The notes beneath the pieces were generated by a model, which worked only from the letters and a program-made list of their open reading frames with translations, was not told where the DNA came from and did not search any database. Position numbers and translations under genes: made by a program. DNA of 37,779 nt from Thermoplasmatales archaeon SW_10_69_26 (GTDB lineage: Archaea > Thermoplasmatota > SW-10-69-26), in contig PXUB01000016.1 of the NCBI GenBank assembly GCA_003009755.1, positions 1 through 37,779 on the forward strand. Direction: 5' to 3'. Positions 1 to 37,779 of the stretch are shown here, piece by piece. Each line of letters opens with the position of its first letter. The first letter of the stretch is position 1.

Positions 1-1212
1 CGTGCCGCTCTCGTCCTCGTACTGGACGATCTTCTTCGACCGGTGCACGAGGCCCTCGCTGGATTGGACCTTGATCTCGGCGTCGAGGTTCGCGTTCTGG
101 CTGCCCTCCTCGTTGATCCAGGACCGGATCTCAAGCGGGAAGGCGCCGTCGACGCTGAACGAGGCCGAGGAGCCGCCGTTCCAGGCGGTCTCGGCCTCGC
201 AGCCCGTCGACGTGGCCGACGGGACGCAGGTCTCACCCGTTCCGGGCGTGGGCGAGGACCCGTCGGTGACGCGTTCCTCGGAGAGCTCGAGCACGCGGGC
301 GCTGCGTTGCTCTTGCGGGACCGGCGTGTTCGCCTCGACGCTCAGGAAGCCGCCGGTCATCTCGATCGGGTACAGCACGTGTTCGCCGGCCTGATCGACC
401 GGGATGAGCTTGCTCTCGGTCGGGATGGCGATGTCGTCGTACTCGACGAACTCGACGAGCTCGTCGTCGGGCCCGATGACGAGGAAGTCGGTGCGGACGT
501 GCTCGCCGCCGCCGGCCTTGGCCGACTCGACGACGATGCCGGTCGCGTTGTCGGGGACATCGAAGGCGTAGGCTTGCCCGGGCGTGATGACGTCCTTCTC
601 GTAGGAGATGTCGACCTTCACGTGGTAGGGCATCTCCTGCAGGACGCGACCGTTGGCGATCTGGACGCCGACCTCGGTGGCGTCATCGCTCTTGCCGACT
701 GTGTTGATGACCTGCTCCTCCACGCAGATCTTCCACGAGAAGGCGTCGCAGTCGGTCGCGGAGAAGTCGGTGTGCGTGCCGGGGACGTCGGCGAAGATGT
801 CGAGGTCCGCGCTCTCACCGGCGCCGGGGAAGTACCACATCTTGACGCGGATCTCGGCCGCTTGGCCGTCGGGGATCGCGCTGCTGAGGTCGTGGGTCAC
901 GACCTCGGTGTTGTAGTTCGTACCGGAACGGTCGTTGCGGTCCTCGTAAGCTGCAGCGCCGTCGCCGCCGCTCAACGAGCCGTTGAACCACAGCGTGCGG
1001 CTGTCGAGGTCCTCTTGACCCGGGACCGTGAAGTTCTGGAACTGGCCGGAGCTGCGGCTCTCGATCCGTTGCGCCGTCTCCTCGTCCACAGACGAGGTGA
1101 TCGAACTCGTGTTCGTCTCCTGGTCTTCCTCATCGCCGAAGAACCCCAGGCACCCGCTGAGGGGAAGCATGAGGGCCATCAGCAACGCGATCGCGGTCTT
1201 CGTACCGTTCAT
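1..1212 (-). CDS. Predicted lipoprotein of unknown function (3' end outside window)
   Basis: This gene reads leftward off the window edge, so only its first 404 codons are seen. The N-terminus has Lys5, a hydrophobic stretch and the lipobox LSGC with Cys21, followed by an acidic linker (GDEEDQET), so it is probably a membrane-anchored lipoprotein outside the cell. The rest is rich in Thr, Asp and Glu, with beta-type segments and scattered Cys pairs (for example TDCDAF and KICVEE), and resembles an extracellular beta-sandwich protein. I recognise no enzyme motif. The ATG at 1212 is preceded by a good ribosome binding site (GGAGGG about 6 bases upstream). The preceding gene's TAG ends one base before the ATG, so the two are almost certainly co-transcribed. 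Function unknown. Confidence 0.8.
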   Translation of the reverse strand, partial: MNGTKTAIALLMALMLPLSGCLGFFGDEEDQETNTSSITSSVDEETAQRIESRSSGQFQNFTVPGQEDLDSRTLWFNGSLSGGDGAAAYEDRNDRSGTNYNTEVVTHDLSSAIPDGQAAEIRVKMWYFPGAGESADLDIFADVPGTHTDFSATDCDAFSWKICVEEQVINTVGKSDDATEVGVQIANGRVLQEMPYHVKVDISYEKDVITPGQAYAFDVPDNATGIVVESAKAGGGEHVRTDFLVIGPDDELVEFVEYDDIAIPTESKLIPVDQAGEHVLYPIEMTGGFLSVEANTPVPQEQRSARVLELSEERVTDGSSPTPGTGETCVPSATSTGCEAETAWNGGSSASFSVDGAFPLEIRSWINEEGSQNANLDAEIKVQSSEGLVHRSKKIVQYEDESGT

Positions 1213-1213
1213 A

Positions 1214-2584
1214 CTAGTTCCCTCCTGTCTGCTCCTCGGATCCTTCACGGACCTGCTCGACGAACGATTGGGAGGCGGTCTGCGCACCGCAGACGCCCTC
1301 CTGGACATCGCCGGGGACGAGGCGTTCACCGTCCTGTTCGATGGTGAACTTGGCCTTGCACTCGGCCTCGGCGCTGCCTTGGTAGTTGGAACCTGAGACG
1401 GTGATGGTGTAGTCGCCGGGAGAGGCGTCCTCCTGGCGGTAGTCCCAGATCCACGTGACGTTGACGGGGTCGTAGTGACCGCCGTGGGCGACGCTGAAGT
1501 CGGCGTACCGTTCGAGATGGTCGGGGTTCACCGTTCCCGAGGGCCCCTCGATCTCGATGTCGACGCTCTCCTGGCTGACGTCGTAGCTGCCCCACGGCGT
1601 GTTCATGATGCCGAGGATCGCCATCTTGCCGTTGGCGAAGTTCGGGATCGTTCGCTCGACGGCGAAGGCGTTGTCCACGGGCATCGTGTACGTGGGCGGG
1701 AAGAACTCACCGGACCACCAGCGGAAGCTGTGGACCCCGACCTCGCCAGCCGGGGACTCCGAGTACACGCGGTAGGTGAGGAAGAAGTCGTTGTCGGCGT
1801 CGATCGTGTCCGTCTCCGGCGTGCCCAGGTCGACGTTGAACTCCTGAGCCTTGGGCGCCCCGGGCATGCCGGTCATGGCCGTGTCGGGGCCCCAGGTGCC
1901 CTGCGCGACGATCTCGGCGTCACCGCTCTCGATCGCCTCGCGGACGGGCGGAGCCGACGAGCTCTCGGTTCGCTCGCCGAGGTCGGCCTGGTACAGCGTC
2001 GCTTCGACGACGAAGTTCGGCTGGACACCGACGTCCCAGCCCCAGTACGGGTAGACACAGGGGACGTTGGGCGGGTGTGCGTACGTGCAGCTGGTCCCGT
2101 AGGGCTGGCCTCCGGAGAACCAGCTGTGGTAGTCCACCGTACCGTACACGGTGGCCGTGATCGATCCGGAGGAATCGAGCTTCACGTCCTTGGTCTGGCC
2201 GCGCTCGTTGTGGAGCAGCCCGTAGGCGCCTTCCTGGTCGAACTCGGCGGGCGAACTGACGTCCACGAAGCCGGCCGTCGAGAACAGCGCCAGCCGGTTC
2301 CAGGGGCTGTCCTCGCACGATCCCTGGGACGCGATCTGCGGGTTGGCGTTGCTGGCCCAGGCAGCCTGGGTGCACCATTCGAACGTGCCGAACCCGTAGT
2401 TGTCCTCTCCGATCGGGGCTTCCGTGTTCGACGCCTGCGGCGCCGGCAGCCCGTGACCGAAGACGTGACCGTAGAACGTGACATCGTCGCTGCCGCTGCT
2501 TCCGCCGTCCTGGGCCTGCGCGGCTCCAGTCACAGCGACGAGCGTCAACGCGAGAGCGGTCACGAGTATCGTTTTGCGTATCAT
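1214..2584 (-). CDS. Secreted protein of unknown function
   Basis: A 456-residue protein starting MIRKTILVTALALTL with a clear Sec signal peptide that ends near AQAQD (about residue 25). The mature part is Trp-, Tyr- and Gly-rich, contains several Cys, and looks like an extracellular beta-rich protein. Near residues 350-420 the segment YTITVSGSNYQGSAEAECKA resembles an Ig-like or PKD-type sandwich, but this is only a resemblance. No catalytic motif is recognised. A purine-rich GGAG lies just before the ATG, and an AT-rich box at 2618-2624 fits a promoter with a leader of about 10 bases. It is the first gene of a two-gene unit with the downstream lipoprotein, so both probably act at the cell surface. 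Confidence 0.8.
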   Translation of the reverse strand: MIRKTILVTALALTLVAVTGAAQAQDGGSSGSDDVTFYGHVFGHGLPAPQASNTEAPIGEDNYGFGTFEWCTQAAWASNANPQIASQGSCEDSPWNRLALFSTAGFVDVSSPAEFDQEGAYGLLHNERGQTKDVKLDSSGSITATVYGTVDYHSWFSGGQPYGTSCTYAHPPNVPCVYPYWGWDVGVQPNFVVEATLYQADLGERTESSSAPPVREAIESGDAEIVAQGTWGPDTAMTGMPGAPKAQEFNVDLGTPETDTIDADNDFFLTYRVYSESPAGEVGVHSFRWWSGEFFPPTYTMPVDNAFAVERTIPNFANGKMAILGIMNTPWGSYDVSQESVDIEIEGPSGTVNPDHLERYADFSVAHGGHYDPVNVTWIWDYRQEDASPGDYTITVSGSNYQGSAEAECKAKFTIEQDGERLVPGDVQEGVCGAQTASQSFVEQVREGSEEQTGGN

Positions 2585-2617
2585 TCTCCGTCCCCCGACG
2601 GAAGGTCATCCAGCGAA

Positions 2618-2630
2618 CTCTTAACGTTTG
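2618..2630 (-). promoter_or_regulatory. TATA-like promoter box of the secreted-protein/lipoprotein unit
   Basis: On the minus strand the sequence reads CAAACGTTAAGAG, about 37 bases before the ATG at 2584. The AT-rich core TTAAGAG is placed for a short leader containing the GGAG motif. The AACGTT core also occurs in the palindrome at 25674-25683. Confidence 0.45.
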
Positions 2631-2698
2631 TGGTCCGGCTGTCCACCAGAGCTCGCAACGAAGGCCCCAAGACGGATCGTTGACAAGAAGGCATCGAC

Positions 2699-3604
2699 TC
2701 AGCAGACCTCCGCGGGGGAGAACCCGGCCTCGTGCAGCCCATCCTCGAGGCTCACGGGCTCCGTCCCCAACCCGGCCTTGGAAGAGGTCTTCGGTAGGCC
2801 CTCGCGGGGAGCCAGGCCCACCAGCTCGCCGTCGACGACGCCCGCGCCGTGCTCCTCGGCCTCCTGGCGAACCCGCGAGAGAACGTCGGTCGTGCCGGTC
2901 GCGTGCGCGTCCGTGATGTTCGTGGACACCTGCACGCGGTCGCCTCGCGAGGCCAGCCCGAACGCCAGCGCCTGGACGCCCGGCAGGCCGCCACCGCTGG
3001 CGCGGATCGCGCGGGCGATCGCTTGGCCGACCTCGAGGCTGCGCGTGTCCAACACGACGTTGTAGGCGATCAGCGGGTCGCGCACGCCCACGCAGGCCGC
3101 TCCCATGCGAGGGTGGAGCCTGCCGGGGCCCTGGTCCGGCGCAAGCGGGACCGGGTGGCCCGGCTCGGCCGCCGCGAAGGCCCGGCGGACGTCGGCCAGC
3201 TTGCGGGTGCGGGACCGGCGGGCGAGCTCGGCGTAAGCATAGGTGGGGACCGATCGGCCGGCCAGGCGCCGCATCGCGGTCTCGGCGACCCGGTGGGCTT
3301 CCCGGCGGGGCGCATCGAGCGCCACGAAGGGCACGACGTCGAGCAACCCGACGCGGGGATGGACGCCCTCGTGCCCGGCGAGCGAGGCGTGGGTCTCGAG
3401 CGAGGCCGCCAGCTCGTCGACCACGCCCAGCAGGGGTGCCGGTGCGCCGGCCAGCGTGAGCACCGAGCGCCGGTGGTCGCGGTCGGCGTGCACGTCCAGC
3501 AGCCGGCAGCCGGGGCCTTGGGCTGCTTCGATGTCGGCGAGCACCTGAGCCAACGCGTCGTCCTGGGGGCCCAGGGAGACGTTGGGCACGCACTCCAGCA
3601 GCAC
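2699..3604 (-). CDS. ftcD: Glutamate formimidoyltransferase
   Basis: A 301-residue protein matching the formiminotransferase domain. This enzyme moves the formimino group of N-formimino-L-glutamate to tetrahydrofolate, the last step of one histidine breakdown route. Family signatures visible are LLECVPNVSLG at the N-terminus, DHRRSVLTLAG near residue 45, HPRVGLLDVVPF near 95 and IAYNVVLDT near 195. There is no cyclodeaminase domain, so it is the single-domain form. I chose the GTG at 3604 because it places the conserved LLECVPN at the N-terminus and because an AT-rich box (TTCTTACC, 3627-3632 on this strand) lies about 26 bases upstream, fitting leaderless transcription. It is divergent from hutI. 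Histidase and urocanase are not in the window. Confidence 0.9.
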   Translation of the reverse strand: MLLECVPNVSLGPQDDALAQVLADIEAAQGPGCRLLDVHADRDHRRSVLTLAGAPAPLLGVVDELAASLETHASLAGHEGVHPRVGLLDVVPFVALDAPRREAHRVAETAMRRLAGRSVPTYAYAELARRSRTRKLADVRRAFAAAEPGHPVPLAPDQGPGRLHPRMGAACVGVRDPLIAYNVVLDTRSLEVGQAIARAIRASGGGLPGVQALAFGLASRGDRVQVSTNITDAHATGTTDVLSRVRQEAEEHGAGVVDGELVGLAPREGLPKTSSKAGLGTEPVSLEDGLHEAGFSPAEVC

Positions 3605-3679
3605 GTCGAGGGAACCCGTCGGCCCGGTAAGAACGTGGCCCCCGAAACCGTCAACAACGCGAACGGCGGTGGTCCAGCC
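3605..3679. promoter_or_regulatory. Divergent promoter region of the histidine-degradation pair
   Basis: These 75 bases separate the two oppositely transcribed genes. TTCTTACC on the minus strand (3627-3634) is correctly placed for the formimidoyltransferase GTG. GAAACC (3644-3649) lies about 34 bases before the hutI ATG. Shared regulation of the pair is likely but inferred from layout only. Confidence 0.5.
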
Positions 3680-4921
3680 ATGCCCGAGGCCGACCTGCTC
3701 GTCACCGGGCTCGACGAGCTCGCGACCCCGACCCAGGCGGGCCCGATCCGCGGCGAGGCGATGGGGCAGCTCCGTGTCGTCGAGGACGCCGCCCTCGCCA
3801 TCGCCGGGGGGCGGATCCAGCGCGTGGGGTCGGCCGAGGAGCTGGCCGACGTCGACGCCGACCGACGTTGGGAGGCCGAGGGCGGCACGCTCGTTCCTGG
3901 GTTCGTCGACGCGCACACGCATGTCGTGTGGGCCGGGGATCGAGCCCGCGAGCTGGCGATGAAGCTCGAGGGCGCCAGCTACGAGGAGATCCTGGCCGCT
4001 GGCGGCGGCATCCACAGCACGGTGGCCTCGACCCGGGAGGCCAGCGAGGACGAGCTGGTCGGCCAAACGCGGGCACGGTTGGACCGGTGCCTGGCCGCGG
4101 GCACGACGACGATGGAGGCCAAGACCGGCTACGATCTCACCGTGGAGGGCGAGCTGGCGCTGCTCGCCGTGCTGGCCGAGCTGGACGCGACGCATCCGAT
4201 GGACCTCGTCCCGACGCTGATGGGCGCCCACGCGATCCCCGACGACGTCGAGCGGGCGGCCTTCGTCCGCGAGCTGGTCGAGGAGCTGACGCCGCGCGCC
4301 GCCAGGCAGGGCCTGACCGCCTTCTGCGATGTGTTCGTCGACGAGGGCGCGTTCACGGTGGACGAGGGCCGAGCCATCCTCGCGGCCGGGCGCGAGGCCG
4401 GGCTCGAGGTCCGCATCCACGCCGACGAGCTGGCTCGGACCGGCGCCGCCCGCCTGGGCCTGGAGCTCGACGCCGCCAGCATCGACCACTGCAACCGCGT
4501 CACCGCCGAGGACGTCCAAGCGCTTGCCGAGGCCAGCGTCGAGGGGTGGGACGGCGTGGCCACGCTTTGCCCGGTGACGCCGTTCACCAGCGACGTGCCC
4601 TACCCGCCGGCGCGCGACCTCGTGGAGGCCGGCGTCCCGGTGGCCTTGGGTTCGGATCTCAACCCGAACGCCTGGAGCGAGGGGATGTGGTTCACCCTCG
4701 CCTTAGCCGTGCACGAGCTGGGCCTGACGCCGGCCGAGGCCTTGACCGCGGCGACGGCCAACGCCGCCGCCTCCCTGCGACGTTCCGACGTCGGCCGGCT
4801 GGTGGAGGGCTGCGTGGCCGACGCCGTGCTGGTCGACGTCCCCTCGCACGAGCACGTCGGCTACCGCGTCGACGGGCCGCCGATCGAGGCCGTGGTCAAG
4901 GCCGGCGAGCGCGTGGTCTGA
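3680..4921 (+). CDS. hutI: Imidazolonepropionase
   Basis: A 413-residue amidohydrolase-superfamily enzyme that hydrolyses 4-imidazolone-5-propanoate to N-formimino-L-glutamate in histidine degradation. The metal-binding motif appears as FVDAHTHVVWAG near residue 80. Later family landmarks are KTGYDLT near 152, IHADE near 247, SIDHCNR near 270 and GSDLNPNAWSEGM near 325, which holds the metal-ligand Asp. The length is normal. The ATG at 3680 was preferred because it starts directly before the expected N-terminal strand (ADLLVTGLDEL); upstream codons run into the divergent partner gene. Its product is the precursor of the formimino-glutamate used by the neighbouring transferase, so the two genes form consecutive steps. 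Confidence 0.94.
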   Translation: MPEADLLVTGLDELATPTQAGPIRGEAMGQLRVVEDAALAIAGGRIQRVGSAEELADVDADRRWEAEGGTLVPGFVDAHTHVVWAGDRARELAMKLEGASYEEILAAGGGIHSTVASTREASEDELVGQTRARLDRCLAAGTTTMEAKTGYDLTVEGELALLAVLAELDATHPMDLVPTLMGAHAIPDDVERAAFVRELVEELTPRAARQGLTAFCDVFVDEGAFTVDEGRAILAAGREAGLEVRIHADELARTGAARLGLELDAASIDHCNRVTAEDVQALAEASVEGWDGVATLCPVTPFTSDVPYPPARDLVEAGVPVALGSDLNPNAWSEGMWFTLALAVHELGLTPAEALTAATANAAASLRRSDVGRLVEGCVADAVLVDVPSHEHVGYRVDGPPIEAVVKAGERVV

Positions 4922-5079
4922 CCCTCCCAGGGCCCCGACCCTCTCTCCGTTCACGCTGTGGGATCCGCTGCGTCTGCTGGCCTCCCTGGTCGGGGTCGTC
5001 TCCTCCACGCCCTGCTCTCAGCGGTGCTCCCCGTGGCCGAACGCCACGGGTTTAAGAGGCGAAGGCGGCCTACGCGGAA
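4922..5079. promoter_or_regulatory. Intergenic promoter region upstream of the wHTH-ribK-trm56 unit
   Basis: TTTAAGAG at 5051-5058 is a TATA-like box 26-28 bases before the GTG/ATG pair at 5080/5083. There is no ribosome binding site, so the message is probably leaderless. I see nothing else in the preceding 120 bases. Confidence 0.6.
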
Positions 5080-5328
5080 GTGATGGCCGACGACGCCTTC
5101 GTGGACTCCCACAAGTTCCGGCGGCAGGTCTGGCAGGAGCTGGTCTCCGGCGAGTCCGACCCCGAGCGGATCGCCAAGAAGCAGCGCCTCATGCAGCGAG
5201 CCGTCGACAAGGCGCTGGACGACCTCGAGGAGCACGGCCTCGTCGCGGAGAACGACGACGGGTACGAGCTCACGGACGAGGGCGAGGCCTACGAGGCCGA
5301 CCGCCAGGAACGAGAACGGAGCACATGA
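5080..5328 (+). CDS. Small winged-helix DNA-binding protein
   Basis: An 82-residue acidic protein. The middle (KKQRLMQRAVDKALDDLEEHGLV) and the following AENDDGYELTDEGE hairpin have the pattern of a winged helix: recognition helix, LEEHGLV, short wing, then LTDEGE. Such proteins are usually transcription regulators. It may start at GTG 5080 or ATG 5083; both fit the AT-rich box at 5051-5058. Its last codons overlap the start of the riboflavin kinase gene by four bases (ATGA), so they are translationally coupled. The DNA target is unknown, and the kinase itself also carries its own HTH. Confidence 0.75.
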   Translation: MMADDAFVDSHKFRRQVWQELVSGESDPERIAKKQRLMQRAVDKALDDLEEHGLVAENDDGYELTDEGEAYEADRQERERST

Positions 5329-6056
5329 CCGAGGCTTCGCAGGACAGGCCACGCCCGGCGCTGCGGGACCTGTTGACCAAGATCGCCGAGGCCGGCGGCA
5401 TCCAGGGGTTCGTCTCGACCTCCTCCAGCGAGGTCGGCGATCGCGTGGACGTCTCCCAGCAGACGGCCTCCCGATGGCTCGTCCAGCTGGACGAGGCCGG
5501 CTACCTCGAGCGACGGTTGGGCTCCAGCGGCCAACAGCTGCGGTTGACCGACGAGGGCGTGTCGGTGCTCGCCGCCGAGCTCGACCGCTTGCGCGCGATC
5601 TTCGGCGAGGCCGACACCGTCCACCTCACCGGCACCGTCGCCCAAGGCGACGGCGAGGGCGCCTACTACATGAGCCAGCCCTTCTACAAGCGAGGCTTCG
5701 AGGAGCTCGTCGGCTTCACGCCGTTCCCGGGGACGCTGAACCTCGAGCTCGACGGCAGCGACCTGGACTCGATGCGGGCCCTGCGCAACCGGGAGGCCTT
5801 GGAGATCCCGCAGGTCAAGACCCCGGAGCGCACCTTCGGCGGCGTGACGGCCTACCCGGCAGAGGTCGGCGACCAACCGGCGGCCGTGATCTTCCCGCAC
5901 CGCACCCGGCACGAACGCGTGCTCGAGGTCATCGCGCCCGAACGGTTGCGCGACGTCCTCGATCTCGCCGACGGCGACGAGCTGACGGTGCGGGTCGAGA
6001 CCCGGCCCGACCGGCGCACCCACAACCCCCGAGAGGACCACGAGGAGACGGGCTGA
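5325..6056 (+). CDS. ribK: CTP-dependent riboflavin kinase with N-terminal HTH
   Basis: A 243-residue protein of the archaeal riboflavin kinase family, which makes FMN from riboflavin using CTP rather than ATP. Residues about 15-85 form a MarR-like helix-turn-helix (VSQQTASRWLVQLDEAGYLE, then LTDEGV). The kinase domain starts near residue 100, with the diagnostic GTVAQGDGEGAYYMSQPFY followed by GFTPFPGTLNLELD and later TFGGVTAYPAEV and HERVLEVIAP. The two-domain layout is usual for many euryarchaeal RibK proteins; the HTH may make it a flavin-responsive regulator, but that is inference. It overlaps the upstream wHTH gene by four bases and is followed after one base by Trm56. Confidence 0.94.
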   Translation: MTEASQDRPRPALRDLLTKIAEAGGIQGFVSTSSSEVGDRVDVSQQTASRWLVQLDEAGYLERRLGSSGQQLRLTDEGVSVLAAELDRLRAIFGEADTVHLTGTVAQGDGEGAYYMSQPFYKRGFEELVGFTPFPGTLNLELDGSDLDSMRALRNREALEIPQVKTPERTFGGVTAYPAEVGDQPAAVIFPHRTRHERVLEVIAPERLRDVLDLADGDELTVRVETRPDRRTHNPREDHEETG

Positions 6057-6057
6057 G

Positions 6058-6585
6058 GTGGGCGAGGTCACCGTGCTCCGGCTGGGCCACCGCCCGGCCC
6101 ACGATCGACGCATCTCGACGCACCTGTGCTTGACGGCGCGAGCCTTCGGTGCCGACCGCATCGTATTCCCCAGCGTGGACAGCTCGCTCGAGGCCACCGT
6201 GGACGACATCCGGGAACGGTTCGGCGGCGGGTTCAGCCTCGAGGAGGACCCCGAATGGCGACCGTTGATCCGCGAGCACGAGGGGCCCTCGATCCACTTG
6301 ACGATGTACGGCCAGCGCCACACCGACGCGTTGGCGGAGATCGACGCCGGGGACGGCATGCTGGTCATCGTCGGCGCCGAGAAGGTGCCCGCCGACGTCT
6401 ACGATCTGGCGACGCACAACGTCGCGGTCGGCAACCAACCGCACTCCGAGATCGCGGCCCTCTCGACCACGCTTCTCGACGTGTTGGGCCCCGACGAGCT
6501 GTACGCCGAACGAGCGGACGCGGAGATCGTGATCGAACCGAGCGACCGGGGCAAGGACGTTCGAGAGGTCGACCGCGGCGGCTAA
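6058..6585 (+). CDS. trm56: tRNA (cytidine(56)-2'-O)-methyltransferase
   Basis: A 175-residue SPOUT-class methyltransferase that methylates the ribose of C56 in the T-loop of archaeal tRNAs using S-adenosylmethionine. The N-terminus VTVLRLGHRPAHDRRISTH is typical, followed by LTARAFGAD. The C-terminal trefoil-knot motifs are HLTMYGQ near residue 82, VIVGAEKVPADVY near 102 and HNVAVGNQPHSEIAAL near 122. Length is normal. The GTG at 6058 begins one base after the riboflavin kinase stop, so it is the third gene of the wHTH-ribK-trm56 unit. An ATG is lacking at the N-terminus, and the GTG keeps all conserved residues. Confidence 0.94.
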   Translation: MGEVTVLRLGHRPAHDRRISTHLCLTARAFGADRIVFPSVDSSLEATVDDIRERFGGGFSLEEDPEWRPLIREHEGPSIHLTMYGQRHTDALAEIDAGDGMLVIVGAEKVPADVYDLATHNVAVGNQPHSEIAALSTTLLDVLGPDELYAERADAEIVIEPSDRGKDVREVDRGG

Positions 6586-6643
6586 GGGCCAGGATGCCCA
6601 GGCGGGCGTTCGTGTACTTCGTCCTTGGGAACTTCGCCATCCC

Positions 6644-6682
6644 TTTATCCGTCGTCGGCCGGCAGTGGTGCCGTGCGAGGAG
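6644..6682 (+). promoter_or_regulatory. TFE gene promoter box and ribosome binding site
   Basis: CTTTATCC (6643-6650) is a TATA-like box about 42 bases before the ATG, and GAGGAG (6677-6682) lies 6 bases before it. Unlike most genes here, this one therefore appears to have a leader with a Shine-Dalgarno motif. Confidence 0.55.
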
Positions 6683-6688
6683 CGTCCG

Positions 6689-7189
6689 ATGACCGAGATC
6701 CCCGACGACGTTCGAGAAACGGTGGAGGAGGAGATGGGTGACGAGGGTCTCACGATCCTGGAACACCTCGCGGATCTGGGACCGACGACCGACACAGTGC
6801 TCGCCGAGGAGCTGGACACGAAGACGAGCACGATCCGCCGCAACCTCTACCAACTCTACGAGGAGCGCATCGCGGACTACCGCGAGAACCGCGACGAGGA
6901 GAAAGGCTGGCTGACCTTCGTGTGGTCCTACACCCCCGGCGAGGCCCAGCGCGAGCTCGAGGAGGCTCGCGAGGCCGCCGCCGAGGAGATCCGCGAGGAG
7001 ATCGAGCGCGTGAAGGAGTCCGAGCTGTTCGTCTGCCCCGACGAGCACGTACGGTTGGAGTTCGCCGAGGCGATGGACCTCGAGTTCCACTGTCCCCGCT
7101 GCGGGGTCTCGGTCGAACGCGAGGACACCAGCGAGCGGCTGGCGGACCTCCGCGAGCAGCTCGAAGCGATGGAACAAGGGACGGCCTGA
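6689..7189 (+). CDS. tfe: Transcription initiation factor TFE (alpha subunit)
   Basis: A 166-residue homologue of archaeal TFE, which helps open promoter DNA with TBP, TFB and RNA polymerase. Residues about 10-85 form the extended winged helix (LTILEHLADLGPTTD, then KTSTIRRNLYQLYEERIADY). A charged helix follows (about 95-120), then the zinc-ribbon region FVCPDEHVRLEFAEAMDLEF ending in CPRCG. The first knuckle, usually CPxC, reads CPDEH here, so only three Cys remain; His may replace the fourth ligand. I chose ATG 6689 because of the GAGGAG motif; an upstream in-frame GTG at 6665 sits too close to the promoter box. The C-terminus is short and coiled. Confidence 0.9.
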   Translation: MTEIPDDVRETVEEEMGDEGLTILEHLADLGPTTDTVLAEELDTKTSTIRRNLYQLYEERIADYRENRDEEKGWLTFVWSYTPGEAQRELEEAREAAAEEIREEIERVKESELFVCPDEHVRLEFAEAMDLEFHCPRCGVSVEREDTSERLADLREQLEAMEQGTA

Positions 7190-7196
7190 CCCCACG

Positions 7197-7204
7197 GTTT
7201 TGTT
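7197..7204 (+). promoter_or_regulatory. TATA-like box of the HD hydrolase gene
   Basis: GTTTTGTT ends about 21-24 bases before the GTG/ATG pair at 7225/7228, fitting a leaderless transcript. It lies immediately after the TFE stop codon. Confidence 0.45.
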
Positions 7205-7227
7205 GACGGAGCCGGTTCGGGTCTGTG

Positions 7228-7758
7228 ATGGTCACGCCCGACGAGGCTCTCCAGCTGCTCGACGAGGCCGGGTGTTCGGACGACGTGCAAGAACACGCGG
7301 CCGCGGTGCTGGATCTGGCGATGGCGATGGCGCGACGGACCGCGGTCGACGAGGACGTCGTCGCCGCCGGCGCGCTGCTGCACGACGTGGGACGAGGCTT
7401 CTCCCACGGTCCCGACCACGTGCCGAAGGGCGTGGCGTTCTTGGAGGACGCCGGTGTCGACGATCGGATCGTGGCCTGCGTGGCCCGGCACATGGGTGCG
7501 GGCGTCAGTGACGAGGAAGCCGAGGAGCTCGGCTGGCCAAAGGGGACCTGGACGCCCCAACGGATGGAGGAGAAGATCGTCGCCCACGCCGACAACCTGA
7601 CCGGCGGCACGGACTACCGCGATCTCGACCGCGTGATCGCCGAACTCGAGACCGGCGGTCACGAGGACCTCGTGCCGCGCATGCGGTTGTTGCACGAGGA
7701 GCTGGCCGATGCGCTGCACGAGGAGCCGTCGACGATCGCCCGCCAGTTGAGGACCTAG
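7228..7758 (+). CDS. HD-domain hydrolase (archaeal HDIG-type)
   Basis: A 176-residue HD-superfamily phosphohydrolase. The metal ligands are visible: His in VQEHAAAVLD near residue 22, the His-Asp pair in AGALLHDVGRG near 52, and Asp in VAHADNLTGG near 124. This is the single-domain family common in euryarchaea; its substrate (nucleotide or phosphate ester) is not known to me. An in-frame GTG at 7225 is an alternative start. The stop codon TAG (7756-7758) is provided by the terminal repeat of the 101-bp element that follows. In the reconstructed pre-insertion sequence it would have been TAA, with the protein unchanged. Confidence 0.87.
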   Translation: MVTPDEALQLLDEAGCSDDVQEHAAAVLDLAMAMARRTAVDEDVVAAGALLHDVGRGFSHGPDHVPKGVAFLEDAGVDDRIVACVARHMGAGVSDEEAEELGWPKGTWTPQRMEEKIVAHADNLTGGTDYRDLDRVIAELETGGHEDLVPRMRLLHEELADALHEEPSTIARQLRT

Positions 7759-7856
7759 ACTGCCGGTCTTGGTTTGCTTGGGCTCTCGCGCCGGTCTGGG
7801 CGTTTTCACCGCCTGAGGCCGAGCGAGAGCTTAACCCAAGCACAGCCGGCAGTCTA
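7756..7856. mobile_element. 101-bp MITE-like element (copy A) between convergent genes
   Basis: The element is bounded by TA on both sides. Its ends are the perfect inverted repeat TAGACTGCCGG / CCGGCAGTCTA, followed inward by related but shifted sequence (TTTGCTTGGGCTCTCGC versus TGCTTGGGTTAAGCTCTCGC). Read on the minus strand, its first ~55 bases match the left end of copy B (16713 on) and its other ~45 bases match the right end of copy B. Copy A therefore looks like an internally deleted relative. It has no coding capacity. Each outer TAG is the stop codon of the flanking gene on that side. It could also act as a two-way terminator hairpin. Confidence 0.75.
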
Positions 7857-8543
7857 ATGCGTGAACCGCTTCTCGAAGAGGAACGTCAGGTTGCGTAACC
7901 CGTCGTTCCAGGACTCCAGCTTGACCTCGCCGATGCGTTCCCGGTAGGGGATGTCGACCTCGATCGCGCCGACGTCGGGGTGCTGGAAGGCCTCGATCTT
8001 GATCTCCTCGCTCATCGGCATCCCGTCGTCGGTGATCTCGATCCGATCGAGCACGGAGCGGCGGAACACCCACATCCCGCTTTGGCTGTCCTCGAAGGAC
8101 GTGCCGAACAGGACCCGGCAGCTGGTGGACAGGACCCAGTTCCCGAACCGGTGCTTGGGCGTCATGGCCCCGTCCTCGAGGTGGGCCAGCCGGTTGGTGG
8201 TGATGAAGTCCAGATCGTCCTGCTCGAGGCGTTGCACGAGGTCGGTCGCGAGCTCGAAGGGGTAGGTCCCGTCGGCGTCCCCGGTCACGATGACGTCCGC
8301 GTCCGTCTCGGCGAACCCGGTCTTGTAGGCTCGCCCGTACCCCGAGCGGGGCTCGGTGACGACCCGGGCGCCCCACTTGCGAGCGATCTCGGGGGTCCGA
8401 TCGTCGCTGTCACCGTCGACGATGAGGACCTCGACCGTGTAGCCGTGGGCCTCGAGCTCGTCGGCGGGGATCGTGTCGAGGGTCGGCTCGATGGCCTCCT
8501 CCTCGTTCAGGGTCGGGATGACGAAGCCGATGGACCCGCTCAC
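7854..8543 (-). CDS. Family 2 glycosyltransferase (dolichyl-phosphate sugar synthase-like)
   Basis: A 229-residue GT2 enzyme: IGFVIPTLNEEEAIEPTLD at the N-terminus, the nucleotide-binding VLIVDGDSDDRTPEIAR near residue 40, and DVIVTGDADGTYP near 82 with the DxD-like metal site. RSGYGRAYKTGF near 66 is typical of dolichyl-phosphate mannose/glucose synthases. No membrane segments follow, so it is the soluble single-domain type. It likely charges a lipid carrier for protein glycosylation, which fits the sequon-rich surface proteins in this window. The GTG at 8543 lies 27 bases from CTTAAGGG, so it is probably leaderless. The stop codon TAG lies in the end of element A. Confidence 0.88.
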   Translation of the reverse strand: MSGSIGFVIPTLNEEEAIEPTLDTIPADELEAHGYTVEVLIVDGDSDDRTPEIARKWGARVVTEPRSGYGRAYKTGFAETDADVIVTGDADGTYPFELATDLVQRLEQDDLDFITTNRLAHLEDGAMTPKHRFGNWVLSTSCRVLFGTSFEDSQSGMWVFRRSVLDRIEITDDGMPMSEEIKIEAFQHPDVGAIEVDIPYRERIGEVKLESWNDGLRNLTFLFEKRFTH

Positions 8544-8566
8544 TGCCTTGAAGCAACCCTAGGCCG

Positions 8567-8574
8567 CCCTTAAG
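8567..8574 (-). promoter_or_regulatory. TATA-like box CTTAAGGG of the glycosyltransferase gene
   Basis: Centred about 27 bases before the GTG at 8543. The box overlaps the TAA stop codon of the upstream glycosyltransferase gene (8570-8572), so the second gene has its own promoter despite the close spacing. Confidence 0.55.
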
Positions 8575-9391
8575 CGTTCTCACTAGTGGCATCGTCGGTT
8601 CCGCTCCAGGCGTCCTCGCCGACGTAGGCGCTCATGTAGCCGCCGGCGGCGACCGCGAGCCGCGCCAGACCCCAGAAGTGCATCTGGGTGTCCAGCATCC
8701 GGCGGAAGGAGTACCGTTGCCACAGCCGGCCGCCGTGCTTGAGGGTGAGCTGCTTGCGGCCGTACCCGTTCCAGTAGGCCTGCTGGAAGAAGCTCGTGAA
8801 GCTGTCGCGGGCACGATGGTAGACGATCGCGTCCTCGTCGACGGCGATCGTGTGACCGGCGTCGACGGCGCGCAGGTTCAGGTCGATGTCCTCGGCCGTG
8901 ACGAAGGCGTCGTCGAAGCCGCCGACCGCCTCGAACAGCTCCCGGTCGTACAACAGGTTGCACGAGGGGTAGGTGACGTCGGTCCCGTTGCGTTCGAGCT
9001 CGACGCGTTGAAGCGTCTCGAACGCCCAGTAGCCGATGTCGATCGTCCGGCCGGCGACGATGTCGTTCTCGGCGTAGCCCTCGCGCAGGTGCTCGGCCCA
9101 GAACGGGTTCGCGATGCAGTCGCCGTCGATGAACGCGACCGCGTCGGCGTCGGTCTGTTCGACGGCGAAGTTCCGGCAGGCACCGCGCTGGCCTCGCTTG
9201 CGGTGGAGCTGGAGGTCGCCCCAGTCCTCAGCGTAGTCCTGCAGGGTCTCCCAGGTGCCGTCGGTCGACCCGGCGTCGACGACCACGACCTCGAAGGGCT
9301 CGGCTTGGGCCGCCAGCGAGTCGAGCAGATCGCGGATGTTCTTCTGCTCGTCGAGGACGGTGACGATCGCCGCGATCGAGGCCTCGGCCAC
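8570..9391 (-). CDS. Family 2 glycosyltransferase, predicted surface-glycan type
   Basis: A GT2 protein of about 273 residues. The N-terminal half has the GT-A signatures AAIVTVLDEQKNIRDLLDSL, FEVVVVDAGSTDGTWE near residue 38 and AVAFIDGDCIANPFW near 82. The acceptor-side motif FVTAEDIDLNLRAVDAG (ED) is near 166. After residue 200 come SFTSFFQQAYWNGYGRKQLT and a weakly hydrophobic tail. Such proteins transfer sugars onto lipid-linked or surface glycans. I chose the GTG at 9391 because CTTAGAC (9415-9421) lies 27 bases upstream; an ATG at 9439 would add 16 residues without a matching box. It probably works with the adjacent GT2 in glycan building. Confidence 0.86.
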   Translation of the reverse strand: MAEASIAAIVTVLDEQKNIRDLLDSLAAQAEPFEVVVVDAGSTDGTWETLQDYAEDWGDLQLHRKRGQRGACRNFAVEQTDADAVAFIDGDCIANPFWAEHLREGYAENDIVAGRTIDIGYWAFETLQRVELERNGTDVTYPSCNLLYDRELFEAVGGFDDAFVTAEDIDLNLRAVDAGHTIAVDEDAIVYHRARDSFTSFFQQAYWNGYGRKQLTLKHGGRLWQRYSFRRMLDTQMHFWGLARLAVAAGGYMSAYVGEDAWSGTDDATSENA

Positions 9392-9414
9392 GCTCGGTTC
9401 ACGAGGGCGAGCCC

Positions 9415-9421
9415 GTCTAAG
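9415..9421 (-). promoter_or_regulatory. TATA-like box that decides the GTG start at 9391
   Basis: CTTAGAC on the minus strand is centred 27 bases before GTG 9391, the same spacing as at many other genes here. Confidence 0.45.
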
Positions 9422-9518
9422 CGTTCCGGTCTCGGTCATCGGCCGCCGCGGCGACCGTCGCAGCCGGGGCCAAACATTGAAACAGCGTACGCTGGTTGTC
9501 GCCGCGTCGGGTGGCGGT

Positions 9519-9881
9519 ATGGAGCTGAAGGACGTGAAGGGGGTCGGGCGGTCGGCAGCTTCGAAGCTGCGAGCTGCCGGGATCGAGACCGTGGACGAGT
9601 TGGCCGAGCTGGATCTCCGCCGTCGCGACGTGGACGGGCTGTCCTCGCAGAACCTCACGAGCCTTCGCGACAACGCTCAGCGCCTGCTCGAAGCGCGAGA
9701 AGACGGGGGCCTGGAGCTCGTCGAAGGGCTTGGCCCCAGCGCTCGCCGCAAACTGGCGGACGCCGGGGTCGAGACGATCGACGACCTCGCGAACCTGGAT
9801 CTGCGCACCGCGGACGTCGAGGGGCTGTCGACCGATCACGTTCAGAAGCTCAAGCGCAACGCGCGCTACCTGGTGCCCTGA
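9519..9881 (+). CDS. Tandem helix-hairpin-helix protein
   Basis: A 120-residue protein made of two copies of a ~58-residue unit. Unit 1 begins ELKDVKGVGRSAASKLRAAG and ends near residue 60; unit 2 begins LELVEGLGPSARRKLADAG. Each has a GVGxxxAxKL or GLGxxARRKL hairpin of the HhH type, which binds the DNA backbone without sequence preference, followed by IETVDELAELDLR or VETIDDLANLDLR and a second weaker motif (DVDGLS or DVEGLS). This matches the small archaeal HhH proteins of the RuvA/DUF4332-like kind. The role (repair, chromatin or RNA binding) cannot be told from sequence. Confidence 0.82.
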   Translation: MELKDVKGVGRSAASKLRAAGIETVDELAELDLRRRDVDGLSSQNLTSLRDNAQRLLEAREDGGLELVEGLGPSARRKLADAGVETIDDLANLDLRTADVEGLSTDHVQKLKRNARYLVP

Positions 9882-9913
9882 CCACTGGCCATCGTCGTTC
9901 ATCGTCAGGTAGC

Positions 9914-9920
9914 CTTATCC
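9914..9920 (+). promoter_or_regulatory. TATA-like box CTTATCC of the acyl-CoA dehydrogenase gene
   Basis: Centred 26 bases before the ATG at 9943 with no ribosome binding site between. It is among the clearest leaderless promoters in the window. The intervening CGCGATTGCG is a small palindrome. Confidence 0.6.
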
Positions 9921-9942
9921 CGCGATTGCGGGTTGCTCGTGC

Positions 9943-11091
9943 ATGAAGTTCGAGCTCACTCGGGAGCAGGAGCAGATCAAGAAGGCCGCCCACCAGCTCG
10001 CTGAGAAGGAGTTCCCCAAGTACGCGAGGGACGCCGACCAGAGCGAGGAGTGGCCTCGCGATCTGTTCGACACGGTGGCCGATCAGAACTTCATCGCCGT
10101 CACGATCCCGCAGGAGTACGGGGGGCCCGGGCTCGGGAACCTCGAGAACGCGATCATCATGGAGCAGTTCTCCCGGGTGGACGGCGGACTGGGCGTGGCG
10201 ATGGGCGCCACGGCCTTCGGTTCCGAGCTTCTCTACAAGGCCGGCACCGAGGAGCAAAAGGAAACCTGGCTGCCCAAGCTGGCGTCCGGCGACGCCATCA
10301 GCGGGGCCGCGATCAGCGAGGCCAACGCCGGCTCGGACGTCGCCAGCGCCAAGTGCTCGGCCGAGAAGGATGGCGACGAGTGGGTGCTCGACGGCCAGAA
10401 GTACTGGATCACGAACGCCACGATCGCCGACTTCCTCGTCGTGCTCGCCCAGACCGACCCCGAGGCCGAGGACCGCCACGACCGGCACTCCGTGTTCCTG
10501 GTCGAGACGGACCGCGAGGGCGTGTCGTCGAGCAAGATCACCGGCAAGCTCGGCATCCGCGCCTCGCCGACCGCCGAGGTCATCCTCGATAACGTGCGCG
10601 TGCCCGAGGAGAACCTGGTGGGCGAGCGCGGCATGGGCTTCCGCTACGTGATGCGGTTCTTCAACCAGACCCGCATCATGGTCGCCGCCCAAGGCGTCGG
10701 GATCGCCCAAGGCGCCCTGGACCGCTCGATCGCGTACGCCGGTCAGCGCGAGCAGTTCGGCCAAGCGATCGCCAACTTCCAGGCGATCCAGTTCAAGCTC
10801 GCCGAGATGGAGACCCGCATCGAGTCCGCCCGGTTGCTGACCCACAAGGCGGCCTGGCAGGCCGACCACGGCGAACCGGATGCCTCCGCGTCGAGCAAGG
10901 CCAAGTGGTTCGCCGGCGAGACGGCGGTCGACTGCGCCGACGAGGCGGTGCAGATCCACGGCGGCTCGGGGTACGTCGACGAGATGGACGTCGAGCGGTT
11001 CTACCGCGACGCGAAGATCACCGAGATCTACGAGGGCACCAAGGAGATCCACAAGCTCATCATCGCTCGCGACCTCCTCGGCATGACGTAG
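9943..11091 (+). CDS. Acyl-CoA dehydrogenase (first paralogue)
   Basis: A 382-residue FAD enzyme that makes the alpha-beta double bond in acyl-CoA and passes electrons to ETF. N-terminal helical domain about 1-115, beta domain about 115-235 (SGAAISEANAGSDVASAKC and KYWITNATIADFLVV), C-terminal helical domain about 235-382. The C-terminal signature FYRDAKITEIYEGTKEIHKL carries the Glu at the usual catalytic position. QIHGGSGYVDE near 343 is the FAD-binding loop. Length is normal. Whether it acts on short straight chains, branched chains or glutaryl-CoA cannot be decided. It stands alone with its own promoter; its electron acceptor is likely the EtfBA pair at 26922-28699. Confidence 0.93.
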   Translation: MKFELTREQEQIKKAAHQLAEKEFPKYARDADQSEEWPRDLFDTVADQNFIAVTIPQEYGGPGLGNLENAIIMEQFSRVDGGLGVAMGATAFGSELLYKAGTEEQKETWLPKLASGDAISGAAISEANAGSDVASAKCSAEKDGDEWVLDGQKYWITNATIADFLVVLAQTDPEAEDRHDRHSVFLVETDREGVSSSKITGKLGIRASPTAEVILDNVRVPEENLVGERGMGFRYVMRFFNQTRIMVAAQGVGIAQGALDRSIAYAGQREQFGQAIANFQAIQFKLAEMETRIESARLLTHKAAWQADHGEPDASASSKAKWFAGETAVDCADEAVQIHGGSGYVDEMDVERFYRDAKITEIYEGTKEIHKLIIARDLLGMT

Positions 11092-11097
11092 GCGGGC

Positions 11098-11982
11098 CTA
11101 CTCGGTCGGGGGCAGGGCGCCGCGGTCCACGGCCATCGCCGTCCCGGCCACGACCTGGGTGACCTCGGCCATCGAGGCGTTCGAGACGTGCTCGGGCGTG
11201 TCGTGGGGGGTGTGCCAGGTCCACGGGAACGGCGTGGTGCCGTTGTCGTCGAGGTGGATCAGGTCGATCGCGGGCACCTCGCGTTGGACGAAGGGGACGT
11301 GGTCGTCGGTGATCGTTGGCCCCGACTCGTTGCGGAACGAGGCAGCCTCCAGGCGCTCGGCGACGCCGAAGGTGAGATCGGTGACGGTCCCCGACTCGCT
11401 GTGGCTGTAGCCTTCGCGCTTGATCGATAGCGGATCGTGGCCGGGCATGTCGACGAGGAGGAAGGCGTCGATCGCGGCCAGCTCGTCCTCGGTCATCTGC
11501 TCGGCGGCGTGCGTGGAGCCCTTGATGTAGCCCTCGGCGCCTTGGCCTTGGTCCTCGACGTCGAAGAGGGCGATGTTGACGGTCGCGTTCGTGGCGTTGA
11601 CCTCGCCGATCCCGTCGATCTCGACAGGGAACGTGTTCGTCTCGACGTCGGCGCCGGCTTCCTCGAGCATCGCTACGAGGTCGGGGATCGTGGCCTCGTG
11701 GCTGGCGGTTCCGGGCGTGCGGTAGCGAGGCTCGGTCCCGTTGGTGTAGACCTGCCGTTCGACGAGTTCGCCCAGCCGGGCCGGGTCGGGCGAGGGCACC
11801 GTCTCGGGCGCCGGAACGCGGTCCCAGGCGATCGTGGTCCGGGGGGCGGTGGTGTCGGGCTCCTCGTCGGTCGTGTTCGTCGGCTCCTCGCCGACGGGGG
11901 GCCCCGCCTGTTCGCCGGCGCACCCGGCCCAAGCGCCCACCATGAGCACGCAAGCCAGGACCAAGCACCGCGTATCCGTCAT
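11098..11982 (-). CDS. M28-peptidase-like lipoprotein lacking part of the metal site
   Basis: A 294-residue lipoprotein: signal peptide to lipobox AWAGC (Cys21), then an acidic Thr/Glu linker. From about residue 75 it resembles M28 aminopeptidases and glutaminyl cyclases: ELVERQVYTNGTEPR and YRTPGTASHEATIPDLVAML, ALFDVEDQGQGAEGYIKGS (the FDGEDxG motif), FLLVDMPG, ITDDHVPFVQREVPAIDLIH, and WHTPHDTPEHVS with a ligand His. The usual first metal motif (AHxDS...DNASG), normally just before FDGED, is absent: NATNATVNI runs straight into ALFD. It may be inactive or have a different role. Start ATG 11982 is supported by the AT box near 12008-12014. It converges on the acyl-CoA dehydrogenase with a 6-base gap. 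Confidence 0.77.
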   Translation of the reverse strand: MTDTRCLVLACVLMVGAWAGCAGEQAGPPVGEEPTNTTDEEPDTTAPRTTIAWDRVPAPETVPSPDPARLGELVERQVYTNGTEPRYRTPGTASHEATIPDLVAMLEEAGADVETNTFPVEIDGIGEVNATNATVNIALFDVEDQGQGAEGYIKGSTHAAEQMTEDELAAIDAFLLVDMPGHDPLSIKREGYSHSESGTVTDLTFGVAERLEAASFRNESGPTITDDHVPFVQREVPAIDLIHLDDNGTTPFPWTWHTPHDTPEHVSNASMAEVTQVVAGTAMAVDRGALPPTE

Positions 11983-12129
11983 CCCAGCGGGTAACCGAGA
12001 CCTTGGGTAGGAAACTTCCGGGTTGGGCCAGGTCAGGTTGTTGTCACTGGGACCGTTACACAACCTCCATTAACCGTCCACCTCTTCTTGCCAGTGGGAC
12101 GTGGGTGGTGTGACCTGAGCGGATCCTCG
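11983..12129. promoter_or_regulatory. Divergent promoter region
   Basis: TTTCCTA on the minus strand (12008-12014) lies about 29 bases before the M28-like ATG. On the plus strand ATTAACCG (12069-12076) is a likely TATA box for the small gene that starts at 12130, or at GTG 12094 if leaderless. Confidence 0.4.
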
Positions 12130-12312
12130 ATGCAGACCCCCGAGTATCTGAACGCGTACCTCAACGGGATGCAGTTCGTCCTGCTGGCGATCGAGGGGCG
12201 TATCGACGAGTTCGACGACGAGGAACGCGAGACGTTGCGCGCGTTCCTCGACGAGTACCACGAGATCGCGATGCGGATGCGCGAGCGATCGCGGTTGGGC
12301 GTCAGCCCGTAG
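12130..12312 (+). CDS. Small acidic helical protein, unknown
   Basis: A 60-residue protein starting MQTPEYLNAYLNGMQFVLLA, predicted almost fully helical and rich in Glu and Arg (DEFDDEERETLRAFLDEYHE). An upstream in-frame GTG at 12094 would add 12 residues of non-helical sequence; I prefer the ATG. The last 11 bases overlap the 3' end of the convergent gene at 12302. I do not recognise the family; it could be a small helical-bundle regulator or a subunit. The evidence for coding is the helix pattern and an AT-rich box at 12069-12076. Confidence 0.55.
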   Translation: MQTPEYLNAYLNGMQFVLLAIEGRIDEFDDEERETLRAFLDEYHEIAMRMRERSRLGVSP

Positions 12313-12916
12313 GTTCGCCGGCGAGTGCTGCGGTCTCGGCGGCGTCCACGCGTTCCACCGTCGGGTCCTGCGGCAGGGTGTCGGGTCCGGCGGCGAGGCT
12401 CGTCGTCAAGGCTCCGGTCTCGCCGGGCTCGATGCCGAGCTTGGCCATGTCGACGACCCCTCGCACCGGCTCCGCTGCTCCGACGCCGGTCACGCGGTCG
12501 GCGAGGTCGGGCGACAGCACGTAGGCGTGGTGTTGGTCGCCGTCGAGATCACCGTAGGTGTACTCGTACACCGTCCAGACGCGGTCGCCGTCCTCGTAGG
12601 CGTACATCGTACCGGTGGGCGTCATCGTGGCCGCGGTGGGAGCCGGCGCCTCGGCGTTGGTCACGTAGATGGCGGCACCGGGCGGGGCCGAGCAGCCGTC
12701 GGCGCCCAGCCACGCCATCGCGTCCTCGACCGGGTCCTCGGTCTGGCACACGACGAAGGCCTGGATGCTGGCGAGGTCGTTGGGCCGGTTCTCGTCGATC
12801 GTGAGCTCGACGTAGGCGGTGTGCCCGGAACTGGCGGTCGTCGTCACGCCGGCGACGGCGGCGCCGGTCGGAGCCAGCAGCAACGCGATAGCCCAAGCTG
12901 TGCGTGCGTCGAGCAT
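12302..12916 (-). CDS. Secreted protein of unknown function
   Basis: A 204-residue protein with a Sec-type signal peptide (MLDARTAWAIALLLAPTGAA, cleavage near AVAG). The mature part has VELTIDENRPNDLASIQAFV, two Cys (VVCQTED and DGCSAPP) and an acidic Tyr-rich central part (YTYGDLDGDQHHAYV). No enzyme motif is visible; it looks like a small beta-rich exported protein. Start ATG 12916 is chosen because the signal peptide begins there. A strong TATA sequence lies about 125 bases upstream (13040-13050), leaving a leader of about 100 bases with a hairpin at 12976-12994. It overlaps the small gene at its 3' end by 11 bases. Confidence 0.7.
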   Translation of the reverse strand: MLDARTAWAIALLLAPTGAAVAGVTTTASSGHTAYVELTIDENRPNDLASIQAFVVCQTEDPVEDAMAWLGADGCSAPPGAAIYVTNAEAPAPTAATMTPTGTMYAYEDGDRVWTVYEYTYGDLDGDQHHAYVLSPDLADRVTGVGAAEPVRGVVDMAKLGIEPGETGALTTSLAAGPDTLPQDPTVERVDAAETAALAGEPTG

Positions 12917-12975
12917 CTCGGTCCCCCACGGAGCCGGAACCGCGGTCCGCTCAGCCCCCAAGCCGGGCGGATCCA

Positions 12976-12994
12976 GGCTGTCGTCACGACAGCC
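12976..12994. promoter_or_regulatory. Perfect 8-bp hairpin in the putative leader
   Basis: GGCTGTCG-TCA-CGACAGCC is an inverted repeat with a 3-base loop. It lies between the TATA box at 13040-13050 and the ATG at 12916, so it could be a leader hairpin or an operator. Confidence 0.4.
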
Positions 12995-13039
12995 AGGGTT
13001 CCCGTGTAACTCCGCTTCGTGACAACATGATCGAGCGGG

Positions 13040-13050
13040 TATTTATATCC
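13040..13050 (-). promoter_or_regulatory. Consensus-like TATA box GGATATAAATA
   Basis: Read on the minus strand this is the best canonical TATA sequence in the window. No start codon lies at leaderless distance, so it either drives the secreted-protein gene at 12916 with a ~100-base leader or drives an unannotated RNA. Confidence 0.5.
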
Positions 13051-13112
13051 TCGTCAAACGAAAGAATGGGTGGAGGTGGGAGAGCCAGAGGGAAGACAAG
13101 AAACGGAGGAAG

Positions 13113-13133
13113 ACGGCCCCGGCGAGGGGCCGT
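13113..13133 (-). terminator. Hairpin terminator after the CBS-HPF gene
   Basis: ACGGCCCC and GGGGCCGT form a perfect 8-bp stem with a 5-base loop, starting 17 bases after the stop codon. On the minus strand it is followed by pyrimidine-rich sequence with several short T runs down to about 13055. Confidence 0.5.
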
Positions 13134-13149
13134 GGGGACTCGACCGGGC

Positions 13150-14352
13150 TCAGTAGTACAGCTGGTCCTGCAGCCACTCTCGGGATGGGGTCTCGAGCTG
13201 CTCCTCCTTGGCGCGGCGGACGCGGCGCTCCAGCCGGTCGACGGCCAGTCGGGTGGCGTGGGCCATTCCCCAACCCTCGCCGACGGCGTAGAACTTGCCC
13301 ATGTCGGAGGTCAGGTTCAGCCGGATGTGCCACATGTCCCGCCGGCGGTTGCGGTCCTTGTGCTTCTTGGCGTGGATCTGGATGATCGCCGGCTCCAACC
13401 GGGACTGGTAGCGGCCCAGGAAGGAGCGGATCTCGCCGGGGGCCTCGGTGGACTCGTAGCCCTCGCGGCTCGTGTCCTTGCTGGAGAAGTGGATCACGAC
13501 GTCGGGCGCCTCGCCGCCGTAGAGCGTGATCGGGGACAGCATGTCCCGGCGCGTGATGATGCCGTAGGGGAACTCGCCCTCCTTGGTGATGACCACGCTG
13601 CCGATCTCCTCGCCGTGGATGAGGTCGGCGGCCTCCTCGTACGTCGAGCCGCGAGGCAGGGTGATGACCCCCTCGGTCATGATGCCCTCGAGGGGGACGG
13701 CCATGGGTTTGGATCTCTCACCCGACTTCCACCCCTGTTGATCGTGGCCCTTGAGCGGGGCGATCACGCGACGGATGATGTCGTGGATCGTGACGATGCC
13801 GACCAGACGGCCGTCGTCGACGATCGGGAGGTGGGAGAACCCCTCGCGCTTCATGCGGGAGATCGCCTTGGCGACGCTGTCGTCGGCGTCGGCGGTCTTG
13901 ACATCCTCGGTCATGTGCTGCGAGACGGGGGCATCGCCCAGCTCGCGGTCCCCGGCGGCCTTGATGACGTCCTCGCGCACGATGACGCCCTGGACGCGCA
14001 TGAGGTTGTCCTCTTCCTCGACGACGGCGACGCCGCGGGCGTTCGTGTCGTTGATGGCGCGCGCCACGTCGACGAGGGAGTCCTCGGGGCTCATCGTGGG
14101 GTTGGCGTGCTGGGGGATCACGTCCTCGGCCTGGGTGTTCTCGTAGTCGGCCGGGTGCCGCAGCACGTTCCGTTCCGAGAGGAACCCCTCATACCGGCCC
14201 TTCTCGTCGGTCACGACGACGACCGGCGAGCGCTCGTCGGCGAAGATCGCCAGGACCTTCGACGACGGGGTTTCGGGGCGCACGGACGGGACGTCTGTCC
14301 GCATCACGTCTTGGGCCTTGAGATCGGTGAGGGAATCGCCGGCAGTGGGCAT
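13150..14352 (-). CDS. Four-CBS protein fused to a ribosome hibernation factor-like domain
   Basis: A 400-residue protein. Four CBS modules occupy roughly residues 10-65, 75-130, 145-205 and 225-285 (for example DVMRTDVPSVRPETPSSKVL, HLPIVDDGRLVGIVTIHDII and IGSVVITKEG); CBS pairs bind adenine nucleotides. From about residue 305 the tail reads RYQSRLEPAIIQIHAKKH, MWHIRLNLTSDMGKFYAVGE and GMAHATRLAVDRLERRVRRA. This is the alternating strand-strand-helix pattern of bacterial HPF/RaiA hibernation factors. CBS-HPF proteins of archaea are thought to tie ribosome inactivation to energy state; that role is inferred here. ATG 14352 follows CTATACCAAAAG at about 14388-14400, giving a short leader. Confidence 0.85.
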   Translation of the reverse strand: MPTAGDSLTDLKAQDVMRTDVPSVRPETPSSKVLAIFADERSPVVVVTDEKGRYEGFLSERNVLRHPADYENTQAEDVIPQHANPTMSPEDSLVDVARAINDTNARGVAVVEEEDNLMRVQGVIVREDVIKAAGDRELGDAPVSQHMTEDVKTADADDSVAKAISRMKREGFSHLPIVDDGRLVGIVTIHDIIRRVIAPLKGHDQQGWKSGERSKPMAVPLEGIMTEGVITLPRGSTYEEAADLIHGEEIGSVVITKEGEFPYGIITRRDMLSPITLYGGEAPDVVIHFSSKDTSREGYESTEAPGEIRSFLGRYQSRLEPAIIQIHAKKHKDRNRRRDMWHIRLNLTSDMGKFYAVGEGWGMAHATRLAVDRLERRVRRAKEEQLETPSREWLQDQLYY

Positions 14353-14462
14353 ACTGGTCGTTGCTCGGTAGGCCGCCGCCCCGGTTTGACTTTTGGTATA
14401 GCGGACCCAGCCGTCCTTTCGAACGCAGAACACATCCTACAGGCTCCGCATGAGGGGGCACG
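14353..14462. promoter_or_regulatory. Divergent promoter region of CBS-HPF and glutamine amidotransferase genes
   Basis: CTATACCAAAAG on the minus strand (about 14388-14400) suits the CBS-HPF gene. On the plus strand GAGGGGG (14452-14457) is a strong ribosome binding site a few bases before the amidotransferase ATG. Confidence 0.5.
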
Positions 14463-15386
14463 ATGTGCCGGTTCGTCGCTTACCACGGGTCACCCATCTC
14501 GCTCGACGAGCTGCTTTACAAGCCCGAGCACAGCATCATCCACCAGAGCACGCACGCCTTCGAGCGCGACGAACCGCTCAACGGGGACGGCTGGGGCGTG
14601 GGGTGGTACACCTTCCAGTACCAACGGGACCCGGCGTTGTACCGCACCGTCCACCCCGCGTGGTCGGACGACAACATGCGGCAGATCTCGCCCGCGGTCC
14701 GCACGCCGGTGTTCCTGTCCCACGTGCGCGCCGCCAGCCCGGGCCTGGCCGTCCAGCAGCTCAACTGCCACCCCTTCCAAGGGGGGCAGGATGGCCGCGA
14801 GGACGAGACCGAGCTGTCCCCGATGGAGCGGGGTCGTCGCCGGCTGCTGTTCATGCACAACGGCAAGATCGGCGGCTACCGCGACATCATCCGCCACCTG
14901 TACCGCAAGCTGCCCGACGATCTGTTCTTCAGCGTGCGCGGTACGACGGACAGCGAGCTGGCCTTCGCCGTGCTCCAGGACTACCTGGGCCAGTACGTCA
15001 TCGACCCCAGCGTCGACGACTTCCAGCGCGCCATGGAGGACATGTTGGGGTACATGAACGGGTTGAAGACCAAGCTGAGCCGCGAGGAGGAGACCACGGA
15101 CGCGAACATGTGCATCACGGACGGCAAGCGGATGCTAGCCACCCGCTATGCGCACCCAGACCCGCAGGACGCGCCCAGCCTGTACGTGGCCACGGCCGAC
15201 CGCTTCTACTGCGATGCCGACGGCGGGTTCGACACGGTGAACCCCGAGGGTCGCGAGTCGGTGCTCGTCGCCAGCGAACGCCTGTTCGAGGACGAGCGCG
15301 TCTGGCAGCGGGTCCCCCTCGACCACGCGGTGCGCGTCCACGTCGACGGCACCGTGTCCATGGAGCCGCTGGACGTCGCCGGCTGA
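14463..15386 (+). CDS. Class II glutamine amidotransferase
   Basis: A 307-residue Ntn hydrolase of the YafJ/EgtC type. After removal of Met1, Cys2 (MCRFVAYHG) would be the nucleophile that hydrolyses an amide, usually glutamine. Further landmarks are GDGWGVGWYT near residue 42, FLSHVRAASPG near 84, LNCHPFQGG near 101, FMHNGKIGGY near 126 and RGTTDSELAF near 155, all matching the GATase fold. No synthase domain is attached, so the ammonia acceptor or the true substrate (such as a gamma-glutamyl compound) is unknown. The start is clear: Cys must be second, and a GAGGGGG binding site precedes it. Confidence 0.88.
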   Translation: MCRFVAYHGSPISLDELLYKPEHSIIHQSTHAFERDEPLNGDGWGVGWYTFQYQRDPALYRTVHPAWSDDNMRQISPAVRTPVFLSHVRAASPGLAVQQLNCHPFQGGQDGREDETELSPMERGRRRLLFMHNGKIGGYRDIIRHLYRKLPDDLFFSVRGTTDSELAFAVLQDYLGQYVIDPSVDDFQRAMEDMLGYMNGLKTKLSREEETTDANMCITDGKRMLATRYAHPDPQDAPSLYVATADRFYCDADGGFDTVNPEGRESVLVASERLFEDERVWQRVPLDHAVRVHVDGTVSMEPLDVAG

Positions 15387-15453
15387 CGGATGGCTGCGAG
15401 GGGTCCAAAGCCATCAAGGACGAGCCCGTTTCCACCGCCGAGGCGCCACCGCG

Positions 15454-15924
15454 ATGAAGATCACGAAGACCAGCCTGCTCGAGGCCCCACCGGAGTGGGT
15501 CTGGGACCGCATCCAGGAACCCGCGGCGATGAAGGAGATGTCCAAGCCGCTCGTCTCCCTGGAACCGATCGACCCGCCGCGGTTCCCAGAGGAATGGGTC
15601 GACGGGGAGACCTACGAGGCGCAGGTCGAGCTGCTTGGCCTGATCCCGGTGGCTCGACAGACGATCGCGCCCCGACGCCTCGAGGCCGACGGAACACCGG
15701 GGGAGGCCCTCTACCGGTTCAAGGACGAGGGCTCGGGGACCCTGTTCCCGACGTGGGACCACACGATGACGGTGCGAGAGACCAGCGACGGGGCCTCGGC
15801 CTACACCGACGAGATCGAGGTCGGCGCGGGCGTGTTCACCCCGCTGGTCTATCCGATCGTGAAGTTGCTCGTCGCCCACCGGCACCGGCGCTGGCGCGAG
15901 TTGGCAAGCCAGGAGACGAGCTAG
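15454..15924 (+). CDS. SRPBCC-fold protein
   Basis: A 156-residue protein starting MKITKTSLLEAPPEWVWDRI, the usual first strand and helix of the START/SRPBCC superfamily (lipid or polyketide binding). It continues with alternating strands (ETYEAQVELLGLIPVARQTI, and YTDEIEVGAGVFTPLV) and a C-terminal helix (IVKLLVAHRHRRWREL), the standard layout for this fold. The ligand is unknown. It is 67 bases downstream of the amidotransferase on the same strand; co-transcription is possible, and no strong terminator is seen between. Confidence 0.8.
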   Translation: MKITKTSLLEAPPEWVWDRIQEPAAMKEMSKPLVSLEPIDPPRFPEEWVDGETYEAQVELLGLIPVARQTIAPRRLEADGTPGEALYRFKDEGSGTLFPTWDHTMTVRETSDGASAYTDEIEVGAGVFTPLVYPIVKLLVAHRHRRWRELASQETS

Positions 15925-16200
15925 GGAGACCTCGCGAGGGAGGGCCCCGGGATCGGGACCGTTCGGCCGTCACGCAGGACGGGATCGGCTGGGATCATCC
16001 AGTCTCGTTCGTTGCTGGGCAACGTTCTCCGGCGTCCCGTTCCTGCCCGTCTCTTGGTGGCGGCTGCGAGGTGATGGGTCTTTCGCCAGGAACCGTCGAG
16101 GGAGGGCCGGGTGCCGGCCGACCCGTCATCGGGCCGACGCGAGACCGAGCGATATGCGCAAACCTTAGGAACGCTGTCCCCTACCCCCGGATGTCCTCTC
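15925..16200. other. Intergenic region upstream of tRNA-Leu
   Basis: No convincing gene in either direction. CTTAGGA at 16164-16170, about 34 bases before the tRNA 5' end, is the probable TATA box for the tRNA. Confidence 0.4.
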
Positions 16201-16283
16201 GCGGGGGTCGCCAAGCGGTCAACGGCGCGAGGCTTAGGACCTCGTCCCATAGGGGTTCGCAGGTTCGAATCCTGTCCCCCGCA
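16201..16283 (+). tRNA. tRNA-Leu (anticodon UAG)
   Basis: An 83-base class II tRNA. Acceptor GCGGGGG (16201-16207) pairs with CCCCCGC (16276-16282), with discriminator A at 16283. The D-stem is GCC/GGC with an AAGCGGTCAAC loop; the anticodon stem CGAGG/CCTCG encloses CTTAGGA (16233-16239), giving anticodon TAG at 16235-16237. A long variable arm (TCCCATAGGGGTTCG) is typical of leucine tRNA, and the T arm is GCAGG-TTCGAAT-CCTGT. CCA is not encoded and no intron is visible. Its 3' end (from GTTCGAAT) is the left arm of an 18-bp inverted repeat that continues downstream. Confidence 0.95.
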
Positions 16284-16314
16284 TCCACAACGCCGAGGGG
16301 GACAGGATTCGAAC
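16263..16314. repeat. Perfect 18-bp inverted repeat made from the tRNA-Leu 3' end
   Basis: GTTCGAATCCTGTCCCCC (16263-16280, inside the tRNA) is exactly the reverse complement of 16297-16314. The loop is the 16 bases GCATCCACAACGCCGA. The T-arm and 3' acceptor strand of the tRNA could therefore pair with the trailer rather than within the tRNA. Confidence 0.85.
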
Positions 16315-16620
16315 GACGTTTGATCGCGAAGGCCGACACCCGTCGAACGGCCTTCGCGAGAGCCCGTCCGAGCCTGCGAGGACGGGCGAAATCCTGTCCC
16401 CCGCATCCACAACGCCGAGGGGGACAGGATGAGAACCCTGGTTCGATCCTGAAGACCGACGAACACCGCCCGGTCTTCAGGAGAGCCCGAACACACGAAC
16501 CGCACCACGTTCGGGCGAAATCCTATCCCCCGCATCCACAACGCCGAGGGGACAGAATGAGAACCCTGGTTCGATCCTGACAACCGACGACACTACCCCG
16601 AGCGACCCCCTGTCCCTCCT
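16268..16620 (+). repeat. Tandem array of three structured repeat units after tRNA-Leu
   Basis: A 40-base hairpin core (12-bp stem ATCCTGTCCCCC / GGGGGACAGGAT) occurs at 16269-16308 and identically at 16391-16430, with a slightly decayed copy at 16520-16558. Between copies lie two further hairpins. Unit 1: 12-bp stem at 16324-16359 and 8-bp stem at 16362-16387. Unit 2: 12-bp stem at 16447-16482 and 8-bp stem at 16485-16516. The third unit keeps the linker (GAGAACCCTGGTTCGATCC, as in unit 2) but loses the later hairpins. Period 122-129 bases. No ORF fits; an RNA, an att-site relic and a DNA-hairpin repeat are all possible. Confidence 0.85.
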
Positions 16621-16712
16621 GCTGCCTCATCCCGCCCCACACCTTTGCCCGGATGGCTCCCTGATGCCCGGCTGACGCGGGAGGATCGGCCTGACCGTCG
16701 GCGGGCGAGCCC

Positions 16713-17384
16713 TAGACTGCCGGCTGTGCTTGGGTTAAGCTCTCGCCGCCCTCAGGCGGTGAAAGCGCGGAGCCGAGACGAAGGTTCGCCCGGATCGAAG
16801 ATCCGGACTCTCGCGAGGATCCGCCCCTGAGGCCGGCCTCGCGTGCAGGCGCCGGTCTGAGGCGGGCAATCTCGTTGTCGCCCTCCGTCGACAACCCACA
16901 GGGGGTTTCCTTCCTCGGGCTCCGCGACCTTGCCTCGCTCATTCGCACGAGCCCTCCGGGCTCGTACTCTCGGCAGACCGTGCCCGGTCTCCCGAGGGTG
17001 CTGACCGTTGGCTCTCAATAGAGGCTGCCTTCTCCCGCTGGTCGAACTGGCGCGATATGAAAACTGCCAACGCCCGAGCTAGAGGAACTGGAACTCAGTC
17101 TCGGAGGGTCCGGGGTCCCGCCAGGTTACGAGTTCTGACGGGAGTCGCATCGGGGGGCAGAGGAGGAAAAGGGCCCTTGTCGTCCGTGACCGGGCGGTCG
17201 AGCTGGTGATCGGCGGCACCGAGCGCCCTCGTCTTTTTCGGTCAACCCGTCTCTCCCGGTTGGCTTGATGGGTTAGATGGACTGGTCACGGTCCGTTGGC
17301 CGCACGAAGCCCGATTGAAAGGCCGCGTTCAGCACCCTCCCGAGACCGGCGCGAGAGCGTAAGCAAAACACGTCCGGCAGTCTA
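16713..17384. mobile_element. 672-bp non-coding element with terminal inverted repeats (copy B)
   Basis: Bounded by TA on both sides with perfect ends TAGACTGCCGG / CCGGCAGTCTA; the next bases inward match both ends of copy A. No transposase or other convincing ORF is present inside. Internal landmarks: GCGGAGCCGAGACGAAGG near 16770 and TCCGCGACCTTGCCTCGCTC at 16921-16940 both have counterparts in copy C. A 21-base stretch at 16984-17004 recurs inverted at 17329-17349 (19 of 21 identical). It is best read as a non-autonomous or eroded element in a gene-poor island. Confidence 0.7.
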
Positions 17385-17408
17385 GGCTGGACCTCTTCGA
17401 TTGCCTTC

Positions 17409-17963
17409 CTACCCGTCTCCGTCCCCGCCGTCGACGATCTCGGGCTTGCCGAGCGTGGTCTGCTCGAGCTCGTCCTTCTCGACCTCCTCCTTGACGCCCA
17501 CGTCGAGATCCTCGCTCCAGTCCCCCGTCTCCTCGGCAGCGCGCTCGATCAGCTTCTGGCGCTGAGCCGCGCTGTCCTCCTGCCAGCCGGTACCGAGAGC
17601 GATCGCGGCGATGATGTCGGCCTGCAGCTGCCCGAGGTACCGGGAGATGATCACGAACAGGCCGGTGAACACGACCGTGATCCCTGTCGTCGCGCGCGCC
17701 AGCCGTTGGGTGAGCTCGCGGACCCCGGCGAGCGGGGGGAGCACGCTGGCGATCCAGGCAGCTGCCGTCACGATGAACCCGATGTTGAGCAGGAGGATGA
17801 CGAACAGGCGGACGCGGACGGCCAAGCGCAGGCTTTCGGCCCGCTGTTCGAGGACCTCCGAGTAGGGGGAGGCGAAGTCCTGCATGTGGTCATCGATCGC
17901 TTCGACGAGGTGCAAATACCCGGTCTTGGCGTGCCAACCCAGCCGGGAGTGGAACGGGAACAT
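17409..17963 (-). CDS. Membrane protein with two transmembrane segments, unknown
   Basis: A 184-residue protein. Two hydrophobic helices lie at about residues 50-75 (RLFVILLLNIGFIVTAAAWI) and 95-115 (TTGITVVFTGLFVIISRYLG). The N-terminal 45 residues (FHSRLGWHAKTGYLHLVEAI) and the acidic C-terminal tail (GVKEEVEKDELEQTT) look cytoplasmic. No family is recognised. ATG 17963 is preferred; a TTG at 17993 would add ten residues. No promoter box lies close upstream. It ends 25 bases from the right end of element B. Confidence 0.65.
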   Translation of the reverse strand: MFPFHSRLGWHAKTGYLHLVEAIDDHMQDFASPYSEVLEQRAESLRLAVRVRLFVILLLNIGFIVTAAAWIASVLPPLAGVRELTQRLARATTGITVVFTGLFVIISRYLGQLQADIIAAIALGTGWQEDSAAQRQKLIERAAEETGDWSEDLDVGVKEEVEKDELEQTTLGKPEIVDGGDGDG

Positions 17964-18280
17964 CGCTTGGGGAAGAGGCCCCGCAACCTTCAACCATGGC
18001 CCGGAGGGGGGTCCTGCCGGTTGCGACGACCGCGTCCGTGGGGAAGCGGCCCAGAGCGGGCTGTCTGGTTAAGCAGGGGCCGCGAAGGACACGAAGGATC
18101 GCCAAGGCCACGAAGGGCCTGTGACTCGCCGCCGGGCGGCTTTGTCACGGCAGCTGCTCCCAGTTGTGCCCTGGCGTCCCTTCGCGTACTTGGTGGTCCC
18201 CCCCCCGTTTCTTATCCTTACAGCGCGGGCCCAGAGGGCAAAACGGTTAAAGGCGCGGCCCTCACGTCTTGGCTGTCCGG
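17964..18280. promoter_or_regulatory. Intergenic region with DRG promoter
   Basis: TTAAAGG at 18247-18253 lies about 31 bases before the DRG ATG, giving a near-leaderless message. A run of nine C (18198-18206) is followed by TTTCTTATCC (18207-18216), which resembles other TATA boxes here but has no start codon at the expected distance. Confidence 0.45.
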
Positions 18281-19399
18281 ATGGGTCACATCGAGGACGA
18301 GATCCGGGAGATCGAACAGGAGATCAGCGAGACCCCCTACAACAAGTCCACCGAGCAGCACATCGGTCGCTTGAAAGCCAAGCTCGCGAAGCTCCGCGAG
18401 AAGCGGGAGAAGCGCGAGCAGTACGCCGGCAGCGGCGGATCGTCCGGGTACGACGTCAAGAAGACCGGGCACGCGAGCGTCGGCCTGGTGGGCTTCCCCA
18501 GCGTCGGGAAGTCCACGCTGTTGAACACGCTCACGAACGCCGAGAGCGAGGTCGGCTCCTACGAGTTCACCACGCTCGAGGTCGTGCCTGGCATGATGGC
18601 CCACAACAACGCCAACATCCAGATCCTGGACCTCCCAGGCCTGATCCACGGCGCCTCCGTCAACCGAGGCCGCGGCAAGGAGGTCATCTCGGTGGCGCGC
18701 AACTGCGATCTCGTCTGCCTCGTCGTGGACCCGTTCAACCCCGACCAGCTCGACGTCATCGTCGACGAGCTGTACGATTCCGGGATCCGCCTCAACGAGA
18801 ACCCGCCCCGCGTGCGGTTGAGCACGAGCCGGCGGCAAGGCGGCCTCGACGTCTCCTTCACCGTCGAGCCCACGCACGTCGACGAGGAGCTGGCCGAGTC
18901 GATCCTCGACGAGTGGGGGTACGTGAACGCCGATCTGGTCATCCGGGAGGACATCACGCACGACCAGCTCGTCGACGCCTTGGCCGGCAACCGGGTCTAC
19001 CAGCCGGCCGTGGTCGCCATCAACAAGATCGATCAGGCCGACCCCGAGCTCGTGAAGCAGCGGATCGGGGAGATCGAAGCCGAGGGCTGGGAGGTCGTCC
19101 CGATCAGCGCCTACGAGGAGCGGAACCTCGAGGCGCTCAAGGACCTCGTCTACCAGGAGCTGGACCTGATCCGGATCTACCTGAAACCGCAAGGTGGCGA
19201 CGCCGACATGGAGGACCCGCTCGTCGTGCGACGCGGGTCCACGGTCGGCGACGTGTGCGACCACCTGCACCGCGAGATGCGGGACCGGTTCCGCTACGCG
19301 CAGGTGTCCGGCGACTCCAGCGAGTTCCCCGACCAGCGGGTCGGCCTCGACCACCAGCTCGCGGACGAGGACATCCTGACGCTGATCACGCGCAAGTAG
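18281..19399 (+). CDS. drg: DRG-family GTP-binding protein
   Basis: A 372-residue OBG/DRG-class GTPase conserved in Archaea and eukaryotes and linked to translation. An N-terminal coiled coil (KSTEQHIGRLKAKLAKLREK) precedes the G domain: G1 GFPSVGKST near residue 72, G2 FTTLEVVPG near 96, G3 LDLPGLIHGAS near 114, G4 NKID near 247 and G5 SAYEERNLE near 274. The C-terminal TGS domain follows (LIRIYLKPQGGDADMEDPLV, then LHREMRDRFRYAQV). Length matches the family. A TTG at 18269 is in frame, but the ATG is preferred because of the DRG-typical N-terminus. It is followed after 22 bases by element C. Confidence 0.95.
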   Translation: MGHIEDEIREIEQEISETPYNKSTEQHIGRLKAKLAKLREKREKREQYAGSGGSSGYDVKKTGHASVGLVGFPSVGKSTLLNTLTNAESEVGSYEFTTLEVVPGMMAHNNANIQILDLPGLIHGASVNRGRGKEVISVARNCDLVCLVVDPFNPDQLDVIVDELYDSGIRLNENPPRVRLSTSRRQGGLDVSFTVEPTHVDEELAESILDEWGYVNADLVIREDITHDQLVDALAGNRVYQPAVVAINKIDQADPELVKQRIGEIEAEGWEVVPISAYEERNLEALKDLVYQELDLIRIYLKPQGGDADMEDPLVVRRGSTVGDVCDHLHREMRDRFRYAQVSGDSSEFPDQRVGLDHQLADEDILTLITRK

Positions 19400-19421
19400 C
19401 CGCTGCCGCGAGGACGCGGGT

Positions 19422-19580
19422 TAGCCTGCCGGACGTTATCTGCTCAAGTCTCGCCGTCCTCAGAGGTTCGAAGGCGCGGAGCGGGACCGAAGGCTTGCCC
19501 GACGGGCAAGTCGAGGGATTCCGCGACCTTGACCGCTCACGCCGGCGCGAGATCTTGCGCACATCGAGTCCGGCAGGCTA
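19422..19580. mobile_element. 159-bp MITE-like element (copy C)
   Basis: TA-bounded element with ends TAGCCTGCCGG / CCGGCAGGCTA, one base different from copies A and B but changed symmetrically at both ends. The left part (TCTCGCCGTCCTCAGAGG, then GGCGCGGAGCGGGACCGAAG) aligns with the left part of copy B, and TCCGCGACCTTGACCGCTCA at 19520-19539 aligns with B 16921-16941. No ORF. Its right-hand CTA is the stop codon of the deacylase gene on the minus strand. Confidence 0.7.
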
Positions 19581-20372
19581 GGGTTCGATCTCGTCGACAC
19601 CGATCGCGTCCAGCCGGTCGGCGAGGTCGTGCTCCTCCGTCGTCGCCTCCGGCTGCAAGACGTATCCCTCGCAGTCCGGGACCGCCTTCACAGCGCGTTG
19701 CAGCGCCTCGTCGTCGACGTCCTGGGCTGCGCCCCAGCTGGGGATGACGTGGCCCGGCCGCAGATCGGTGTCCCGCACGGCGTCGTTGACCTGGGGACAG
19801 TAGTGGCCGCCGCCGACCCACAGCACGTTGCGGCCCTCGTCGGGTTCGGCCGCCAACAGCGCCTCGGCCAGCCAGCGGGCGGCCTGCTCGTCGTGCCACT
19901 CGTCCCGGGTGGAGCCCAGCTCGTAGAACAGCGTCGGCGCCTCGAGGTAGGGGCCGTGATGGGTGGCCTCGTAGGTGACCTCGTACCCGTCGGGGTCGAG
20001 GCCGCGCAGCTCGTCGAGCAGGCCCGCCATCCAGCCCGGTGAAGCCGGCACGAGGCGGCCCTCTTGGCCGCCGTAGGGGGCATCGGCGACATTCCCGATC
20101 GGGTGCACGCTCAGCGTCGGCCGGCCGGATTCGCCTTTGTGCCGGGAGAGGAACACGACGAGCTCGGGCTCGGACAGCGAGGGCGGCAGCCGCTCGTCCA
20201 GGTTCTCGCTGTGCAGATGCATCTCGTCGATCGTGACCAGGCGCAGGTCCTCGTAGGCGAGCACGCGGTGACCGTCGAACAAGCCCTTCTCGTCCCAGTC
20301 GACGAGCTCGCGGAGCTGGTCGGCGATGTTCCCCGACGCCGGATCCTCCGTGGATTCCACCAGGACGCGCAT
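19578..20372 (-). CDS. dtdA: D-aminoacyl-tRNA deacylase (archaeal type)
   Basis: A 264-residue enzyme that hydrolyses D-amino acids wrongly charged on tRNA (the DtdA/GEK1 family of archaea and plants). Diagnostic segments are LVVFLSRHKGESGRPTLSVH near residue 75 (with HPIGN), TYEATHHGPYLEAPTLFYEL near 135 (His-His) and VLWVGGGHYCPQ near 185, which carries the metal-binding His and Cys. Length is normal. ATG 20372 lies 27 bases from TTGAAACC (20396-20403), a leaderless arrangement. The stop TAG sits in the terminus of element C; without the insertion it would have been TAA, with the protein unchanged. Confidence 0.93.
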   Translation of the reverse strand: MRVLVESTEDPASGNIADQLRELVDWDEKGLFDGHRVLAYEDLRLVTIDEMHLHSENLDERLPPSLSEPELVVFLSRHKGESGRPTLSVHPIGNVADAPYGGQEGRLVPASPGWMAGLLDELRGLDPDGYEVTYEATHHGPYLEAPTLFYELGSTRDEWHDEQAARWLAEALLAAEPDEGRNVLWVGGGHYCPQVNDAVRDTDLRPGHVIPSWGAAQDVDDEALQRAVKAVPDCEGYVLQPEATTEEHDLADRLDAIGVDEIEP

Positions 20373-20797
20373 CGAGCCCGACGAGGCCGCTCGCCGGTTT
20401 CAACCTACCGCCCGAAGCGGTCGTTCGCCGAGCGAGGGGCCCCTACCTTGCCATGCCGTCCAGAGCGTTGGCCGTCGGCGGGTCCGGCCGCGATCACCGG
20501 CGTCCTCGTCACCGTTTGCTGCCTCGAACGAGGTAAGGACCGCGCCGCCGAGCTCGCCCCCTAGGCTTGACCTGGGATCGGGCCTGGCCCTCGTGGGGAC
20601 GCCTCGGGGAACCCGCTCGAGCTCGACCGGCGCCTGCCAGATGCCCGGGTGGGGGGAGGGCGCCCAGACGGTGACCGGCGTGGCGCCCAGCGACGATGCG
20701 CTGGCCGACCGCGAACGTTGATCGACCGCGGGCCAGCCGCGGCGGACGGCGCGGAGACCGTCGAGGCCGAGCGGACGTGGGGGCGCTTGTGCCTACC
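20373..20797. other. 425-bp intergenic region, mostly unexplained
   Basis: TTGAAACC (20396-20403, minus strand) serves the deacylase gene. The remaining ~390 bases downstream of the FKBP gene contain no convincing ORF, tRNA or recognised ncRNA. It is G+C-rich with several short self-complementary stretches (for example around 20720-20740). Confidence 0.35.
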
Positions 20798-21559
20798 TCA
20801 GTGGGGTTGGGGCGCGGCTTGCGCGGCGCCGGGGCCGTGACCGTGGTCGTGTTCTTCCATCTGCTCGCGGGTGACCTCGTCGCGGAACTCGACGCCGTCG
20901 AGCTCGGTGTGCTCGAAGACGTCGTGGCCGAGCCGGTGGCGGGCCATGAACCACTGCGAATCGAAGCTGGCCTCGTCGGGGACGGTCACAATCGCCTCGC
21001 CGTCCTCGACGGTGACCTGGAAGTCCTCGGCCTTGGACACGGCGTAGTCGAGCGCGATGAGAGCCTCCAGCTTCTCCTGATCGCCCTCGATGATCTCGAG
21101 CACCTCGTACTCGTACTCGAGCGTCTTGCCGGCCATCGGGTGGTTGAAGTCCACGCGCACGCGGCTGGCCGTGGTCTGCACGATCTGGCCACGCTGGCCC
21201 TCGATCTCGACCTGGGCACCAGGCTGCAGGTTGATGTCCCGCTTCTCGAGCTCGCTGCGCGGGTACAGACGCACCCGGTTGTCGTCGTGCTTGCCGAACG
21301 CATCGACGGGCGGAACCTCGACCTCGCTCTCCTCGCCGACCTCGGCCTCGAGCAGCGCTTGCTCGAACCCGGGAACGACGCGTTCGCCACCGAGCAGGAT
21401 CGGCATCGGGCGAAGCTCGTCCTCGTCGACGTCCCAGCCCTCCTCCAGGGCCAGGTCTTGGCGGGTCGTGTCGAAGAGTTCGCCGTCGTCGGTCCACGCT
21501 TCGAAGTCCACGAGGACGATGTCGCCCTCCGAGAGGCCGTCAGACACCTTGGGCACCAC
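20798..21559 (-). CDS. FKBP-type peptidyl-prolyl isomerase, long archaeal form
   Basis: A protein of about 253 residues that speeds cis-trans isomerisation of proline peptide bonds and acts as a chaperone. The FKBP domain starts GDIVLVDFEAWTDDGELFDT and includes PMPILLGGERVVPGFEQALL near residue 52 and the insert-in-flap domain (PPVDAFGKHDDNRVRLYPRS). It closes with VRVDFNHPMAGKTLEYEYEV near 137. A C-terminal extension of about 95 residues follows, as in the long archaeal class, and ends in a His-rich tail (EEHDHGHGPGAAQAAPQPH) that may bind metal. Several start codons are possible (TTG 21571, GTG 21559, 21556, 21547); the AT box at about 21580-21587 favours 21559 or 21556. Confidence 0.9.
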   Translation of the reverse strand: MVPKVSDGLSEGDIVLVDFEAWTDDGELFDTTRQDLALEEGWDVDEDELRPMPILLGGERVVPGFEQALLEAEVGEESEVEVPPVDAFGKHDDNRVRLYPRSELEKRDINLQPGAQVEIEGQRGQIVQTTASRVRVDFNHPMAGKTLEYEYEVLEIIEGDQEKLEALIALDYAVSKAEDFQVTVEDGEAIVTVPDEASFDSQWFMARHRLGHDVFEHTELDGVEFRDEVTREQMEEHDHGHGPGAAQAAPQPH

Positions 21560-21786
21560 GCTAGCCAGCAAAGAGGGGGTACAAATGCGTTGGGCGGAAA
21601 CGTTCCGACTCTACGGTCCCCGAGTCGCTGGGGACCTGGCGTCCGGTCGGCGTCGCCGTCGACGGGATCGACGTCGACCCCTGTCACGACGTCGCTGCGC
21701 TCCCGCGCCCACCCTCGATCTCGAGGTGTCTGGATGGAGCGGGGCCAGGGGTAACCCTTTTCGTGGCTACCCGCCTGGGCTCGGTG
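21560..21786. promoter_or_regulatory. Divergent promoter region of FKBP and sucCD
   Basis: ATTTGTA (minus strand, about 21581-21587) serves the FKBP gene. CCCTTTTCG (21755-21763) is centred about 28 bases before the sucC ATG and suggests a leaderless sucCD message. I see no gene between. Confidence 0.45.
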
Positions 21787-22923
21787 ATGAAACTTAAAGA
21801 GTACCAGGGGCGCGAGCTCTTCCAGGAGGCCGACATCCCGGCGCCCGAGGGCACCGTGGTGTCCTCCCTGGAGGAGTTCGACGAGGTCGCCGACGACCTC
21901 GCCTACCCCGTCGTCGTCAAGGCTCAGGTCCTCGCCGGCGGACGAGGCAAAGCCGGCGGCGTCAAGTTCGCCGACGACGCCGGGGAGGCCCGCGAGCACG
22001 TGGACGACATCCTCGGCATGGAGATCAAGGGCCTCACCGTGGACGAGGTCCTGCTCGTCAAGATGATCGAGATCGAGCACGAGCTGTACGCCAGCGTGCT
22101 CGTCGACCGCTCCCAGCGGCTGCCGATGGTCATGGTCAGCCCGGAGGGCGGCGTCGACATCGAGTCCGTGCCCGACGAGGACATCTACACCGTCAACGTC
22201 AACCCGTTCACCGGCTTCTCGCCGTATCACGCCCGCCAGCTGCTCGCCGGCCTCGACGTCGACCGCGACGTCGAGAAGCAGCTCGCCAGCGTGCTCGGCA
22301 AGATGTTCGAGCTCTTCCAGGACCGCGATGCGGACCTCGTCGAGATCAACCCGCTGGCGATCACGCCAGACGGGGATGTCGTGGCGGCCGACTCGAAGTT
22401 CAAGATCGACGACAGCGCGGACTTCCGGAACCAGGACGTCGAGGCGAGCCAGGAAGACGTGCCCGAGCTCGAGCGCGAGGCCAACGAGAAGGGCATCGCC
22501 TTCGTCGAGCTCGAGGGCGACATCGGTGTCATCGCGAACGGCGCCGGCCTCACGATGGCCACGCTCGACGCGATCGAGCACTACGGCGGCAAGGGCGGCA
22601 CCTTCCTCGATCTCGGCGGCACCGACGACCCCGAGAAGGTGAAGACCTGCTTCGACCTGCTCACACGTGCCGACCCGTCCGTCATCTTCCTCAACCTGTT
22701 CGGCGGCATCACGAAGGCCGACACCGTCGCCGAGGGCGTCGTCCAGGTCCTCGAGGAGGAGGGCCTCGACGTCCCGCTCGTCACCCGCATCCGCGGCGTG
22801 AACGAGGAGCGAGCCCGCGAGATGCTGCGCGACGCCGGCGTCACCGCCACCCAGGATCTCAAGAAGGCCGCGGAGAAGGCCGTCCAACTCGAGACGGAAG
22901 CTTCCAACGGAGGTGCCCGCTGA
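21787..22923 (+). CDS. sucC: Succinyl-CoA synthetase (ADP/GDP-forming), beta subunit
   Basis: A 378-residue ATP-grasp subunit of succinate-CoA ligase, the TCA-cycle enzyme that makes ATP or GTP from succinyl-CoA. It starts MKLKEYQGRELFQEADIPAP as expected. The ATP-grasp site shows YPVVVKAQVLAGGRGKAGGV near residue 42, and DADLVEINPLAIT near 182 carries metal-binding residues. The CoA-ligase domain has IANGAGLTMATLDAIEHYGG near 246, LDLGG near 272 and NLFGGITKADTVAEGVV near 305. An in-frame GTG at 21763 is rejected because the family starts at MKLKEYQ. Its TGA overlaps the sucD ATG by one base. Confidence 0.96.
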   Translation: MKLKEYQGRELFQEADIPAPEGTVVSSLEEFDEVADDLAYPVVVKAQVLAGGRGKAGGVKFADDAGEAREHVDDILGMEIKGLTVDEVLLVKMIEIEHELYASVLVDRSQRLPMVMVSPEGGVDIESVPDEDIYTVNVNPFTGFSPYHARQLLAGLDVDRDVEKQLASVLGKMFELFQDRDADLVEINPLAITPDGDVVAADSKFKIDDSADFRNQDVEASQEDVPELEREANEKGIAFVELEGDIGVIANGAGLTMATLDAIEHYGGKGGTFLDLGGTDDPEKVKTCFDLLTRADPSVIFLNLFGGITKADTVAEGVVQVLEEEGLDVPLVTRIRGVNEERAREMLRDAGVTATQDLKKAAEKAVQLETEASNGGAR

Positions 22924-23786
22924 TGGGTGCGATCATCGACGACGAGACCAAGGTCATCGTCCAGGGGATCACCGGCCACCAGGGTCGGTTCCACAGCCGA
23001 GCCATGATGGACTTCGGGACGAACGTCGTGGGCGGGGTCACCCCCGGGAAGGGTGGCGAGGAGGTCAACGGCCTCCCCGTGTTCGACACCGTCCAGGACG
23101 CCGTCGACGAGACCGGCGCCGACGCCAGCGTCGTCTTCGTGCCGGCCGCGTTCGCGCGCGATGCCGCGCTTGAGGCCCTCGACGCCGGGATCGAGCTCGT
23201 GAACGTCATCACCGAGCACATCCCGGTCCAGGACGCCATCGACTTCGGCCACTACGCCGACTACGAGGACGCCCGCGTGCTGGGCCCCAACTGCCCCGGC
23301 ATCTGTGCGCCCGGCGACGAGACCAAGCTCGGCATCCTGCCGAACCGGATCTTCTCGCCCGGCAACGTCGGCATCGTGTCCCGCTCCGGGACGCTCACCT
23401 ACGAGATGGTGGGCGCGCTCAGCGAGGCCGGCATCGGGCAATCCACCGTGATCGGGATCGGCGGCGACCAGACACCCGGCACGACGTTCGTGGACGCGCT
23501 CGAATGCTTCGAGCAGGACCCCGACACCGACGAGATCATCCTCGTCGGCGAGATCGGCGGCACCGCCGAGGAGGAGGCCGCCGAGTACATCACCCGGAAC
23601 GTCTCCAAGCCCGTGCACGCCTACATCGCCGGTCGCTCGGCCCCGCAGGGCAAGCAGATGGGCCACGCCGGCGCGATCGTGACCCGCGGCAAGGGCACCG
23701 CCGAGTCCAAGATCGAGGCGTTCGAGAACGCCGGCTGCGAGGTCATGGACTTTCCGACGGACGCCCCCGATTACGTGAAGGGGTGA
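22923..23786 (+). CDS. sucD: Succinyl-CoA synthetase, alpha subunit
   Basis: A 287-residue alpha subunit that binds CoA and carries the phosphorylated histidine. Rossmann-type CoA binding is seen in KVIVQGITGHQGRFHSRAMM near residue 12 and GTNVVGGVTPGKGG near 36. LGPNCPGICAPGD lies near 119, and SRSGTLTYEMVGAL follows near 150. The active-site His is in GKQMGHAGAIV near residue 243. Length is normal. It forms the two-gene operon sucCD. Its last ten codons and stop lie within a 32-base sequence duplicated 85 bases downstream. Confidence 0.96.
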   Translation: MGAIIDDETKVIVQGITGHQGRFHSRAMMDFGTNVVGGVTPGKGGEEVNGLPVFDTVQDAVDETGADASVVFVPAAFARDAALEALDAGIELVNVITEHIPVQDAIDFGHYADYEDARVLGPNCPGICAPGDETKLGILPNRIFSPGNVGIVSRSGTLTYEMVGALSEAGIGQSTVIGIGGDQTPGTTFVDALECFEQDPDTDEIILVGEIGGTAEEEAAEYITRNVSKPVHAYIAGRSAPQGKQMGHAGAIVTRGKGTAESKIEAFENAGCEVMDFPTDAPDYVKG

Positions 23787-23870
23787 GGGGCGTCCGTCCT
23801 CTGACGGAGGCCGACCACCGCCACCCGCCTCCGTCATCCCGACGGACGCCCCCGATTACGTGAAGGGGTG
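23754..23870 (+). repeat. Duplicated sucD 3' end forming a large hairpin
   Basis: The 32 bases 23754-23785 (sucD end) recur perfectly at 23839-23870, where the TGA is lost (GGGGTGTGG). Between them 23787-23811 pairs with 23827-23852: GGGGCGTCCGTC with GACGGACGCCCC, and TGACGGAGGC with GCCTCCGTCA, leaving a 15-base loop. The stem is about 22 bp with one small internal bulge. It begins on the base after the stop codon, so it may serve as terminator or 3' stabiliser. Confidence 0.75.
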
Positions 23871-24030
23871 TGGGAGCGCCCCTCATCTCGCGAGCATCGA
23901 GCCCGTGCACCGACGCCGGCCGGGCCGGAGGGCTCGGCCGCGTCTTCTCGTTCTCTTCGTCTGCTCGCTTGGCCCAGTCCGGGCTGGGGCCCAAAAGGCC
24001 CGACCGTCATCGTAGCCACGAGGCTCACCG

Positions 24031-24786
24031 ATGCCCGAGACGTGCTCGTTCGAACGGACACACGAGATGGACGGCCAGAACCCGACGCTGATCGAGGGGC
24101 TGCCCGGCATGGGGCTGGTCGCCTCGATCGCCGCCGACCAGGTCCGCCGGAACCTCGACCTGGCCCAGATCGGGCATCTGCGCTCCGGGGGGTTCCCGCC
24201 GATGGCCTCCTTCGAGGACGGGCTCGTCGAGGAGACGATGCGCGTGTACGGCGGCACGGAGCCAGCCGTGTTGACGCTGCACAGCTCGGCGCCCGTGCCC
24301 GAGGAGGCCGTCGGATCGCTGGCCGATTGCGTCCTGAAGGATCTGGCCCACGAGTTCCAGCAGGCGATCTTCCTCGTCGGCGCCCCCGCCCAATCCGAGG
24401 ACCAGCTGGGCCAGGTGCGCGGCATCGGGACGAACCCCGGCCAGCGCGAACGGCTAACGGAGGCCGGCATCGATCTGGCCGAACACACGGGCACGATCGG
24501 GGGCGTGACCGGCGCCCTCCTGCAGGCTTGCTACCGCGCGCAGGTCCCGGCCGTCGCGCTCGTCACGCGCTGCCGACCGAAGATCCCCGACCCCGGAGCC
24601 GCTCGCAGCGTGATCGAGAACGGGCTCGAGCCCCTGGTCGACTTCGATCTGGACACGAGCGACCTCGAGGAGCGCGACGAGGAGATCCAGCGGCGGTTGG
24701 ACGAGGTGGCTCGACAGTACCAGCAGTCGCAAACGACCACGCCGGCAGGCGCCGCCGAAGAGGCCCCCGCCAGCCTGTACCATTGA
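24031..24786 (+). CDS. PAC2-family protein (proteasome assembly chaperone-like)
   Basis: A 251-residue protein of the PAC2 fold, related to archaeal PbaA/PbaB and eukaryotic proteasome assembly chaperones. Family segments are LIEGLPGMGLVASIAADQVR near residue 21, IGHLRSGGFPPMASFEDG near 49, LADCVLKDLAHEFQQAIFLV near 99 and the Gly-rich GTIGGVTGALLQACYRAQVP near 158. The C-terminus forms a Glu/Gln-rich coiled coil (DLEERDEEIQRRLDEVARQY). The true substrate is unknown; chaperone activity is inferred from family. ATG 24031 follows CCCAAAAGG at 23990-23998, about 36 bases upstream. Confidence 0.88.
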   Translation: MPETCSFERTHEMDGQNPTLIEGLPGMGLVASIAADQVRRNLDLAQIGHLRSGGFPPMASFEDGLVEETMRVYGGTEPAVLTLHSSAPVPEEAVGSLADCVLKDLAHEFQQAIFLVGAPAQSEDQLGQVRGIGTNPGQRERLTEAGIDLAEHTGTIGGVTGALLQACYRAQVPAVALVTRCRPKIPDPGAARSVIENGLEPLVDFDLDTSDLEERDEEIQRRLDEVARQYQQSQTTTPAGAAEEAPASLYH

Positions 24787-24793
24787 GGCCCGC

Positions 24794-25579
24794 TCAGGCC
24801 CGCCGCCGGCCGATCCAGGCCGCCAAGCCCAGCGCGGCGAGCAGCCCTGCCCCGGGCGCCGGGATGCCGCTTTTCTCGTCCGTGGTCGATTGCTGCTCGA
24901 GGGCGGTCTCGTTCGTCGCGTTCGCCGACGGTCGGTCGGTCTCGGGCTCACGAACGGCGAAGGCCTCCCCCACGCCGGGCAGCGTCAACGCGGAGGCGGT
25001 CTCGTTGCCACCGACGACCAGGTTGAGGTTGTCCACGGCCAGGTTCGGGGACCCGAACACGGTGACGTCCAGGCCAACGGTATCGCTGGCGTTGTACCCC
25101 GGTTCCTCGGGCTGGGGCACGGTGACCTCCAGCTCCATCGGGTCGCCCGGCGAGCAAACGGCGGGCAAGCTGGCCCCGCCCTCGTCGATCCGGTCCCCGC
25201 TGCGAACCAGCCAGAGGCGCACGTTGTCCAGTGGCTGGTGCATCGCCGTCGGCTGATCGCACCCCACGACGAGGTGCGCGGTCGCCTCGCGGGTCACGTT
25301 GAAGGCTCCCAAGGAGGGCGCGCGGAACAACGTCGGGCAGCCGATGACGGCAGAGGACCGGCTCAGATCCGCCGGGCCGGCTTGCTCGGGCCCCTCCCCG
25401 GGCTCGGCGATGCCGTGCACCTCGACGTCGCCGCAGGGGAGCCCACCCTCGCCGGAGGCCTCGGGCGGGGCGCGGTCGGTCAGCGGGAGCCGGTCGTCGG
25501 TTCGGGGTTGCAGCTGGGCGCCGGCGGCCGAGGCGGCCACGAGCATCACGAGCAAGGCGGCAGTGGTACAGACTCGCAC
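24794..25579 (-). CDS. Secreted surface protein with PGF-CTERM-like sorting signal
   Basis: A protein of about 261 residues. The N-terminus MRVCTTAALLVMLVAASAAG is a signal peptide. The mature part is Pro/Gly/Asp-rich with four Cys (LPCGDV, VIGCPT, VVGCDQ, AVCSPG) and N-glycosylation sequons (FNVT, YNAS, GNET, SANAT, TNET). A Thr/Glu linker leads to a C-terminal IPAPGAGLLAALGLAAWIG and an Arg cluster. That is the tripartite pattern (PGxG motif, helix, basic end) of archaeosortase substrates. The ligand or role is unknown. Start GTG 25579 is the neatest for the signal peptide; a TTG at 25606 is also possible. It converges on the PAC2 gene with a 7-base gap. Confidence 0.78.
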   Translation of the reverse strand: MRVCTTAALLVMLVAASAAGAQLQPRTDDRLPLTDRAPPEASGEGGLPCGDVEVHGIAEPGEGPEQAGPADLSRSSAVIGCPTLFRAPSLGAFNVTREATAHLVVGCDQPTAMHQPLDNVRLWLVRSGDRIDEGGASLPAVCSPGDPMELEVTVPQPEEPGYNASDTVGLDVTVFGSPNLAVDNLNLVVGGNETASALTLPGVGEAFAVREPETDRPSANATNETALEQQSTTDEKSGIPAPGAGLLAALGLAAWIGRRRA

Positions 25580-25673
25580 GGACCCGCGAGCCGGCTCGAC
25601 GAGCAAGAGCCTTCCGCCGGCCCGCCCGCGAGCCCGAGGACCGTTTTCTCCTCCGCTCGGTAGTTGGTGCTCA

Positions 25674-25688
25674 CAAACGTTTGATACC
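25674..25688. promoter_or_regulatory. Palindrome CAAACGTTTG overlapping the acyl-CoA dehydrogenase promoter
   Basis: The 10-base perfect palindrome (25674-25683) overlaps TTTGATACC (25680-25688), the TATA-like box about 28-30 bases before the ATG at 25714. A regulator bound here would block the promoter; this is inference from overlap. Confidence 0.45.
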
Positions 25689-25713
25689 CTTGTCCCCGTT
25701 GCACCGGTGTCGC

Positions 25714-26928
25714 ATGGCGTTCGAGTTCTCCTTCGCGCCCGAGCACGAGATGTTCCGGCGGACCCTGCGCGGGTTCCTGGACGAGGAAATCCGGCCCCGG
25801 ATCGACGACGAGTTCTACGACTCCGAGGCGTTCCCCTGGGACCTGGTGACGCCGATGGCCGAGCAGGGCCTGTTCGGCGTCACGGTCCCGCCCGAGTACG
25901 GCGGTGCCGGGCTCGGCGAGATCGGGTACGGGATCCTGCTGGAGGAGCTGGCCAAGGTCGACACGGGCCTGTCCACGATCGTGGGCGCCCACACCGGCAT
26001 CTGCCTGGCTCCGATCTACCTCTTCGGCACCGAGGAGCAGAAGGAACGCTACCTGCCGCCGCTTTGCCGGGGCGAGGACATCGGCGCTTTCGCCCTCACG
26101 GAACCCCAAGCGGGCTCGGACGCCGCCAACATCAAGACCCGTGCCGAGCGCGACGGCGACGAGTACGTGCTCGACGGGACCAAGATCTACGTCTCCAACG
26201 GCGACGTGGCGGACACGCTCATGGTGAGCGCCGTCACCGATCCCGCGTTGGGGGCCCGCGGCGGCGTGACCGCGTTCATCGTGGACTCCGACTGGGACGG
26301 GTTCGAGGTGTCCAGCAAGGAGGACAAGATGGGTATCCGCCGGTCGACGACGGCCCAGATCGAGTTCGACGGATGCCGGGTGCCGGAGGAGAACGTGCTC
26401 GGCAACGTCGGCGAGGGCTTCATCGTCGCCTTGACCGCGCTGGACGGCGGACGCGCCACGCTGGCCGCCGGCTCGATCGGAGGCGCCACCGAGGCGCTCA
26501 ACCGCGCCGTCGATTACGCCAACGCCCGCGAGCAGTTCGGCGACCCGATCGCCCACCACCAGGACGTCCAGTTCAAGCTCGCCGAGATGAGCACGGACAT
26601 CACGCAAGCGCGCTACGCCACCTATCACTGCCTCGAGTACGTCGAGGAGTACTACGAGCAGATCGCCGCCGGCGAGGACGTGTCCAAGGCGTTCCGAGAG
26701 AAGGTGTCCCGACGCTCGGCCCAGGTGAAGATCGCCGCCAGCGAGATGGCGGCCGAGGTGACCGAGAAGGCCTGCGACATCATGGGCGCCCGCGGCCTCG
26801 CCGAAGGCTACGGCGTCGAGAAAGGCCTGCGCGATTCCCCGATCGCCGAGATCTACGAGGGCACCAACGAGATCCAACGCATGATCATCGGCCGCGAGGT
26901 CGCCCAAGAGGGGGGATACGCGTGGTGA
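25714..26928 (+). CDS. Acyl-CoA dehydrogenase (second paralogue, ETF-linked)
   Basis: A 404-residue FAD enzyme. The helical N-domain (EHEMFRRTLRGFLDEEIRPR) is followed by the beta domain (GAFALTEPQAGSDAANIKTR near residue 128) and the C-domain, with the catalytic-type Glu in IAEIYEGTNEIQRMIIGREV near the end. It is longer than the first paralogue by an insertion around residues 305-335 (YVEEYYEQIAAGEDVSKAFR). The arrangement acd-etfB-etfA shows that its electrons go to the downstream flavoprotein. Substrate class is undecided. The gene is probably leaderless, and its stop overlaps the etfB start. Confidence 0.93.
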   Translation: MAFEFSFAPEHEMFRRTLRGFLDEEIRPRIDDEFYDSEAFPWDLVTPMAEQGLFGVTVPPEYGGAGLGEIGYGILLEELAKVDTGLSTIVGAHTGICLAPIYLFGTEEQKERYLPPLCRGEDIGAFALTEPQAGSDAANIKTRAERDGDEYVLDGTKIYVSNGDVADTLMVSAVTDPALGARGGVTAFIVDSDWDGFEVSSKEDKMGIRRSTTAQIEFDGCRVPEENVLGNVGEGFIVALTALDGGRATLAAGSIGGATEALNRAVDYANAREQFGDPIAHHQDVQFKLAEMSTDITQARYATYHCLEYVEEYYEQIAAGEDVSKAFREKVSRRSAQVKIAASEMAAEVTEKACDIMGARGLAEGYGVEKGLRDSPIAEIYEGTNEIQRMIIGREVAQEGGYAW

Positions 26929-27722
26929 ACATCGCCGTCGCGATCAAACACGTCCCCGCCGACGACGACGTGCGGGTCTCGAAGAAGACCGGCCAACCCG
27001 TCGTCGACCTCACCGAGGGCCGCATGAATCCCTTGGGGCGGCGAGCCCTCGAGACCGGGCTCCGCCTGAGCAAGCAGGACCCGGCCAGCGAGGTGACCGC
27101 CGTGTCCCTGGGCCCCGAGGAGGCCGAGCCCACCGTGCGCGAAGCCCTCGCCATGGGCGCCGACCGCGGCGTGCTCGTCGCCGATCCCCTGCTCGAGGAG
27201 TCCACCGGCCTGGCTACGGCCAAGGCCCTGGCCTCGACCGTGCGGTCCCTGGGCGACATCGACGTCGTCATCGCCGGCGCCCGCACCACCGACCGCTTCG
27301 CCGGCCACGTCGGCCCCGCCATGGCCGCCTTGCTCGGCTTCTCGATCGCCACGCACGCCCGCTCGGCCGGGATCGACGGCGAGGACCTCCTCGTCGAGAA
27401 GCAACGCCGTGACGGCACGGCCACCCGCCTGCAGGTGCCCACCCCGTGCCTGGTGTCGGTCGGTCCCCAAAGCCCCGACCCTCGGCACGCGACGACCTGG
27501 GGTGTCCACGCGGCCTTCGCCCAGGATGCCCTCGAACGGTGGTCGATCGCGGACCTGGACGTCTCGCCGGACGAGCTGGGTCCCGGCGCTGCGGCGACCA
27601 CGCAGGAGAACGTGGAACCGGTCGCCGAGAAGGAACGCGAGACCGAGATCTTCGACGGGGAAGCCGAGGATACCGCCGAGAGCTTGCAGCGGCGGCTGAA
27701 CTCGAGGGGGTTGCTACGATGA
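26922..27722 (+). CDS. etfB: Electron transfer flavoprotein, beta subunit
   Basis: A 266-residue ETF beta subunit that binds AMP and shuttles electrons from acyl-CoA dehydrogenases. It starts VNIAVAIKHVPADDDVRVSK. Other landmarks are MNPLGRRALETGLRL near residue 35, SLGPEEAEPTVREALAMGAD near 63, IDVVIAGARTTDRFAGHVGP near 108 and the CLVSVGPQ segment near 178. The C-terminal tail (TAESLQRRLNSRGLL) is the usual helix. The GTG at 26922 sits six bases after GGGGGG, a good ribosome binding site; GTG 26925 is also possible. It overlaps the acd stop and the etfA start. Confidence 0.93.
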   Translation: MVNIAVAIKHVPADDDVRVSKKTGQPVVDLTEGRMNPLGRRALETGLRLSKQDPASEVTAVSLGPEEAEPTVREALAMGADRGVLVADPLLEESTGLATAKALASTVRSLGDIDVVIAGARTTDRFAGHVGPAMAALLGFSIATHARSAGIDGEDLLVEKQRRDGTATRLQVPTPCLVSVGPQSPDPRHATTWGVHAAFAQDALERWSIADLDVSPDELGPGAAATTQENVEPVAEKERETEIFDGEAEDTAESLQRRLNSRGLLR

Positions 27723-28699
27723 GCGACGACGACTGGCGCGGCGTCATGGTGATCGGCGAGCTCGACGGCGACCAGCTGGCCACGTGCACGCTGGAGCTGT
27801 TGAGCAAGGCGCGCGAGGTCACCGACCGGCTGGGCGGGAGGCTTACGTGCCTTCTCGTCGGCGAGGACGCCGACGCCGCCGGCGAGGAGGCGATCCACCA
27901 CGGCGCCGACCGCGTGCTCGTCGATGGAACCCCCCACGATGGGTTCCAGGCCGGCCCGCTCGTCCAACCCTTGGCTCGCTTGATCGCGGACCGCCGCCCC
28001 GAGATCGTGCTGTTGTCCGCCACCGATCTCGGCCGCGATCTGGCGCCCATGCTGGGGGCCCGCCTCGACACCGGCGTCGCCAACGAGTGCGTGGACGTGG
28101 ACCTCGACGTCAGCGACCGCAAGCTGTTGGCCAAACGCCAGGTGTTCGGCGGCCAACTCGAAGAGACGCTGACGACCCCGCACGCTCGCCCGCAGATCGC
28201 CTCCCTGAAACCCGGGGCCGCACGCGAGGGCTTCCCCGACGAGATGCGGTTCGGGGACACGGAGACGATCGACCTCGACCTGGGCTCGGCACCCTCCATC
28301 GAGGACACGCTCCCCGCCCAAGCGCCGGCCATCGAGACGGCGGACACGCTCGTCGTCGGCGGGCGCGGCGTCTCCACGGAGGCCTGGTCGGCCTTGGAGG
28401 AGCTGGCCGACGAGATCGGCGCCGGCCTCGGCGCCACGCGCGCCGCCGTGCACGGCGGCCGCGCCGACGAGGACCTGCTCGTCGACGCCACCGGCCGCTC
28501 GGCCCAGCCCGAACTGTACCTCGGCTTCGGCGTGTTCGGCGCCTTCGAGCACGTGATGGCCGTCGAGGACGCCGAGTGGCTGGCCGCGATCGTGCGCGAC
28601 GAGGAGGCCCCCATCGTGGATCGAGCCGACTGGGCGCTGGTCACCGATCCCGCCCAGGCCGCGCGCGAGCTGCGTGAGCTCGTCGCCGAGGACCGCTGA
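27719..28699 (+). CDS. etfA: Electron transfer flavoprotein, alpha subunit
   Basis: A 326-residue alpha subunit that binds FAD. The N-domain reads WRGVMVIGELDGDQLATCTL with ADRVLVDGTPHDGFQAGPLV near residue 62. The middle has VLLSATDLGRDLAPMLGARL and the mixed beta segment RKLLAKRQVFGGQL. The FAD domain from about 205 reads LVVGGRGVSTEAWSALEELA, then GATRAAVHGG, LVDATGRSAQPELYLGFGVF and EEAPIVDRADW. Its start overlaps the etfB stop (ATGA), so the complex is made from coupled genes. No iron-sulfur domain is attached, so it is the ordinary rather than the fused type. Confidence 0.93.
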   Translation: MSDDDWRGVMVIGELDGDQLATCTLELLSKAREVTDRLGGRLTCLLVGEDADAAGEEAIHHGADRVLVDGTPHDGFQAGPLVQPLARLIADRRPEIVLLSATDLGRDLAPMLGARLDTGVANECVDVDLDVSDRKLLAKRQVFGGQLEETLTTPHARPQIASLKPGAAREGFPDEMRFGDTETIDLDLGSAPSIEDTLPAQAPAIETADTLVVGGRGVSTEAWSALEELADEIGAGLGATRAAVHGGRADEDLLVDATGRSAQPELYLGFGVFGAFEHVMAVEDAEWLAAIVRDEEAPIVDRADWALVTDPAQAARELRELVAEDR

Positions 28700-28714
28700 C
28701 CCGGCTCCTCCCCA

Positions 28715-31219
28715 ATGGACCCACTGGCGCGCTTGGCTCGCGGCTGCACCCGGCATCCGTGGGTGACCGTTCTCGTCCTCGCGGCCGCGACCGTCGGCTT
28801 CGTCGCCGGAGCTCCCGCCCCCGAGCGCGCCGACCTCGACGAAGTGTTCGTCCCCGAGGAGTTGCCCTCACGCCAGGCCGCCGACCGGATCGCGGACACG
28901 TTCGGCGAGACGACGCCCGCCCTCGTCCTCTTCGACGGCCGAGCCCCCACCGATCCCGACGTGTTGCGTGCCCAGGCCCGCCTGGCGGACCAGGTCGCCG
29001 ATCCAACCCCCGTCGAGGCGCGCAGCCTGGCCCACGCCGTGGAGCAAGCCACCGGCCAAGACCCCCGCCAGCTATCCGACGAGGACCTGCAAGCGGCCGC
29101 CGAGGAGGTCACCCGCCGCCCGCAGACCGCCGGCCTGGTCGGCGAGGAGGCCAGCCTGCTCGTGCTCGGGTTCCCGGCCGACGCCGACGAGCGGGCGATC
29201 GTGGACGCGACCCAGGCCGGCCTCGAGGGCATCGACGACGATCTTGCGGGCCTCGAGGTCACCGCCTCCGGCCCAGCTCACCTCACCGTCGACCAACGCG
29301 AGTCCGGCGAGGGCGACCTGCAGGTGCTGATGCCGCTGGCGGGCCTGGTGCTGTTGGTCGTTCTCTACGCGACGTTCCGGCGAGCCTCCGACGTGGGCGT
29401 GTGCCTGGCGACCGTGTTCGCCGCCACCGGGCTCGCCTACGCCGCCTTGCCGTGGCTGGGGGTGCCCTTCTCGCCGCTGTTGTTCAGCGTGGCCCCGCTC
29501 ATCGTCGGGCTCGGCGTCGACTACGTGCTGCACATCGTGTACGCCTACCAAGACGAAGCCGCCACGCAACGCTCGGCGCCGGCCGCGATGGAGCGGGCCG
29601 TCCACCGCGTCGGGCGTCCGGTCGCCTTCACCGTCGTCACGACCTGCATCGGGTTCGGCTCCTTTCTGGCGTCCCCGATCCCGCAGATCCAGCACTGGGG
29701 CGCGTTGATCGGTTCTGGGGCGTTGGCAGCCTTCGTGCTCGGCTTCACCCTCCTGCCGGCCGCGGTGGGGCTGCGCGACCGGGAACAGACCCCCGAGGAC
29801 CGCCGTCCCGGCTGGCCGGGCGTGATCGTCGACAAGCTCGCGGACGGCGTCGGGGCCCGCCCCATCGGCGTACTCGCCGGGTTGGCCATCCTCACGGTCG
29901 CCGCCGGGGCCGGGGTCGCCTCGGTGGACGTGGCCGAGTCGGTCGCGCAGACGGACACGACCACGCCCGCCGAGCGGCGGCTGGACCGGATCGAGGCGAC
30001 CGTCGGCACGCAAGCCAGCGCTCGGGTGCTCGTCGAGGGCGAGGCCGGCGACCTGCGCGAGCCGTTGGACGAGCTCTCGCAAGCGCTGGCCGACCGGCCC
30101 GGCGTCGAGGCCCTCGACAGCCCCACCCAGCGAGCCCGCGCCCAAACGAACGGGTCCCTGCCGGCGGAGGACACCTACCGGGAGCTCGTGGCCGAGGGCC
30201 CGCCCGGGGAGCTCACCGCCGACGGGATCACCGTGATCGAGCTCCGCTACGACGACGGAGACCCGGAGGCCGTGTTCGACGCCATCCGGGACACCCTGGA
30301 GACCAGTCCGCTGGAGGCCCAGCTCACCGGATCGGCGGTGATCCGGGAGGACAGCTCGGGCCTGATCTTGCCCAACCTGGTCCGCTCCACCGGCGTAGCG
30401 TTGGCGCTCGTGGGCGTGACGCTGGCCGCGATCCACCGCTCGTGGCGCTGGACCGCGCTGGCCGCAGCCCCGCTGGGGCTCGTGCTCGTCTGGCAGTTCG
30501 GCGCCATGGGCGCCCTCGGCGTCGACCTGAACCCCGTTACCGGGGTCACGACGGCCATGGTGATCGGGATCGGCGTCGACTACACCATCCACACGACCCA
30601 AGCCACGCGGCGCGCGCTGGCCGAGGGACGATCGGGAGCCCAGGCGGCTCGCGCCGGCCTCGGCGAGGTCGGCCGCCCGGTGTTGGCAGCGACGGTAACG
30701 ACCACCGGCGCCTTCCTGGTGTTGGCCGTCTCGAACAACCCGCAGGTCGCCCAGTTCGGGCGCGTGGCGGCCGTCGTCATCGCCAGCGCGTTCCTCGCCA
30801 GCCTGACGTCGGTGCCTGCGCTCGTCACCCTCTTCGGCCCGGAGACCGACGACGACACGAGCGAGGCCGACGATCCGGCGGCCGAGCCCGAGGCCCGCTG
30901 GCGGTTGCACCGGGTCCAGTGCCCGGCCTGCGGGGCCTCCGGAGCCCTGGCTCGGCCACGGTCCATCGCCGCTGTGGGCGAGGCCACGTGCCGGGCCTGT
31001 GGGGGCGCCGTGCCCGTCGAGGGCGCGGGTCGGCCGGTCCCGTCCGCGCCGGAGGTGGGGCCCTTCCAGCGCTGCCTGCGGTGCCGGGCGCGGTGGAGCA
31101 GCGACGGTCGCGCCGGGACCGGCGTCGAGCTGGAACGGTGCCCACGCTGTGGCGAGGCCGACGATCTGCGGCGCGTGCAGCGGGTCCCCTGGCCGTCGAT
31201 CAGTAGGGGTCGTCGGTGA
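28715..31219 (+). CDS. RND/MMPL-type exporter with C-terminal double zinc ribbon
   Basis: An 834-residue membrane protein of the MMPL/HpnN branch of RND transporters. A helix at about 15-35 precedes a large extracellular loop, then a six-helix bundle (GLVLLVVLYATFRRASDVGV, then VGLGVDYVLHIVYAYQDEA). The same plan repeats in the second half (TTAMVIGIGVDYTIHTTQAT). The Asp residues of GVDY in both halves are the usual proton-relay positions. After the last helix, residues ~735-825 form two zinc ribbons, CPAC...CRAC and CLRC...CPRC, which are unusual for this family. Cargo unknown; lipids are common substrates. It overlaps the convergent gene by 20 bases. Confidence 0.86.
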   Translation: MDPLARLARGCTRHPWVTVLVLAAATVGFVAGAPAPERADLDEVFVPEELPSRQAADRIADTFGETTPALVLFDGRAPTDPDVLRAQARLADQVADPTPVEARSLAHAVEQATGQDPRQLSDEDLQAAAEEVTRRPQTAGLVGEEASLLVLGFPADADERAIVDATQAGLEGIDDDLAGLEVTASGPAHLTVDQRESGEGDLQVLMPLAGLVLLVVLYATFRRASDVGVCLATVFAATGLAYAALPWLGVPFSPLLFSVAPLIVGLGVDYVLHIVYAYQDEAATQRSAPAAMERAVHRVGRPVAFTVVTTCIGFGSFLASPIPQIQHWGALIGSGALAAFVLGFTLLPAAVGLRDREQTPEDRRPGWPGVIVDKLADGVGARPIGVLAGLAILTVAAGAGVASVDVAESVAQTDTTTPAERRLDRIEATVGTQASARVLVEGEAGDLREPLDELSQALADRPGVEALDSPTQRARAQTNGSLPAEDTYRELVAEGPPGELTADGITVIELRYDDGDPEAVFDAIRDTLETSPLEAQLTGSAVIREDSSGLILPNLVRSTGVALALVGVTLAAIHRSWRWTALAAAPLGLVLVWQFGAMGALGVDLNPVTGVTTAMVIGIGVDYTIHTTQATRRALAEGRSGAQAARAGLGEVGRPVLAATVTTTGAFLVLAVSNNPQVAQFGRVAAVVIASAFLASLTSVPALVTLFGPETDDDTSEADDPAAEPEARWRLHRVQCPACGASGALARPRSIAAVGEATCRACGGAVPVEGAGRPVPSAPEVGPFQRCLRCRARWSSDGRAGTGVELERCPRCGEADDLRRVQRVPWPSISRGRR

Positions 31220-31745
31220 CGAACCCGACGAAGGCGCCCCAGGCACCGAGGATCAGGTGCAGGACGTTCTCGCCCGGCTCCAGGTGCAGCGTCGTGAGGT
31301 TCTCCAGCAGGTCGACGAAGCCCCCGAGGAACCCGGCGACGCCGAGCAGGAGGTAGACGACGCCGATCGCGCCGGCGGTCGGCTTCGAGGCCCCGCTCGT
31401 GCGCAGGCCCGTGAACCCGAACGCGAGCGCGATCGCAGCCAGCGCGACGTGGACGACGTTGTGCGCCCAGTCGAAGACGAGGATGTTCTCCATCGCTTCC
31501 ACGTTCGGCACGTAGGCGTAGTTGCCGCCGATCGCGTTCACGACGAACCCCGCGAGGGCGATCAACGCGAGCAAGACCCCGCTGATCCGCCAGTAGCCCG
31601 AGGGCGTGTCGAGGTCCCAGGCCCCGACCGTGGTCCCCTCGTCGGCGAGCCCCTCGGGGGGTTGCGAGGGCTCCTCCGCGGGTCCGTCTCCACCGTGCCC
31701 CGTTCCCGGGGCCTCGTCCGTGTCCTCCTCCGTTCCGTTGGGCAT
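31200..31745 (-). CDS. Four-helix membrane protein (DUF4383-like)
   Basis: A 181-residue protein with an acidic N-terminal tail (NGTEEDTDEAPGTGHGGDGP) and about four helices between residues 55 and 178 (ISGVLLALIALAGFVVNAIG, VVHVALAAIALAFGFTGL, GVVYLLLGVAGFLGGFVDLL and VLHLILGAWGAFVGFV). The motifs NVVHVALA and NVLHLILG recall the DUF4383 family of small archaeal and actinobacterial membrane proteins of unknown role. ATG 31745 is chosen because the conserved part begins there; an upstream start at 31892 would overlap the ABC gene. It converges on the exporter gene. Confidence 0.72.
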   Translation of the reverse strand: MPNGTEEDTDEAPGTGHGGDGPAEEPSQPPEGLADEGTTVGAWDLDTPSGYWRISGVLLALIALAGFVVNAIGGNYAYVPNVEAMENILVFDWAHNVVHVALAAIALAFGFTGLRTSGASKPTAGAIGVVYLLLGVAGFLGGFVDLLENLTTLHLEPGENVLHLILGAWGAFVGFVTDDPY

Positions 31746-31855
31746 AGTACCACCGACCACAGCGGCTGCCACGGGAAGAACGCTACGCTCTCGCTCGACC
31801 CTCGCTCCGATCGACCTCGTCGGGCCGCCTTGTCCCAGGCCACCACCCGAACCCT

Positions 31856-31862
31856 CATAACG
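31856..31862 (+). promoter_or_regulatory. TATA-like box CATAACG of the ABC exporter gene
   Basis: Centred about 27 bases before the GTG at 31886, again with no ribosome binding site, so a leaderless message is likely. Confidence 0.5.
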
Positions 31863-31885
31863 CTCGAGCCCCAAGCACCGGACAC

Positions 31886-33829
31886 GTGCCACGACCTCCG
31901 TCCACGAACGACGCGGGCCTCAAGGAGCTTCGCGACGAGACCCCGCAGGCCTTCCTTCGCCTGTTGTTCCGCTACGGACGCCGCCATTCGCCGATCCTGG
32001 CCACCGGCGTCTTCACGGGGATCGTGGCTCGCGCCCTCGAGCTGTTGCCGGCCTTCCTGCTCGGCCTCAGCCTCGACACCGTGTTCTACAGCTCGCGTGC
32101 CTTCGCCGTGCCCGGCTGGCCGGCCGCCTGGACCCCCACCGACCCCACCGGTCAACTCGTCCTGCTCGGCAGCTTGATCGGCGTGGCCTACGTGGGATCC
32201 GCCGGGTTGGGCTGGCTGAACGGCTGGGCCTGGAACCGGTTGGCCCAGCACATGCAACACGAGGTCCGCACCGACGCCTACGCCGCCATGCAGGAGCTGG
32301 AGGTCTCCTTCTTCGACGAGCGGCAGACCGGCGAGCTGATGAGCGTGCTCAACAACGACGTCAACCAGCTCGAGCGGTTCCTCAAGCACGGCCTCAACAT
32401 GGGGTTCCGCATCGTCGTCCTCATCGGCGGCATGGCGGCCGTCATGTTCCTGCTCAACTGGCAACTGGCCCTCATCCCGCTGTTGTTCATCCCGGCGCTG
32501 GGCCTGGCCAGCTTCTGGTTCGTCGACCGGATCTACCCCAAGTACCAGGCCGTCCGCTCGGCCGTCGGCGAGCTCAACTCCCGGTTGGAGAACAACCTCG
32601 GCGGCATCGAGGTCGTCAAGGCCTACCGCCGGGAACCCTTCGAGCGCGAACGCGTCGAGGAGGCCAGCGAGGGCTACCGCGACGCGCAGTGGGACGCGAT
32701 CACGACCCGCATCCGATTCTTCCCCGCCCTGCGACTGCTCACGGCCAGCGGTTTCCTCGCCACGTTCTTCGTCGGCGGCCTGTGGGTCGTCGGGTCCGCG
32801 CCAGCGTTCTTCGCCGGCACCCTGACGGCCGGCACGCTCGTCACGTTCCTCCTCTACACGCGCCGGTTCATGTGGCCGATGCGCGAGTTCGGCCGCATCG
32901 TCAACGACCACCAGTACGCCGAGGCCGCCAGCGAACGCATCCTCGGCCTCCTCGACCGCCCGCCCAGCATCCACACGGCCGAGGACGCCATCGAGCTGCA
33001 AGCCGTGGCCGGCCACGTGAGCTACGAGAACGTGTCCTTCGCCTACCGCGGCGCCGACGAGCCGGCGCTGGAGAACATCGACCTGGACATCGATCCCGGC
33101 GCCACCGTCGGCCTCGCCGGCCCCACCGGCGGCGGCAAGACCACGATCACCAAGCTGTTGCTCCGCTTCCACGACCCCGACGAGGGCAGCCTCCGCCTCG
33201 ACGGGGTCGACCTCCGCGAGGCCGACCTGGCCAGCCTGCGCGAACGGGTCAGCCGCGTCCGCCAGGACGCCTACCTGTTCCACGGCACCGTCGCCGAGAA
33301 CGTCGCCTACGGCGCCGCCGACGCCGACCGGGACGACGTGCGTCGAGCCGCCGAGCGCGCCGGCGCCCACGAGTTCGTCGACGAGCTGCCCGAGGGCTAC
33401 GATACCATGGTCGGCGAGCGCGGCGTCAAGCTCTCCGGCGGGCAACGCCAACGCATCGCGCTGGCCCGGGCGCTCGTCTCCGATCCCGACGTCTTGATCC
33501 TCGACGAAGCCACCAGCCACGTCGACAACGAGACGGAAGCGATCATCCAGGAGCGCCTGGCCGAGGTCACCGAACCGATCACGACGATCGTCGTGGCCCA
33601 CCGCCTGTCCACGGTCCGCGACGCCGACCGTATCGTGGTCGTCGACGAGGGCCGCGTGCTCGAGCAGGGGACCCACGACGAGCTGCTCGCCAGCGGCGGG
33701 CTGTACGCCACGCTGTGGAACGTGCAAGCCGGCCAGATCACGAACGGCGACGCGACGGGGACCACCGTCGAGGGCGGCCAAGCCGGCGAGCCGTGGGCCC
33801 AGCCGCCGAAGAAGGATCCCGAGCGGTAG
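31886..33829 (+). CDS. ABC exporter (transmembrane and ATPase domains fused)
   Basis: A 647-residue half-transporter. The membrane domain (about residues 40-350) has six helices, for example GVFTGIVARALELLPAFLLG and VVLIGGMAAVMFLLNWQLAL, with the coupling-helix region EVSFFDERQTGELMSVLNND near 135. The ATPase domain shows Walker A GPTGGGKTT near 412, signature LSGGQRQRIALARAL near 517, Walker B VLILDEATSHVDNE near 537 and the switch His in VVAHRLSTVRDADRI. It is of the MsbA/lipid-multidrug exporter type and probably works as a homodimer; the substrate is unknown. The GTG start is supported by the promoter box. It may work with the upstream RND exporter in envelope lipid traffic. Confidence 0.92.
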   Translation: MPRPPSTNDAGLKELRDETPQAFLRLLFRYGRRHSPILATGVFTGIVARALELLPAFLLGLSLDTVFYSSRAFAVPGWPAAWTPTDPTGQLVLLGSLIGVAYVGSAGLGWLNGWAWNRLAQHMQHEVRTDAYAAMQELEVSFFDERQTGELMSVLNNDVNQLERFLKHGLNMGFRIVVLIGGMAAVMFLLNWQLALIPLLFIPALGLASFWFVDRIYPKYQAVRSAVGELNSRLENNLGGIEVVKAYRREPFERERVEEASEGYRDAQWDAITTRIRFFPALRLLTASGFLATFFVGGLWVVGSAPAFFAGTLTAGTLVTFLLYTRRFMWPMREFGRIVNDHQYAEAASERILGLLDRPPSIHTAEDAIELQAVAGHVSYENVSFAYRGADEPALENIDLDIDPGATVGLAGPTGGGKTTITKLLLRFHDPDEGSLRLDGVDLREADLASLRERVSRVRQDAYLFHGTVAENVAYGAADADRDDVRRAAERAGAHEFVDELPEGYDTMVGERGVKLSGGQRQRIALARALVSDPDVLILDEATSHVDNETEAIIQERLAEVTEPITTIVVAHRLSTVRDADRIVVVDEGRVLEQGTHDELLASGGLYATLWNVQAGQITNGDATGTTVEGGQAGEPWAQPPKKDPER

Positions 33830-34479
33830 AAGCCGGCAACCAGCTACCGTCGATCGCGGGGGTCGCGTGTCGGGCAGCCGGCCGCTCACGGGACGCACCG
33901 TGGGCGGCGAGCGAGGGCGGGCGGCGACCGATGGGTCGGACCGAGAGAGCGTGGGGCGACCGCGGCAGGGCTGGGTGCCGAACGCGAGATCTCGATCGGG
34001 CAAGGGCCGGCTGACGGTCGCCAACGATCCGACGAACCCGAGTGAACAGCGATATCGCTGGCCCCGCTTGCTCAGCGGGCTCCCAACCCCCGCCCCCTCC
34101 GCGCCCTGCCTGCCTCTGGCCTCGACTGGGGCGAAAAGACGAGGGCGACCCGCGTGAGCGGCCACCATCGGCCGCCGGGCGGGCCCATGCCAGCCTGGCC
34201 AGACCGCCGGCAGGGTCACCCGACGGGGTGATGGGATCGGGCAAAAGCCTGGTCCCGACGTGACGCAAAGGGACCACATGGGTTCCGGAGCCGGGGCTCT
34301 CGGAGCGTTGCGTTCTCGTATCGAACCTCCGCGGTCAGCACCCAGTGCTGAGCGGTCGCTGGCAAGAAGCGCGAAGCAGCGGTACCCTCTGCGGTACCGC
34401 GATGCAGCGGGACGCGGCCAGCGTGACCGGCTCAGGCCACGGTCTCGATGGGAGACCATGAGGGAGCCGCCCGCCCGAG
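33830..34479. other. 650-bp region without a recognisable gene
   Basis: I see no convincing ORF or tRNA. The landmarks are a 14-base perfect palindrome CAGCGATATCGCTG (34047-34060), GCGGTACC repeated near 34380-34398, and a G+C-rich stretch with many short complementary segments. A structured RNA is possible but I cannot assign RNase P or SRP RNA: the conserved GGAAAGUCC and SRP domain IV motifs were not found. Confidence 0.4.
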
Positions 34480-34986
34480 CTACTCCCCGATGGACCAGAT
34501 CTCGTCGCCGACGTGGTGCCAGATCGAGATCGCCTTGCCGCTGGAGGCGTCGACCATCTCGGGTCCGTCGACGAGCGCGTGCCCGATGCCGAGCGGTTGC
34601 TCGTGCTCGATGTCGACGACCCACACGAGATCGCCGTCCTGGATGGCGTCGTCGGCGTCGGTGATGCCGGGGCTCATCACGTCGGCTCCGTTGCGCAGGT
34701 GGGGGACGGCCCCCATGTCGACGGTGACCCGCCCCTCTGCGGGTCGGTGCTGGAGGAGCGCGCGAAGCGTCGGCGTGGCCTCGTCGACGTCGGAACCCTC
34801 GAGCACGACGAGCACGTTGCCCTCGTGCAGCAACAGCTCGTAGGGCCCGGCGCGGGCCTTCTCGACGAGCGCGTCGCCGTCCTCGGGCAGCGGTCGGATG
34901 CCGAGGTGGTCGTCGACGCGTTCGTTGGCCTCGCGGATGTCGTCCCCGCTGATCGGGTGCCGGTTCTTCAGCGTCAGGTCGGCCAT
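34480..34986 (-). CDS. PUA-domain RNA-binding protein
   Basis: A 168-residue protein. The N-terminal half (LTLKNRHPISGDDIREANER) is the pre-PUA domain seen in archaeal MCT-1/Tma20-like proteins, and residues ~85-165 form the PUA domain: GRVTVDMGAVPHLRNGADVM with the usual PGI (VMSPGITDADDAIQDGDLVW), then VDIEHEQPLGIGHALV. PUA domains bind structured RNA such as tRNA or rRNA; related factors act in translation initiation or ribosome recycling. ATG 34986 lies 27 bases from CTAAGG (35011-35016), a leaderless arrangement. Confidence 0.88.
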   Translation of the reverse strand: MADLTLKNRHPISGDDIREANERVDDHLGIRPLPEDGDALVEKARAGPYELLLHEGNVLVVLEGSDVDEATPTLRALLQHRPAEGRVTVDMGAVPHLRNGADVMSPGITDADDAIQDGDLVWVVDIEHEQPLGIGHALVDGPEMVDASSGKAISIWHHVGDEIWSIGE

Positions 34987-35180
34987 CGCATACGGCGATG
35001 ACGGCTTGCGCCTTAGCTGTGGGGTTGCCCCGTCCGTCGGGTCGAGGTCCCTCGCACGGGCCGGGCAGCGTCCCCGTTCGTCGAGACCGGCTCGACGCGG
35101 GCGTTGGGACGTAGGCTCGGTCGAGGCTTGAGCCTACCGGACGCCCAACATTCATTCTTTCATGCTAGTCTTTGTCGCCG
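34987..35180. promoter_or_regulatory. Divergent promoter region of the PUA and subtilase genes
   Basis: CTAAGG (minus strand, 35011-35016) serves the PUA gene. TTCATTCTTTCATG (35151-35164) is unusually AT-rich and lies about 24 bases before the subtilase GTG at 35181. Confidence 0.45.
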
Positions 35181-36419
35181 GTGAGTGGCTTGACCAAACC
35201 AAGGGTTTCCAGCGGAGTCCTGGGGTTGTTGCTGGTTCTCGGACTGGCGATCGGTACCGCCCCGTTCTCCGCCCAGGCTGGGAGTGGCACAGTGGAGAAA
35301 GACAAGGACACGACGAAAGCTCTCTTCGAGGACGGGATCCCGGACGACATCGAGAGCTGGGCCGAGGACAACGGCGCGACGGTGAACGCGCAGGAAGAGC
35401 GGATCGACTACGTCCGATTCGCCCTCGACTCGGATACGGAAGGGGACGAGTTCCTCGACAAGCTCCGGAACCGGTCCGACGTCACGTGGGCGAACTACGA
35501 TGCTTTCGCCCGGACGACGCTGGTACCGAACGATCCCGCCTGGCCGGTCCAGTACGGACCGAGAATCATCGACGCCCCCGAGGCGTGGAACAAGACGACC
35601 GGCGACGACGCCGTTCGCCTGGCGGTCCTCGACACCGGGGTCGACGGGACGCACCCCGACCTCGACGCCCCCTGCGGTCTCGACCGCGGCAGCGACTCGA
35701 ACGGACACGGAACACACGTCTCGGGGATCGCTGCCGCCGAGATCGACAACGGCGGCCACATCGCTGGCATGGCGCAAATCGATCTGGAGTCGTACCCGGT
35801 CTGCGACAACAACGGCCGCTGTCGGATCAGCGACATCGCCCTGAACATCGTCGAGGCGTCGGCATCCGGCGTCGACGTGATCTCCATGAGCCTCGGCGGG
35901 GACTGCGAGACGGACGACAGCGCGTTCTGCCGAGGCCTCCAGGAGGCCATCGACTTCGCCTGGCAGAACAACGTCGTGGTGGTCGCCGCCTCGGGGAACG
36001 ACGGACGCGAGCGTGACGTCTCCGAACCCGGCTCGATGGATCACGTGGTCGCGGTCGGCTCCGTCGACGCCGACAAGAACCGCTCCTCGTTCTCCAACGG
36101 TGGCTTCGGGCTCGACCTCGTCGCCGCCGGCGAGGACGTCCGGTCGACGGTCCCGAGCACGAGCGGCGTCTGCGGACCCGAGGCCGACCTCATGTGCAAC
36201 CTGACCGGCACCAGCATGGCCACGCCTCACGTCTCCGGGCTCGCGTCCCTCCTGCGGAGCGTCTGTCCGTCGCTGGCCAACGACCGGGTCGTCGACGTCC
36301 TGACGGACAATACCGAGGACCTGGGGGACGGCGGATGGGACCGGCTCTACGGGTACGGGTTACCGAACGCGGACGTGGCGTTGACGGACGCGGAGAGCCG
36401 CTGCGACGGCTCGCTGTAG
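35181..36419 (+). CDS. Secreted subtilisin-like serine protease (S8)
   Basis: A 412-residue subtilase with a signal peptide (SGVLGLLLVLGLAIGTAPFS), a propeptide of about 90 residues and a catalytic domain. The triad is visible: Asp in LAVLDTGVDGTHPDLDAP near residue 152, His in SNGHGTHVSGIAAAEI near 178 and Ser in NLTGTSMATPHVSGLA near 343. The oxyanion-hole Asn lies in VVVAASGNDGRERD near 275. Five or more Cys (APCGLD, YPVCDNNGRC, GDCETDDS, FCRG) suggest disulfides in the exported enzyme. There is no visible C-terminal anchor. Start GTG 35181 fits the AT box; TTG 35172 adds three residues. A terminator follows at once. Confidence 0.92.
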   Translation: MSGLTKPRVSSGVLGLLLVLGLAIGTAPFSAQAGSGTVEKDKDTTKALFEDGIPDDIESWAEDNGATVNAQEERIDYVRFALDSDTEGDEFLDKLRNRSDVTWANYDAFARTTLVPNDPAWPVQYGPRIIDAPEAWNKTTGDDAVRLAVLDTGVDGTHPDLDAPCGLDRGSDSNGHGTHVSGIAAAEIDNGGHIAGMAQIDLESYPVCDNNGRCRISDIALNIVEASASGVDVISMSLGGDCETDDSAFCRGLQEAIDFAWQNNVVVVAASGNDGRERDVSEPGSMDHVVAVGSVDADKNRSSFSNGGFGLDLVAAGEDVRSTVPSTSGVCGPEADLMCNLTGTSMATPHVSGLASLLRSVCPSLANDRVVDVLTDNTEDLGDGGWDRLYGYGLPNADVALTDAESRCDGSL

Positions 36420-36435
36420 CCCGCGGTGCCAGCGG

Positions 36436-36478
36436 GGACCGGCCCCGCCGGTCCGCTTCCTCCCGTCTTCTTTTTTCC
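36436..36478 (+). terminator. Hairpin plus T-run after the subtilase gene
   Basis: GGACCGGC (36436-36443) pairs perfectly with GCCGGTCC (36447-36454), followed by pyrimidines and TCTTCTTTTTTCC (36467-36478). This hairpin-plus-U-tract arrangement suits transcription termination. Confidence 0.65.
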
Positions 36479-36582
36479 AATCTCGTCGAGCCCCCGACCG
36501 GCGGTGATCCTGCAGCGCCCGGCCGCGGTCCCATCGTCCTCCGGCCGCTCGTCGATCCTGCAGGCTACACGGTCGGATCAAG

Positions 36583-36611
36583 CGACCCCGGGTAGCCTTG
36601 TTGGGGGGTCG
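36583..36611 (-). terminator. Hairpin downstream of the cysteine-rich repeat gene
   Basis: CGACCCC (36583-36589) and GGGGTCG (36605-36611) form a 7-bp stem four bases beyond the TAG of the minus-strand gene. There is no T-run, so it could be a terminator or a 3' stabiliser. Confidence 0.4.
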
Positions 36612-36615
36612 TCGC

Positions 36616-37554
36616 CTATCCGGGCACGGAGGCCGTCAACAGCTCCGAGAGGGAGACGGCCGTGCAGCTCGCGACCGGAACCCCGCACGATCCCTGGCCG
36701 GCCTCGTTCGACGCGTCACCCGTCCCGCTCGCTGCGAGGCAGCCAGCGCCCGGGTCGCCGCAGGAACTCTCGCCGGCCTCGTTCGAGGCGTTCCCCGTGC
36801 CACTAAGGGCCACGCACCCGACACCGAGGTCTCCGCAGGCTTCGTCGCCGGCCTCGTTCGAGGCGTTCCCCGTGCCACTAAGGGCCACGCACCCGGCGAC
36901 GAGGGCTCCGCAGGACGGCGACAGGGACCCCTCGGCGCCGTTCGAGGCGTTCCCCGTGCCACTGAGGGCGAGGCACCCGGCACCCGTGGAGCCGCAGGAT
37001 GCTCCCGTGGATCCACCGGCTCGGTTCGAGGCGTTCCCCGTCCCGCTCGCGGCCACGCAGCCGACACCGGTTCGGCCGCACGACTCGTCGGCGCCCTCGT
37101 TCCGCGCGTGCCCGTCGAGGCTGACGGCCACGCAACCGACACCGAGGCTCCCGCAGGTCACCTGGCCCTCCGAGGCGTCGTTGCTCGCGTTGCAGGTCCC
37201 GCTGACGGCGACGCAGCCAACTCCGACACGCCCACAGCCGACGGAGCCCGCCTCGTTGTCGGCGTCGCCGGTCCCGCTGACGGCCACGCAACCGACCCCC
37301 ACGAAGCCACAACCGCGATCGCCGGCCTCGTTCGAGGCGTTGCCAGTACCGCTCGCGGTCACGCACGCGCTGGGACCAGTGCAGTCCGTGCCTTGAGCGT
37401 CGCCCCGCACGCTGAGACTGGCCACGGTTCCGCACGTGTCGTCCTTGAGGCTCGCCTCCACCGGCTGGCAACCGTCGGCGAGGGCGACGGGAGCGACTCC
37501 CGGGAAGGCGGCGGCGACGAGCAGCACGGTACAGCACACGACGGGTGATTCCAT
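36616..37554 (-). CDS. Secreted Cys-rich repeat protein with N-glycosylation sequons in most repeats
   Basis: A 312-residue protein starting MESPVVCCTVLLVAAAFPGV with a signal peptide ending near ALADG. After a Cys-containing lead-in, about ten repeats of 24-28 residues follow with the consensus CGxxGxGCVAxSGTGNASNEAG. Each repeat has two Cys spaced CGx5C and most carry NAS, an N-glycosylation sequon. The even length, paired Cys and Gly/Ser/Val pattern suggest a disulfide-braced beta-solenoid or stacked-coil fibre. I recognise no known family. Some repeats are identical at the DNA level. The ATG at 37554 begins the signal peptide, with GTTCTTACG near 37588-37596 as a likely promoter. Confidence 0.78.
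   Translation of the reverse strand: MESPVVCCTVLLVAAAFPGVAPVALADGCQPVEASLKDDTCGTVASLSVRGDAQGTDCTGPSACVTASGTGNASNEAGDRGCGFVGVGCVAVSGTGDADNEAGSVGCGRVGVGCVAVSGTCNASNDASEGQVTCGSLGVGCVAVSLDGHARNEGADESCGRTGVGCVAASGTGNASNRAGGSTGASCGSTGAGCLALSGTGNASNGAEGSLSPSCGALVAGCVALSGTGNASNEAGDEACGDLGVGCVALSGTGNASNEAGESSCGDPGAGCLAASGTGDASNEAGQGSCGVPVASCTAVSLSELLTASVPG
36770..36895. repeat. Two perfect 51-bp direct repeats inside the Cys-rich gene
   Basis: Bases 36770-36820 and 36845-36895 are identical, offset by 75 bases (exactly 25 codons, one repeat unit). Other units are similar but diverged. This suggests recent expansion by unequal exchange or slippage without frame loss. Confidence 0.75.
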
Positions 37555-37779
37555 CCGAAACTTCCAGCGATCGAAGGAATCGCGGACGTAAGAACCTGTT
37601 CCCGCCGGGTCGCCGTCCCGTGAGCAATCCACCGAGGTCGTTGACGAACCCAACGGCCCGGAGGAGAACCTCACCACACCCCCGGACCAGCCGACGCGCA
37701 GCTGGCGTCGACACACAAGGCGCGGGGGCCAAGAAGGGTGAAGAACGGGCCCTCGTTGGCAGGAATGGTAGATTCACGT
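37555..37779. other. Upstream region of the Cys-rich gene to the window edge
   Basis: GTTCTTACG on the minus strand (about 37588-37596) is the likely promoter box of the repeat-protein gene. I see no supported gene in the last 180 bases. Confidence 0.35.

Follow-up and report, generated by a model that had tools for sequence, protein, structure and literature searches.

The rtT repeats of Escherichia coli are an old oddity, known behind one tRNA. In this family (RF00391; RttR, b4425; tyrT/tyrV), tandem units lie directly 3′ of the tRNA, each ending with a copy of the tRNA 3′ end (T2) that runs from the T-loop to the mature end and each containing an inverted copy of that end (T′, GGGGAAGGATGAGAA), a small hairpin (P2) with tandem GA, and the sequence GGTTCGA followed by hairpins with GCGAGAGAGCG-like linkers. 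The small RNA RttR/RtT is annotated as “processed from tyrT transcript,” and at the tyrT locus of strain MG1655 its 3′ end falls exactly at the CCA of T2. RtT RNA is reported to contain a tandem-GA motif (PMC7657543). Our searches of the open-access literature turned up no account of RtT-like arrays from archaea or at a large number of tRNAs.

Other described systems also bear comparison with the array reported here. REP/BIME elements with RAYT likewise consist of short imperfect palindromes in intergenic DNA, and rttR has been listed as REP-containing (PMC12306157); the present array, however, carries a tRNA-specific 3′ end, and its genome lacks a Y1 transposase. The tRNA-targeting integrative elements (prophages, ICEs, and genomic islands) share the direct repeat from the T-loop to the mature tRNA end, whereas the array has no integrase, has units of only ~125 bp in tandem, and includes an inverted tRNA-end copy. 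Integron cassette arrays (attC) would be comparable in architecture only, i.e., in their tandem units, hairpin site, recombination-like point, and fixed anchor; in contrast to these, the array has no cargo gene and no known IntI or attC boxes, and its anchor is the T-arm of a tRNA.

The window analyzed, a stretch of 37,779 nucleotides (contig PXUB01000016.1, C14), belongs to the 2.8-Mb genome of Thermoplasmatales archaeon SW_10_69_26 (Thermoplasmatota), whose nearest named protein relative is the Thermoplasmata MAG CSSed11_322R1, ~56% identical. We read the array in this window as an RtT-type tRNA-end array, an archaeal equivalent of the rtT repeats at tRNA-Tyr of E. coli, from which it differs in its archaeal host, in the many tRNA types concerned within one genome, and in its long P3 and P4 stems.

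Anatomy of the array behind tRNA-Leu(UAG)

Two complete units and one truncated unit follow each other in tandem 3′ of the tRNA-Leu(UAG) gene. The unit order is T-X-T′-P2-P3-P4-T2, with a length of ~125 bp. T2 repeats the tRNA 3′ end in direct orientation, beginning in the middle of the T-loop (AATCC) and ending with the discriminator base; T′ repeats the same end in inverted orientation, and the two pair to form an outer stem, P1, that encloses three hairpins. A sequence-only reading of the locus had recognized two units of three hairpins each; both units and their hairpins are real, but the T′/T2 outer stem had been overlooked, as had the third, truncated unit, and each unit has in fact four helices (P1 to P4). 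The features are as follows.

16201..16283, + strand: tRNA-Leu (anticodon UAG), by ARAGORN; Rfam tRNA model, 53.3 bits
16262..16283, + strand: T1, the tRNA 3′ end (GGTTCGAATCCTGTCCCCCGCA), by sequence and T1/T2 identity profile; only the stretch from 16268, in the T-loop, through the discriminator base is duplicated
16284..16296, + strand: spacer X1 (TCCACAACGCCGA), by sequence
16297..16314, + strand: T′1, inverted tRNA 3′ end and P1 5′ strand of unit 1 (GGGGGACAGGATTCGAAC), 18/18 complementary to 16263-16280
16309..16323, + strand: small hairpin P2 of unit 1 (TCGAAC/GTTTGA), by folding
16324..16359, + strand: hairpin P3 of unit 1 (the second stem of the sequence-only reading), by inverted-repeat comparison
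16362..16387, + strand: hairpin P4 of unit 1 (the third stem of that reading), by sequence and folding
16390..16405, + strand: T2, direct tRNA 3′-end copy and P1 3′ strand of unit 1, identical to 16268-16283
16406..16418, + strand: spacer X2, identical to X1
16419..16437, + strand: T′2 (GGGGGACAGGATGAGAACC), of the GGAT-GA-GAACC form, by inverted repeat and motif table
16433..16446, + strand: P2 of unit 2 (GAACC/GGTTC), with flanking GA at 16431-16432 and 16445-16446
16447..16482, + strand: hairpin P3 of unit 2, by inverted repeat
16485..16516, + strand: hairpin P4 of unit 2, by folding
16519..16534, + strand: T3, second tRNA 3′-end copy, with one mismatch (TGT to TAT)
16535..~16600, + strand: decayed, truncated third unit (X3, T′3 GGGGACAGAATGAGAACC, and the start of P3), by direct repeats; a weak model match covers 16547-16644

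The GA pairs flanking P2 of unit 2 constitute the tandem-GA motif also present in E. coli RtT, and the arrangement GGAT-GA-GAACC..GGTTC-GA recurs in unit 2, in other units of the window genome, and in E. coli. In units of this GA type, T′ and the GGTTCGA that follows it form a palindrome with the tandem-GA motif; judging from their letters, P3 and P4 of these units look as if they had been inserted into another copy of the T-arm, within its T-loop (GGTTCGA^TC-P3-GAGAG-P4-GAA^ATCC). Elsewhere in the window, ~0.8 kb between the array and the next ORF (16640-17410) is without a convincing gene, and a repeat ORF on the minus strand (36616-37716; SGTGNASNEAG..CGxxGVGCVAxS-like) probably encodes a secreted or surface protein.

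The layout of the MG1655 tyrT locus matches that of the archaeal units, and a covariance model made from the units of the window genome only (R1) ranked the four E. coli rtT repeats first, at 24 bits each. Conversely, the Rfam RtT model aligned with 16408-16537 over its full length (1-130) and in register, at a score (14.5 bits, E = 5.5) that does not assign the array to RF00391, whose gathering threshold is 45 bits. Three structural traits of RtT loci are found in the window: the units stand in tandem behind a tRNA, each with the 3′ end of that tRNA as its own end; the opening inverted copy pairs with the terminal direct copy; and the tandem-GA motif lies next to P1/P2. The element, put forward in the sequence-only reading as possibly new, is partly known, since its anatomy is already that of the E. 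coli rtT repeats.

Other copies in the genome and in other phyla

Relatives of the array in the window genome were found by DNA search and with R1 and were compared with the list of tRNA genes and their flanks. A copy of the tRNA’s own 3′ end was present downstream of 16 of the 39 tRNA genes examined, compared to 2 of 39 in the upstream control. The carriers include Leu, Gln, Arg, Val, Pro, Met, Ser, Ala, and Glu tRNAs, with tandem arrays of two to three units at Arg, Gln, and Leu tRNAs. Each downstream copy is preceded by hairpins, nearly all have a recognizable T′, and the P1 sequence varies by tRNA, matching the respective host tRNA. All tRNA-linked cases lie close behind the tRNA and on the same strand.

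Related hairpins with GATC/GAGAG/GAATC linkers occur behind different tRNAs and elsewhere in the genome. At a TFB gene (L047 215-430, G000:C22), a second copy of the final 50 nt lies 166 bp downstream (49/50 identical; the single change is silent), and between the two are an inverted copy and two hairpins, i.e., the anatomy of the array at the 3′ end of a protein gene. Multi-hairpin arrays with the same linkers were also seen with no tRNA nearby (L050 and L054; G000:C45 and C38), and one tRNA-Ser (L053 700-1200, G000:C1 ~123.2-123.7 kb) has a similar array at its 5′ side as well, where what is repeated is the initial ~22 nt of the tRNA, read from the opposite strand. The hairpin family is local rather than ubiquitous, since perfect hairpins genome-wide were only about twice as frequent as in shuffled sequence (72 versus 32 in 396 kb).

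At least four phyla, bacterial as well as archaeal, show the same anatomy 3′ of numerous tRNA genes, with examples in other Thermoplasmatota, Halobacteriota, Actinomycetota, and Gammaproteobacteria. Thus, the search behind other tRNA genes that the sequence-only reading had proposed turned up arrays in the window genome and far beyond, and its concern that homologues might not exist elsewhere no longer holds. The covariance-model search, which it had also proposed, was productive in part: R1 recovered relatives in the window genome and placed the E. coli repeats on top, but among 116 relatives it matched the window genome alone because the bodies of the units diverge. A strict motif (GGATGAGAACC..GGTTCG) had no match in 50 other genomes. 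Searches with T/T′ layout patterns succeeded in place of R1. The pattern GTTCRAATCC-N20-50-GGATNNGAAC matched 28 of 293 Thermoplasmatota genomes (reversed control pattern, zero), 25 of 345 Halobacteriota genomes, and 14 of 347 Actinomycetota genomes; the Thermoplasmatota loci share the anatomy and have unrelated hairpins. Among the loci read, the full T-X-T′-hairpin-T2 layout was found at 17 haloarchaeal and 7 actinomycete tRNAs, counts that are not population frequencies, the loci having been chosen by the T′ pattern. T2 was required for counting, and pattern matches that resemble mere tail-to-tail tRNA pairs (e.g., L182) were left out where they had none.

RF00391 itself extends beyond tyrT: of 229 gammaproteobacterial genomes, 53 had matches at E ≤ 0.01, of which 15 exceeded the cut-off, and among the loci read the gene upstream is tRNA-Tyr, tRNA-Ser, tRNA-Gln, or tmRNA. 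The unit at the tmRNA (L266) is of the RtT type and includes a copy of that RNA’s 3′ end. Overall, unit length ranges from ~95 to 340 bp, with no gene inside, and in AT-rich genomes the X spacers behind the tRNA are T-rich and terminator-like. In many units of haloarchaeal loci (L180, L346, L351, and others) the loops contain GCGAAGC or GCGAAAGC, which are known as exceptionally stable DNA mini-hairpins.

Paired changes in the stems

The second stem (P3) reads TCGCGAAGGCCG/CGGCCTTCGCGA in unit 1 (16324-16335/16348-16359) and TCCTGAAGACCG/CGGTCTTCAGGA in unit 2 (16447-16458/16471-16482); the third (P4) reads GCCCGTCC/GGACGGGC (16362-16369/16380-16387) and GCCCGAAC/GTTCGGGC (16485-16492/16509-16516), respectively. 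As the sequence-only reading had noted, these are tandem structured units whose five differing stem pairs all carry compensating changes, with loops that are dissimilar between units. Folding was far more stable than that of dinucleotide shuffles (RNA z = −7.8, DNA z = −8.9). In an alignment of seven units of the window genome, 97.1% of pair cells were standard, compared to 83.7% in shuffles, and there were 31 double-change cells compared to 10.9, a number reached in 0 of 500 shuffles.

Covariation so far in excess of shuffles would be expected of a co-transcribed structured RNA, an RtT-like small RNA cut from the tRNA primary transcript and acting as an sRNA or decoy. P1 would then mimic the acceptor-T minihelix, with tRNase Z and the CCA-adding enzyme shaping the 3′ end. 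The position of every tRNA-linked case, the coincidence of the end of T2 with the mature tRNA end, and the annotation of the E. coli RNA, which ends at the T2 CCA, are all consistent with this. If RNA folding were selected, however, G-U pairs should exceed A-C mismatches, and they do not. In the stems of 110 elements the G·T : A·C ratio was 45:46, compared to 33:3 in the tRNA stems of the carriers (Fisher P = 5e-6); in a first element set the corresponding figures were 35:35 and 39:7 (Fisher P = 1.5e-4). The stems thus covary without the signature of RNA. The window genome alone leans toward G·T (15:7 in the 110-element set and 17:9 in the first set, neither significant), and a local RNA role may exist there. 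An RNA gene is also difficult to reconcile with bodies that are wholly different between families, with the terminator-like T-rich X that follows the tRNA in AT-rich genomes, and with the absence of the elements from a sister genome and their loss in some E. coli strains (see below). We therefore regard an RNA role as unlikely, albeit a live rival. The sequence-only reading had seen in the paired changes the mark of selection on structure and had left the choice between a noncoding RNA array and a DNA element at the tRNA end; selection on RNA structure is not supported, and the second option fits better, in that what we see resembles a hairpin element of DNA more closely than it does a conserved gene for an RNA.

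Proposed gain and loss of units at the T-loop

For the 62 tRNAs that have T2, the identity profile of T1 and the last T copy rises abruptly from low values to about 0.9-1.0 inside the T-loop; the drop follows the discriminator base in archaea and the CCA in gammaproteobacteria. Copies decay with distance, with a mean of 15.3/16 in copy 2 and 13.2/16 in copy 3. Occupancy is patchy. In the only other family member examined (G001), none of 20 tRNAs carried an element, including the orthologous Leu-UAA, whose 3′ end is identical. Two genomes of one genus (G054 and G083) differ in unit numbers, and at one locus (L321) an extra hairpin lies within a T copy. The RtT region varies across 5,426 E. coli genomes, with 0 to 5 units per strain among the 50 entries listed, and in strain Z30 the native flank directly follows both tRNA-Tyr genes, leaving clean empty sites. 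At tyrT/tyrV, unit number was seen to vary by strain from none to at least five (L207 and L334-L336).

In our judgment, the array probably consists of DNA hairpin cassettes that are gained and lost at the T-loop. We infer that the cassettes move or turn over as DNA, by an exchange that would proceed as follows. A cassette would comprise the tRNA 3′ half, from the T-loop to the discriminator base, plus X, T′, and the hairpins, up to the next copy, and units would come and go at a single T-loop point. Every such exchange would restore a whole tRNA because each unit bears the exact tRNA 3′ end, and the termination of the duplicated block at the mature end would have the same explanation; T copies would stay exact because it is the inserted unit that then supplies the functional tRNA end. 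The stems would be kept as DNA palindromes, a single strand probably having to fold for recombination or replication, or alternatively the palindromes would be corrected by template switching. Such upkeep would produce paired changes without G-U intermediates.

The anatomy, tRNA-specific P1, sharp boundaries, spread, patchiness, empty sites, and lack of G-U bias all support the cassette reading. Against it stand the annotation of the E. coli unit as an sRNA, the lean toward G·T in the window genome, and the fact that no recombinase or transposase was found linked to the element; Y1 transposase (PF01797) had no candidates in the window genome and was present in 2 of 18 genomes searched. Moreover, simple deletion between 19-bp repeats that flank a palindrome, rather than site-specific excision, could account for the E. 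coli losses.

The other live rival is a by-product of replication, i.e., fold-back template switching at a palindrome-prone T-arm followed by slippage, with no dedicated element. The direct-inverted-direct order of the T copies (T-X-T′-T) matches the outcome of fold-back switching, the X of the Leu-UAA element resembles the flank behind the last T (CTGACGNACTCGA), stem correction would yield paired changes, and decay is greater in later copies. Yet the breakpoints are constant across different tRNAs and phyla, and related hairpins sharing linkers at different tRNAs and sites are not predicted by random slippage, so that we give this explanation a rather low probability. It is very improbable that the arrays are what is left of an ordinary integrative element, a prophage or an ICE, whose attL and attR would lie at the end of the tRNA. 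Integration classically leaves such a footprint, a tRNA 3′ end duplicated between the T-loop and the mature end, and larger tRNA-end duplications occur in Haloquadratum (PMC3119063), but the units are short, geneless, tandem, and alike across many tRNAs, no integrase lies between the tRNA 3′-end repeats (a spacing of ~125 bp is too short for such a gene), and the 26 pattern matches in IMG/VR viral contigs included none with a tRNA.

Further candidates were rejected. The IMG/VR matches, chance-like and without a tRNA, disposed of a viral origin. Mobilization as REP/RAYT was dismissed on account of the Y1 transposase missing from the window genome and most carriers, and an origin of T2 from reverse-transcribed mature tRNA on account of the archaeal T2, which has no added CCA where the gene has none.

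To return to DNA cassettes at the T-loop, a bolder version, which we consider unlikely, is that RtT-type arrays from both domains make up a single class of mobile DNA cassettes anchored at tRNA T-loops, with a host site-specific recombinase recognizing the T-arm and exchanging the cassettes as single strands in folded form. If true, this would amount to an integron-cassette-like exchange with the tRNA gene as the anchor. The stem mismatches carry a more general message, namely, that strong covariation alone may stem from DNA palindromes and not from functional RNA. The anatomy, with its exact, tRNA-specific boundaries, is shared by numerous tRNAs, one tmRNA, and even a protein gene and extends over two domains and no fewer than four phyla, and this breadth, which includes E. 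coli, makes the origin and upkeep of the repeats testable in laboratory E. coli.
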